A stretch of DNA of 64,000 bases from Hyaloscypha bicolor E (taxonomy: Eukaryota; Ascomycota; Leotiomycetes; Helotiales; Hyaloscyphaceae), in contig NW_020194519.1 of the NCBI RefSeq assembly GCF_002865645.1, forward strand, positions 431,542 through 495,541, given 5' to 3'. Under the pieces are notes generated by a model. It saw only the letters and a program-made list of their open reading frames with translations, was not told the DNA's origin and did no database searches. Of the stretch, positions 1-64,000 are shown in pieces; the stretch's first letter is position 1; each line of letters opens with the position of its first letter. The translations under genes were made by a program, and so were the position numbers.

Positions 1-3000
1 GAAATAATTCAAGGATCTTTAATAATGAAAAAAAATTAAGAATTAAAAGATAAATAAAATCGATAGATTCTAATGTTAATATTAAATATTATTAAAGAAG
101 GATTTATTTGAATCATTAGAAAGAATTGATCAATCAAGAATTTCTAGATCGAAAGGAAATTAAGATTTCCTTAATTACGAGACTGTTATTAATGATTATT
201 CCAATATAAAAAATTGAAGTTGTAGATCATTAAATTTAATATAATTAAGATTGCTATTATGCTTTTTTTTATCCGAAAATAATCCTATTATTCCCGGAAA
301 GAAAAAAATAAAAAAAATCGAAATATCGATTAGGTGAAAGATATTTATTGATTATCATAAGGGTAATATAATTACACTAGGAATTAATAGAATTATTATT
401 TTAGCCTATAATTCTAAGAGAAATAATATAATTAAAAGAAAATATTAACTAATTATTTAAGTATTTATTATATTTATAATAGATAAAAAGAAGCCTTAAG
501 TAAATTTACTATTATATATTTTATTTACTAATTAAGTTATTATATATAAACTAACTAGATTTATTTTCTTTTATATAATCTATAATAGGAAAGCTATATT
601 ATTTATAGAAATATACTTTTTAATCTAGAGAATACTTAAATAAAATAAAGTTTATAATAAAGAAATATTTCTGGAAATATATATAAAATAAATATAAATA
701 AGAAATAAAGATATTAAAGAAGCTAGAATAAAGGAAAATAGATAATACTAAGAAAAAAAGAAATAATTTAATATTATTTACTAGATTTATTTAAAGTCTA
801 TTTCCGAAAAAAAATCTAGTTCTTATATATAATATTAAATTAATAAATTAAAATAAGTTAAAGAATATAAAGCTATTATATTACTAACTTGGCCTATATA
901 AAGTAAGATATATAAATTAACTAAAAAAATACTATATATTAGAAAAGCTTAATAGTACTATATTCTAAAAAATATATACTAGAAATTAATTTAAATAGTT
1001 TATTAAAAGAGATAAATTCTAGTACTTTCCTAAAAACGAAATTAATAATAAGTATATACCTATAAATAAATATTTTAAGATAGATATAAAACTAGAAAAG
1101 GAAGCTATTATAGAATACTATAAATAAAATAGTATTTAGAAAATTAAGAAAGCTACTAGTATTATTATATATATTTTAAAGTTACTAGAATTAGAAAGAA
1201 TAAAATATATCTCTTTTATAAAAGATTAAAAGAAAGTATCTAATAAGAGAAGTTCTTCTTAATCTAGAATAAAGCTTATTATCTTTAATTCTTTATATAT
1301 TTTTTAATTTTCCTTTCTAACTATTATTTATAACTTTTGGAAAATATTATTATTAGATTACTATTTTAGAAATTAGATAAACTTTACTATTACTTATTTC
1401 TTATTATTATCTAATTATTATTACTAGATAATATTCTTAATATATGAAATTTTATTACTAGATCTTAGGAATTAAATATAAAGCATTTCTTTTAGTATAA
1501 AAATAAATAGAGAATTAAGAAATTATTTTATAAACTTTTAATTCCGAATTATAATAATAAATAATAATTATATTTAGAAATAAAGAAAGAAAAAAAATAG
1601 AAAAAGAGTTTTTTATATATGTTTTATTAAACTAAAAATCTTTTAGAAGCTTTATTTATCTTTTTAACTAGCTATTCTTATAACTTATATTAGTCTAAAG
1701 CTTAACTATAATATTTATAAATCTTAACTTTAACTTAAACTACTATTACTAATTTCCTTATAATATCTAAATAAACTTTCTAACTAGGAGTTATATATAG
1801 ACAAAATAGCTAAACTAGAAGCCTTATAAGAGAAAAAGAAATCTTATTAAACCTAATAGTTATTTCCGAAAATACTTAATAATATATAATTCTGGAAATC
1901 TCTTAAATATTAGATAAATTAGATCTGTCTATTTAAAGCCTATCTTATATTAGAAAACTTACTCTTTCTTTAATATATTCGTGGCTATATTTAAGAAATA
2001 TATTATAGCTACTTTAAAAGTATATATTAAGGCTTAGTTAGTATATTATATATTTCTATTTCTATAAAGAACTTCTTCTATATAGAATTCTTTCTCTAAT
2101 TATAATATTATTTTATTACCGGAAACCGATTACTTTTTTTAAAAAGCTAGTATAATTTACTAATTCTTACTATTAAATATTATCTAAATAATTCTTATAT
2201 CCTTAATACTAATTCGGAATATCTAATTCTTTTATATTTTATATTAACTTTAATATTAACTATTTTAAACTTAATAATAGTATTATAAATCCTATTTATA
2301 TTATCTTATAATTCTTCTTTTTATATATTCTAATATTTTTAGTATTATTTTTATAGATATAGATATTACTTTAAAGTCCTAACTAACTAAATAGTTTTAT
2401 ATTATATAAAGTCGACTTTAATAAGAATTAAATAAATATAAATAGTTTTCGGAAAAGATATAAATTAGTTTTAGAAAAAGTAATATCTTATTCTGAGTTA
2501 TTTTTTAATCTTATTATTCTAACTTCTTTTTTATTAATACTTATTTTATATTTTCCTAATATCTTTAGTATATTTATATATTTTATTTTTTATATATTTC
2601 TTATATTATTTTCTTTTTTTTATATTATTCTATAAGTTAATAGAAATATTTCTAAATAAATAAAAAGTCGGAATATATTTATATTATAAAAATTTTATTA
2701 TTTCCTTCTATATTCTAATACTTTAGATATTACTATTATATTTATATTTCTATTATATTACTTTTTTATTTCCCTATTATTACTATTTAGTTTAATTTAC
2801 CTTAATTATTTCCTTAATTATATTTCCTTAGATATATATATTTATATTCTTTTCTATAATAAAAGCCTAATTTTATATTTTATTTTCTATAATTATTTCT
2901 AATTTATAATTATATTACTTTAAATATATCTAATTATTATATCTACTTTCTCTATTATATATATTACTATTTTAGCTTTATTTTCTTATTAGAAAGAAAG

Positions 3001-6000
3001 AAAAACTCGAATATATATAATATCTTTATATAATTCAAAACTATTCTAATTTACTTTTTATTTTAGAATATATTTAAAAGAAATCCTTATAATCTCAAGA
3101 ACCTTTAACTTTATAATTTATAACTATTATACTAATAATATCTTTATAACTTATTAAGAATAATAAAATAGCTAAAATACAGATTTCTTAAGCTAGTAAA
3201 GTATAATAGTTAGTTCTTGCAAGCTATAGTATTATTAAAAGCCTATAGATTAATAGTATTAAAATTTAGAGTATTAAAGAAGCTTAGGTAGTTATAAAAG
3301 GCCTATTAATACTAGAAAAGATAGCTATAATTACTAAATTTAATACGAATATCCTAGATAAGCTAAGTAATATATATAATAAGCTTTTAAAATAGAAAAC
3401 CTTTATTAGAAACAGAACTAGACTAGAATTAACTAAGAAGAAGCTAAAGAATTACTAAGCTAATAATAGAAAGTTCGAGAATATTATTAAAGGCATTTCT
3501 AAAAATAGATAAGAAAAGCTTAATAAGATTAAGACTATAGTAAATAGTCTTAATACTAAGAGTTAGAATAGAATTATATTATATAGTAAAGCTTTTGGCT
3601 AATATATTAATAATATCTATAATAATTTTAGTAAAAATATTTATAAGAAGTTATATTTTCTTTTTAAAATAAAAGCTTTAGTATATAAAGTTATTTAGTT
3701 AATTAATAAAGCTATTTTAGAATCTAGTAAGAATAAAAAGTAAGCTAAGCCTAAGGCTTCTAATAAATAGCAGAGATCTAAGTACTAGACTAAATATAAG
3801 ATTAGTAAAATAAAGAAAAGTAAGGAGGAATTCTTTATTTTAAAGAGAAAGATATTATCTAGAAAGACTTCTATAATTATATTTAGAACCAAGAAGTAAA
3901 AGACTAAGGATATTAAGTCCGGAGAACTTAATAAAGGTATTTAGTATACTTATAAGATACTAACTAAATAGAAGTTAATACTTATTTAGTAAAATAAGTA
4001 TATTTTTAAGAAGATATATAATAGTATTTTGGGACCTATTTATAAGCGAGAATATTATAGAATTAATAATAGATTCCTTAAAGCTTCCTATATAGTATAT
4101 ACTTAGTAACTTACTAATATTTTCTTTATTAATATACGAGAAATTAAGAATACTCTAAAGCTAGTTACTAAAATCTATGAAATTACTAAAAACAAAAAAT
4201 ATATTTCTATTACTTAGGTAAATAAGGAAATATAAAATTTCTTTTTTAAGAATTAGGAAATTAAGAAATATAAATACAAGTACTATATTTCTAATTAATT
4301 TTGCCCAAATCTATAGCTCTAATTTAATACTATAGTTTCTATTCCTGAGTCTAGTACTACTAATCTGGGTACTAATAGCTATATTTATAAGAAGAATTAC
4401 CTAAAGTAAATTAAGAAGCTTAGTATTTAAGAGCTCTTAATAGAAGAAATAGAAATACTATAGTTTTATTTCTAAAAAGATAATATATTAATATATAAAG
4501 ATTTTAGTAATAGCTACTTTACCTTAGCCTCTTAACTTTTAATAGCAGATTTATTAATATAGCTCGGATTTTACGAGATATTAAGTAAGTATCCTATTTA
4601 TCTAGTTACTTATTCTTAGCTAGCCTAATACTTTATTTCTAAAAATATTAATTATAATTAGTATAAAAGTAATACTAAAGATCTAGCTATTACTAAAGCT
4701 TTAAATAGCGAATTCTATCTTAGTAAAGAGTATTATAATATTAGCTATATTTTCCTTATAAACTATAAAAAGGCCGCTATTTTTAGTAAGAAGTTCTTTA
4801 AAGATATTAATTACTCCTCTATTTCTAATAAATTTGAGCCGGAAATAGCTAAGAAAATAAGCGAGTATTTACTAAAAATAATAGAAGAAAAGACTTCGAA
4901 TATAGCCTATTTAACTAGATAAATAAATACCTTTAGCTAGGTAATTTATAAGTCTGAAATTATAGGAAAGTATTAATTCTCGGATAATATATAAGTTAAA
5001 GAATAGCTTAATAATAATTTACTACTTAATAGGCCTTTTACTATAGTTTTAATAAGTCTAGTTACTATTAAGAATAAAATATACGAAAATAGAATCTCTT
5101 ATAAGATTATTAAAGCTTCTTATCTAGAGCTTTTATCTTTTATTAAAGATTAATTTAAGAATATAGTAAATAATACGAAATTCAAAGAAGCTATTTATTT
5201 AGAGTATATTAGTGTGATTTATAATATAATTTACTATAATAAGCCTCTTTAATATTCTATAGTAAAGGCGGAAATTAAGTAATAATTAAAAGCAAATACT
5301 AATTAATATAGAGAACTATATTGGATTTAGTATAAGAATATAGCTAAGCGAGTTCGAATTACTTTTAAATAAATTCGGGAGTATGAAATAAAACTATTTA
5401 AGAGTAATAAGTCTTATTTTAGATATATAGAAAAGAAATTAGATTAACTAATAGAGAAAGATCCTGAATATTTTATTATTTCGGACTCTAAATAGGATTT
5501 TTCTATTATTTTTGGTACTTAGGAAATAAGTATAAATAAATAAGAGATCGGATATAGTATAATAGGTTATACTTATTAAAAATTATATTATTTTAGCGGT
5601 TTTAAGGTTTAGATTATATAATAAAGACTATAGTCTTTTATATATAACTTATAGAAATCATATAAGAAAGCTGGTTTTTCTATAGACTTAGAGAATAATT
5701 CCTTATAAGTATTTAATTAATTAAGCTTTTATATACTATATACTATTTATACTTTTAATTTATTAATTTACTATTAAGTTATATTTTGTACTCTAATATA
5801 CTTTATATAGGTTTTTGTCTTATTATAGTTTCCCTCCTATAATAGTTATAATTTATTTAATATACTAAGTTAAAGATATTATTTATTAAGAAATATATAA
5901 TTTTATTATATTTATCCGGAATATAATTATTAACTAAGGTATATTTTAGGAAGAAAAGATAATAAATATAATAGAAACCCCTATTATATTTATTTACTAA

Positions 6001-9000
6001 GCCTAGTAATAAGAAAATAAACTTATATCTGTTTTCTTTACTTATTCTAGAATAATATACTTTATAATTCTTCTAAATAAAAAGTTCTCTTATAGCTAAT
6101 CTTGAATTATATTAGATATAATAAATACTAAGAAAAGGTTCTTTAATAATTAGAACTATAAAGAATTCATATAGCCTAGCTTATAACTAAAAAAAAGAAT
6201 ACTATATAAAAGAGATAAAAGATTATCTAAATAGTAAAAAAGAAAAATATCTTATATAGGAATTATAAAGAGAGAAGGGAAGTTTGAAAGAAAAAGTAAT
6301 AGCTTATTAAAGAATTAGAAGAAAATAAAAATATTAGGTTATAAGAAAGCAGGTATATACTAAAAGCTATTAAGTAAAATTATAAGTTCTAAATTAGCTA
6401 TTTCTTCTATTAACTCTTATTTCTTATAATACTTGAACTTCTTATATTTCGAAGTCCTATAATTCATATAAATATACTTCTTTCTATTATAATATAGTTT
6501 CTTATAGCTATTCTTTTCCTTATTTTATTTAAAGCAAAGCTAATTTTTTTTAGGAACCTATAGCCGGAAATCCTATTCTCTTATAGAATTCATATTTCTG
6601 GCTTCTAGTTTTTCCTAATAAGCTCGGGTCTTAGTAGCCCTAGTAAACTCTTATTAAGGTAATAGTAAGAAAGATACTAGTATAGCTATTAGAAATCTTG
6701 TCTTATAAGATAGTATTAGTAATACTATAGTAAATAATATACTAGTAATAATAGAGAATAAGGTTTAAAATAGCTTTCTAGATATATATTACTTCTAGTT
6801 CGAGAATTATATAATAGAACCGGATTATAGTAAAAAATAAGATAAAATAATATTTATATAATATAAATAGAATTAATATATAGGTATTAAAATTCTCTAA
6901 CTAGATTATAGAGTTATTATCGAACTTCTTAATTTCTATTACTAAAAAACTAATTATAAGAATATTATCTTTCTAATATATTACCTATTTATTTATATTT
7001 GTATTTCTACTAATACTAACTTGGAGATTATATAGCTTAGCAGAAATAAAGGTATTAGTAATAATTTTATTAATTAAGGCTATATTAATTCCGATATAAT
7101 AAGCTATAATAAATATAATAAGAGAGGATTTTATCTTACTTATTTCCTATAAGACTTGAAATAAAAAAGCAAAGTTTATAGTTATAGTTTAGTTTATTAA
7201 GATTAGTATTCTGGTATTAAATAGAAAAGGAATTCCGGGAGAGTAATAAGTTAAAATACTAGTTCCAGGAACCGGGCCGGATTAAAAAGTTATAGTTAGG
7301 GCTAGTATAGTAGTTATTTGGATATAGCAGAAAAAGATATAGTATTTGAGTTTATTTACTTTAGTATTCTAAAGGTATATTTTTGCTCTAATAGCTTTAA
7401 TCTTTAATTAATATTATTTGTGAATTTATTTCTTAGATATACCGGTAATATCTTAATTATTAGTAGCTAGAGTTACTATAATTAGCTAAAAAAGCTAGAA
7501 AGAAAATAGTTCTATAGCTACTATTCCTGAGAAGTTCTGGAAGCTAGCAGGTATATAGAAGCGAATTCTGGCCATTTTTCCAAGTACTTTAGTTAATTTA
7601 GATAGGGTTTTTATATAGAGAGGCTTTATAGTTACAGGCTATTTTACTAGATTTAAAGGGCCGGCTAATAAAGGGTTTATAATTACGGGTTACTTGGTTT
7701 ACTATTTCTTTATAGAGAGTATAGTTTCTATTAATTAAAGCTGCCTTTTAGAAAAAGCCGAGTTTCTTTTTATAAGCTTAATCTAATATTCCGTTTCTGA
7801 ATTCTTATCCGATATGCCTAATAAATCATTTCCGGTTTACTAGTTCTAGTTTTCTAAATTAGAGCTAGAAAAAATTAATTCTATAATAGAAGATAATTCG
7901 GGGATTAAGGAAGAGATAAAAACTATAGACTTATTCTGGGATCTGGTTTAGTAATAGGATTTAAATAAGTTTATACTAGACTAGGCTTAATAAGGCTCTA
8001 CCGTAATCCGGAAATATCTATTAAGGGTTCCTTAAGGCTAATAACTATAGTAGGATAGTAGTAGGATTAGAGTAAAAGCAGGGAACTAGTAAAGAAATAC
8101 TAAGGGCTAAAAATAGTATACTGGGCTTATAGAGAGATAACTTGAGCAGGCCTTAGTAGTTTCTGAGGCTAAAACCATAAACTATTTTAGCTAGAAAATA
8201 TAGGCTAGGAGATATTAAATTAAAACGCTTTTATATATCAGGAGCTATATTTTTGAAACCGGGAATATCTGAGTATTCGGCTACTAAAACCGCTTGTATT
8301 TCAGTCTGTTTTGGGTTCTAGAAGAATTTAGTTAATTTAGTTCTAATATAGATATATATTTTAGTAGTTAATCTAATATCCGGAAGTATTTCAGGTATTA
8401 GTATAGGAATCTTGGGAGTAAAAGGAAGTTATAATATAGAATACTTGAGTATTACAAATCCCGTTTTAGTAGTTTAGTATATTTTAAGGGGTAGTAACCT
8501 GAGGGGATTAGGTATTACAGAAGCTGTTCTGAGGGCCGGAAATATTCTAGGTAGAGTTAATAGAGGGTATCTAGGGGGTCGGGGGGCTAGTATAGGTTAT
8601 TAGGGGCTTGATCTATAGAAGTTAAGTATTAGAGATTTAAGACTAAAGTAATTATATATTATAGAGCAAGCTTTATAGTAAATAGTAAAACGATTTGTAT
8701 TTATAAGGCTGAACTCTATTATTTAATAGCCCCTTTAGGGATCCGAGGTTTATTAATCTCTCTATTACTTCTTAATATGAAGTAAGGTGTGGGAGATAAT
8801 AATTAGTAAGATTTCGGGCTAGTAGGGCTTTCGGGATAAAGCATTTTCCGTTTGAGGCTTCCCCTAGCGGTATAAGGGGTTTTTGGAGGCCGAATCTTGG
8901 AGTTGGTACCGGGTTAATATTTATAGGTGGCCTAATGCCTCTTTTTGGATAATATTACGGTAAGGGAGAGGAAATGCAGGTATTTTGTTAGTAATATTGC
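1..9000. mobile_element. AT-rich RIP-degraded repeat block
   Basis: This stretch is extremely AT-rich on the left and becomes gradually more balanced after about 6.5 kb. No open frame of useful length survives on either strand; the stops are overwhelmingly TAA and TAG. That is what RIP (C to T at CpA) does to repeated DNA in ascomycetes. I infer degraded transposon copies, but apart from the fossil frame listed separately I could not assign a class, find terminal repeats or define element borders. From about 0.4 to 1.3 kb the bias suggests plus-strand coding, and from 1.3 to 3.0 kb minus-strand coding, so at least two remnants are probably nested or adjacent. Confidence 0.8.
3160..5710 (+). 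pseudogene. RIP-degraded long coding frame, probable transposon protein
   Basis: A single plus-strand frame (codon phase fixed by TCT at 3723) can be read for about 2.5 kb. It is interrupted almost only by TAA and TAG, the codons RIP makes from CAA, CAG and TGG, and I noted no TGA in the parts I translated. Between the stops the codons make a sensible, Lys/Ile/Tyr/Ser-rich protein with a charged, possibly coiled-coil first part (about 3.3-3.8 kb) and a longer later region. The start and end are not defined. I do not recognise the family; no reverse-transcriptase, integrase or DDE signature was visible. A mobile-element protein is the likeliest source because RIP acts on repeated DNA, but an old duplicated host gene is possible. 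Confidence 0.5.
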
Positions 9001-9018
9001 TCCCGGATCGAGAGGGAA

Positions 9019-10054
9019 CTAAGAACTAATAAAGTATGTATATAAGGGATCGAGAGATAGGATTAGTAATCGAGACTCTATAAGTAGGAACAAAAAAGAG
9101 AGCTTTTTAAATAGAGAAAAAGCGCTCAGAGACCCTGAAAAACAAGTGTGAAAAGCTTGAGCTTGCATGAGAATAAAGGGGGGGGGGGAAGCCCTAGTCT
9201 TATACCTCTTCCTCCGCACAGACCCCTGCCATATTGATAGGTATCGATGCCAGAATTGTAAGGTATTAATACTATTAATAAAGTATTGATTCCTATTGAT
9301 TCCCGGAACCCAATTCCCCCCTTTAATTGCAATTAACTTTAGAACCACTTCCCTTATAAGAAAACTTTTGGTAGCGCAAATAATCTACTTAATTTAGGCT
9401 TTCTATTTAGCTACTTATCTTATAGTTTAGACTAAAACTCGTCTCAATGCGGCTATTTTAAGCAAAAAATAGCTTTTGAGATTTTCGTGAGGCTCGCTTA
9501 TAATAAGCGTTCCGATAAGAGATACGAATATGATACTAAATTCTCCGAATACAAGGGCCATTTTAAAATCAAGATAATATTAACTTTTATTAATAATATT
9601 AAGTAATTTCTTTAGTAGAAAGACTAGAAAATAAAGAAATCATATACAAATATATTATTATATAAATTAAATAATAAATGGAAGAGATAATTTTAGGCTA
9701 AGTATTGATTCGGTATTAATACGTATCGATTCTTGCGATACCTAACTAATACCATCCAGTATTAATACCTTATCGATACCAGAAGTATTATTGCCCAGCC
9801 TGCCCCCGACCAGTTCTTGCTATTTTTGGCTCACTCTGGCTTGACTTAGGATTCCTTCGCTGCAGCATATCGGAAGCTCAAATTAAACATTAAAAATACT
9901 ATGCTGTGCAACGTCTCGCATCCTACGGCGATTCTAGCTCGGCGTATAAATACAACCGTTTGAACCGTTTGACTCGACGTAGGCAGAGTCCAACCAGTGC
10001 AACCTTACTCAAGCCCTTCTACGAAGCCTTTCCATATTGCGTTCCGTCTGCAAA
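9019..10054. other. Intergenic transition zone with short inverted motifs
   Basis: Base composition returns to normal here, leaving the RIP block. There is an 11-G run at 9178-9188. Copies of GGTATCGAT and GGTATTAATAC occur near 9237-9275, and in inverted form near 9755-9780. The 100-residue minus-strand frame across 9019-9348 is low-complexity and unsupported. The segment 9900-10054 probably contains the promoter and leader of the small secreted protein gene that starts at 10055. Confidence 0.45.
9237..9782. repeat. Possible inverted-repeat element (GGTATCGAT / GGTATTAATAC)
   Basis: The left side carries GGTATCGAT, a 13-nt spacer, then AAGGTATTAATACT. The right side read in reverse complement gives GGTATCGATAAGGTATTAATACT without the spacer. 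A further GTATTGATTC motif occurs on both sides (near 9281 and 9702). This could be a decayed small inverted-repeat transposon of about 0.5 kb, but the arms are imperfect and no target duplication is clear. Confidence 0.3.
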
Positions 10055-10457
10055 ATGAAGCTTGTATTCTCTTTCGCCGTAGTGCTTCTCGCGTCTGCCG
10101 CCAACACTTTCACCTGTCCCCGAGGCTCGACCGGAGAATGCTGCCTCTCGCCTGTTGATATCCAGACTGTTTGTACGTTCTATTCTTCCAGCCTACCATG
10201 GCATCTTGTCTGATCAAATGAACTTGAAGAATCTTGAAACTGATCCCAGACATGAAGGCGTCGATGCAACGTTTACCGACCCGTCAGCCAGTATACCGGA
10301 CTACCAGTGTAGCTCAAAGAGCATGATTGCAAGGACTCCAAGATGCTGTGTGAAGGTAAATTCTGGTACGGAAATCAGAAAATCGTGCGCTGATTCAAGT
10401 AGAATAATGGTGATTTCTATTGCCGCGAATTTGTGTGAAGTGTCGGGATCCTTGTGA
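10055..10457 (+). CDS. Small secreted cysteine-rich protein, hydrophobin-like spacing
   Basis: The proposed model has exon 1 10055-10172 and exon 2 10288-10457, with a GTACGT...CAG intron, giving 95 residues. Residues 1-18 or so (MKLVFSFAVVLLASAANT) form a clear signal peptide. The mature part has eight cysteines ordered C-CC-C-CC-C-C. Hydrophobins use C-CC-C-C-CC-C, so this resembles a hydrophobin or a small effector-type protein without matching the class exactly. It has no other recognisable domain. The intron choice is the weak point: exon 1 alone would stop 49 codons in, and other acceptors change the middle of the protein. The second half (10288-10457) is open without another intron. 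It shares the gene-bearing island with the UstYa-type genes, but nothing in the sequence ties it functionally to them. Confidence 0.5.
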
Positions 10458-12115
10458 TGAGTGTGGCTTGCGTTGAAACCCAGCCCTAGAAAGACAACTA
10501 CGATTCTATGCAACTTTCACATTCATATCAACTTTATGCACTCCAAATATTCTGAGAATTCGGTCCCCAGAAACCCCTTTTTGCAAAATCTATGGGTGCA
10601 AACACCCCTCGCGTAGATGAATCACTCCCCCCTTAGATTAGGCGAGCCCATAAGGACACCCACGACCCGCTGCAAGCAACACGTTATTATTCGCACCAGC
10701 ATTTACGCATCAGACATATTCTCCAGTCACACTATCATTTCTTCACTGCTAAAGGTGCTGCAAAGGCTCTAAACTAACTATACCGTACAGGCCTGGAAAC
10801 GATCCATGATCGCGTGGATCGATCCACATCGATCCTAAGCGAGCCTTCCGAAAACTCTACTCTTCTTCATGCCGTATTAATACGAGCTTAAGTCCAAATC
10901 TCTCGTGGGAAATATTACAAGAGAGGCGGAATTAAGTAGAGGATATGCGCAATCGAAGGTTTTGTTTTATAATTAGTAGATATGAAGTTATTTGTAAATC
11001 TAGAAGGAGTACGCTATAAGCTTCCTATAATTAATTGCGAAGAGCGGGCAGCAATACGAAGGCAGACGGCATTAAAATTCGTCCAATTCGCTAAGCGAGC
11101 GCGGGCGCAATCCTGACCCTCGCAATAAGAATTTCTTGTAATTCCGTATCACATTTAATAATCGAAAAAATTCTACGAAAGTTACATCTGCTTCCTTTCT
11201 ATCTCGCAAAACTATTTTGAAGACTTTTAGATATTACGTTGAGATTTGGTGTAATTTTCTAAACGTAGCGATTTTGGTGTTCCTCGCATTTTTGCGGATG
11301 GACGGTTTTTAATGCCGCCCGCCTTCGTAGCCTGAGGGACAATCTCGCTTGGGATCGATACCCCAGCGTTCAACCAAAGCGTTCATCAACGAACCCTTTC
11401 AACGGTGCCACCGCGAGGTGTTCCCCTTCACGATTTGAAAGAGGTAATATTGTATCATAATGGGCTATCGCAACTGCCTCTGCTCTCAAAAGGGCCGGAA
11501 TCCCTGATCTTCGAAGCTATCACCCAAGGAAGTGAAGTTCCCTAAGAGGAAGGTTGCACCGGCAAGCAGCGCACTGGGTTAACCTGTGTGCTCCACCGGG
11601 TGAGTTACAGGGGTGCGAATGAGGATTTTTGAGGACCCACCGGGGACTCGGTTGCACCACTTGCACCTCGTAAATGCATGCACTTCTTATCGGTTGCCGA
11701 AGCGATAGCAATGTGAATGGTCACAATGCCGGCTTCAAATCATGCGGCTAGTGAAGGAAATGCGAAGATATGATTTGCAACCCATACCTCTGGACAACAT
11801 TATTAATATTTTAACATCAACAAAATATCAATCTTCCAAAAACCAAAAAAGAGGGAAAGACTCGAAGAACTTCTGAAGGTCTTCACTAAATCAGAAAAGT
11901 AACCACTGCAAGTTTAGTCATTAGGGAGTTGCCCACTGGTAGGCAGCTAACTTCAGGTCTGCACAGTAAGCCCCAAAGAGACCGATTTAGTGAGATGCAT
12001 GCCAGCATTTGCCGCACACTAGCTACGCTGCAACGAGCGCCACTCATACAATGCCCCTCACTCGGTTGTCGACTGAGTTCTCTCATCCTCCTTGCTCCCT
12101 TCCGGAAATCTTGTC
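10458..12115. other. Intergenic region, no gene seen
   Basis: About 1.65 kb without a convincing coding frame. It contains a short palindromic cluster around GGATCGATCC near 10800-10840 and the inverted-repeat element at 11055-11329. The last few hundred bases should include the promoter of the UstYa-type gene at 12116. Short frames at 11520-11711 (minus) and 11886-12132 (both strands) have no family features. Confidence 0.6.
11055..11329. mobile_element. 275-bp MITE-like element with TA ends
   Basis: The ends form an imperfect terminal inverted repeat of about 32 bp. The left arm starts TACGAAGGCAGACGGCATTA and the right arm, reverse complemented, starts TACGAAGGCGGGCGGCATTA; both continue through AAAA..CGTCC. 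TA at both outer ends fits the TA target preference of Tc1/mariner-type elements. The interior has no coding capacity. It is therefore called a miniature inverted-repeat element; the family name is inferred. Confidence 0.6.
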
Positions 12116-12847
12116 ATGGCTTCAGCTCCTGAGCCTTCGCAGCCAGACTCGAACGCTGAGGAGGACCACTTGATCTTTCATGAATACGAGGACGAGAAAG
12201 ACCGAAGAATAGACGAATTACACTACAGTCGTCGAAGAATATGGATCCCAGCTACGACATCGAGCCTAGTTACTCTTGTTGTGGTTACTGCTCTCCTTAG
12301 CATGCTTCTCTCTGGATGCGCACTGTACTTTCTGCACCTTCTTGGTCCCCAGCAACCCTCAGGAATAGCTCTTCCACAACCAGGGGCTCGTTTTGGTTTC
12401 TGCGGTGACACACCATCCTCAGCCCGTCAAGCAAATTGCACATTCGACCTCATGTCATTCTCATGGCTCCCACCCGCCTGCGCAGAAACGGAGCTCACGA
12501 CAGAGTTCTTGAGATTAAGGAACTGGACATGGTGGATAGATGCAGAAAAGGACAATCCCGTGCCATTGCATGAAGTCTCAAAGGGAGACCACAGAGAACT
12601 GTATGTTACGAGGGAATATCACATGTATCACTGTACATATATGTGGAGGAAGCTGCATCGAGGACTGCTCAGAGGTCAAGGAAGTACGGATGAGAGGGGA
12701 GTCGTGGATACATATATTGGAGCGTATAGGCACACGGCACATTGTGAGATGATGTTGCTAGGAATGGAAGGCGATGAAGGTGGAATTGATAAAATGGCTA
12801 CCGATACGATCATTGCGATGAAATTCCCGCAATGTATGTGGACATGA
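12116..12847 (+). CDS. UstYa-type (DUF3328-like) membrane oxidase, single exon
   Basis: This is a 243-residue protein. A charged N-terminal tail (1-45) is followed by one membrane segment (about 50-75) and a lumenal/extracellular part. That part carries two HxxHC motifs, HMYHC (169-173) and HTAHC (206-210), the hallmark pair of the UstYa family, which includes copper-type oxidases that cyclise fungal RiPP peptides such as ustiloxin, phomopsin and asperipin. The CG..P...R..NCTFD and W.PP.C stretch (95-122) is typical of a divergent subgroup of these proteins. I chose ATG 12116 because upstream in-frame sequence offers only a non-ATG start, and GTCATGG is a good context. It is convergent with a second UstYa-type gene 127 bp away and lies 3.2 kb from a Kex2-repeat precursor. 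Substrate is unknown; a role in peptide macrocyclisation is inference. Confidence 0.75.
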   Translation: MASAPEPSQPDSNAEEDHLIFHEYEDEKDRRIDELHYSRRRIWIPATTSSLVTLVVVTALLSMLLSGCALYFLHLLGPQQPSGIALPQPGARFGFCGDTPSSARQANCTFDLMSFSWLPPACAETELTTEFLRLRNWTWWIDAEKDNPVPLHEVSKGDHRELYVTREYHMYHCTYMWRKLHRGLLRGQGSTDERGVVDTYIGAYRHTAHCEMMLLGMEGDEGGIDKMATDTIIAMKFPQCMWT

Positions 12848-12974
12848 AGAATGGCGTTATTCTCACAAAACTTATATCTTAACACGAAATTGAACTCAAA
12901 AGAAGCGATTGAATGCTGTTCGAAGTGAGGTGCTTTGTTTATTTTACGGTACGTGAGTTTTGACATTTCAAATG

Positions 12975-13919
12975 CTATGAATGTTCATGTCCATGAACCT
13001 CGTGTCCATGAGCCTCGGTTTGCCCAGCAGCCGCTCTGGCATGGTGAGCTCGTTGCCACTCCTGGATCTTGTCAAACTTCTTGCATTTGTGCTGCGTGTT
13101 AAAATCGGGTGTTGCTCCCAACTCCGCTTCGGGCTCCAGCACGTGTAAAAAGGGTGTCACATCTGCGTAACACATCAACCGAATTCTTAGAGCGTCTATG
13201 CAGTGATCGACGTGCTGTGAGGGTGTCAATAAATATGTTTGTTGACAAGATCAGGAAACTTACAATTCTTAAGAACTCGTCATCATCTTGGAACGTCGGG
13301 TTGTCGCTGTAATCATACTCGTCCTTGTACGTATATTGTCGAACCATATCCAAGCAGTGAAGGCTGTGAAAGACTTCAAGACCAGCTAATACACCTCCAT
13401 TTTCTGAGTAGAACCAATTATGCTCTTTCGACTTGTTCAATGCGGGAAGTTGTTCCAGTGGAACGTCAACCGATCCGACTGTTGCTTCTGTTATTTCTAT
13501 CCTTGTAAGAGCTTTTCGATGAACTTACTCTTCCAGAGGTCGCTCCATGATTTCTCAAGCTTGGGTGTAGGTTTACCTCTATATGCACTTGGCTGGTAGA
13601 AGGTGTTCGAAAATTGGACGTCTTCGTACTCTACAATATCAAACACCGGAGCTACAAGAATTTACATCAGCTGTTTATCTCACTTCTATTCTATTGTCCC
13701 CTCTTCTGTCGACTTACACCATGCGTTGAGCTGCCGCGTGCACTCGATATCCGTGAGTTTCTTCGGGGTTATCCACGAATGGAAGTTGCTAGCAATTGAT
13801 ATTATGGCCAGGATCCATCCTAACAAGGCGAATTTGTTGGAGATAATCCTCCGTTTCCCAATGACGGAGGAGATTGGCTGGGGAAGAAAGCTCTCTGACT
13901 CGGAATCGTCGAACTCCAT
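12975..13919 (-). CDS. UstYa-type (DUF3328) oxidase, four exons
   Basis: Exons read 13919-13718, 13651-13529, 13487-13264 and 13214-12975, all GT-AG with phases that agree, giving 262 residues. Introns are 66, 41 and 49 nt. An acidic tail (1-20) precedes one membrane helix (about 30-46). Exon 2 carries the family's PVFDIVEYEDVQF and PSAYRGKPTPKLEKSW-type segments. Exon 3 has LPALNKS and the first motif HSLHC (149-153), and exon 4 opens with the second, HVDHC (184-188). The C-terminus ends in a His-rich tail (HGHEVHGHEHS), which could bind metal; that is speculation. UstYa enzymes oxidatively crosslink Tyr-containing core peptides in the secretory route. This one is the nearer of the two oxidases to the precursor gene at 16039 and is transcribed away from it. 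Confidence 0.87.
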
Positions 13920-14625
13920 ACCGGCGTAAGTCTTCTATTCTTTCGCATCCAAGTATTGATGAAAATTCAACACTGACGGGACATCAAGTTGGAGAGAAAG
14001 GTTTCAAAACACGGCACAAGATTGACTAATACCAAGATTGCAACCGGTCTTAGAAATCAAGCATACATCGTGCCGGCAATAACTTTAGGTTAACTTCTTA
14101 CACGATGAGACAATGAGAGCCTAGCCTAGTACCACAAGAAAGCCTTCGCGGGGTTTCAATCAGCAGCTACACCTTGCCTTGGGCGGTGTTTCCCCAAAAT
14201 GACCGAATCCATCAGTTTAGGGGCTCGCTTAGGCCTTGGCGACCTGATCCTGCTCGTAAACAACCCTGTCAACTCTTATCTGAATGAGGGGTACATCTCA
14301 AGATGTAGTCAGTAGAGAGATGACTTGCCCAGATAGGAAGTTCGGTATGGAAGACCCCACAGTTGGATATATATCTTATCGGTTTCTAAGCCCGAGTCAG
14401 CGCTAATGTCCTCCTAAGCGCTCTGCATATCATCGAGAACTATATAGTAATCAAAAAGTAAATTATCTTTACTACCAGGGTGCAACGTGGAGAGTATATC
14501 ACACCTTACAATACAATCACGCGACGAACTAACCCGTTTTATTAAGGAAAAGAGGAGAGATAAGCCCGAAAAAAATACAAGGAGCATCCCAAAAGGGGTT
14601 TGGTTCGTACTATGATCCATATCCT

Positions 14626-14648
14626 AAGGCCCGGGCCGCCCGGGCCTT
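14626..14648. repeat. GC-rich palindrome
   Basis: Ten-base arms AAGGCCCGGG and CCCGGGCCTT flank CCG. It stands out in an otherwise unremarkable intergenic stretch. It could be a recognition site or chance; nothing around it decides. Confidence 0.5.
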
Positions 14649-15044
14649 GAAAGCCAGATTTAGAGGGTAAGAAGGCCTAGAAAGCCCGAAAATCCCGAAA
14701 GGCCCCCGCGGAAGCCCTGAAAGTAGCTTGGTCAGCCCAGAAGAGCTCGGGACCTCCCTTTAGAAAACCGCACGCGCTGTAACGAAAAAGTAGCTTGCGA
14801 TACGTAAAGACTCAAGTACTTTACAACATTACGCGTAGCGTTACAAGTCCACCACCCTGTTCAAACGGTTAGTGGTTAGTGGCCTCCATTAAACCTCTGG
14901 GTGAAGCTTTGGATCGTCTCAAGGCACGATAATGAATCAAGAACCATGATTCACTCGTAATTTAGAAAAACAACTCAGCACTCTGGCGAGCGAGAACTTG
15001 CCCAGGATGTTTACTCTTGTAGCCGTGTCGGCCGCCCTGACCAG

Positions 15045-15417
15045 TAATCACGAGGTTTCCACCAGTTCGCCTATTTCCCTAGAAATAGGCGAGGTACACC
15101 GAAAAGCAAATTTCAGCGAAACGCAAGTTGATTTTCTCGCGGGCAAAATCGTCTTTTTGGTCCGTGCGTCGAAAATCGAAATCGCACCTTACTCTTAACT
15201 TGCTCGTAGAATATTATTTTTGGTGAGCGAAACTTAATAAGAGTATCTAAATCTTATTTTTATTACTTAAATAATACTTTTGCTTCTTCGGATTTCTTAG
15301 GAGAAGGCGTGGTTAGAGAGAAATAAAAAAATATTTGCGTTTCGCTGAAATTTGCTTTTCGGTGTACCTCGCCTATTTTTAGGGAAATAGGCGAAACTGG
15401 TGGAAACCTCGCGATTA
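15045..15417. mobile_element. 373-bp MITE-like element with ~75-bp inverted ends
   Basis: The left arm begins TAATCACGAGGTTTCCACCA and the right arm, reverse complemented, TAATCGCGAGGTTTCCACCA. The match continues with a few mismatches for about 75 bp to CAGCGAAACGCAA. Each arm also holds a small internal hairpin (CGCCTATTTCCCT/GAAATAGGCG). TA at both outer edges fits a TA target duplication. The 220-bp core has no coding capacity and is AT-rich. This is a non-autonomous inverted-repeat transposon, probably Tc1/mariner-like (inferred from TA), inserted between the oxidase genes and the peptide precursor gene. Confidence 0.75.
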
Positions 15418-16038
15418 GTTGACTTCAACGCCCACCCCCTAAATTTAAACCTTCTAAATTCTTTTTTGTCAACTCGCACAGGTTCAGCTGAGAATGAACT
15501 GACCTGCCCCATCTAGCTAAAATGCCGCCGCCGGAAAATTATTGCATGTCCGAAGCTCGTCCATTGCCAAGTCAAATTTCACCACCGCGCGCCAATGTGA
15601 AGTCAAACGCCACGGGTTTTCCCCAGATGCATCTCCAGGTGTACGTACCTCCCTAATGCAGCTTATTTGGCCCACATCAATGCCTGCAATATAAGCGATT
15701 CGCGGAGTTGACTCCATTATTGGAACCTTGGAGGAAGTCCCGAATAGGCTGGCATTCCTGAGACGGCGAAGACCTGACAGACCGATACGAGTTTGAGCGT
15801 TGCCACCTCATAGCATAGAATTAGTCTCATTAGGGCAGGTGGTAGCTGGGATAACGGGATGCTGTTCCGGAAGAGCCGCTGCATTAGAATTTCAACTATA
15901 TCTTCTCATGGGATTGACATATCTCAAATCAACCTTCATATTTAATCTTGCTTCATCTCTAAAAGCCTCCCTATCTCGAACCTAGACACACTCAAACCAC
16001 ATTTTTTTGAATTACAAGCCCTTACAAGAAGCTTCAAA

Positions 16039-16293
16039 ATGCAGCTTTCCACACTCCTCATCCTGGTTCCGGCCCCGCTGGCCGCTGCTCTTCCAGCACC
16101 TGCCAACGACATCCTCTCCGAAATCCAAGGTCGCAAAGCCAGTCCCATCGCCGAAGCCGAACCTATCCTCTACATCAAACGAACTGGGTACGGAGACAAG
16201 CGCGAGGCAAGCCCAGAGGCAGAGGCTGAAGCCGAACCCATCCTCTACATCAAGCGAACTGGGTATGGCGACAAGCATGAGATTGAGGGTTAA
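16039..16293 (+). CDS. Candidate dikaritin-like RiPP precursor with two Kex2 repeats
   Basis: This 84-residue, intronless protein has a signal peptide (about 1-18, MQLSTLLILVPAPLAAALP). After it come two copies of PILYIKRTGYGD (42-53 and 67-78; 16162-16197 and 16237-16272), spaced 25 residues apart. Basic pairs KR occur at 47-48, 54-55 and 72-73, and the last repeat has KH (79-80). The linker EASPEAEAEAEP can be parsed entirely as X-Ala/X-Pro dipeptides, as in yeast alpha-factor spacers trimmed by Ste13-type peptidases. Secreted repeat precursors with KR-E/A linkers and Tyr-bearing cores next to UstYa genes define dikaritin RiPPs; two UstYa-type genes lie 2.1 kb upstream. Candidate cores are ILYI and TGYGD, or the uncut dodecapeptide. 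An alpha-pheromone is less likely because there is no Trp/Gly-Gln core. Function is inferred; the repeat architecture is seen directly. Confidence 0.75.
   Translation: MQLSTLLILVPAPLAAALPAPANDILSEIQGRKASPIAEAEPILYIKRTGYGDKREASPEAEAEAEPILYIKRTGYGDKHEIEG
16162..16272 (+). repeat. Two-copy core-peptide repeat inside the precursor gene
   Basis: Two 36-bp copies (16162-16197, 16237-16272) encode the same twelve residues with a 75-bp period and differ mainly at third positions, for example AAACGA/AAGCGA and TACGGAGAC/TATGGCGAC. Silent differences with identical peptide output suggest selection on the peptide rather than a fresh duplication. Confidence 0.85.
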
Positions 16294-16800
16294 GTGGATT
16301 GAGTACTTGAAGCAAGACAGCCGCTTTTCAGACTTTCTTAATATTGGCCATTTAAGGTGGGAGAACGTGAAGTGCGATGGGATCAGGGAGCGAGTTAGTG
16401 AACGTTGGCATGTGAGGAGATTTGTTTAAAATGCAGCGCAAAGCGCAGAACTCAATTGTTAAGACATGCCAATGCACTGAAATCAAACCGTATCTGATGT
16501 GGAAGAAGCGAAAGTCTCCAACTCTCAAAATCGGTCGGTGACGCGGCCGCAAGTTTGGCGTAGTTTTGTTCAGAAATTATAAAATTGTCCCCGTCTCAGG
16601 TCCTCAAGTGCTGTGTGTCCCGCTCTCCCCTTGAAGAAGTGCTTCGAGGGCTTTCATCTTGTCGCGTTTCAGCAACTTCATTGCTTTCCTGGTTCTCTCC
16701 AAGTGGTTCACTCCTGCCTCCAGTATATCAAGATACAACCGGAGAGACACCGATTTGCTATTCCGAGGTTAGAAAATGAAAACAAAAATTAAAGAGAAAT
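16294..16800. other. 3' flank of the precursor gene, no gene seen
   Basis: Balanced-composition sequence with no supported coding frame, ending where the AT-rich block begins. The tail of the precursor transcript should lie here. A longer plus-strand frame that overlaps the precursor gene (16007-16429) is in another phase and has no features of its own. Confidence 0.5.
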
Positions 16801-19800
16801 ATCTTGTAATAATTATTAATAATAAAGAACATTTTAAGAAAACCCCAATATTTTATTTCGTTCTTACTTAAAGACGTTTATATTCATTAGATAGTAATAG
16901 AAGTAGTAACTCAATCTCTCTTTCTAGCAGAACAAGCCAAATCTGCAAAGAATGTAAAATTATCACCCACAAAAATACGCTGCCAGCCCCTAGCCCCTAA
17001 TTTGGCTAGCGCCCCACACCTCACCGCCCGCTCAAAGCGTATGCCCGGTAGCAATGACCCTTCTATTAATTAGTATAATAATAACGAGGGTTTTTATCGT
17101 GAAAAAATTAGCTAGAGTTATAGTCTTATATAGTAATAATAGCTTCCCGTTCTCAGTTTAATTAAATACCTTATTACGGGTGAGTTATCTCAAGTTCTAT
17201 CGAAATTATTACTATCCTACTATAACCCTACCATAATATATACTACTGCTAGCCAGTAGTATATTTTTTCCTCTTGTAAAGACCGAGCTTTTAATATTTC
17301 CAGGGTAAATAATATATTACCGCTTATGGTAGTATATACTAAAAAGTTTTCTGGGATTTCCTTATCCAGAACAAGAAATCTAGATAATAAAGGGAGAGGG
17401 CAGGTAAGAAGCTTACTACTACTGAGTATTTTCTAGGACTACTTAAATAACTTATAGGTAATATAGAAATATAATAAAGAAAAAAAGAAAATAAGAGAAT
17501 TTAATTAAAATTCTCGTAATAAATAAAGTCTATATAAAACCATACTATTAATAAGCCTCTAAATTATATCTAACTTATTACTAGTAAGCTATATTAATAT
17601 TCTTTTTTATTAGGAGATATTATTTCTTTCCCTTAGAATAAATAAGATAAAAGATATTAAAATTCTTTTTATTCTTTATTTTATTTATATCCTTTATATT
17701 AAGAATATTCCGATTCTACTATATAGCCTTTAAAAGAACTAAAATAGCCTTCTATTTCCTATATCTCTTTTAAAACTTATTCTAGTCTTAATTATATAAT
17801 ATAAATAAGAAAAATATAAACTAGAAAGATTTATTAATAATAAGGAATTCCTTAGATATTTAGATCTTTTACCTTCTAATTACCCTAACTAGCTTTAATA
17901 TATCCCTATATAATAGGGAAGTAGTTCTTATATAAGGCTTGCCAGAATTATAAAGAAATAAAATACCCGTTTATAATAAGTATTTCCCTAAATTCCTAAT
18001 TATAAACTAGATCTATAAGCTCTAATATTTTCCTATAAATTATTAAAGAAAGAGCAAGTACTAAGGGCCAAGGAACTAGCTTTAACTTCTTATTATTACC
18101 GAGAAAGTTAAAGGTAATATAAGAAGCTTAAGATCTTAAAGCTTTAGCTATAAGCTTTAATTATTTCGGAATTACTAAGATTTCTCTAAAATTAAGCTTA
18201 AACTTCCCCAAGAAAATTAAAATCCTATCTATAGCTAGTAGTTTATTATTATTAAAGAATTTAGTTATAATATTCTATAGGTCTTGAAAATTCTCGGTAT
18301 TACTAAGGATTTTAAGAGAAATATCTTATAATTTTTGAGAATTCTCGGTATTAATAAGGAATTTACTAAAAGGCTTACTATTAATAAGGAATTTGGTAAG
18401 AGGCCCAAGTATTTTAGTAAAAGGCTCGGTAGTACTAAAGAATTTTACTAGCTAGGCTAAAGAAGCCCTAATAGAAACGAATCTTTTTTTTTTACTTAAT
18501 ATTAACTATATATTTAAGAGAATACAATCTAATATTATATTTTATACTAGAGAATAAGCTTATAAAAATTAGCCTATTATAAAAGCCGGGTTTTCTTAAA
18601 AAGAATATAAGAATTAGTATTAATAAGGTTTTTAGGTAAAATATAAGCCTTTTCTAATATATAACTATAATTAATTTCTTATTATAAATAAGTACTTATA
18701 AAAAGCTTCTTTTCTTTCTTTATTATAAATAATATAATATTAAAAGAAAAGTAAAAATAATATTTAAAATTAGCTTTATATAAATAAAGATCTTTACTAG
18801 GAGAGCTTATTAGCTAAGGAAAGCCTTGTTTATACCGAGAATTTTTTTACTATTTTTGATTTCTAATAACCTTTTATATTAAAGTAATTTCAAAATAATA
18901 ATTACAGATAGTTTTTTTAATATAGCTAAGGAATTAAATAATAACTTTAACTTTAATACTAAGTAATCTAATATTATTATAATATAAGAATAGCTTATTA
19001 ATAATAAGTATTAAGCTTATATTAAAAAGGATATTAATATTAAAAAGAAAATAAAGAGAATTATTAAGACTTCTAAATCTGCTCTTATATTATAAACTCT
19101 AAAGGCTTATATCTTATTAGTACTAATTTCCTTATAAAAAGCTTATTTCTAATAATCTTTTCCAGGTTTTATAAGTAATTTATAACTTTTATTACTTTTA
19201 GATATCCTTAATAAGGCTAAGAAAACCTTAATACTGCCTTATTTAAATATCTATAATATATTTATAAATAAATTGAGTCTATCTATTAACTAAAAGGCTT
19301 ATTATAGCTAAAGAAACTCCTTAACTTATTAGAAATAAGAAATTATACTACTATTTATTTATATACTTTAAAAATAAGGATAATAGCAAGTTTTTAGTTT
19401 GCTTTTATATGCCTTTAATATTATAATAGTTTAGAATAAGTTCAAGTTTATAAAACAGAAAAGTAATAGAGAAATCCCTTATTATTATTAACTATTTCAA
19501 AATATATAAAAGCTTTAAATAAGCTTAAGACAAATTCTTATTTCTAATAATATTTTATTTTATTTAGCTTATTACTAATAAGAAATAAGCTATAAGAAGT
19601 AAAGTATTAATAAGCTCTTATATTTTAACTTATAAGAACTTATATAAAATATAGGAATTTAATTAATACCTTCTTAAATAAGTATTTGGGGAAAAGCTTA
19701 TTTATAATAAATATATTTATATTTGAAATAGCCCTAATTACCGGAAAATAATATAAGCTATTTATATATTTACTTTTTAGTACTTATTATAGGTAAATAA

Positions 19801-21700
19801 GATTCTTTCTCTTTAAGCTTATTATATTACTATATTTAATAAGAAAAAAGGGAAAATTAAAAATAAATCTTCTATTTCAGAAAATAAATTAATATAGGAG
19901 TAAAAAGATTATTTTAAATAAGCTTTTTTAAAAGACTTATTACTAATAAATAAATAGGAACTAAGTTCTTTATATTATATTTAAATATTAATAAGCCTTA
20001 TCTTTATCTAGTTTATACTTTTTTAGAATAAATTAAAATATCTTATATAATATAAAAATATATATTCTAGTAAATTAATATTTAAAACCGAGTTATATAG
20101 AGAAATAAATTACTTATAAAATCTCTTTTAATTTCCTTATTATAAATATTTCTTTGAGATTTTCTTATTATTAATAATTAATTAGGAGGCCTCTACTTTT
20201 ATAGAATATTTTAGGTATAACTTTCTTAATATTAGTATAAATTATAAGCTATATAAAACCTACTTTTTTTAGTAAAGGAACTACTAATAGCTTTATTCGA
20301 AAAAGAAATAGGGCTTAAAAAGAATTTATAATTAGGATAATTAGAATACTAATTTTAATTCAAGTTTAATTATTAGGTATTTAGTTAGCTAGAATAATAA
20401 TCCTATAACTTTAAGAAAGAATTTTATAAACCCTAATTAGTTTAGAAATATAAAGTATTATACTTATAAAAGGAAGTATATTTATATTAGTAAATAAAAT
20501 ATTTAAAAAGGTTTACTAAAAACGAGGCTTCTTTTTATATTTAAAGAAGTTCGGTATTAATGAGTTTTTAATTAACTTTAGTATATTACTAAAATAATAT
20601 CTTATTTAAAATAATCTTAACTTCTTCTAATATAAATGCCATATTAAACTAAAGAAAAGTAATACAAATTTCTCGTTTTTACTAAGCCTTTTTATTCAAA
20701 TCTATACTTTATTTCCTAAGATAATTTAGGTAATAGTAATATAATAATTACTATTAACTAAGTTCTAAAACTCGTTAGTAATAAGCTTTATTTAATAGAA
20801 AATAGACTTACTATAACTATAAGATTTCTATTTTATAAGAAGTTCAAAGTCTCTTATAAGATAGTATAATAAGAAGTATTAAGAGTTATAGGTATCTAAA
20901 AAGCTTATTAATAACGCGCTTTTATTAGAAGATTAAAAGAATAATAATATATAAGGTTATTACTAATAACTTAATTATTTTAGTTATAAATAAGAAAAGT
21001 ATTAATATAGTACTTTATAAAAAGTTTAATAATAACGAGCTTCTACTTATAATTATAAGAAAGCAGATTTTTATTATTTATATTAAGAGGTTTATTTAAA
21101 AGCTTATTAGTAATAACCTTTTTAGATATGATAAGAGAAATAGATTTACTAGTACTAACTAATATAGAAGTATTAGAATAGCGGCCTAAATCTTTATTAG
21201 TAACGAGCTTTTTTAGATAGGAAATATAGCTTATAAGAATAATACTTGGCTTGAGTATCTTAATAGATATTACTATTTTATTTATAGGGCTAGTAGAGTC
21301 TTCTAATAAACTCGTAAATAATAAGCTTTTATTAATATAAAAATTATACTTACTATAGTTATTTTTTAGGGCAAATAATAAGATAATTAAGGCAAGCTTA
21401 AAGGATTTCTTATAGAGCTTAGTAAGTAGTATAATATTGGCTATAAAAAGCTCGTTAGTAACAAGCCTTTTTAAGCCTTATTCTTAATAAGATATATATA
21501 TTAGTAGTTAATTTTAAAAGATATTAATATCCTAATTAGTTATTTGAATACTATTTTAAAAGGTGAACTAGAAAGATATAGTAAGTAATACTAAAAGCTT
21601 ATTAATACTGAGGATTCAAGTTTGCTTATTAGGAGCGAAGATATTATATATAAGTTAATATTTTATTATATTTTTGGTAGGTTAAAGGAAGTATATAGAG
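16800..21700. mobile_element. Second AT-rich RIP-degraded repeat block
   Basis: Nearly five kilobases of AT-rich DNA with no usable open frame and a predominance of TAA/TAG. Between about 18.2 and 21.6 kb a degenerate motif close to CTCGTTAGTAATAAGC recurs on both strands, suggesting that the ancestral sequence was itself repetitive. Element borders, terminal repeats and class cannot be read by eye. The block separates the candidate RiPP island from the NLR gene. Confidence 0.75.
18240..21620. repeat. Recurring degenerate motif, CTCG(T/G)TA(G/A)TAATAAG-like
   Basis: Related copies are visible near 18290, 18345, 18375, 18430, 20768, 20898, 21035, 21105, 21198, 21313, 21453 and 21593, often preceded by AAAAGG or AAAAAG and followed by CTTTT. 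Both orientations occur and spacing is roughly 50-150 bp within clusters. It could be a RIP-mutated minisatellite or the shared core of several small elements. Confidence 0.4.
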
Positions 21701-22543
21701 AGTATAAATATATACGAGGTTATGGTGAGTTACGTGGTACTTGCCCGATTAGGAAAGGTGAGTCGTGTACGTGCCCCGGCAGAATCCGCTGCCGCCCCTA
21801 GGCAGCGTATTATTTCGGAATGAATATATGAGAATAAAGACTTGGCAGATAGCCAAAGTTTCCCAAAGTTTTTTGAAATTTTCTTAACTTCAATTCAACT
21901 ATAAACAAAATCTTCAAACCGACTATTAAACCTAGAGATTCGTTGTGAATACTTCCGACAAATCAAAATAATCCTTTAAACTTATGCTCTCTTCTAAAGA
22001 CTTAATATATTCATTAACCAAGATTAACTCTTCTAAATTTCGTAGCTCCGAAGAGCTCGGTAAGGCCATTCTTCAGTGTCCAAATATCCCAGGCCAATCG
22101 CGAGAGACCGAATTCCGGTTGTCTTAATCCCGAAAAGGCTAGTAACAAACTCGAATATCGTTCGAAATTCGAGTGGAGCTTGACAAGCGCGATTGCGAGA
22201 TTGTTTATACAATTCATTTATACATGCCAAACTCCGCTGCGATTCATCCCAGAATTGCCAACACACTGAATGCAGATGTGTCAAGGGATATAGTGAGGGG
22301 AAGGTCAGGTGACTTTCATACTTTATAAATCGTCTCACTTTATGAATATTGTGTAAATAGCTTAAGTCAGGGCTTTCTTTACGAACCTCTTCTCTCCTTG
22401 GAGACAATCAATTTGCTCCGGCCGCATTTGACCTTGTTCATACTTTTGAACCATCACAGACATAATTGAGCAGAGGTTGAGTTTAGTTAACCTCCCTCTC
22501 ACCTCCCAGAGCTCCCCAAAGACTCGTATGCGAATATTGTCAT
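21701..22543. other. Intergenic region downstream of the NLR gene
   Basis: Composition returns to normal at about 21.7 kb. No gene is supported. Overlapping minus-strand frames between 22014 and 22407 lack any domain signature. The 3' untranslated region of the NLR-like gene should lie at its right end. Confidence 0.5.
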
Positions 22544-25500
22544 TCAGATTGTTCTTGATCGGAAGTGGGACTGCAGTAGCTTGACGACAGCCTCGTGCCC
22601 TCTGTCTGCAGCTCGCGAGAGCGGCGTCTGACCAAGTTCATCCTTCGAGTCAGCGTCGACTTTGCCAGAATCGAGAAGCAGCTTGACGACGGCCGCGTGC
22701 CCTTTCTTTGCAGCTCGCGAGAGCGGCGTCTGGCCAGCATTATCCTTCGAGTCAGCGTCGACTTTGCCAGAGTCGAGAAGCAGTTTGACGACGGCCGCGT
22801 GCCCTCTCTCTGCAGCTAGCGAGAGCGGTGTTTGACCAATTTTGTCCTTCGACTCAGCGTAGACTTTGTCAGAATCGACCAGTAGCTTGACGACGGTCTC
22901 TTGCCCTTTCTTTGCAGCCCACGAGAGCGGCGTCCGGCCAGCATTATCCTTCGAGTTAGCGTCGACTTTGCCAGAATCAAGCAGCAGCCTTACAATAGCC
23001 TCGTCTCCTATCTCTGTAGCCCACGAGAGCGGCGTCCGACTAGATTCATCCTTCGGGTCGGCATCGACTTTGCCAAAATCGAGCAGCAGCTTTATAATAG
23101 CCTCGTGGCCTATCTCTGTAGCCCACGAGAGCGGTGTCCGACTAAACTTATCCTTCGGGTCGGCATTGACTTTGCCAGAATCGAGCAGCAGCTTAACAAC
23201 GGCCTCTTTCCCTATCTGTACAGCCCACCAGAGCTGTATTCGACCACGTTTATCGTTCGAGTTAGCATCAACTTTGCCAGAATCGAGTAGCAGCTTAACG
23301 ATGGCCTCTTGCCCTAGCCGCACAGCCCACCAGAGCGGCATCCGACCATATTCGTCCATTGCATTTGCGTCGACTACCTCCCTTTCCAATAGTTCAACTA
23401 GCAGGTTGCACACCACCGGCTCTTGTTCTAACTTGTACCAAGCGTGATAAAGGCAATACGACTTTGCATAAGAGTAAAAGTGAAATTCATCTACCGAGCG
23501 AGGTTTGAAGTTCTTGCTCGCTCCCGCAAGAGCCTTGCCAATGTCATGATCAAGCTGTTTCCCGGAATGTAAAAGCTTCAATGCAAGGCTTCGAGCATTC
23601 CGTGAAGAATCTAGGGCTGAGCGGATAATTGTAGAAGGGGCTGATGCGGTCATTATTCGCGGGACTACCATAGTACATAGCTGGGTACTAAAAATGCCGT
23701 AATTGAGGTAGGTAACGATAACGTCTGCCATCTTCCTATGTGCACTACATTCGGTAAATGGCAGTCCATTCGAGTCTTCGGACCCACTAAGGAGGAATTG
23801 CTTGACACTATGGTGCACAAGTCGTATGGTCAACTCCTCTTCATCGACGGCGATGAGGCTTCCGCAGCAAGTCAATGTCGAATACAATTCGTTGAGGAGC
23901 CTTGCCGGGTTGAAGGTAGTATCGCCGGGAACGACACTTAAGGCTTCCCGAAGTTCTTCGGTTGTTAAGGGACGGTGAGCCACGGTGATGAGCTCTAGTA
24001 TCGGCCTCTGATAAGGTTTACCTAAATCTTCCGGTTTCCGTAGAATGCGTGAAAACGTTTCTGAGAGATCTTTTGGAAGATCCGCCAGAGCCTGGCGAAT
24101 GGCCTCATCTGTTTTCTCGGCGCATAAGGATTTGATTTGAAGGGCTACCCAGAGGAACATTCCTTGAGCACCTTCTAGGAGAGCATTTCGTATTTCGAGT
24201 ATAAGGGCGGGATCCCCGATCGCCAGCTTTCCAGACTTCAGGCAGCTCTCTAACTCTGCACCAATGAAGCTCTCAATATCAGGATTATTATCAGGAATTG
24301 AAATAACGCTGGGGTTAGCGAACTGTTCCAGTCTCAATCCCAAGGCATTGTCGACCTCCAGTCTGGTTGAAACACAGAGAAGCAGCGCAAATATCTCCTG
24401 GAGTTCCTGAAGTTGTCGAATCAAGATCTGTCTCTCAACATCATCACATTCATCCAACCCGTCGAGGATAAAGTACGCTTTAAAGTTAAATGGAAGGGCT
24501 CGTTGGAGCAAACTGAATAATTTTTCGAAATCAAGTGCCGGAGTAGTCTCATCAAGGAATCCCACCGCCATGGAAAGATCAGAAATTGGGCGCAACAATT
24601 GTCGAGCTAGAGACCCAATGACCGTCCGCGCTTTCAAGCTCTCAAGAATATCGTGCCGGCAAAAGAAATAAGCCACTGCGATATTCTTGTTTTGAACATA
24701 AAGATTCAAATCATCAATAACGTTGGCCAGTAAAACAGACTTTCCTGATCCCAGCTTGCCTATATAAACGAGGGTGCAGGAATCTGGTCGGCCCTTCCAG
24801 TTCTGGTATTGGGTAGCTTGGCTGAACAGGGTTGCGTTTCCGACTTTTCGAGTCTGCTTCCACGTAGTCTCGTAATCGTACGTGGAGCAAGACTCGAGGA
24901 GGCGTAGCTTCGTCTTCAGTTTTCTGTGGTGCGACGCCCTTTCCGAGAACTTGTTCGAAAGAGCTCTGAATCGGGAATTCTCACGGGCTTCCTCCTCAAT
25001 TTTCTGGCCAATTAGTAGGTTCACCTCCTCTTTTACCGAATTGGCCCAGAGGTCGAGTTCTGATTGGTAGGTCTTTGGGTCTAAGTCGCTGAGAGAAGAT
25101 ACCAACTGCCCCAAGATCGACTTTTGTGTGAACTTTAATAGCTGATGGCAGAGACGAACTACCACAATGAAATATTCAGACAGGCTTGACTGCAGACTTT
25201 TGGATAGGGGATAGAGTAGGGCCATCGTTTGGTAACGGGGGGCCGAGCGTCCGACGGTCATAAAGAGGTCCGATAACTTTTCCAAGTAGGAGGTGGAGGT
25301 AACCATGAACTATAAAGACATTAGTCAAGAACAAAATAAAGGAGGTCAAGAGACACTGACAAGCAAGGTCATTCGCACCAGCGACCACACGCCACATGCA
25401 ATTATGTTCTGGGATGCGCCTACTATGACATCCCCTAGTGCCGCGAATTGCTGGACGGCTTGTAGGACATTGATCAATCGAGGTCCGAAACACCGCCCGC

Positions 25501-25705
25501 CAACCTTTCCGGACGCGCGATGGTCAATCTCGGCTGCGAGTCGCATGACATCGGTGTGACTAGGAGGGGAGTTGTGCGACTGGGTTCTGTAGGTATGGAA
25601 GGTTGCTTTGTGCTCGCTCGAGAGGTCGGCTTCGAACTGCGAAATAGCCTGTGCCAGGCGAATTTCGGGTTTCAGCCGTGAAGCATTTGCCAATAAAGCT
25701 GACAT
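22544..25705 (-). CDS. NACHT-ankyrin NLR-like protein
   Basis: Exon 1 is 25705-25361 and exon 2 25309-22544, with a 51-nt intron, giving 1036 residues. The N-terminal region (1-~240), with the FGPRL...LQAVQQFAALGDVIVG and ACGVWSLVRM stretches, is a conserved fungal NLR-type leader of helices. A P-loop, GKLGSGKS (about 299-306), and a Walker B, YFILDGLDE (about 394-402), identify the NACHT-type NTPase. The C-terminus has eight ankyrin repeats of exactly 34 residues (LSWA..G.EAVVKLLLDSGKVDA...), the last truncated by the stop. Such proteins act in self/non-self recognition and programmed cell death; the ligand is read by the repeats. The repeats are unusually alike. The intron is needed because exon 1 otherwise stops four codons on. 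Confidence 0.9.
22560..23362 (-). repeat. Tandem 102-bp ankyrin-coding repeats
   Basis: Eight consecutive 102-bp units within the NLR gene encode the 34-residue ankyrins. Units share long near-identical runs (for example the codons for VVKLLLDSGKVDAD) and preserve frame and length exactly. This indicates recent tandem duplication or gene conversion within the recognition domain. Confidence 0.85.
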
Positions 25706-26869
25706 AGCGATGGTGCCTCGAAAAGACTACACTGAGTGTCGCGCATCAAGTATGGACAAGAGATGAAGAGGTGAGGACCTAGCTTTGGAGGAGCTAAGAC
25801 CACGAAGGTGGTAGTATCGTGAGGCTGTGTCGTCCATAATAAACAATATCATTGGACGCTGTTATGCAACCACTCAGAGGGCCTGGCAGTTGTTGGGTTT
25901 CCATTTGAACCACGCAGACAAACAAATCTTGCCCTGTAAAATGATCACCACATACAATATTCTGCGCCAATTCATCAAGAACAGAGACTACGCCCCAGAG
26001 GAGTTATACCAGGAAGTCATTCCAGTTTGAAATTGCTATCTTCCCGGGTATCGGGTCTCAATGACGTTGCGAGCTACCAGTACTGTAGAAGTTCACCAGC
26101 CAAATGTCCACACCACTCAACCGCTCAAACTTAGATTTGACCACAACAACAACACAACTTGGAGAAATAAACGCTATATTCGGACTCCTCGGAGTAATGT
26201 CTATTATCTATGAAGTTCTGGGGATTTTCCAAATACTTTGAAAAAAAATTGTCAGTTTTTTGGTGTTCCGCCGGGCGGTTGAGTGGCTGGGAATTTGGCT
26301 GGGAATCCTTCTACCTGCGCTCTGGGAGCCCCAACGGCCGAGATAACGGCTGAAGGGGCCGATCTGGCATCTGCTAATGCCTCGATCCCTGATGTTACCG
26401 TATACAAGTAGTTGAAACAAGGCAGGGGAACCGATGTGGGTAGCCAGGCATGCTGAACAGGAAATCCATTCTCTAGTTTTACCGAAGCGGCCTCCCTTTC
26501 CAGAAATCACACTAAGCCACAGCGCCAAGACGCTAGCTCTTGTAATCCCTGCAATTCATGCGCCACAGTTCCACAAGTCACATTTGCGTCAAGCCGGCTT
26601 CGTCCTAAAAGCAACAACCTCTCTGATAATACTACACGTGACTTCCCAGCTACGCTATAGTATATACTCGCTTGTATATTTATTATATAGAAACTATTAA
26701 TAATTGCTTTATATATTACTAAAAGCTTAAAGATAAATAAGTTAAAAATAGTCTTATTAAAATAGGCTTCCTTTATTTCCTAATTTATAAGCCTAGAATT
26801 TTAGTAATTTTTCTTTAATTTAGCTTATCTAGTATTAGTAGCATTATATTTATTAGAGGTAACTATTAT
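25706..26869. other. Intergenic region with AT-rich patch
   Basis: The left part is the NLR gene promoter area. Short frames (25827-26030 plus; 26208-26528 minus; 26434-26700 plus) show no domain. From about 26640 to 26865 the sequence is strongly AT-rich and RIP-like, and it abuts the broken end of the transporter fragment at 26870, so a degraded repeat insertion or rearrangement is the likely cause of that truncation. Confidence 0.5.
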
Positions 26870-27153
26870 AATGGAAGTACCAAGGAGCAAAGTTCGTTTT
26901 CGGCTGAGGGATCCAGCTGTGAATGCTGCGGAGATAGCACCCAGAAAGGCACGAACGTTGTGAGAGCAGTAATGTTTCCGATTGTGAGGGTGCTGGGATT
27001 CCCCATTGAGTTGAGCCAGTAGTGGGAGATTACGATGGCGGACGAGACGCCTTCATCGTAGCCAAAGAGGAGAAATCCAGAGGAGCAAACGGCGGTTATG
27101 GCTGTGATGAGGAGCGGGCCATGGAGAAAGGGGCTGCCGGTTTTGGAAAACAT
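26870..27153 (-). pseudogene. 5' fragment of an MFS sugar transporter, frameshifted and truncated
   Basis: From ATG 27153 the frame reads an MFS sugar-porter N-terminus: first membrane helix LLITAITAVCSSGFLLFGYDEGVSS, then SHYWLNSMGNPSTLTIGNITAL. Family members continue with YDVGAF-GA; here one nucleotide is missing at about 26960, and the next frame resumes FLGAISAAFTAGSLSRKRTLLL. Coding similarity then ends at an AT-rich patch. About 95 of an expected 500 or more residues remain. It lies 0.83 kb downstream of the Zn2Cys6 gene on the same strand. It is clearly non-functional. The missing base is inferred from family knowledge; the truncation is seen directly. Confidence 0.8.
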
Positions 27154-27985
27154 GCCGGATATCTGTTCGTCTGACTACTTTAATAGACAGGCATTGTCCT
27201 TCTGAATATGGATTTTGGGATAATGAAAGAAAGGAAAAGAGGAAGAGAGGTAATCTACAAAAGGAGAGAGAAATATGGGAGCTATCAATTGGGATCTGCA
27301 TCTTCCGGTCACTACTAGTTTGAGCAGTTGATCTTCCCGGCATAACTCCCCGAACGTGCCCCCAAGGCAGTTTGTCAAATTCTTCGCTTGCTAGGCTTCT
27401 ACTATATAGATGACATTTGATAGCCTTCATATATACCCTGTTTGAGATACTCACTTCACTGTATTGAAGCTGAAGAGGTATGACGAAGTGAAGCGGGGGT
27501 GCTCGTTGACGTCGGTTTTTGAACGCACATGTGCGGGGTATTTTGATACCGAACTTTCGGGGCGGAAAACACCGGTAATAAAGGAACTCTTAATCGTTTG
27601 GCCCGTTGAACTAACTGACAACTTACAGAGCACAAACCTCAATGGTTCTTTTGGTTTCCGATTCGAGAGTGGAATTTTTAAATTGTCAGAGCACGTCTGC
27701 CTTTGGGGAGGAGACTTTTTTCCAATCCGAGATCTGAGAGAGTATCTTCCGTCTGCGACCCCTCCAGCCATACCAGTAATCCTCAGCAAAATGGCTCCCA
27801 TCTCCTATATATCATCACCGATATCAATCCCGAGTTTCTAAAAGTCAAATCGCTTGCCTTCCGAACGCCAATTGGGTATCCCATCTTCCGATAGAACAAA
27901 ACAATACCATTACACCGCGATTCCCTCACGCTAAAGCAAATCTGTCTGGACGCCATACCACTGGCTAAGTGAGAGGCGCAAATTT
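27154..27985. other. Intergenic region, no gene seen
   Basis: Between the transporter remnant and the Zn2Cys6 gene. A 125-codon plus-strand frame at 27464-27841 overlaps an equally long minus-strand frame; neither has compositional or domain support. The left end would have been the transporter promoter and the right end the 3' region of the regulator. Confidence 0.5.
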
Positions 27986-30277
27986 TCACTGCGGAGGAGT
28001 ATGTCCCGTCCCCTGCGAGAACTCCCAACTATACCCATCCATCTGATTGCCCGGCATATCCACCTCGGGCATCCACTCCCCAAACCCCTGTCCAAGCCCC
28101 TCCATCTGATCATACAACAAGAAGTTCTCAATACTCTGCTCGTTCCCAGGATCAGTTGGCCCGCCCCCACTTCCGGTAGCTCCAGATCCGATGTTCTTAG
28201 CTCTATTCACATTAAGATCCATCCTCTCAAACGGATCCTGCAGCATCTCGTTCGGCATCATAGTACCGTCTGAAGGTGTTCGACCGATCGGTGGGCGATC
28301 AAGAGTCTCTTGTCGTTTCTCAAGGCGCCTGTACCAGTGAATCTCGGGAACAGGAGGCAGCCAGCAATCCTCTGCCCTCCGGTTGGCGATAGGAGGGACA
28401 AAGACGTCGGTGTGTTCTTGGCTGTTGTACCACGCTTGAAACCGTAATATCATCCCGAGAAACGTATACGGCGATCTGCATTCATTCGGTCCAATGGCCT
28501 CCACCAATGTCTCCATAAGTGCATTGAGATAATACCCAATTTTCAAGGATTTTGGGTCGAGAACAGAGCCGATGGGAGACGAAGGGGTTTTGGCGGAGAT
28601 GTAAAGTTTGATGAGCGTGATTAGACAGTACGCCATGCGCGCGAAGTTGAAGATAGGTATCATGCGGAGGGCATCGATATCCATGTTTATCAGGATGTCG
28701 AGGAATGCTTGTGCTGAGGAGATGGAGACGGCAGTGGAGTCTATGTAAGAGGAGGGGGCGCGGGAGTCGGATTGGATTGTGAGGACGGAGAGGATTTTCT
28801 CGAGGCCGAAAGGGGGCATGAAGTCTTCGGGTGGGTGCTCGTCGTGCATGGCGATCTCGTGGAGGTACATTTGTGTATGGTGGTATTGTAACATTAGTAT
28901 ATCTAGTGATGTTAGTAAAGGGGAGTTCGAAAATCATAGGGATGGTACCGTTGACTTCAAACTCAGCTACTTTCTTCCAAGCTTCCAATGTCTTCTCGAA
29001 GCCGGTGACTTTCAGCTGTACCATCGGTTCAGCCAGGTTCGCCATGTTACTTGGATCATCAAATGAGAGGGACTGTCCAAGTTCATCTTGGATTTTGGTC
29101 ACTCTGACCCAATGAACCAAATATGTGTCCAGCTTCGTAGCTCTTGGGTTGTTAGCCACGGACTCAAGACATTCATTAATCCACTTGTTGAACCGCAGCA
29201 TATTGGGTCGTCTCATACTCATGGCCACCCTGGATTCATCAGTTAAAGCCCTCCAAGGATAATTGGGAAGACCCACCCAGTACTAATCAGATAGCAAGCC
29301 AGAAAAGTCTTCCTTTTTTCAAGCTCCGCATCGTTTAGGTCACCTGCGGGAGGTGAGTCTCCATCAGAATCTGTCCCGCGACGGCTCCTGAAAGTCTTTG
29401 GATTCGTGCCTAAACCAATATCTAATGCCATTGTCGCAGCCATGTGGATGTACTCATAGAACTTGAGCTGCGAGTACTTCCCTGGAGGGTAATACCAGAC
29501 TGAAGTGATGATCAAGGCTTGAACGAGCTCAAGAGATTTCTCACCCCTGATGACCGTCAGATGGGCATATGCAGAGAGAACTTCGGTATTGAGAATGCTG
29601 TAAAGTCGAGAGCCTTCTTTTCCAGAGGCGGCGGCTATTGCTGCCAAGAACAAGGTTGGTTTGGTATTCCTGAGCTCTTCAACCGTGACTTCAGGAGGGA
29701 AGTGAACGGTGGGAAAATAGTTGACCAGCCCAGTATTGTACGAATGCAGTAACTGAGTTGCTAGCTCCAGCGATATAACACCCCGATCAATGACATCCGA
29801 ATCCGGGGAATAGGCAGCAGGAGTACCCATCGGTTCTTGAGTCGGCATCCCACTCCACTCCAAATTCAACGGCTGCTGTGGTTCCGACCTAGCAGCCTCC
29901 ACCACCGCCGTCCTCCCCAGCTGCTCCTCACTGCCCGTCGTTGACGAGCCCGAGCCAGACATATGTGCCACTGGCGTATCCCCAACCGTCGAGCTCGAAT
30001 TCCCATTCGGAGGCTGTTCCTTCTTCTCGAACAGCGTCCTCATAGCCTGCACCTCCCTCTCCAACTCCGCTACCCGCGCATCCGTCCTCTTCCTCTGTTT
30101 CCGCTTCTGCGGCGCAGTATACACGCATTGTCTGTCCGTCCTCGCGCAGCGCTGGCAGGTCTTCGATGTCGCGGAGTTATTAGGCAGGCAGCGGACTTTG
30201 TGCATGCGGCAAGCGTCACAGGCGCGGTTGAACTGCTGCTCCGACACAGCGACGCCTTTCGGGCCTGGTTGATTCAT
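27986..30277 (-). CDS. Zn2Cys6 binuclear-cluster transcription factor
   Basis: Exons 30277-29277, 29229-28949 and 28902-27986 (47- and 46-nt introns) give 732 residues. The N-terminal DNA-binding cluster has the six cysteines at 20, 23, 30, 41, 44 and 51 (CDACRMHKVRC...CQRCARTDRQC), followed by a basic linker and a short coiled coil (about 68-90). The middle and C-terminal parts correspond to the fungal-specific regulatory domain, with GEKSLELVQALIITSVWYYP, MALDIGLG and RKTFLACYLIST...MSMRRPNMLRF, the last spanning intron 1. It would act as a nuclear regulator; targets are unknown. The adjacent dead sugar transporter on the same strand might once have been a target, which is speculation. Confidence 0.92.
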
Positions 30278-30989
30278 CTTGTCGACTTCGCGATATACTC
30301 GTCAGTTCGGTGGGAGGGAGTCCCAGGTCTGGGGGAAGGAAATATACCAAGGTCGTAGTCATAGTAGGCCCAACATGAAGGTTGTGGGTTGTGATGCTGA
30401 TGGCTTACGTATGCTGCGAGGCTGCAGCGGTGCCCCAGCCTGATAATTAGTGTGACATGAGTCTGATAGGCTGTATCGCACTTACCAACGCCTTTGCTCG
30501 GACACAATAAGCGCCCAAGACAGCATGGCGTGCCCTCGAAAGTCCGTGTTTTTAGGGCATTTCGTTAACGATTGTCTACAAAGGAGAATTTTAATAATTT
30601 AAATTTATCGAAATTGCTTAGAATAAGATCTCTAAACTCAATTAAAAAAAAATTCATCTTGTGCGCTCGAGTTTAAAGCTAACATGCTTTATAGTTATCA
30701 AATAATTACGAGATAAAGTTATTGACATGGGTTCGGCAAGGCCTGAAATGTGGCTAAAACCACGAACTTTTGAGGGTGGGCTCGTTATGGCTCAATCATC
30801 CGGTCTTACTTTTGACGCCGTCAGGGGGCACAGTTTTCGAAACGACTTGTTCTCGGACGATACACTTCACCGGAATCTATTTCTTTTAATAAGGTATAAA
30901 GTTTCAACAAAAGAAGGTATGGAGGACAGAAGAATGAACGCTGCGGAATCAATACAAAGCCACAAAGTCGTTGCGCCCGGAATGCACGA
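30278..30989. other. Intergenic region with short AT-rich stretch
   Basis: Upstream of the Zn2Cys6 gene and downstream of the WSC-domain gene, so it holds the first gene's promoter and the second's 3' end. An AT-rich stretch lies at about 30575-30725. A plus-strand frame at 30727-31014 runs into the WSC gene's last exon and is not supported. Confidence 0.5.
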
Positions 30990-33900
30990 TCAACTCGAGT
31001 ACACTTGTAAATGACTTCCTGCCGAGCACCACTCTTTGCTGTTCCCCGGACACAGCATGACTTGGCACTGGCTATCAGCAACAACAGAACTTAACGGACT
31101 GATCGAATTCCCGCAGAAACACTGGCTGCCATATTCGACGCCTGCAAGTGTATATCCCTTCGTCTGACACGCACCAACACACATCTCCACCGTCATACTA
31201 CTCGTGCTCGTCAGTGAATAACCTGTGATCGCTCTCGCATTCGTCAATTCCTTGTAGCAACCAGTGTAATTGTAATTTCCAACCTTCTGCGGAATACTCG
31301 GGGGCACAAAACTGGTATCGTTGTAAACGCTCAGCAGTTTTGACCCACCACAGACCTCGCTCTTATCACCCGCGCATAGGGAGGTACAGCCACTGTGGCC
31401 GAGGGTAGAGTTATTGGTGAGAGCGTAACCACAGTAATATTCAGCGCCGTATTCGATACCAGCGAGTCCGAAATTTTTGGAGGAGCAGTATGCTTGGCAG
31501 TATTCAATGGTCATTGCGGTGGCGTTTGTCTTGGAGGAGCCGGTGAGAGCGCGAGCGAGGACGGTGTCATTTGCGCAGCCTACGTAAGTCCAAGGAGACG
31601 AAGTTGCTTTCGATATTTCTGAGCTTGATGTGGAGCTCGAACTCGTTAGAAGGCTGCTCGTCGACGTTGGTGGAATTGGGCTGAAGGTGGAAAGGGTTGA
31701 GCTGCTTGCTGTTGCCTGTGTGGAGCTTGATGTGGAGGTCGCCGTCTTGGAACTCGAGCTCGATTGAGTTGAGCCGGAAGAGACAGAGGTCGAAGATTGG
31801 CTACCTGATGTCGTCTGGGCAGGCATTGAGCTAGACGTTGAGCTTGTTATTTGGCTGCTTGAGGTTTGAGCGGAGCTTGAGCTGGTCGAAGGCGTCGAGG
31901 AAGTCACTGAGATCGAAGAGGACGATGAATATACACTGGATGTCGATGACAGTCCGACAGAACTGCTTGAAGGTGTAGCCGCGGAGGAGCTGGATGTTGT
32001 CGAAACAGACACAGAAGCAGACGTCGATGAGCTCGATGATACGGAGCTCGTCGTACTGCTCAGCGCCGCCGATGATGAAGAAACAACGCCCGTCAAATTC
32101 TGATACAAGGTCAACCCATTCGCCCCACCACAAATCTCTCCAGAGTTTCCACCACCTATGCCAATCTAGTTAGCCTTTCCTTTCGCTCTCGGAATTGAAG
32201 GTGACTCACAGAGCATCTTGCACCGTCCATCCGTCGCGATGTAGCTCCCGAAGCCCAAGGTATTTGAGCAGTAACATTCCTGCGAATATTCAACTCCGAA
32301 ATACAGATATCCAGTGCAGTTCCCCGCGCAGTGCTCGATCGTCATATCTGCTTTAGCCACATATTTGCCTTGTAGAGTGCGGATGGTCGTATTATCGCTG
32401 TGGCAGTGAAGATACGTGTATGCGCCGACTGCGGCGGGGATCGATGGCGTGGGAGTGCCTGATGTTGATAAAGTTTTTGTGCGGGAAGATATTGTGATTA
32501 TGAGGGAGGATGAGGTTGTGACTTGTACGGATGAAGTGCTTGTCAAGCTTTGAGAAGCTGAAGAGGAAGTGGATGGGGGAGACAGAGAATACAAATTCAG
32601 CCCGTAACTTCCTCCACAAAGCTCAGCAGAATTTCCCGCGCAGGGCATACTGCATCGTCCATCCGTAGTTGGAACACCGGTTGAAGCAATGGTGTTCGAG
32701 CAGTAACATTCAGCTCCATACTCGACCCCGAAGTAATTAAAGCCTTGACAAAATGCTGCACAGGATTCGACAGTCATGCTGGCTCCTGTGCTGGCCGCGC
32801 CGACGAGGGTCCGCGCTGTCACGTCGTTATCGGTGTAACAACCTAGGGAGGTGAATGCACCGGTTGGAGTTGCTGAAGCTGAGGGTGTAGATGAAACGGA
32901 CGTCACCACTGAAGACGTGGAAGATTTGCCCGATGTAGCCGAAGATGAAGAAGCGGTTGGAATGGCAGTTCCGTTTTTGATGTACAAAGAGAGTCGGCTA
33001 CCGGCTCCTGTTGTCTTGATCAGTAAAATGCACGGTGAGTTGGGGAATAGATAGATAGTACTAACCGCAGAATTCAGCAGTGTTATTGGTGCAAGCCATG
33101 CTGCAGTCTGTATCTGCATGGAGAATGCTCGTACCGGCAAGAGTATTCCCACAGTAACACTTTGGAATGTCAGCACATTTCATCAAAAATTCAGCCAGAA
33201 ATTACAGACTTCATCCGCATACTCAGTCCCGAAATAAGTATACGCAGAACAGAACGTGGCACAGCTCTCCAAAGATATCGTCGATCCGGCTGTGGCTTTC
33301 GCACTCAGGACTCTCGCAGTTGCAACATCGGACCCTAGACTCACATCAGCATCACATAGCCACAAGAGCTTCACATAACTTACAACACCCAGCATAATTG
33401 TAAGCCCCGACCGTCTTAGTAATCTGCGGACCTTGCCCAGAAGCCCCGACAATTGTCCCATTAGCAGGAAAGTACCTCGTAGTATCATAATAGACGCTCA
33501 AATACCCTCCCTGACCACCGCAAACCTGGCTCGAGTCCCCACCACAAGAGTAAGAGCACAGCGAATCCGACGCTAATAGAGATGCGCTCGGAATTACAGA
33601 GCCATAGAAACACTGCGTCATGTATTCCGTTCCCGCAAAGACAGCTCCTGCTGTTTGGGCAGTGGTTTGGCAGAGACCGTTCGTCTGGTTCACATTGTCG
33701 CTTTCATGCGGTTCAATCCGCGCGCCGTTGGTGAAGTCGAGATAGCAGCCGAGATATCCGTATAGTGCAGATCCGCTTGGGGTTTTTGGACCGACTTGCT
33801 TCGAGGTGAGAGAACCGGTGAAGTTGAGCGTGTGGACACCAAATGTCAGGTCGTCGGTGTTCAAGGTCCAGGCTCCTGAATAGTAGATGGTGGCTGCGTT

Positions 33901-36900
33901 CAGAGTGGATCCACCAGGAGAAAAGAGAACCGAAGCCGTGGTTGAAGTCCCTGGAACAATTGAGAGACCTTCGGAGAAATCTGTATTCGGCGAGGTAGCT
34001 CCGAGTACTGTTCCTTCCAGAGGTTTGGATTTTGTAATTGTCAGCGCAGAACCACCGACGTTGGTGAGACGGAGGGTGATGGTTTGTTGAGTCAATCCTC
34101 CAGATGGTGCGAAAGGTATCTGAGCTGCACAGCCCAGTGTTGGATCTGGGCAATCTGGAATTGGGATCCACCCCCCTTCGCCGTTGGAATAGTCGAGTAA
34201 TGCGACTGGACTGGTGGCCGCGGAACCAGTGAAGATAGTATACGCATCGCCGCCATCGGAATAAACCTTAAGAGATGTGTAATAAGTTCCGGTCACCTGG
34301 ATTATCAATCAGGAAACTCATCTTTAAAACGTGCGCCTTCGGAAAGGGGCTTACATTGGAATTGAAGTTAACATTAACAGTGACGGATCCTCCTCCGGGA
34401 ATGACGGTACCAACCGAGGGCATGTTGATGGAGGTGAAATACCCATTGCCGTCAAATGCGGTAACTGGATTGCCACTTCCATCGGTGGCCGACGTGAGGT
34501 TGTGAAAGATTGCTGTTGGGCTGGAAACAGACCCGTTCGTCCACCCGAAGCCAGTGATTGTCATTGAGCCCAAGCCCACGTTATTGATGATAAATGTACT
34601 ATCACTGCCAGTCTCCTGGTCCGCAGAGCCGACGACAATCCCATCGAAATCAACTTGCAGTGGATTCATGGTGATGAATGGAGCAGAACTGATGCTCATA
34701 CCAGTCAAAGTAACGGGCTGGGTGGTGGCATATCCGGTTACACCATTGACAGTGAGAAGATCTATTGAAGTGGTTTGAACACCTGGGGCGACTTGGGGAG
34801 AACTTGTGCTCCCGGAGTTGAGTTGATGGTTGGTCAGATCGAATGTCACTGGGAACGAGAAACTTGCTCCTTTAGCCAAGGCTCCTGTCGGCAGACTCGA
34901 GTTTAACGCCGTGAACAAGATTTTGTGGAGAACCAAGCCAGTGATTTTTGTGATAGCAATATTTGCGGTGCAATTGATGTTGAGCGTTTTCAAGCTTCCG
35001 ATCGGGACCGATCCAAAATCAGTTGGTGAGGTGCAAGTCATGGGCATATTGACAGGAGATCCATAAGCCTGACTATTGATTAGCGGCGAATGGCCGAGAG
35101 TTTGGTGGAATGGGACTTACTAGAATTTGACCATTAGAAGTAGATAAGTAGTATCGCCCATTCCCAAACGCGGGACGCTGGTATTTGGAAACTGAAGGAG
35201 TTGCTGGAAGGTTGATTTTGGTCATCACACCACCTACGGGCACGGCGTTGTAGGCTCTCAACCCGGCATCGGGATCGGCAACCCAGAGAATACCTGTTCC
35301 TGCTTGACCTTGGTACGTAGTGACCGTAGCTGGTCCAGTGCCCGGCCTGCCTGCCGATGTGTCTGGTGTTTGCGCCACCAGAGTGAAGGCAGGAATCCCA
35401 GTGTTAGTGTGTCCGAGACTATAGACTTGTGTGTTATAACCCGCGGGAGTAATGTAAAGGAAACCGCCTTCTAAAGGATATGTTCCCGAATTGGCAAAGA
35501 CAGATCCGCCACCTGAAGTCATTAGCAAATTGAACTACTTCGATAGATGGAAATAGTACCAGGCATCGGAATAGTCTGGATGATGCCGTCAGTCCCGCCA
35601 ACACCAAGCTTGTAACCTCCCAAGTTATCAGCATTCATGACATACGCAATGCCATTCTTTCCAACCGCGATAGCAAGTCTTTGGATTCCTCCACCATTGA
35701 AAGTTTTCGGGTCCGGAAGGATAACGCCGCCCGCTCCAAGATCACGATCTCCAGCATCCATAGCAGTGTACGTGTACGGCTCGAAGTAATCCGCCTGTGT
35801 CACAACGCCTGTTGATGCATTGACAGCCATATTGACCACGCATTCACTGAGCGTGTGAAGAGTGATACGTCCGGATGCAGGTAGATTTTGATTGACGGAT
35901 CCTCGCCAGCCATTTCCAGTGACAAAGAAGACTCGGCCGGTATGATCAGACGCAATGGCTGATCCTCCCATCCAGATTCCAGCGTCGCCTCCCCCGCCAG
36001 TCCATGTTCCGTCCTGGGGAGGAGCACCTGGTCCACCGTTGGTTGTGTAGGCGGTGATGACCTTGGGTTCCGATGCACTCATACCCACAAGCCATCCAGT
36101 GTAGTTGTACCTATCTTAATTGAGATTCAGAATGTCAGAGAGGAGCCAAGGTCACTTACTGATCACAATGGCCACCGAATCCGGCAAAAACTACCCCATT
36201 CACAATATTCAGAGAGGGTCTCTGCAGCACAGTGCCTCCAGTGAACCACCGCGTATTGTCGTTGTCAGCCGGAGTACCTTGGAGATTGACTGGAAACCCA
36301 GGTTTCTCCTTCAAAGTAACAACATCAATAGCGTGAAATCGATATGCGCCATTCTGGTACCCTCTCCCGGCTCCCAAATAACTCTTCGCCCAGAAATAAA
36401 TTGTCTCGGTATTTGGATCAATGACTGGCGTACCCGTAATCCCAATCGTCCCACTGATATCATTACATTGCCCCAAGTCCGACACCAAGAACGGCGGTTC
36501 GCCTTCAAGCCCAAGATCTCGCGTAGCGTACAATGTGCCGTTGGCAGCATCTAAAGAATATATTCTATTTTGTTCGGAAAAGGAAAGAACAACCTGGCGG
36601 CCGGTGCTGGCAGGTGTGAAAACGAGAGGTTTGGCGTAGAATTGCTCTGATCCGCCTGCTGGTGTTGAGTATTTCCAGATCTGGCCAAAACTGCCTCCAG
36701 AAATGACTGCTGGGTCCATATTATGATTAGGGAGATAGCCGGATTGACTCGAGTCTGGGGGAGATTAGCAAGTTGCTCCAACTCCAATGCCAAACACAAG
36801 ACTTCACGTACCTCCATCCATAATACTATCGGTAGGGTCATAAGCAAAAACATTGAGAACAAGACATGAAGCTCCAAAAGCCACGGACGCCCACGAAAGC

Positions 36901-36905
36901 CTCAT
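30990..36905 (-). CDS. Large secreted protein: beta-propeller-like, Ig-like and six WSC domains
   Basis: Ten exons: 36905-36812, 36754-36160, 36110-35560, 35512-35121, 35068-34355, 34296-33384, 33334-33210, 33159-33066, 33007-32210, 32155-30990. Introns are 47-58 nt and phases agree throughout, giving 1813 residues. A signal peptide (MRLSWASVAFGASCLVLNVFA) is followed by about 520 residues resembling a PQQ/quinoprotein-type beta-propeller (repeated VVLSF..NRIYSLDAANGTLYA-like blades). About 545-955 holds Ig-like, choice-of-anchor-D/ASH-type segments (FGSVPIGSLKTLNI, DFDGIVVGS). Six WSC domains follow, starting near residues 960, 1080, 1210, 1345, 1610 and 1720, each with GC-...-C-..YFGVEYG.ECYC-...-C.G....CGG. 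A Ser/Thr-rich linker of about 150 residues (1448-1605) is probably O-glycosylated. WSC domains bind cell-wall glycans. One donor (intron 7, GTCTGT) is weak. A secreted, wall- or polysaccharide-binding role is likely; enzymatic activity is uncertain. Confidence 0.88.
31630..32095 (-). repeat. Ser/Thr low-complexity coding stretch
   Basis: This segment of the last WSC exon encodes an almost pure Ser/Thr/Ala linker. The DNA is a run of AGC/TCG/TCA/ACG-type codons, so slippage and length variation between strains are likely. Confidence 0.8.
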
Positions 36906-38222
36906 CTTTACAATATTAAACGCGTTTGATGCCAGGAAAAAGAGTGACCGAAAAATATAAGTGATTGACTTGAATAAGGGGATTCAGATCAAAGAATTAA
37001 CCCCCGACGTAATGACAGTGAGCGTGGAAATCCACGAGAAGCATGATGGTACCTTCTTTCTGGGAAGTCAGAGGTATCTCCAGCGGTATCTTTCACGACG
37101 AAGGTTCCCAATCTCGCCCCACCGCCAGCTCAGCCCGGAAGACGGCAGCAAGCTTCAAAGCATCAGCCACACAACGAAGAGGGCAATGCGGGAGATGCGC
37201 TGTCACGGGAATAAACCAAATCCGCAAGCTATTGAAACGAGGAAATTTGCTATGGACTGACACTGTACCGCCCGAAAGCGTGGCGCACAATCAATGCTGA
37301 CCAGCTGAACCGACGAGGGGTTGTGCTGAAAAGGGGTTACTGCATCCATATCGGGATCATCCTGACACTTCAGGGCCCTTACAGCGGCACTGGATGCTAG
37401 TGCCAATGCTGAGGCAGCGCTCGGGAACACTTCCAGGGCCTTGTTAGCGCCACATCGCGGGGGGGTGAGACCATAACGGGCGCCTCTAGGGAACAAAACT
37501 TCTCGTTGAGGGGGGTTTGACAGCCACGGCGGATGCACATCGCTGGTTGTGCCTCTTTGTGGCGTGTTGTACCTGCATTTGGCTGTTGAGTCGGGCATGC
37601 CCCCTCCATGCGCGCAAGGCAGGTAATTACTCTCCCAAATCCATACTCCTTGCTTGCGCTCCTGCCAGGGGACAGCGAGGGAGAAAGCTGACTGGGCTTC
37701 AGGGTTCCAGAACGCGTGCAGCCAAGGCTTAACGCACTTGGCTCAGCCCTGATGGTGGGTCGTGTTGAGTTCAGCTCGGTATGATGATGTGAGTGTTCGG
37801 GTGTTGCTGTGATTTGACATGTTAAAATTTGAGTGCGGGATGAGAAGGCGAGGACGTTGCAAAGAGCGCGGCGGAGAATGTGTTGGCTGCGCTAACTGGG
37901 GTCGGACCTTGGCTCGTGACTTCCACCCTCCACACTGTCTGGTTGAGTTCTCCATTTTCATTCAGAGCGCAGCTGGCATTAAAAAGCCTTGTCAAATTCC
38001 TCATCATGGGCAGCAAGAGGTTGTGGATTGCTGTTGAAGAAGTGAAGTTGCGGAACAAATTAAAAATTGAATATTATGTGCAAACGCAGTCTTCCTACCG
38101 CATCCTGATCTACCTCCCTAGCCATAACACATCAACCAAATATCTAAAATTCAAAACCAATGCACAAAGAGAGAAAGTCTCCAAACCAGGCACCGTCCTC
38201 CCCTTTAACCAACTAAAACAAT
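36906..38222. other. Intergenic region, no gene seen
   Basis: Promoter area of the WSC gene on the left and 3' region of the secreted protein gene on the right. Part of it (37200-37750) is relatively GC-rich with many overlapping short frames. The minus-strand frame 37822-38058 looks somewhat protein-like but has no start-site, domain or splice support, so it is not called. Confidence 0.45.
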
Positions 38223-39459
38223 CTAGATTGGATCCAAGGAATAAATGTAGCTGTGCCCAATAGTGAAATGATCACCCGCCGCATTGAATTGTCCATTGTT
38301 CGTCGCTTGAGGCGGGCCGTAGACCGCCGTGTAGTAAGTACAGGTGAAGACACCGTTCTGCCCATTCTTGTACAGAATATACGCATCGAAGAACACGCAG
38401 ATTCTTGCATCAGATGCCGGCACGGTGTGACGGAGGTTGTAGGCGGACTTTTGCAGGCAGGCGGTAGCGCAGACCGAGGGGTCATAGGGTTGAGACATTG
38501 GGAAGGTTTGCACGCCCATGTAGGTTCCAACTCCTGGGGGCGCGCTGATGGCGGCGTTGTCAAGGAAGGTGGGACCAGTCCAGCCTGGGAGGGGTTGGGG
38601 GTGGGTTGTGTAGGCGCTGAGGGTTCGGTCAGTATTTCTTACATCCCACGGAGGACTGACTTACTTGGAACCAGCTTGAACGACGTGGAATTGGCCTTGC
38701 CATTGGCCAATGTTGGTAGCATCGACGATCGTAAGGGAGGTGCCGAAGAATGCGCACTTGATTCGAGTGGCGGAGGGAGGGTTGGAGCAGGAAGTGTCGT
38801 CCGGTGTGACAGATGGATCGCGCTCGAAGTCTAAGGTTTTGTGAGTGTTGTTGTACACAGACAGAATCAAAAAACTCACAGATGTTGAAAGAATTGCAGC
38901 CGTTCATAGCGTCACACAGAGCAGCGCATTTCGTAGGGTCGTAGCTTGTAAGCTGGCTGCTGACATAGGTCAAGTATGAGGGGTTGCTGGCACTGGCTTG
39001 GAGGTTCTGAAAACCTTCCACCAGGAAGTATCCCGGAGGATCGGCAGCTGCATTTGCGATGCTTGCAATAGTTGGATCAGCTAGGAACGATGCAGCATCA
39101 TCGGCCGGGACAGTAACAGGAGGTGCGTTTCCCGGATTCGTGGAAGCACAGATTGCTCGCTTTGAGATTGAATCACCTGGCTTTGAAGTTGCATCTGCCG
39201 CGGCCTTGTCATAACGAGGTCAGCTTAATTGTCTCCAGTCATTTCCAAATGACTCTGGTTACTAGTAAATATAACATACAGCAGAAGCAGCGGCGGTAGG
39301 GTTGTAGCTGATAGTTGACACAACAGATGCACCAACTGGAGGCGCGATGTCTGGCAAGACTGGGACAGCTTCATACGCATCAAAGTCAATATCTTGAGGA
39401 ACTGGTGTAGCAATAGCCAATCCCAGAAGGGAAAAAGAAATAGCGGCAGAAGTCCTCAT
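38223..39459 (-). CDS. Secreted cysteine-containing protein of unknown function
   Basis: Exons 39459-39280, 39204-38880, 38830-38665 and 38616-38223 (75-, 49- and 48-nt introns) give 354 residues. A signal peptide (MRTSAAISFSLLGLAIATPVP) and an acidic propeptide end at a Kex2-type SKR (74-76), so the mature protein probably starts AICAS. Two cysteine-bearing segments follow, YDPTKCAALCDAMNGCNSFNI and YDPSVCATACLQKSAYNLRH, each leading to an aromatic region (CAFFGTSL; ICVFFDAYILYKNG). The spacing recalls PAN/apple-like folds found in fungal secreted proteins, possibly carbohydrate- or wall-binding; that comparison is weak. I know this kind of protein as common and uncharacterised in Pezizomycotina. 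The frames and splice sites agree well. Confidence 0.82.
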
Positions 39460-40691
39460 CTTGGCAGGTAGAGAATGTCTCTAGAGGACGAAGTGGAGGG
39501 ACGGGTCAAAAGAGTGTGGTTGAAAGAGTGTTGCAGTGACAGACAAAACGAATGACAGAAAGACGATATGAAGTAAAGACTGAATATGTTGGTGATACCA
39601 ATTAAGTATCCAGGAAAGATCGCGGAGGATTTTGAAAAAGCATCACCGAGCAAGATCGAGGTGGGCTAGGAGAGCCTGGGAAGTAAGACATCGATCTCTA
39701 TTGACTTCAAGGATTATCAGATTCGATCAAGTTGCAGCAACTCGTCCAGGTTTGCTGCTTGGAATCCAACTCCAATATCCACCGAGCACAAGGATGGGCC
39801 GAAAGGTTACTTCATGACTCTTTCGGATGAGGGGCTTTTGTGGCTGTGGACGTCGGCGCGAGAGCCCCCTTAACAATGATGAGGGTGTCCTTAGAAGGAA
39901 ACACCAACCATAACAGAGCCATGCTCGAGCCACCTCGAGGGTAATCGTGTGGCTTGTCCCAATGAAAAAGGTTCCCGGTGAACGTGTGCCGTTTCGGGCT
40001 CAAAGCAGGTACAAGCTTGGTCCGGGCAACCTTGATCGCAAGAAAACGCCTCGACCTCGGTTAACAATTGTTGCCGCTGGGCTGCATTATCCGTTGAATG
40101 AACATCACTTGATGTGGTGGATTGCATAAAGTTTGCTCAGAAGAGAGGTTATTTTCAGCGAGGTTGGGATCAAACACGAGTACCCCTGAATTATAGGCTA
40201 GTTTGGCGAGATCGTTAGTGTTGCAGGGCTGCAGGGGAACCCAAAATCAACGCCACGAGTTTGTTCCTTCAAAAACTCAACACCAGTCACCATGGGTGGC
40301 AAGCGCCACCATTCATGGGCCAAAACACGTTCAGCACAACCGCGATCGGACTTACTGAGGGTTTCAGCGGATATTTGTTATGAAGTGCGACGAATGCCTT
40401 GGCAAGGCTCGGTCCTTATCACGACTCCCTGAGGGGACGAATATCGAGTACCGGGATAGTATCCAGGCCTTGGCCATCCTCGACGCTGATTTTCTGCCTC
40501 TGCATGTACTTGTTTCTTATCTTTTGCATTCGGCCTTTGTAATGTACCATATGCTCATCTTTGTTGAGCGAAGATAGCTTCATGAATTCCTACCCTCAAC
40601 ACCAACCCTCGATGTGGTAGCAGAACTCTTTATCCCGAAGCCCTTTTGGTGTAGTCTTCCACTTTCTGGATTCCCTCCCCCTACTCCCAAC
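39460..40691. other. Intergenic region between divergent genes
   Basis: The flanking genes are divergent, so this 1.2 kb should contain both promoters. No coding frame with domain features was found. In-frame sequence upstream of 40692 offers only GTG as an alternative start for the GH16 gene, which supports the ATG at 40692. Confidence 0.5.
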
Positions 40692-42151
40692 ATGCACAAA
40701 TTCGCTGTAGCGGATCACTCGAGATCAAATTCCACCTTTAGCACCAACACCAATACCAATAGATCCCCACATCCACCACCATCATCATCACTCCCAGGCA
40801 CTCCAAGAACACCAGGTACACCAAGAGGACCCGGAACACCAAATCCATTCTCAACACCAACACCTTCAATATGGGGCGGGGCATCCGGATATCAGTATTC
40901 TGAACCAGGTGGCGGGAAATATTTCAGGTCGCGAAGAATCAAGAAAGTGGAAGGACAAGAACCACCAAAGTTCAAGAAGGATCCTAAGGAGAAATTCTTG
41001 TGGATCATACCACTCACCGGCGTGCTAGTTGGACTGGCTATCACGGGAATTTTGATTTATCTGAAGGTTGGAAGACTATCATCGTTTCAATACTGTCCTA
41101 TCCTGGACGACAATTTCTCTTCTGGACAGTTGAATCCGAATATCTGGCAGACGGAGAATGAGGTTGGAGGTTATGGGTACGATCACACATGATATTCAAT
41201 CTCGAAATATCTGCTGACACCTTTTCCTTTTAAAGGAACCTACAGTTTGAGCAGACCACAGGAGATCCAGAAAATCTTTTCATCAAGGACGGACAGCTTT
41301 ATATCAAGCCAACGCTTCAAGACGAGACGCTCATCACAACCAACAATATCATCAATCTCACTGCCAGTGGACTGTGCACATCAGATCTCTGGTCCAACTG
41401 CGTTGCCTCAACCAACACCACCAACGGCACCATCATCCCACCCGTCAAGTCAGCCCGCATCAACACCAGAATGGGCGCAACAATCAAATACGGACGAGTG
41501 GAAGTGAAGGCTAAGATCCCCAAAGGCGACTGGCTCTGGCCAGCGATCTGGTTGATGCCCGTGGACTCCGTCTACGGCGCCTGGCCCGCAAGCGGCGAGA
41601 TCGACATCATGGAGTCGCGAGGCAATAACCACACTTACAACCTCGGCGGAAACAATATGGTCTCTTCGGCCTTACATTGGGGCCCAGATCCTACGAATGA
41701 TGCGTATCTCCGCACCCACAATTTCAAGAATGCGCTGCATTCGGAGTATGGTGATGGGTTCCACACTTTCGGTCTTGAGTGGACTGAGAAATATCTTTTT
41801 ACTTATATTGATTCGAGGTTGTTGCAAGTCATGTACAACACTTTCTCCAAGCCGTTTTGGCCCCAAGGCGGCTTTCCATTTGCAACGGAAAACGGAACGA
41901 GACTTGTTGATCCTTGGAGCCAAACGGGTAGACCGCAGACCCCGTTTGATCAAGATTTTTATTTGATTATCAATGTTGCGGTTGGCGGGCAGAATGGGTG
42001 GTTTCTGGATGGGGCGGATGGCAAGCCGTGGATTGATGCGAGTGCGACCGCCAGGAACGATTTCTGGAATGCGCGGGATAGGTGGTATCCCACCTGGGAG
42101 AAGAACGGGCAGATGATTGTTGATTCGGTGAAGATGTGGCAGAAGTGTTGA
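40692..42151 (+). CDS. Membrane-anchored GH16 beta-glucanase/transglycosylase-like protein
   Basis: Two exons, 40692-41176 and 41236-42151 (59-nt intron), give 466 residues. The cytoplasmic N-terminus (1-100) is rich in Pro, Thr and Ser (GTPRTPGTPRGPGTP), followed by basic residues and one membrane helix (about 103-124), a type II topology. The catalytic domain has the GH16 signature GEIDIMES with nucleophile E283, D285 and acid/base E288, preceded by the strand-rich YGRVEVKAKIPKGDWLWPAIW. GH16 enzymes cleave or remodel beta-1,3(4)-glucans. The length and the WLWPAIWLMP context resemble beta-1,3-glucan-binding/glucanase members rather than chitin-glucan crosslinkers. Active residues are intact. 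A cell-wall remodelling role at the plasma membrane or in the secretory route is inferred. Confidence 0.92.
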
Positions 42152-43695
42152 GAGTGTCCGGATTGGGATGGGGGATTAGAATTCGGACGGTCATGACTGG
42201 ATAGATTTCCCGTTGTTCAATACAATTAATTTACGATCTTAAGAAAATCTTCAGGGTGCTGTCATTCTTTCTCATGGTCCTCCCGAGTTCCGCTTTTGCC
42301 GTTTGATTGCCGCTTTGGGCCTTTCGAGGCGCCATTGATCTCTCAATCCTGATAGAGTCTGCCTCGCTTCATCCCGCGATTCACAAAGTGTATAAATCTC
42401 GTCCCAGATCTTGGAATCTTCGACGCCTCTGCGTTAATTATTTCTTTTTCCCAAACCATTTGGAAAAGCTTGGGTCCGCCCAAACATCCCCTCTGACTCA
42501 CCCATAAGGAAAGACAACCCGTTTCTTGTCTCCCCCTCTGAACCATCTCCTCCTCGCTGTGCCGCCCCCAATGTTGCTTGGACACCTGAAAAATCTCCGA
42601 ATCATCGCATACCCGCCACCCAAAAGCAGGCATTATGTTGGCGCTCTCCCGTCCACGCCCTCCCGTCCAAACAGAGCCCACCCCAAACTGGTAAGAGTCA
42701 TGCGATCCTTCCGAATGCGGGGTAGCAGTTTGGGCGTTGCACCGTTCAGCTGAGCTTTGTGAGGAGGAGAAAAGAAATTGCCCCCAAGCCGCAAAAACGC
42801 CATGTCGTTTGTTTAACCTCATAGGACATGGGCCAAGAATTAGTGCAGTGCTTAATGGAGCGTCAAGGGAACCCGGTGAGGGGTTTTGATCTGCTCGCAG
42901 TGCAGGTGTGCAGGGCTCGTAGGGCTCACAGGGCTCACAGGGGGCGGAATCGGACTGCGGACCTCGCGGAGTACCAAGTAGAGGGGAATAGGGGCCTAAG
43001 TGGGGCCAGGAGGGTTCTGACAGGTGAAAGGTGGGGGAGTTTGCTGATCGTTTATGGGTCTTCAGTGGGTTCTTCCCTGAGCTTGAATTAACTTCAGATC
43101 AACGATTCTTCACGATAGCTTCAACAGAACTCGGTCGCGTTGTGGAAGATGGGGGAATCGGAGGCTCAGTGGTTCTCAAAGCTCCAAGGGAGCTTGTGTG
43201 ATGTTTGGTGCGTGAGTTGGTGTTGAGGTGTTGTGGCTAACTTCACCACTTCATCACCTTCTTCCCATTCGTCCTCTTTACCGCTTCGTGACCTGATTAC
43301 AGATCCATCAGACGCATTCACTTTCCAGCAGCTCAAGCCCCAGGAAAGACCTCGCTTCCTGTTTCCCTCGCTGTTTTTGGAACCCCCCTCTGGTCCGCGA
43401 GGCCGTGCCTGCGGGATGCAGCAACGTTTTCCATGCGTGGCCCAGGCTTCGACCAACCCAGAGATCTGGCACTGACAAGGGACCTGGCGATGATCCCCTG
43501 TAATGTCCGCCAACGGTTCCTGGATTCGGTTTTCATCTGATCTCTGCGGGCATAAAAAGTCCTATTTTTGCTTCGTAAGCGGGTCTTGAAGGCCTGGCCA
43601 GGTCGGAGCATGCGGCCGCCTTGCCCTTTTGTTGTCAATATTTATCACAGAGTTGCATTTCAGGGGTCAGGGTCCTCGTTTGCAACGCTTGGGAC
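42152..43695. other. Intergenic region, no gene seen
   Basis: Several overlapping frames of 60-160 codons on both strands show no domain, signal peptide or splice structure. A short tandem of GGGCTCACA units lies near 42915-42942. The hAT element is inserted at its right edge. Confidence 0.5.
43688..43695 (+). repeat. hAT target-site duplication, left copy
   Basis: CTTGGGAC immediately precedes TAGGGATGG. The same 8 bases follow CCATCCCTA at the other end. Eight bases is the duplication length of hAT transposons. Confidence 0.92.
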
Positions 43696-46310
43696 TAGGG
43701 ATGGTAAACTTTACACTTTACATACTTTACGTAAAGTAGTCGTACTTTACGTTACAAAACATAGTAAATCTCGTGTAAAGTAGGCATAAATAGGGTATAA
43801 TTCGTATATAAAGAAGAGTATAATTCAGGACACGTGGTCCTAATAGTCGTTCCCAAACGCCTGAAACTCCAGGTCCTGAATGCCCTGAAAATCGGTACTA
43901 ATATTCCCTTGAAACTCCTATAAGCCCTAAAGCATACCCTGAACCTCTGGAATAGCTTTAATTATAGTATTAGCCCGCCTCCGCTTCTCTATAATTGGTT
44001 TAATTAATATAAATTCGTCTATTTTAAAGTCTTCCGGAAATATTATTCGAAGCATTGCAAAATCGTCTTTCAAATCAAGCCTCTGTATCTTAATAGTATC
44101 CGGATTAAGTGGATCGTTTACCTTAATTCTCTCTGGTTACTTTGCTTTTACCTTTACCTTCCCATTTATATATATATTATCGCAATTAGTATATAAAGAT
44201 TAAGAGTTAACGTAAATAAAGATAAGCTTATTAAGCTTAGGGAGAGAAAGACGATTTCGTGATTTCGTATAGAGGATATTTATAACTGAGAAGGCTTATT
44301 CGGATACTACTAAATTCGCAGTAGTATTAATAATTCAAAGAACTAGCTATACAAGTACTTTGTTTCTAGATACCTATAGAATATTAGTAAAAATCGAGAA
44401 TATTAGAATATACTTATAGCGAGATTCCAAAAGAGTTTAGAATTATTTATATATACCTAATATCCCTTTATTAAATAGAAGCCTAGTTCCATTAATATAT
44501 ACTCAAAAAAAGTAATTAAAACGTCCGCTCTACCATAAGAGAATATATAATTTATAACCCGCTCTTGGTTAGTTTTACTAAATTAGCTCTATTAGTACTA
44601 GTTACTTGAATTAAGGATATATACCAAAAGGTAAACGTCCTAAACCTGCCTTTTAAGCCTAAACTCAAAGCCATACTTCCTAATTCGCTCTAAATATGCC
44701 CTTATATTCTCTGTAAAAGCAAACTTTATAGGATTACTAAATTATAGAAGATATGTATATAAATCAATCTATTATTAGTATATATAATAGAGGTTCATAT
44801 AAATTGATTCTAATACCTTTTACTAATTATATATAGGCTCTAGTAGCCTCTTTATCTCTTATAACTTATACCAAAAGTCCTTACTTATTACGAGCTATAG
44901 GAATTTCGAAGGTATATTAATTCGAGGGTTTTTTGCGTATGCTTTTAGGTAGGATTTGTTTTTTAAGATGGATTTAATAGAATAGTACTAGAAAGCAATA
45001 TTAGAGGTAAAAATTACTTGAATTAGGAAGCTTACTTGAGTGCCTTATTATATTTTTACTACTGGCAGTAAAGCAATCTCTTTACTAATACTATTAAGCT
45101 ACTTTTGATATAAGATACTAAGTTATAAGGTCTTCTTCTTACTAAACTAAGTAATAATTAACTAAAAATTAAGCCAGAAGTCATGAATTTCTAATATAAT
45201 CTTGACTTCCTTAATTACTCCAGGATTAATTATATCTCTAATAATAAGCTATTAGCTATGAGAATCGCATTTAATATTAAATATATAAGCTAGCTCTAAA
45301 AGCTTAGTAAATTACTTCTAAGTTCTTTATATTATAGGGTACGTATCTAAATAGAAAGCAGATAATTAATTAAGATCTCCCCGTATAAATTCAAGGGCTT
45401 TCTTCTTATAACCCAGAACTATATTTTCCGCTAAAGTGCTCTTATCTTCTAAGCTCTCGTTACTCTAATTATATAATATGCCTTTGCAAATAACGGAAAC
45501 ATTCTCGATTTAATATCCTTTAATATTTATAGATTTATTAGAAACTATACTGAGAAATAGAGAGGAATTAAAGATATTTAAGACATTATTCTTAACTTTG
45601 GTATAGTACTAATCAAGAATCATATTCGTAATCATATATTATTCAGGTACTTTAAAGCCTACTATAGTAAAAAAAGCTCCCTATTCAGGTATATTAAATA
45701 TTGAAAAGGCTATATAAGAAGTAAATATAGCCATTCTAAAGAGGGCATTTAGCGTATCTTGTCTTCCCTTACCTGGTTAAGAGGAAAATGCGAGCTTTAT
45801 CTAAAGTAATCCCCTTGGTATTAATGGCCCTGCTATTCCAGTTCTCTCTGCTTAATCCTGATTAACTAAAAATCGTTAATATCGCTCGCATTACTTGAGA
45901 TGCTCGCCCATTATAGTAGTATTCTATATCCGCTTAAATAGCTTCTTCTCATTTTTGCAGAATCGGTAATGGATATAGTCAGAGACTATTCCGTTTCGAC
46001 TAGCTGGAATTTTATCGAAGGCTTCATGGATCTCTACCTTCTTTCGAACGCTCTGCTAATTATTAGCTAGCATATTAGCTTGTTAAATGGCGATTGATTC
46101 CCTGGTAGTGAGAGTGTTAATAATGGAGAGTTTCTTAGCTGCGAAGATTCAAACTTACTGCCGGAGCATACCGCTTCCGAATTAGGTATAGTGTGTTCCG
46201 TATCGGGCTAGTGCGTCACATGACTGTAATGTAGCGTGTAAAGTACTTAGGGGCTGTAATTACACACTTTACGTAACGTGCTGGGGCTGTAATGTAAAGT
46301 ACCATCCCTA
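43696..46310. mobile_element. RIP-inactivated hAT transposon, 2615 bp
   Basis: The element starts TAGGGATGGTA and ends TACCATCCCTA, a perfect 11-bp terminal inverted repeat. Subterminal regions on both sides carry several TACTTTAC / GTAAAGT motifs, candidate transposase-binding sites. An exact 8-bp target duplication (CTTGGGAC) flanks it. The interior is AT-rich with no open frame, and the minus strand keeps a recognisable hAT C-terminal dimerisation region. Full-length structure with point-mutation decay indicates an autonomous copy silenced by RIP. The intact duplication shows it has not moved since insertion. Confidence 0.93.
44150..46200 (-). pseudogene. hAT transposase, degraded by stops
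   Basis: On the minus strand, around 44320-44240, the translation reads NTTANLVVSE*AFS followed by INILYTKSRNRLSLPKLNKL. This matches the hAT C-terminal dimerisation motif (conserved SERxFS, then K.RNRL). The lone stop inside SE*AFS is TAA, and neighbouring stops are TAA or TAG. Upstream coding traces extend to about 46.2 kb but are broken and unclear, so the N-terminal limit is approximate. Confidence 0.75.
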
Positions 46311-46318
46311 CTTGGGAC
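46311..46318 (+). repeat. hAT target-site duplication, right copy
   Basis: CTTGGGAC directly after the right terminal repeat, identical to the left copy at 43688-43695. Confidence 0.92.
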
Positions 46319-46873
46319 ACAATCAAACTTTGCATGGATGTCAGGGTGAAGTTATCCTCCATCTATGCACACCTCTTCATGGTTGCCCCTGGGTCTCCCA
46401 AGCCTCAAGCCATCCTCCCCATTTCAGACATCGGATGCTTGTGTTTGCACCAGTCCTGTATTGATTCTTGTTTTGGCCGTTTTGACCGTTGACACTGCCT
46501 GCAGGTCTACTTTCCGATAAGCCACATATCGCGAGAACAAAGAGGAGGATCCAGGGGGGCACGCGTAATTTGAAGCCGTGAGGAACAAGCGCAGGGCTCA
46601 CTCGGTCAGTGACCGCGATATCGAACCCCATGGCATTCATGCGGCGTGAGCAAGTGGGAAGTTATCTGAGGCTGAGCGCTTTCACTCCATCATCCATCGT
46701 TCAAGCTTCACTTGTACCTTCATCCATCATGACTGAACTGTGACTTCACATCACCACATTCGTTTACACGCTGAACTCCAGCACACACTCATTTTGACCT
46801 TTGGTCACTTATATTCTTTTCAAAAGTTTGTTTATTGTATTCATTACATGCACCACTCACTATTACCGCAAAG
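46319..46873. other. Promoter region of the GT2 gene
   Basis: No gene is seen between the hAT element and the glycosyltransferase. A minus-strand frame at 46377-46640 has no supporting features. The hAT insertion lies about 0.55 kb upstream of the GT2 start codon and could affect its expression, which is inference. Confidence 0.5.
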
Positions 46874-49696
46874 ATGGGGTTCAAGAACTATTTTCAAACC
46901 ACTGTCCCTGCCCCAGCCTCACATGCTATGGTCGAGACTGAGAAATTCCATGGAGCACTTCCCGGTAGGCTCGCACCGATAGATTCAGATGCAGCGTCAC
47001 TTTCCCCATCACCTTCCACACATTCAAGGCCTTCAAGTCGAGCCGCAGAAGAAGAACGTCTGGTGGACGACATCAAGCATCAAGTCGTCCTCAACCATCT
47101 CTACCAACACCAATGTAGCTCTCTCTGGATCCGCGATTATAATGATAACATTGAAGGAGCTATGGTAAGGAGGAAAAAGAACGACTACCTATTCAAACCT
47201 CAAGCGCTGGAAACTTCGGCTTTTGCGAGAGCAATGACGGCGTTGAACGTTCAAGTAAGAACCACTTTCTTTTCGGCGTCAATATCTCAGCCACGCAACG
47301 CCTTTCCCCACAACATCAAAACAAGCCACTAACACTATGAAACCTCAAAGGCAGCAATGACCGTATCATCTGGTGTCATTGAACCCTTCCTAAACTGGAA
47401 CCTTGATGCCGCCGATGTACCTTTACTCAACGGACTTCGCATCCAAATCGTTCCAACGTTCGAAGATTTGTATCGAGCCAGACGCCATCAATATGCAGCT
47501 TTCATTGCCGCAGAGGCTCTTCTAGTAGTGTGGGATGATGAACCTACTCACCTACTGCAACGAGCAAGAACCATTGAAGCTGGATTGTTGGACTTCGTCT
47601 GGAAGGCTGCAAATGATAATGACGATCAAACAGAAAAAGGTGTCCCTGGCTCAAATTCATCTGAATTTGAGCTTGATGAGGAAACTGGTTTGATGGGGAG
47701 CAAGGATCGCCCGATATTATTGTACAACTGCTTCTTGGTTGCGTGCAGTTTGTGCCTGTTGACAGTTTTGATCGGTCTGGGTTATGTAAAGATTGCAGAC
47801 GAGCTTGCGGAACTGCACAAGTGGACATCTCTGGTCTTCATAATCATGACGCCCGTCAATGCATTCCTCACGTTGGTAAGTCAGAACTCATTCTCGAAAT
47901 GTACCGTTGCTTATGAAACATCAGTTCTTCTCCTCAGTCATCATCTCCGCCATTGCCCAAATCATCGGCCCCATCCAACACCTCACCAAAAACTCAAAAT
48001 ACTTCTCCGCTGTCCCGCCGCCCCGGCTCTCGGCCGACAATCCCCCACACATCACCATTCAATGCCCCGTCTACAAAGAAGGACTTGACTCCGTGATCGC
48101 ACCCACAGTCCGGTCGATCAAAAAGGCCATCTCCACCTACGAGCTGCAAGGCGGCACAGCAAACATCTTCATCAACGACGACGGCCTGCAACTTATCTCC
48201 GCTGAGGACCGCCAAGCACGCACCGAGTTCTACGCCGACCATAACATCGGCTGGACCGCTCGTCCAGGACACAACGTCGATGGTTTCCAGCGCAAAGGAA
48301 AGTTCAAGAAAGCTTCCAACATGAACTACGGTATGAGGATCTCGAATGAGGTCGAAGAGGCACTGCAGCTGGTCGATCGTCCTGCCGACTGGACGCAAGC
48401 AGATGAAGGATACGCTTACGAACGATGCCTCAAAGCTGTTCTCGCGAAAGACGGTCGTGCGTGGGCTGACGGGAACATTCGGATCGGTGACTACATTCTC
48501 ATTATTGACTCCGATACCCGTGTTCCCGAAGACTGTCTCCTCGATGCGGCGTCGGAGATGGAGCTTTCCCCAAGAGTGGCGATCATCCAGTTCAGCAGCG
48601 GTGTGATGCAAGTAGCGCACAATTACTTCGAGAACGGGATTACCTTCTTCACGAACTTGATTTACACCGCTATCCGTTTCGGTGTTGCGTCCGGCGATGT
48701 GGCGCCTTTCGTCGGCCACAATGCGATTTTACGCTGGAGTGCGATCCAAGAAGTCTCGTTCAAGGAAGATGGCGTTGAGAAATACTGGAGCGAGTCTCAC
48801 GTATCCGAAGATTTCGACATGGCGCTACGACTCCAGGTCTGGGGCTATGTCGTACGGATGGCGGCTTGGGCCGGTGATGGGTTCAAAGAAGGAGTGTCTC
48901 TCACGGTTTACGACGAGCTTACGAGATGGGAGAAATACGCTTATGGGTGCAACGAACTCGTGTTTCATCCTGTCAAGTACTGGCTGACGAAAGGTCCAAT
49001 CACTCCTCTGTTTCGACGGTTCCTGGTCTCGGGGATGCCAATTGGGAGTAAGATCAACATCATCTCGTATATCGGGACGTACTATGCAATCGGAGCAGCC
49101 TGGATCATGACGCTGTCGAATTACATTGCCGTTGGGCTGTATAACGGCTTCCTCGACAAGTGGTATGTGGAGAGTTGGCAGATATGGATAAGTATCATTA
49201 TGGTCTTCACCGTTGCCGGCAATGTCTCGCTGGCAATCCAACGACACAGGACGAGCGAGAAGAACTTCGTCTATTCCCGTACGTTTCCCTATCACCTTTT
49301 TTACGCCACCAAACTAACCATCTTGATACAGTGATCGAAAACTTCAAATGGTGCCTTATGTTCGTCGTCTTCTTCGGCGGCATGTCCCTTCACATTTCCC
49401 AAGCGCTCCTCTGCCACATGTTCAGCATCGACATGTCGTGGGGCGCCACGGCCAAGGAAGTCGAGTTCTCCAACTTCTTCATCGAGATCCCAAAGGTCGC
49501 GAAGACCTTCAAGTACACCATTTCGCTGAGCTTTTTGACGATTGCCGCGATGGTGATTATGGCGAAAGCGGGGTTCATCCCGTGGAGTTGGAATATTGAT
49601 CAGTTTGTGGCAATCTTTCCGCTAGCTATGCTGTGTGGGTGTCATTTGATGTTGCCGGTGGCGCTGAATCCGGGGTTGATGACTTTCTCGTGGTAG
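46874..49696 (+). CDS. Family 2 glycosyltransferase, membrane polysaccharide synthase type
   Basis: Exons 46874-47254, 47351-47875, 47925-49278 and 49332-49696 (96-, 49- and 53-nt introns) give 874 residues. The N-terminal 200-odd residues are cytoplasmic and Ser-rich, and two membrane helices follow (YNCFLVACSLCLLTVLIGLGY; WTSLVFIIMTPVNAFLTL). The GT2 domain begins ITIQCPVYKEGLDSVIAPTVRSI and has FINDDG, the DxD-type LIIDSDTRVP, the acidic SEDFDMALRL and the TRWEKYAYG region in the position of the usual Q/RxxRW motif. A multi-helix C-terminus completes the channel-like fold. It resembles the fungal GT2 proteins reported to be needed for hyphal growth on solid surfaces in Zymoseptoria and Fusarium; that orthology is from memory and untested. 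The product polysaccharide is unknown. The first in-frame ATG is 46874. Confidence 0.9.
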
Positions 49697-50413
49697 ACAG
49701 GGGGAGGAGGGGGAGGGTTCTTTACTGTCGTTACATTGAGAGGATGGTCTTTATGAGGGCGTTTGAAGGGAGGAGGGTAGATGGTTTAGATAGATACCGC
49801 AAGTAGAGTTAATGCAATCATAATGTCACTAAAAAAACCCGATTTCTAGAAAATGCATGTTATCTTCTATTGTGAATAGTTTTGCTTAGACTCCTCGTTC
49901 TCTGAGTCCCCCTATTTAGGAAAGTCATTCTCGAATCCGTTCCCGCTGTAGCCGGCCGTCTTCATCAAATTCCTTAGATCAGAGCCTGGGAAAATACAAG
50001 CTCCGGTTCCATTATCTGTTCCTTCGAGGAAGCTGTTGAAGGTTCCGCACAAGAGACAAGTAATTCCCCAAGTTCCGTTCTCCTCCATTTGCGAGTTAAT
50101 AACCTTGAGAAGCTAGACGTGGACGTTGTCAGCTGTTTGGATGTGTGGCAGTGTGAACCCGATGAGTTTGTCGATGGCAAAAGAGGGAGCAAAACACTTA
50201 AAACGTTTTGAGTGATGGGAAATTGGGAGAGAGAAAACCGGTTGAAGGTGGGAAGTTTGCATGCAATATCCCGAGAGGTTTCTTTATTCGCAGTTGAAGG
50301 GATGTGGTTCAGGGACCAATTATCTAATGCCACTTGTGATGGTGATGTGGACAAAGGGATTGCATTTCTTTGAAAGTCGCTGCCGCGATGTGATTTTTTG
50401 TTACGCAGCCTTC
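49697..50413. other. Intergenic region, no gene seen
   Basis: Between the GT2 gene and the inverted-repeat element. A 174-codon minus-strand frame (49974-50498) overlaps the element's left arm and has no domain, so it is not called. Confidence 0.5.
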
Positions 50414-50848
50414 TACGGAGATCGCGGCATAAAGTGACGGGATTATAGGGCATTTCGACACTGAGCCCACTGTAGAGTTCAATGCAGGTGCTGCGCACGC
50501 TATAAGGCCCTATATCTCCAGGCTATGTGCCCTAGAAACACACTATGAGACATTTGCAAGGTTACGAAGATCTTCAAGGGTATTAGCGCTGCTGGCAGAG
50601 CAACTATAGCGCTCGGACACTAAAAGGGCAACTCTTATAGGGCTAATTAGCGAGTAAGCCCTTGTAAATACAGGGGTAAACCCTTGAAAGGTGTGGCACC
50701 CCTTGTCAGAGGCTTATGGCTTGTTTTCAGGGCAGTAGCCTAGAAATACAAGGACTTTTAGCGGCTAAGCTCGCTAGAAACGAGTGCTACAGTGGAGTTT
50801 CAGTACAAAGGCCCTATAATCCCGTCACTTTATGCCGCGATCTCCGTA
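50414..50848. mobile_element. 435-bp MITE-like element with perfect 38-bp inverted ends
   Basis: The outer 38 bp of each end (50414-50451 and 50811-50848) are identical in inverted orientation, beginning TACGGAGATCGCGGCATAAA. Similarity continues inward with mismatches to CCACTGTAG, about 62 bp in all. TA sits at both outer edges. The interior has no coding capacity but contains several CTATAAGGCCC / GGCCCTATA pieces. The right edge is 36 bp before the ATG of the 2EXR pseudogene. Confidence 0.75.
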
Positions 50849-50884
50849 CCCTGTCTCCCACGACTTGATATCTCGACTCTCGCC

Positions 50885-51427
50885 ATGAAGGACGAGCTGG
50901 GGCACAACTTCACCCTCTTCCGAACACTCCCCCGCGAGCTCAGAAACCAAATATGGGCCCACGCCGCTTCCACATTAAGAGCCATACGCTTCTTCCACGC
51001 AAACTACGTTGTTTCTCAACGTAAGCGCACCAAGAACCCAGCGATCCTAGCGACATGCCGCAAATCCTGACCAGAGGGTCTTCGCTATTACACGGCCTGC
51101 AACGCATCGGAAACTGTGAAGTTGGGCAAGCAGATTGTTATTGTGACCCTTGCGGGGCTGGAGAAGCTGGGAGTCTCGGTCCCGTTGTTGGGCGGGGAAA
51201 CTAGAGACAAGATCGCTATGTCTGTGATAGGTATTGCTTGGAAGATGAGCGAGAGCTTGCTTTTCGAGGGATTATCCTCAGCAGATTGCAAAATTTGTCC
51301 ACAGAGCAGATATCTGAGATTATTTTCAAATAGGAGGCGGGCCTTGAGGTTTGGCTTGACCCTTACGCTGCCTACATTGTCAGAATCACTTAGTAGGAGC
51401 ATGCAGAGCAAGGGACTTTCTGGGTGA
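50885..51427 (+). pseudogene. 2EXR-domain-like gene broken by one stop codon
   Basis: From ATG 50885 the frame reads MKDELGHNFTLFRTLPRELRNQIWAHA, the start typical of fungal 2EXR-type proteins (F..LP.ELR..IW). It stops at TGA (51068-51070) in the sequence CRKS*PEGLRYYTAC. Family members have Arg there (C.ESR.E.L..Y), so one C to T change (CGA to TGA) explains it. The same frame stays open afterwards to the stop ending at 51427, for about 180 codons in all. Function of this family is unknown. It is shorter than many relatives and has no visible C-terminal domain. A genuine truncated protein of 61 residues is a less likely alternative. Confidence 0.65.
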
Positions 51428-51940
51428 ATAATTTGGACCCTTTGGAGGTACTTGCGGCTTTCTTCGTCTAGTTAGGGGCATGATTTGGATTTCCAAGGCA
51501 ATAGGAGGTGGTGTGAGAGACTGAAATCAAGGGTGGGAAGGAGCGAGATACTTCGTAGATCAGCAAGTATGCTGCACTGCTGTTCACATTATAGAAGGAA
51601 TGTGAAGAGACTTCGTTATTGAGAGTGACTAGAAATATTCTCCCTTCGTACCAAATGACTCGGTAGAGTTAGTAATTTCCCCCTATTTCAGGGGTTCCAG
51701 CACGTGATCTCGAGAAAACCGGCCTTCGGCAATAACCTTACTGCAACGTCTCGATTCTCTCGATTTTTGGACAACGTCACTTCGAGCTCTCTCCGAACTT
51801 CGCTGCCGACGATGAGATCATACAACACAATGGACTGCATAAGTATAGAGAATTGTTCCCTTCTCTTCTCTCTTGTATCAATTGGTATAGATCTCGATCT
51901 TTTTTTTTAGTATTTCAGTCTTCAATTCTGCTGAATCATC
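51428..51940. other. Intergenic region; promoter of the FMN dehydrogenase gene
   Basis: No gene is supported. The last 60 bases contain TTTTTTTTAG and a pyrimidine-rich leader just before the start codon at 51941. Confidence 0.5.
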
Positions 51941-53302
51941 ATGTCCGACCCCAAGAACCCCAACATCCAGAGCAGAAACACGCCCCAATGGGCGCTCTAC
52001 CAGAGAGAGCTGCTCTGGAAAGATAACACGGGAGAAGTCCCTCCATTTAGTACCGAGCCAGGAGACCTCGAGGACCTCGCCAAGAGGAGCCTGACAATTG
52101 GAGGATGGTACGACTTGAGCCCCTCCCAGTCAACTCCTCTAACAACTTTGCAGGCACTACGCCTCCTCGAACGCAGGACAATCCTACACCCACCTCGCAA
52201 ACCGACAGGCCTTCTACCGCCACCGAATCATCCCGCGCATGCTCGTCGACACAAACACTAGGGACACAAAAACTACGATCTTCGGGCACAAAGTCGGCGC
52301 CCCGATTGGCTTTGCGCCTATTGGCATCAACAAGATCTATAATCCTCTCGGCGAACTACCCGTCGCGAAAGTCGCCAAAGAACTGAATCTACCCTACTGC
52401 TTGTCCACCGCAGGCTCAAATCCGATCGAAGATGTCGGCGCGGCGAACGGAGCCGGGCCGCGATTCTTCCAGCTTTATATGCCGCACGATGACGAGCTTA
52501 CGATTTCGCTTTTGACAAGGGCACATAAGAGCGGATTCTCGGTGTGTATACTGACGCTTGATACGTGGCAGCTGGCGTGGAGGCATCATGATGAGGCGGA
52601 AAGCAATTATGCGTTTTATCATGGCATTGGTGCGGATCTTGGGCTGTCGGATCCGGTATTCCAGAAGCGGATGAAGGAGAAGGGGATTGATCCAAAGAAG
52701 CAGCCGAATGAGGCGGGTGCGATGTGGATTGATAACGTTTGGCATGGAAGAGCGTGGAACTGGGAGAAGATGCCATGGTTGATGGCGCAGTGGAGGAAGA
52801 TTAGTGGGAGCAAACCGTTTTGTTTGAAGGGGATACAGAATGTAGCGGATGCGAGGAAGGCGGTGGAGTTGGGGGTTGATGGGATTGTTGTTAGTAATCA
52901 TGCTGGACGGCAGGTTGATGGAGCTATCGCGAGCTTGGACGCATTGGAGAAGATTGTTGATGGTGAGTTGTGCTTAGAAGCCACTCTCGGTGCCGAAGCT
53001 AATGGAATGCAGCTGTCGGGGACAAGACCTACATCATGTTCGACTCCGGTGTTCGTGGAGCTGCTGATGTCTTCAAGGCGTTGGCACTCGGCGCGAAGTT
53101 TGTCTTTGTAGGCAGACTCTGGGTTTGGGGTTTGAGCATCAAGGGGGAACTTGGTGTCAGACATGTGATGAAGAGTCTGCTGGCGGATTTCGATATCCTC
53201 ATGAACGTTGCAGGCTTCCAGAGCGTGGACCAGATCACGAGGGACAGCATCGAGAGTCTCCCGAGCTCAGCGTCGATGATTGCGGAGAAATCGAGGCTGT
53301 AG
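51941..53302 (+). CDS. FMN-dependent alpha-hydroxyacid dehydrogenase/oxidase, lactate-oxidase-like
   Basis: Exons 51941-52107, 52154-52962 and 53013-53302 (46- and 50-nt introns) give 421 residues. It is a TIM-barrel flavoprotein of the glycolate/lactate oxidase family without an N-terminal cytochrome b5 or heme domain. Recognisable parts are APIGFAPIG (flavin pocket), the substrate-site lysine in CLKGI (K281), the catalytic base His305 in VSNHAGRQVDG, and the phosphate-binding FDSGVRGAADVFKALALGAKFVFVGR. It would oxidise an L-2-hydroxy acid such as lactate, passing electrons to oxygen or another acceptor. The insert around WHGRAWNWEKMPWLMAQW and the overall length recall lactate 2-monooxygenase-like members. 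No peroxisomal targeting tripeptide is evident (ends KSRL, not a good SKL; a weak variant is possible). All key residues appear present. Confidence 0.92.
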
Positions 53303-53880
53303 TGATCAACATATCGAAAAGTGTACGTATGTAAAGATCTTCTGTACTTCTTTGCAGCCATCTAAATACAAGCGTATGGACGGAGAACTGCATCTGTGTG
53401 CGTGCACAGAAACCTTGGTGATATGTGGCACCGTCTGAACTCCGCATGATCAAACGATCATGCAGGCTCTCGAGAATTGTCTCTTGCGGGAGCGTTGGCC
53501 GTACCCGTTCCCCAGATTTCCAAAACTGAGTTGTCTCGGGTCCGCGGAGATTGGTGTCACTGGGACGTAAACACGGTGCAGCACCAGAACGATTCTTCGC
53601 AGGCTGCGTACCTCAAATCCCATCTGTTTCCTCGCAATTCAACGTTCCTTTTAACTCGAGAGTGCTGATCTTCAGTGCAAGGACCGAGATGGCATTTCTT
53701 GTTCCTCGGGGACCCCGTCTGATCGATGGCCCAGATCATGACCTGCCCAGGAGTTCCTTCCCAATCGGGAAGCGAAAATACCACGATGAAATCGTTTCCT
53801 CCTCAATCAATCATCTCTTCTTCTCTCTCTTCCTCATCCCTCTCCTCGATATCACAATCGCCGAATACCTATGTCCATCA
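53303..53880. other. Intergenic region; promoter of the chitinase gene
   Basis: No gene is seen. The chitinase frame is open upstream of 53881 to about 53551, but that extension lacks a signal peptide and has unlikely composition, so the start is placed downstream. A CT-rich tract occupies 53805-53850. Confidence 0.5.
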
Positions 53881-56145
53881 ATGTCCATAATGTTTTCCTC
53901 CTTCACTCATTCATCAATTCGAACAGTCATCATCCTCCTCCTCATCACCACCAGCAGCCACGCCAACCTGTTCCTCCCATCGCTCGTGGTTAACATTACG
54001 CAAAGCGTGCACAAGGCCGTCCTGCACCAGAACCTTGATGTTGCCCCTCCATTTCCGATTCTCGAAGTCGGATTGGAGCACATGATGGGCCAAATGGGCG
54101 CAAACGCGACCAAGGCCGAGAATGATTCCATTGTTGGCATTGTTCTCCGGGAAACATCCCCAAAGGTTACCTCGCTTCAAGTAAGAGACGCGGTTGTGCA
54201 GTGCAGTCCTGGTGTGCCTTGTGTGGATGGGAGCTGCTGCAATTCAGTCAGTACATCACCTCCGATGCGGAGGCAATATGCTGACAATGGACGATAGGAA
54301 GGAAAATGTGGATTCACGCCATACAATTGCCTGAACTCGAGTACAACTACCTGCATTTCTAACTGCGATGCAACGGCTATGTGTGGTGTGGACTCGCTCA
54401 ATGGCACCCTGAAATGTCCCCTCAACATATGCTGCTCGTTCCTTGGTTATTGTGGCGTATGTTAACATCCCCTCTTGTCTTGCAGAATGGAGCTAACCGC
54501 AGTCCAGACTACTGAACTTCACTGTGTCAACTCCGATCCTACACACTTGACCATGCCGTGCCAGCAGGGTTATGGTGACTGCCAAGTTGTTTCTCCTCCT
54601 TCCTGCAGCGCTTCCAAACACACAACCACCAAAGGTCGAAAGGTTGCATATTGGCAATCTGGGTAAGGTGTCCTGGCAGATGCATTGACATAGCGTCTCT
54701 AACATTCTGTAGCAACGTCCGATATCGAACCTGCAACCGAGTCACTCCCTCCAAGATTGACACCGATGGCCTCACACATCTCAATTTTGCATTCGCTTCG
54801 ATTGACCCTACGAACTTCAATATCGTCCCTACAGATCCTGGAGATCTCGCCCTATACTCTCAATTTACTGCACTGAGATCTGCTGTTATGCAAACTTGGA
54901 TTGCAATTGGTGGATTCGATTTCAGTAGTCCTGGCCCAACCCACACGACCTGGTCCGACGTGATCTCCACCTCGGCGAACAGAGCGGCGTTTATTTCTTC
55001 TCTCATTGGCTTCATGACAGAATGGGGTTTCCAAGGTGTTGACATTGATTGGGAATATCCTGCAATTCCTGATCGAGGTGGCAGACCCGAAGATACCCAA
55101 AATCTCGTATATCTGGTCGCCGATATGCGAACAGCATTTGGTACGAAGTTTGGTATCAGTGTTACGCTGTGAGACGACCCCTTTTTTAAACCAGATATTG
55201 CACCAACTGATTCCAGTCCGCCTGACTTTTATTATCTTGAGGGCTTCGACCCTATGTCTATGGAATGTTATGTTGATTTCTTCAACTTCATGGCATATGA
55301 TTTACATGGGCCATGGGAAGCTTCGGATCTGGGCGCTTTTGTTCGGCCTCAAAGCAGCATCATTGATATCGAGAATGACCTCCTACCGGTGTGGTTTGAC
55401 GGATTGAATGCATCGAAGATAAATCTCGGCGTCCCATACTATGGACGAGGATACACTCTGAGTAACAGCTCCTGCACTGATGTCGGATGCCCATACTCTG
55501 GCACCAGTCTGCCGGGTCCTTGCACCGAGAGCCCCGGTGTCTTGTCTCTAAGGGAAATCAAGCAGGTTATCAAAGCGAAGAAATTGACCCCGAAACTGAT
55601 TACCAATGCGATGGTCAAGCAGATTACGTGGGACAACCAGTGGGTCGGGTATGATGATCACGATACGATTGCAATGAAGATGAAATGGGGAGACCAGCAT
55701 TGCCTGGGTGGGACAGCCGTGTGGAGTATCGATTTTTACTCCGGTGCTGGCAGGTGAGGGCCTCTCCATCAAATCCTGTTTAGTGCGTGCTAATCGGGAA
55801 ATTTCCAGCGGAGACAATTCGATCACCACCAGCACGAAAGGATCCTGCGGTGCCTCCCATTCGACATCTTGCATGGAGTCGACTTTCGGCAACTGCTGTT
55901 CGGAGCAAGGGTGGTGTGGATCGTCCTCCGCATACTGTTCTGTCAACAATGGCTGTCAGACTGCTTTCGGCACTTGCACTGCAGAAGATATCTCCATTAG
56001 TGGAGATGGCAGCTGCGGAAATGGCAAGACGTGTCAAAGCAGCTCTTTTGGCAATTGCTGCTCCAGTCATGGATGGTGTGGCTCGTCTAACGACTATTGT
56101 TTGGCTGCAAATGGATGCCAGAGTGCTTTTGGGAGCTGTTCTTAG
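53881..56145 (+). CDS. GH18 chitinase with N- and C-terminal chitin-binding (CBM18) domains
   Basis: Six exons, 53881-54246, 54298-54456, 54508-54662, 54713-55168, 55217-55753 and 55809-56145 (introns 48-55 nt), give 669 residues. The signal peptide is within MSIMFSSFTHSSIRTVIILLLITTSSHA; ATG 53890 is an equally possible start. The N-terminal part has a cysteine-rich chitin-binding region (VPCVDGSCCNSEGKCGFTPYNC ... CCSFLGYCGTTELHC). The GH18 barrel starts at KVAYWQSGN, with the GFQGVDIDWEYP active site (D337, D339, E341 intact). FNFMAYDLHG and the late WSIDFY strand are also present. Two CBM18 copies close the protein (C..G..CCS..GWCGSS..YC). The order of modules recalls the killer-toxin-like subgroup C chitinases. 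Roles could be wall remodelling or attack on other fungi; expression data would be needed to tell. Confidence 0.92.
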
Positions 56146-58674
56146 GCTTGCTATGGGTATGCTTGGCTTTGCTGAGAAGATTATTGGCTGAGTTTGCTGT
56201 GATGACATGGAAGTATGATGAAAAGTGAGGAAGAAATGAGAATGAAACAGATTTGCATGATTGAGCCACCGCGTTCATTCTTCGGGCTCGGACACCCTTC
56301 CAAACCACTACCTGAAAATTAGGGTCATAACAGTCAAACACTCATCCGAACATCGTGGTGGGCATTTGATGCCACGGGGCCGCGAACTATGACACTCTTC
56401 TGAGCCAAGTGGCTCCGAACATTTTCATGTATTCTGTCACCGAGTCCGAGGAGTCTCGAATGTGGTTGGTAGGTGTGTTCTCATGTTTTCTATTGTTGTC
56501 GCCTTAGAATTTTTCTGTCATTTTTCCTTGAATCAAGTGGGGATGAAGATTTCCATTTGGTTTAGAAGATGGTAGGAGGCCCCCATTTTATCTCGAAGTT
56601 GGGATCGCTTGTTTGGGTCATAGAACCTGTACGGTAGTGGTGAGTAAGGTTTCTCACACCACTCGAGGAGTTTTCTTTCAAGAATTGAATTCGCTCCACG
56701 TGTACAGCTTCCTGAGTCAGGCAGGGAGACTCTTATTTACGTCTCGGAAAACCACTGAAACTTGAGTTCAGCGCACTCTGTGGATTAGTGATTCCTCCTC
56801 ACATGGCTACCAATATGCTGCCCACCAATACACTTCCCCTGTTTTGTCTCGGTCGCGTTCGCGGTTAGACCTCTCTCTATTGCAGAGCTTAAGTCGATTT
56901 AATTTCACTTTCTCTTCTGTCGTCAATTTCAAGAGAAGAGTTGGGAAGACGATTCAGATGAAGTCGGAGGAGTAGCTTTGACCTTCCATCTCTCTTCAGA
57001 ATTAAGATTGGATTCCAGGGCCATTCCCGGCACTTCTTGTTCTCAGGTTCGTAGTGCTGACCGTGCTTCTGAAGCTCAAGAGTAGATCGGTACTCTTTAT
57101 CTGCATTGAGCATTGCTCGCAGGGTGATTGTGGGTTACCTGAATGGCAGTCATATCTTTTCAGCAGCTATAGGGGTTTATATGTGTCTGGCACAGTCATT
57201 GCCTCCTCCTTGGTACACCCTATTTATTATTGGGATTCACTCTGTTTCGATTAAGAATGGTGTGTTAAATCGATAAAAATTCGCCCATTGAGACCCGATA
57301 AAGGAAAATATCACCAGAACGAGCAAAGGAACAGGAGATTTTCCCGAAAAGGTTCTAGTAGGGATGTATCGATTACTTCTGTTCGCTGAGTTGTGGCGTT
57401 ATGAGGTGGCTCGAGCTAGCCTGGAAATAGCTTGGAAGTGGCCATGAGGTGGAGATTACTAGGCTCTGGAAGAGAGCCGGCGGCTGGCTCCTTGCTGTCA
57501 TGTGGAGAGTGGTTGTTAATTCTAAGAAAAGAGTTGGGAAGATGGGTCAAATGAGCCCTAGTGCCACAATAAAGTACAGATCTATCGCGCAAGTCTCAAA
57601 GTCGGGTTTAGGTTTCAAGACCATAATGCACCGCTTGAAAGGTTCATTTTGTTTTATTTGCGCGTATAGAAATACTCTCCACCCTGTGGTTGGGTTTTGG
57701 CTTCTTTTCTACGTCTCAACGAAGTTGGTTCTTCGCGAGCATGCCTATGTATGCGCAGCAGCGCAGCTATAGCTCTTGTAGCCGCTTTGAAAAGTGTATG
57801 AGAAATTTCGAAAAGGAGCGGACGGGTATGGAAATGTATTTGAGGAAGTTGAGTGCAGCTAGTTAGAGGGGGTAGAGTAACAAGCAACTTTCTTAACTGG
57901 ATGCAAATATGCGTGGTTGTTATTCGTTTTAGTGGTAGTGAAAGGTGATTTGATTGAATAGAACACGACAGTAATTCAGTGAACGCATTTCACCTTGGTG
58001 CTGGGCTTAGCACACATTCCCTTCTGCGGTTTTAGGAGATCAAGGCCGGTATAAAACATGCCTCCGGGTGGAAGGTTGACAGCCACCGAAATTCAACATC
58101 CTCCAAGCTGTACAAAAAATTCTGTGCTTGCCCAACCCAAGGCCCCCCCAGCTCCAAGCCACGGTTTTGCCATCTCACAAGTTCGACTTACACTGTAAAC
58201 TTACACGCGCTCCTGTTGGGAGAAATTACGCACATACGTTTTCGTAATTGTGCGTAGTCGTTGTCACTTGGAATCTTGTTGTCATTTCTGAAAGACTGAA
58301 ACTTTCGGATCAAGAGATGAGATGAAGTTCTGGAAGCTCTAAATTGCACTGGGACGTCGAGAAGCGGTAATTGAATCTCAGACTGAAGCTTCGTCCTGGG
58401 CTGGGGGATTGGAACTTGTCATAGTGCTCCTTTAAACCTTGAAAACTTCTACCTGACGTTTCCTAGACTCTGAGAAGTCTTCAACCCCTTTTAAGGATGG
58501 TTTTGTACCATATGCATCAGCCTCGGCCACTATGGCTGATGTGTATATTACAAAGTTCCTTTTGTCAGAGACATAATAAAGTGTTTGGCTTCTCAAGTGG
58601 GTCATCTGGGTTCCTGGGAGCACCTGACGGCGTATTTAGAAGTGATAAAATTTCGACTATGCCAAACATGCAAT
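56146..58674. other. 2.5-kb intergenic region, no gene seen
   Basis: No coding frame with start, splice or domain support was found on either strand. A GAGTTGGGAAGA motif recurs at about 56936 and 57530, a possible decayed repeat. Short frames (56889-57254; 57449-57887; 58432-58703) are unsupported. Confidence 0.5.
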
Positions 58675-59313
58675 TCAGTTTTTCTTCTCAGTCGCCAATC
58701 TAACCATGAAGCACTCTACAAACTCCTTTTCCCCACCAACCCCCTCCTTTCCCTCCAGTGATACAATCAATCTCTCCACCTCCATAAACCCATAGTGTTC
58801 ATAAATCGGTTTCCCCTCTGGACTAGCCTCCAAATACACCTCCATCCTCTCCTCATCCGCCCTCTGCATACCCCACCTAAGTAACATCCCCGCAGCGCCC
58901 TTCCCCTGCTCCTCCGGCCTCGTCGCCACAACTTCAAGATACCAATGTTTCCTCCCCCTCATAATCCTGTCATGACTCCTGACCAAATTCCCAAAGAAAT
59001 GATCCGCGATCTCAATATCGGCTCCTTTTGGCCAGGTTGGGAGATCGAGGCCAATTGGGGCGGAGGGCGAGTTCCATTTGCAGTACGAGAGGATCTTGGA
59101 TGGGGTTGGCGAGGAAAGGTCAACGATGCAGAGGAAGCGTGCGTGTGGGTCGGTGATCTCGGCGAGGATTGAGGCGTGCCACCATTCTCTTGTATGTGGG
59201 GTATTGCGGGGGAAAACAAGCAGGGAGATGGCGTCGTGTTGAAAGGCGGCGAAGTAGATGTCTGTTAATTGGTCCGCGTCTTCTGCTGTGGCGAGGCGGA
59301 CGGTGAGAGGCAT
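58675..59313 (-). CDS. GNAT-family N-acetyltransferase
   Basis: A single-exon protein of 212 residues. The N-terminus LTVRLATAEDADQLTDIYFAAFQHD is the typical first strand and helix of fungal GNAT enzymes. The acetyl-CoA-binding motif A lies at YLEVVATRPEEQGKGAAGMLLRWGMQRAD (strand, then Q.GKG.G-type loop), followed by VYLEASPEGKPIYEHYGF, the usual Y..GF motif. It transfers acetyl from acetyl-CoA to an amine; the substrate cannot be told. It is isolated from other genes by 2.5 kb on one side and 1.3 kb on the other. Confidence 0.92.
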   Translation of the reverse strand: MPLTVRLATAEDADQLTDIYFAAFQHDAISLLVFPRNTPHTREWWHASILAEITDPHARFLCIVDLSSPTPSKILSYCKWNSPSAPIGLDLPTWPKGADIEIADHFFGNLVRSHDRIMRGRKHWYLEVVATRPEEQGKGAAGMLLRWGMQRADEERMEVYLEASPEGKPIYEHYGFMEVERLIVSLEGKEGVGGEKEFVECFMVRLATEKKN

Positions 59314-60599
59314 GATGGGTGAGAGTGTTCTAAATGAAGTCTAAAGTGCCAAATCTAAATTTTGGGAATTTGCTTGAACAGGAACGAGAAAAAAGTGGTT
59401 GAATTGTGGTATTTATGAACTCTTGGGGGGATTCTTAAAGAGTGCCGAGGTGAAGCCGTTTTAAGGGGGGAGTTGAGTAGCTCGTTTTCTAATATCGTCA
59501 TAGAGCCCCTAATGCAGCCCTGTTTGTCAGCGTACAGGGACATTTTTAGCCCCTTTCCGAGCTTCCTCGTGCCGAATGACTCAACCTTCACGAAAACTTC
59601 ACTATACTCACTTACACCTCCCCATCGCTAACACGACGACGAGATGAAGGTATCTCATCGCAGAAATCAAAACTGTTTCTCAATCACGTGTACAGAGCAT
59701 GTGTCGGGACGAAAACGGCAATCCCGATGGTTTTTCAAAATTGGGAGGAAACCCGCTGTCGCGAAGGCAGACAGGGCAGCTTAATACATCTGCATCCACC
59801 AGCCCCGGATAAAAAAGCTCCTTAACCAGTGATCTCTCAAGTTGAGATAGAGTTTCATTAGGCTCAGAGAATTCCTCTTCCGAAGTCCGTGAGATTGATT
59901 ATCGTGAAAGTTTAAGTACATGTTTCATGACTATAGCAAAGAGATATGAAAGCTCGATTACCCTCAATCGTCTGCTCATGACTTGACACATTAGAATTAT
60001 TCCTTGGATATTCTCTCCTCTATCATGTTTTGGTTATTTTCCACGCTGCGAGAGCCACCAAAATGAAGGTCATCCTCATCCTCATCCGTGGAATTACAAA
60101 GCCCTTACCCCGCGTGTGGAAGCCGAAGAGAGAGGTATTGAAGTATGAGTTTAGAAATAGTATCTATTTCATGCTACTAGGCAACTTTCCTGCCCTCGCA
60201 AAAGCTAATTTGTAAATTCTCGCTAAATATGAATCTTATGCTTAAGTCCCTACATTGGGGGGACTTCGCTTAATTTGAATCACAATACTTTAAAGATTTG
60301 AAGGTATCATTTGATTAAATTATCAAATTTGCTCTATAAAGTAAAGAAAATAGTAATTAATTTATATAAAATTAGGTTTTCTTTATAACAAGTATTGTGC
60401 GAAGGTTTATAATTTGAGGTGTTCTGATTAAAACAACTGAGGTTCGTGTTAAGAGCTAGGCGGAATATGAGCGAGTATGAACTTTGTATCTGACCTCTTC
60501 AAATTTCAAGGGGTCTTTCCTATAACACTACCTTTCAGTTTCCATACCATTTATTTCCCCTCGCAACGTCTCTGCCACCTTATTCCAATTAAACATCGA
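59314..60599. other. Intergenic region with AT-rich stretch
   Basis: Contains the GNAT promoter (right of 59313 on the minus strand) and the 3' end of the kinase gene. Sequence from about 60220 to 60430 is AT-rich. Small frames are not supported. Confidence 0.5.
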
Positions 60600-61620
60600 T
60601 CACTCCGCGACCAAGTTTGTCAAATTCCTGATCAAACACTCCACCGCCCACTTCACAGTCGCCTCCATTTCTCCCTCCGTCCTCTCATTCAGCACCTCAA
60701 TCTCTTTCTCCCTCACCACATCTCTCTTTACCCTCCCATCCACATCACCGTCCTCAAACATCCACCCATGCTCTTCTACATAATTTGGCCAAACGATCTT
60801 ATCAAAGTATCCCGGCGGTTCGGTCCACACGCTTCCATCCTTTAGCACATAAGGAGCTCTCCCCTCCCGCCTTGCTTTCGATGCCCCATAGCTAACCTGA
60901 ATGAAATACTTGATATCCATGTACTGGTGGATAGCAGACATTGACTCAGCATACAGCAGGAACCCATCAAGAATACAGATTTTCAAAGCTGGGCCAGAAT
61001 TCGAACCGGGATCCTTTAATGAGGAGTTACGACAAAGATTTTTTCCTGCTTCTGTTTCGGAAGTCCATTGCTTGACCTTGGCTTTGAGCGCGGCTATCGT
61101 GGAGGCTAGGACGAGAGATTCTGATTCGGAGACGGCGGTAAGGTCTTCGGTTGACGCGGAATCTGGCTGGATGAAGGACCGGACGTCAGATTTGATCTAG
61201 GTTTGATAAATAAGCAAAAGCAGAAGCCACCCACTGGGAAAGAGCCATGGGTTTTAATATAGGCTAAGGTTGCAGCCATCTCTGGGATCATGAGTGCCTC
61301 GGCACAATCTCCATCTTTGAGACCATGTTTGAAGGCAAGGCTTAAACGAGTTATTAGTATGCATGTAAAAGTTGTAATCTATGGATGAATTTGGATGGGG
61401 GTTGTTGGGAGGGCAATCTATTCTAGAGCGCCAATAGATAGTGAGGAGAAATGGCTTGTATTAAAAAAGCTCACTTTTTATCCTCTTTGAAGAAATCATC
61501 CTCGTGCAGGATGAATGTGTTTGGGAAGATATCACGGAGCAGCCGGCTCAGTGTGGTCTTCCCGCTAGATGAGGCACCGCTTATGCCTAATACCAATGTG
61601 TTTGTTCCAGAGTCTATCAT
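60600..61620 (-). CDS. NRK1: Nicotinamide riboside kinase
   Basis: Exons 61620-61475, 61340-61235 and 61196-60600 give 282 residues. The P-loop GISGASSSGKTT (12-23) is followed by FILHEDDFFKEDK, then DGDCAEAL..P (family D-W-D-C-x-E) across intron 1. Near the C-terminus are CILDGFLLY, RRE-R..Y and PPGYFDKIVWPNYVEEHGWMFEDGDVDG, all typical of NRK1. It phosphorylates nicotinamide riboside (and nicotinic acid riboside) to the mononucleotide for NAD salvage. It lies 489 bp downstream of an NMN-adenylyltransferase-like gene on the same strand. The family DWDC reads DGDC here. Intron 1 is long (134 nt). Intron 2 is either 38 nt (shown) or 68 nt if the acceptor at 61167 is used, which removes ten residues. 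The internal loop SLKDPGSNSG is probably variable. Confidence 0.85.
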
Positions 61621-62108
61621 CGTGCAGTGAATGGGTTTAGATGCGCAATACAGACGGGAAGTAGGGAGCTGGAAATGAAGTGTTATGTCGTTTATTCCTC
61701 TTGGGTTCCGGCGGGAACAGAAGCCCAAACGTTGGTGCGTCAGGTGACCTCCCTACATTCGCCTATTATTTTCTTGGGCCATATTTTGTGGAAGCTGCAC
61801 GCCTTGTCAGCATCAGTCACCAGTAGGGTTCAAGAAGAGGCACTAGATCTCTTTGCTGCTCCGTCCTTTTTTGCTTGAATTTCCAAATCACATTCACATA
61901 GGAAAATACCCGTTTATCGCCATGGCCAAATCTGGAGGCCTCTCGGCTGGTTTGGGACTCTGCCACAAGTTCGGATTTCCCAGGGCAATCGCTGTAACTT
62001 CTTCGCCTAGCGCCAATGTAAATAACTGTCATGAAGTGACTAAAATTGATCTATAAATCTAAGGCTAACTAGGTGCTGTACTTTATAATTGCAAAGGAGT
62101 CTATCCTA
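61621..62108. other. Intergenic region between the two NAD-related genes
   Basis: 488 bp holding the kinase promoter and the 3' end of the adenylyltransferase-like gene. No coding frame with support is present; in-frame sequence upstream of ATG 61620 lacks kinase features. Confidence 0.5.
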
Positions 62109-64000
62109 CTATGTGCTGTCAGGATTCGAAGGGACAGATGAAGTGTTTAAGTGCTCGAGGTGCCAATCACACAACTCCTCCATTGTCATCTCTCCCGAAA
62201 AGCTCTGCACCTCGCACAACCTCCTAAAAGCACCGCCCATATCCAGGACCCTTAGCGTTGCCCCAAGATCCTCAAAGAACCGCCTATTAAGACCCCAAAC
62301 CCTCCGCGAGAACTCTATTTCCTCGGATAGATAAACGCTTGCCTGGTAGTGCGGACGTACATACGGCAACATGTAGGGCGCGCGACAGAGAGAGCCATCG
62401 GGTAGTCTCACCACCAATCCTGCCTCGCGAGCACCGACAAGAAAGTCCCTACAATCCACATGGTTCAGGCGAGGTGGGTAGTCTGACTTCTTTTTTCCTT
62501 CTGGTGAGGCGGATAGGGGTCCCGAAGCGTCACAGAGCGTGGCGAACTTCGCAACCCTACATCTGCTCTCGACCAGGGCGCGAACATAGTCTCGCGTATG
62601 GCCCGTAAACGTATCGTCGTCAAACAGAATATAAGAGGTATTTTCGAGGCGCTCCAGCTGCGTAGCAATCGGCTCTGCGCCGGGACGAGCGACGAAGCCC
62701 GGGTCTACTCTGCTCAGTGGCTCGAAGCAGCGCGAGACTTCCATGTTGACGGCGCCGGGGAGACAAGGGTCTAAGCTGATGATGGGAGAAGAGTCGGCGA
62801 TACCCTGAAAGATCCTTTTCTGGTTGTCCAGGTCGAGGGTGAAGCTTTGGACATCGGGACCACCTTCCAACTTCCGGCCGCGAGAAAAGGATTCTTCTAA
62901 AGCGGTCACGAGACCCTTTGAGAATGTTTGATATGCTTGGTGGAGACGGGTAGGATCCATGCCTGGCAGGTGCTCCCAAGATTGGACGGCCCAGTCGCCT
63001 TCATTACGGACGTAGAGACTGACGACACCCGGTGTTTGGACATCCCTACCATGATTGATTGTGCGCAGACGAAGCCATTCATCTTTGACCTCCTCTGGAA
63101 GAGCTTGTATATCCCCGCGGCGAACATTGGACGACGTCCAAGGAGAAGTTACGTTTGGAGTAAACACAATCCGGGGATTCTGTTGGACAACGGGATCCTC
63201 AGCGATTCTTTTAAATTCCGCCTCGTATCCTGGACGCAGAACGCAGACACAGGAGCCGCGTCCAGCAAATGCTTTTGCAAATCTCGCGTTGTCGCTGCCG
63301 CATACAAATACGATGTGAATGGGGCGGTGGGTGCGCACGTAGTATGCTAGGTGCTTCTCGAGTCTTTCGATGACAGCTGTAAAGTTTACAGCTGCTGGAA
63401 CATGCAGCGCCGCCCAGCGCTCTACCATCAACCAGTCACTGTTACGTATGGCACGTTCGCAGAGGTCCAAACGTTGAGCAGCGGGTGTGAAATCCGCGCC
63501 ACACTTCCGAGATATATAAGAATCGTGATCTGGTGCTAAATAGCCGCCGAGTATCGCATGGCCGCGCTCTTCCAGTGCAATTTTCGCCCGTTCCATCATT
63601 TCGAGATGCCCAGCGTGGACTGGGGAAAAGGCACCCGTGCTGACTAGAACATAAAGCTCTTTTGAAGAGTCTTGCGGTTTTTGTTGTGCCAGATTTTTCA
63701 GTATTTTGTCAAACGGGGCAGTCCACCATCTCGGGTCAGAGCGAGGAGAGTATTCCAAGCCGTCCTCGAAGTACCCAGCCTCCTCGATCTCCTTCACACC
63801 CCCGAGAACTCTATAGGCATTTGCAAATGTCGGATCGCGTGCCCATTTCTCAGGTGGCAGTGATGGTAGCGGCGCACTTCTTTTCGAGACATGTATCGCA
63901 TGTGACGAGCACCGTTCGTAAATGATATCGGTACGTAGGAGGATCCTTGGACTCGTTCCATTCCAAGTAGAGCCGTCATGGAGGACTCGGTGGTCGAAAA
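62109..64000 (-). CDS. NMN adenylyltransferase-like / phosphoribosyltransferase-like fusion (5' end outside window)
   Basis: The minus-strand frame is open from the stop at 62109 to the window edge, so at least 629 residues are present and the start lies outside. After about 120 residues of unknown leader (WARDPTFANAYRVLGGVKEIEEAGYF) comes a nucleotidyltransferase domain. It has STGAFSPVHAGHLEMM with the HxGH motif, then VFVCGSDNARFAKAF, and WTSSNVRRGD matching SSxxxR. This is the NMNAT/NaMNAT fold that makes NAD or deamido-NAD from the mononucleotide and ATP. The C-terminal half contains YILFDDDTFTGHTRDYVRAL, which resembles the PRPP-binding loop (hydrophobic strand, acidic pair, TG-T) of type I phosphoribosyltransferases. 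The neighbour is nicotinamide riboside kinase. The fusion is seen directly; the second domain's identity is less certain than the first. Confidence 0.8.
   Translation of the reverse strand, partial: FDHRVLHDGSTWNGTSPRILLRTDIIYERCSSHAIHVSKRSAPLPSLPPEKWARDPTFANAYRVLGGVKEIEEAGYFEDGLEYSPRSDPRWWTAPFDKILKNLAQQKPQDSSKELYVLVSTGAFSPVHAGHLEMMERAKIALEERGHAILGGYLAPDHDSYISRKCGADFTPAAQRLDLCERAIRNSDWLMVERWAALHVPAAVNFTAVIERLEKHLAYYVRTHRPIHIVFVCGSDNARFAKAFAGRGSCVCVLRPGYEAEFKRIAEDPVVQQNPRIVFTPNVTSPWTSSNVRRGDIQALPEEVKDEWLRLRTINHGRDVQTPGVVSLYVRNEGDWAVQSWEHLPGMDPTRLHQAYQTFSKGLVTALEESFSRGRKLEGGPDVQSFTLDLDNQKRIFQGIADSSPIISLDPCLPGAVNMEVSRCFEPLSRVDPGFVARPGAEPIATQLERLENTSYILFDDDTFTGHTRDYVRALVESRCRVAKFATLCDASGPLSASPEGKKKSDYPPRLNHVDCRDFLVGAREAGLVVRLPDGSLCRAPYMLPYVRPHYQASVYLSEEIEFSRRVWGLNRRFFEDLGATLRVLDMGGAFRRLCEVQSFSGEMTMEELCDWHLEHLNTSSVPSNPDST

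What the first reader, a model, noticed from the sequence alone, without database searches (positions are those of the whole stretch)
12116..16293. Compact candidate dikaritin-type RiPP locus: two UstYa-like oxidases plus a Kex2-repeat precursor
Seen: two genes each encoding one membrane helix and a pair of HxxHC motifs lie within 4 kb of an 84-residue secreted protein with two identical PILYIKRTGYGD units and KR sites. Known: UstYa (DUF3328) proteins oxidatively cyclise Tyr-bearing cores released by Kex2 from repeat precursors (ustiloxin, phomopsin, asperipin-2a, epichloecyclins). Inferred: this is a RiPP pathway. The core matches none of the known ones I recall, and no methyltransferase, tyrosinase, peptidase or transporter is visible nearby, so it would be a minimal cluster.
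Basis: partly seen in the sequence, partly recalled or inferred. Interest (0 to 1): 0.88.

Follow-up and report, generated by a model that had tools for sequence, protein, structure and literature searches.

The report
Fungal repeat-peptide cluster with cross-linking oxidases
A fungal genome carries, within 4.2 kb, a gene for a small protein with two identical repeated units and two genes for predicted membrane proteins with paired motifs known from copper enzymes; together they likely trim the units out and would cross-link them into a small cyclic peptide, a possible new branch of a known fungal peptide family.

Summary
Gene 1 (12116-12847 +), gene 2 (12975-13919 -, four exons) and an 84-aa repeat precursor (16039-16293 +) are there. 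Gene 2 is a UstYa/DUF3328 oxidase (PF11807, 181.7 bits). Gene 1 and 17 relatives miss that model but all keep two HxxHC motifs. The homologues redefine the core: in 35 of 35 motif-fitting repeats an unbroken STE13-type X-Ala/X-Pro ladder runs from an arginine to one fixed residue, so the core is most likely the 11-mer ILYIKRTGYGD with an uncut internal KR, not ILYI plus TGYGD. Best reading: a minimal dikaritin-like RiPP locus, with Kex2 and STE13-type trimming and two HxxHC oxidases cross-linking two conserved tyrosines. Product and chemistry are untested. New variant of a known kind: pheromone-style maturation joined to UstYa oxidases, one of them outside the Pfam family.

The parts
12116..12847 (+). 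Gene 1: 243-aa UstYa-like protein, membrane-type helix 48-75, HxxHC at 169-173 and 206-210, conserved Cys 96, 108, 122, 240
12975..13919 (-). Gene 2: 259-aa UstYa/DUF3328 oxidase, four exons (13919-13718, 13651-13529, 13478-13264, 13214-12975); His-rich C-terminal tail by eye
   Evidence: exon model; PF11807 181.7 bits, E 2.4e-53; exon hits
15045..15417 (.). Inserted MITE-like element with inverted ends between gene 2 and precursor (not part of the function)
   Evidence: inverted repeats; 99% and 98% identical copies on C44 and C64
16039..16293 (+). Precursor gene, 84 aa: hydrophobic signal-like N-terminus, pro-region, two repeats
16135..16164 (+). STE13-type ladder 1, KA-SP-IA-EA-EP (residues 33-42), after a single R
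16165..16197 (+). Core 1, ILYIKRTGYGD (residues 43-53), followed by KR
16204..16239 (+). STE13-type ladder 2, EA-SP-EA-EA-EA-EP (residues 56-67), after KR
16240..16272 (+). Core 2, ILYIKRTGYGD (residues 68-78), followed by KH

Best explanation
The locus is likely a minimal dikaritin-like RiPP cluster in which a two-repeat precursor is predicted to be secreted, cut by Kex2 and trimmed by a STE13-type dipeptidyl peptidase to the 11-mer ILYIKRTGYGD, which would then be cross-linked at its conserved tyrosines by two predicted membrane-anchored oxidases that carry paired HxxHC motifs. Shown here: the genes, the PF11807 match of gene 2, the paired HxxHC motifs of gene 1, the homologues of precursor and gene 1 with near locus tags in one relative, and the register of the ladder. 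Inferred from families: entry into the secretory pathway, Kex2/Kex1 cleavage, dipeptide trimming, a binuclear copper site from the two HxxHC motifs (reported for the DUF3328 protein CctR, PMC12435403), and Tyr cross-linking as in asperipin-2a (PMC6514808). Untested: that the two oxidases act together, that the internal KR stays uncut, and what the peptide does.
For: Gene 2 matches PF11807 at 181.7 bits. Gene 1 and the 17 relatives aligned with it (of 46 hits) all keep both HxxHC motifs, with the CctR-like order of disordered N-terminus, membrane-type helix and helices that carry the motifs (PMC12435403, first of three parts read). The precursor has 13 non-self homologues. Hyphodiscus hymeniophilus has D0Z07_6263 (gene 1, 60% identity) and D0Z07_6266 (precursor), both with listed contig length 1,626,522; the tree puts 6263 and gene 1 in one 28-row clade without the six other own-genome paralogues used. 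The ladder is unbroken in 35 of 35 motif-fitting repeats and in 0 of 35 when shifted by one. Core substitutions between the two units are all synonymous. The genome has a proprotein-convertase P domain and a DPPIV-type protein. Of 8 gene-1-family places in this genome 5 lie within 10 kb of a PF11807 place; leaving out the window, 4 of 7, chance 2.7e-8.
Against: No transcript, peptide mass or enzyme assay. The second unit ends in KH, so it may not be released cleanly here. The ladder follows KR in 23 of 35 repeats and a single R in 12. Five further degenerate or truncated repeats fell outside the motif, and at least two break the ladder (P0010 first, P0011 second; sequences). The internal pair is KR in 29 of 35 repeats and RR in one, which also fits a cleavage site. 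The gene-1 profile aligns with UstYa proteins only weakly (probability 36%). Linkage rests on one relative and on locus tags, not on DNA; gene 2 beside a precursor was not shown in any relative. Two other named species with gene-1 relatives (Hyaloscypha variabilis, Stipitochalara longipes) gave no named precursor. Le Marquer et al. (PMC6339444, passages) state that STE13 signatures are absent from precursors of toxic cyclic tetrapeptides and of epichloecyclins.
Confidence: 0.67

Rival explanations
1. The precursor makes an unmodified, pheromone- or hormone-like secreted peptide, and the oxidase genes are neighbours that serve another pathway or none.
For: The signal-like start, X-A/X-P ladder and KR sites are the architecture of alpha-factor precursors (PMC10569646 and PMC6339444, passages). 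Le Marquer et al. propose STE13-bearing precursors as hormone candidates. GQ stands at the end of one unit in each of P0001 and P0002, and PG in P0010 and P0011.
Against: A gene-1 relative has a near locus tag to the precursor in Hyphodiscus. In Umemura's survey 0 of 227 yeast-type and 3 of 216 fungal-pheromone-type precursors have DUF3328 genes nearby (PMC7329392 section 8). The window core has no Cys and no GQ or PG, whereas the vast majority of Leotiomycete alpha-factor repeats are reported to have GQ or PG (PMC10569646, passages). An alpha-factor described there for H. hymeniophilus, with KEX sites missing after several repeats, does not fit P0012 and seems another gene; its sequence was not seen. 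Two Tyr recur in the units.
Confidence: 0.2
2. Kex2 also cuts the internal KR, so two small peptides (ILYI and TGYGD) are the substrates, each cross-linked on its single Tyr.
For: The internal pair is KR in 29 of 35 repeats and RR in one; KR is the standard Kex2 site.
Against: 5 of 35 repeats, in P0001 and P0002, have EQ or QQ there while the KR after the unit and the ladder are kept. The ladder marks one core start per unit. The stretch from first Tyr to GY recurs as one block.
Confidence: 0.25
3. The locus is a decaying remnant: intact reading frames, but silent, between AT-rich blocks, with a lost second Kex2 site and a recent transposon insertion in the gene 2-precursor spacer.
For: KH after unit 2 where the close homologue P0004 has KR; AT-rich blocks on both sides; MITE copies 98-99% identical elsewhere, which suggests recent movement.
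Against: All three frames are intact, the unit differences are synonymous, and gene 1 keeps its motifs and 91% identity to its nearest relative; no dN/dS was computed.
Confidence: 0.12

Closest known systems
Asperipin-2a cluster (aprA, aprY, aprT, aprR; Aspergillus flavus)
   Same: Small RiPP cluster with a repeat precursor and a UstYa-type oxidase; core FYYTGY is Tyr-rich and ends TGY (PMC6514808, passages), and some relatives of this precursor read [IVL]FYIKRTGY.
   Different: Core probably 11 residues with internal KR, not 6; two oxidase-type genes, one outside PF11807; STE13-type ladder; no reductase or transporter found in the part scanned. The FY...TGY likeness is a resemblance; homology was not tested.
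Ustiloxin and phomopsin clusters (dikaritins)
   Same: Secreted repeat precursor with Kex2 sites, several DUF3328-type oxidases, Tyr in the core (PMC6514808 and PMC7329392, passages and sections).
   Different: No tyrosinase, methyltransferase, peptidase or transporter domain in the part scanned; unlike core; two repeats only.
Ascomycete alpha-factor pheromone precursors
   Same: Signal peptide, X-A/X-P ladder, repeats ended by KR; an 89-aa precursor with two repeats is reported in Oidiodendron maius (PMC10569646, passages).
   Different: No Cys and no GQ/PG in the window core; oxidase genes nearby, reported for only 3 of 216 fungal-pheromone-type precursors (PMC7329392).
CctR, cyclochlorotine hydroxylase (DUF3328)
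   Same: Membrane helix plus helical domain with two HxxHC motifs; reported binuclear copper (PMC12435403, part read).
   Different: Hydroxylates a non-ribosomal cyclic peptide; gene 1 has three of its conserved Cys (96, 108, 122) before the motifs.

Membership tests
Dikaritin (UstYa-type RiPP) | Precursor with signal peptide and repeated cores between Kex2 sites | tested here: met
   signal peptide judged by hydrophobicity only; two repeats here, up to four in relatives; KH after the second here
Dikaritin (UstYa-type RiPP) | DUF3328/UstYa oxidase in the cluster with two HxxHC motifs | tested here: met
   gene 2: PF11807 181.7 bits, HxxHC twice
Dikaritin (UstYa-type RiPP) | Side-chain cross-link, Tyr ether to a beta-carbon, in the product | not testable with these tools
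   needs mass spectrometry and NMR
Dikaritin (older five-gene definition) | Tyrosinase, methyltransferase and transporter or peptidase in the cluster | tested here: not met
   none in the frames scanned, a part of those listed; some of these also lacking in asperipin-2a (PMC12048977, passages)
PF11807 UstYa (gene 1) | Match over the Pfam cut-off of 25 bits | tested here: not met
   no match for gene 1 nor for any of 18 sequences, gene 1 and 17 relatives
DUF3328-like copper oxidases by motif (gene 1) | HxxHC(x)nHxxHC on helices after one membrane helix | tested here: met
   18 of 18 sequences; helices 48-75, 166-189, 204-215; copper itself not tested
DUF3328-like copper oxidases (gene 1) | Fold shared with a solved copper oxidase | tested here: inconclusive
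Alpha-factor pheromone | STE13 ladder and Kex2 sites around repeats | tested here: met
Alpha-factor pheromone | Core with GQ or PG turn | tested here: not met
   neither dipeptide in the window core; but GQ ends one unit in each of P0001 and P0002, and PG is in P0010 and P0011

The most novel reading that the evidence does not exclude
A peptide hormone that is cross-linked: an alpha-factor-style precursor, with its STE13 ladder, has been captured by a two-oxidase copper machine, and gene 1 founds a separate oxidase family that is the obligate partner of UstYa proteins on repeat precursors. Signalling peptides and UstYa cyclic peptides would then be one continuum rather than two classes.
Probability: 0.35. 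Interest if true: 0.75.

Novelty: new variant of a known kind. Interest (0 to 1): 0.55.

Why it matters
It gives a precise, checkable core and mass for a fungal peptide family with members in Hyphodiscus and in unnamed public contigs. It joins two traits that surveys reported as rarely combined in ascomycetes (STE13 maturation and UstYa oxidases). It points to an oxidase-like family that PF11807 misses, so mining that relies on PF11807 would count only one of the two oxidases here. Two-repeat precursors such as this one and the Hyphodiscus one fall below the three-repeat threshold of the largest survey I found (PMC7329392, section 13).

Tried and rejected

Gene-1/UstYa/repeat-precursor triples: among ten fetched PF11807 neighbourhoods, repeat precursors were found in 3 of 5 with a gene-1-type gene (window, C19:654 kb, C76; not C18, C23) and in 0 of 5 without (C5:1.42 Mb, C14, C19:72 kb, C22, C25 in part); Fisher p 0.17, suggestive only. 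Only stretches of 5 kb or more were scanned, 290 kb in all. The same scans also returned the NACHT-ankyrin frame and other frames of that region in the window, which I did not count. The PF11807 places on C45, C46, C51, C60 and C75 and the gene-1-type place on C71 were not fetched beyond 3.5-kb loci, if at all. C24, fetched, has two gene-1-type places, no PF11807 hit and no repeat precursor. In the gene-1 tree P0020, P0033 and P0044 of 46 hits and the C71 copy were left out, and the own-genome paralogues have long branches.

One search was run in the wrong reading frame (16040) and is void; it used one of three protein searches, so gene 2 homologues were not searched outside this genome.
Full report
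What is there. The window is C5:431542-495541 of an 82.0-Mb, 76-contig genome. The three named sources among the gene-1 hits are Stipitochalara longipes, Hyaloscypha variabilis and Hyphodiscus hymeniophilus; the last two are Helotiales, so a helotialean fungus is likely. The locus sits in an island of 45-48% GC (about 10-17 kb) between AT-rich blocks. Gene 1 and gene 2 converge, 127 bp apart; gene 2 and the precursor diverge across 2.1 kb that holds a MITE-like insertion.

The precursor. The 84-aa frame at 16039-16293 holds two 12-codon units with identical protein. Their four nucleotide differences are all synonymous, which 0.48% of random placements achieve. A search of a 5.8-billion-protein set found 14 members, one of them the window's own. 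Each carries one to four motif-fitting units, and most share the signal-like start and pro-region. In this genome the gene is single-copy at any significant E-value (one search also listed one match with E 3.56).

The ladder and the core. Of the recognisable repeats in the 14 proteins, 35 fit the motif [ILVF]x[YF][IVF](KR/EQ/QQ/RR)xGY. In all 35 the residues between an arginine and the core are X-Ala or X-Pro dipeptides in unbroken register, four to seven of them; shifted by one residue, with two dipeptides asked for, 0 of 35 are. The arginine is part of KR in 23 and stands alone in 12, mostly before first units. Five further repeats were outside the motif (P0010 first, P0011 first two, P0014 first and last); at least two of these break the ladder. 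X-Ala/X-Pro is the STE13 signature after Kex2 sites (PMC6339444, passages). The internal pair is KR in 29, RR in 1 and EQ or QQ in 5 of the 35, so in those five units of P0001 and P0002 it cannot be a dibasic cut site. I therefore take the core as ILYIKRTGYGD here; that its KR stays uncut is inferred. The first Tyr is Phe in one of 35; the second Tyr is part of the motif used for the count, so its constancy there is by construction.

The oxidases. Gene 2 matches PF11807 from residue 30 to 237. Gene 1 does not, nor does any of 18 sequences, gene 1 and 17 of its 46 hits, yet both HxxHC motifs are invariant in all 18. Its model (mean pLDDT 76.6) has a membrane-type helix and a well-predicted domain with the motifs on two helices. 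That order fits CctR, for which two HxxHC motifs are reported to form a binuclear copper centre (PMC12435403, first of three parts read). Profile comparison with this genome's UstYa proteins aligns the motifs but is weak (probability 36%). Eight places of the gene-1 family were found in the genome, and five lie within 10 kb of a PF11807 place; such flanks cover 0.53% of the genome, so 4 of 7 outside the window has chance 2.7e-8.

Conservation of linkage. Hyphodiscus hymeniophilus D0Z07_6263 (gene 1, 60%) and D0Z07_6266 (precursor) carry tags three apart and the same listed contig length. In the tree 6263 falls with gene 1 in a 28-row clade (support 96/97) that holds none of the six other own-genome paralogues used. 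I could not read the DNA there, so the two genes between are unknown.

How it probably works. Shown: genes, motifs, register, homologues. Inferred: secretion; Kex2 and Kex1 cleavage; STE13-type trimming (a convertase P domain and a DPPIV-type protein are in the genome); copper-dependent cross-linking of the Tyr pair by gene 2 with gene 1. The role of the peptide is unknown; a hormone-like and an antagonistic role are both open.

Against what is known. It works like a dikaritin cluster and meets the defining features that could be tested (UstYa oxidase, repeat precursor), with only two repeats and few genes, like asperipin-2a. It differs in the STE13-type ladder. Le Marquer et al. say this is absent from precursors of toxic cyclic tetrapeptides and epichloecyclins (PMC6339444, passages), and Umemura found DUF3328 neighbours for 0 of 227 and 3 of 216 mating-type precursors (PMC7329392 section 8). 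Precedents soften the novelty: 17 of 76 homologues of putative basidiomycete pheromone precursors had DUF3328 neighbours, and a Rutstroemia pheromone homologue with one two genes away was discussed as an intermediate (same paper). Five spellings of core pieces were found in no paper of the library; supplements were not readable. Hence a new variant of a known kind.

Noticed in passing
window 10055-10457 +: Possible two-exon secreted 105-aa protein with a hydrophobin-like C-CC-C-C-CC-C pattern; no Pfam match.
   Followed up: partly
window 15045-15417: MITE-like element; 98-99% copies on C44 and C64, and similar ends about 2.1-2.2 kb apart at C71:3422211-3424427 and C26:1032952-1035054, perhaps the autonomous element.
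   Followed up: partly
window 11055-11329: Second foldback element with 31-nt inverted ends upstream of gene 1.
   Followed up: no
L029, near C19:654415, minus strand: Another repeat precursor with KR-separated QLGELGNNTD units and no Tyr in them, beside a PF11807 gene and a gene-1-type gene.
   Followed up: partly
L040, near C76:97276, minus strand: Repeat precursor with three long units ending NYGEYDE, inside a cluster of several UstYa genes.
   Followed up: partly
window 22544-25309 -: Long NACHT-ankyrin (NLR-like) open frame with near-identical ankyrin repeats.
   Followed up: no
P0001, P0002: Unnamed precursors with mixed cores (ILYVEQAGYGQ, ILYVQQTGYGF), hinting at several peptides from one precursor.
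   Followed up: partly
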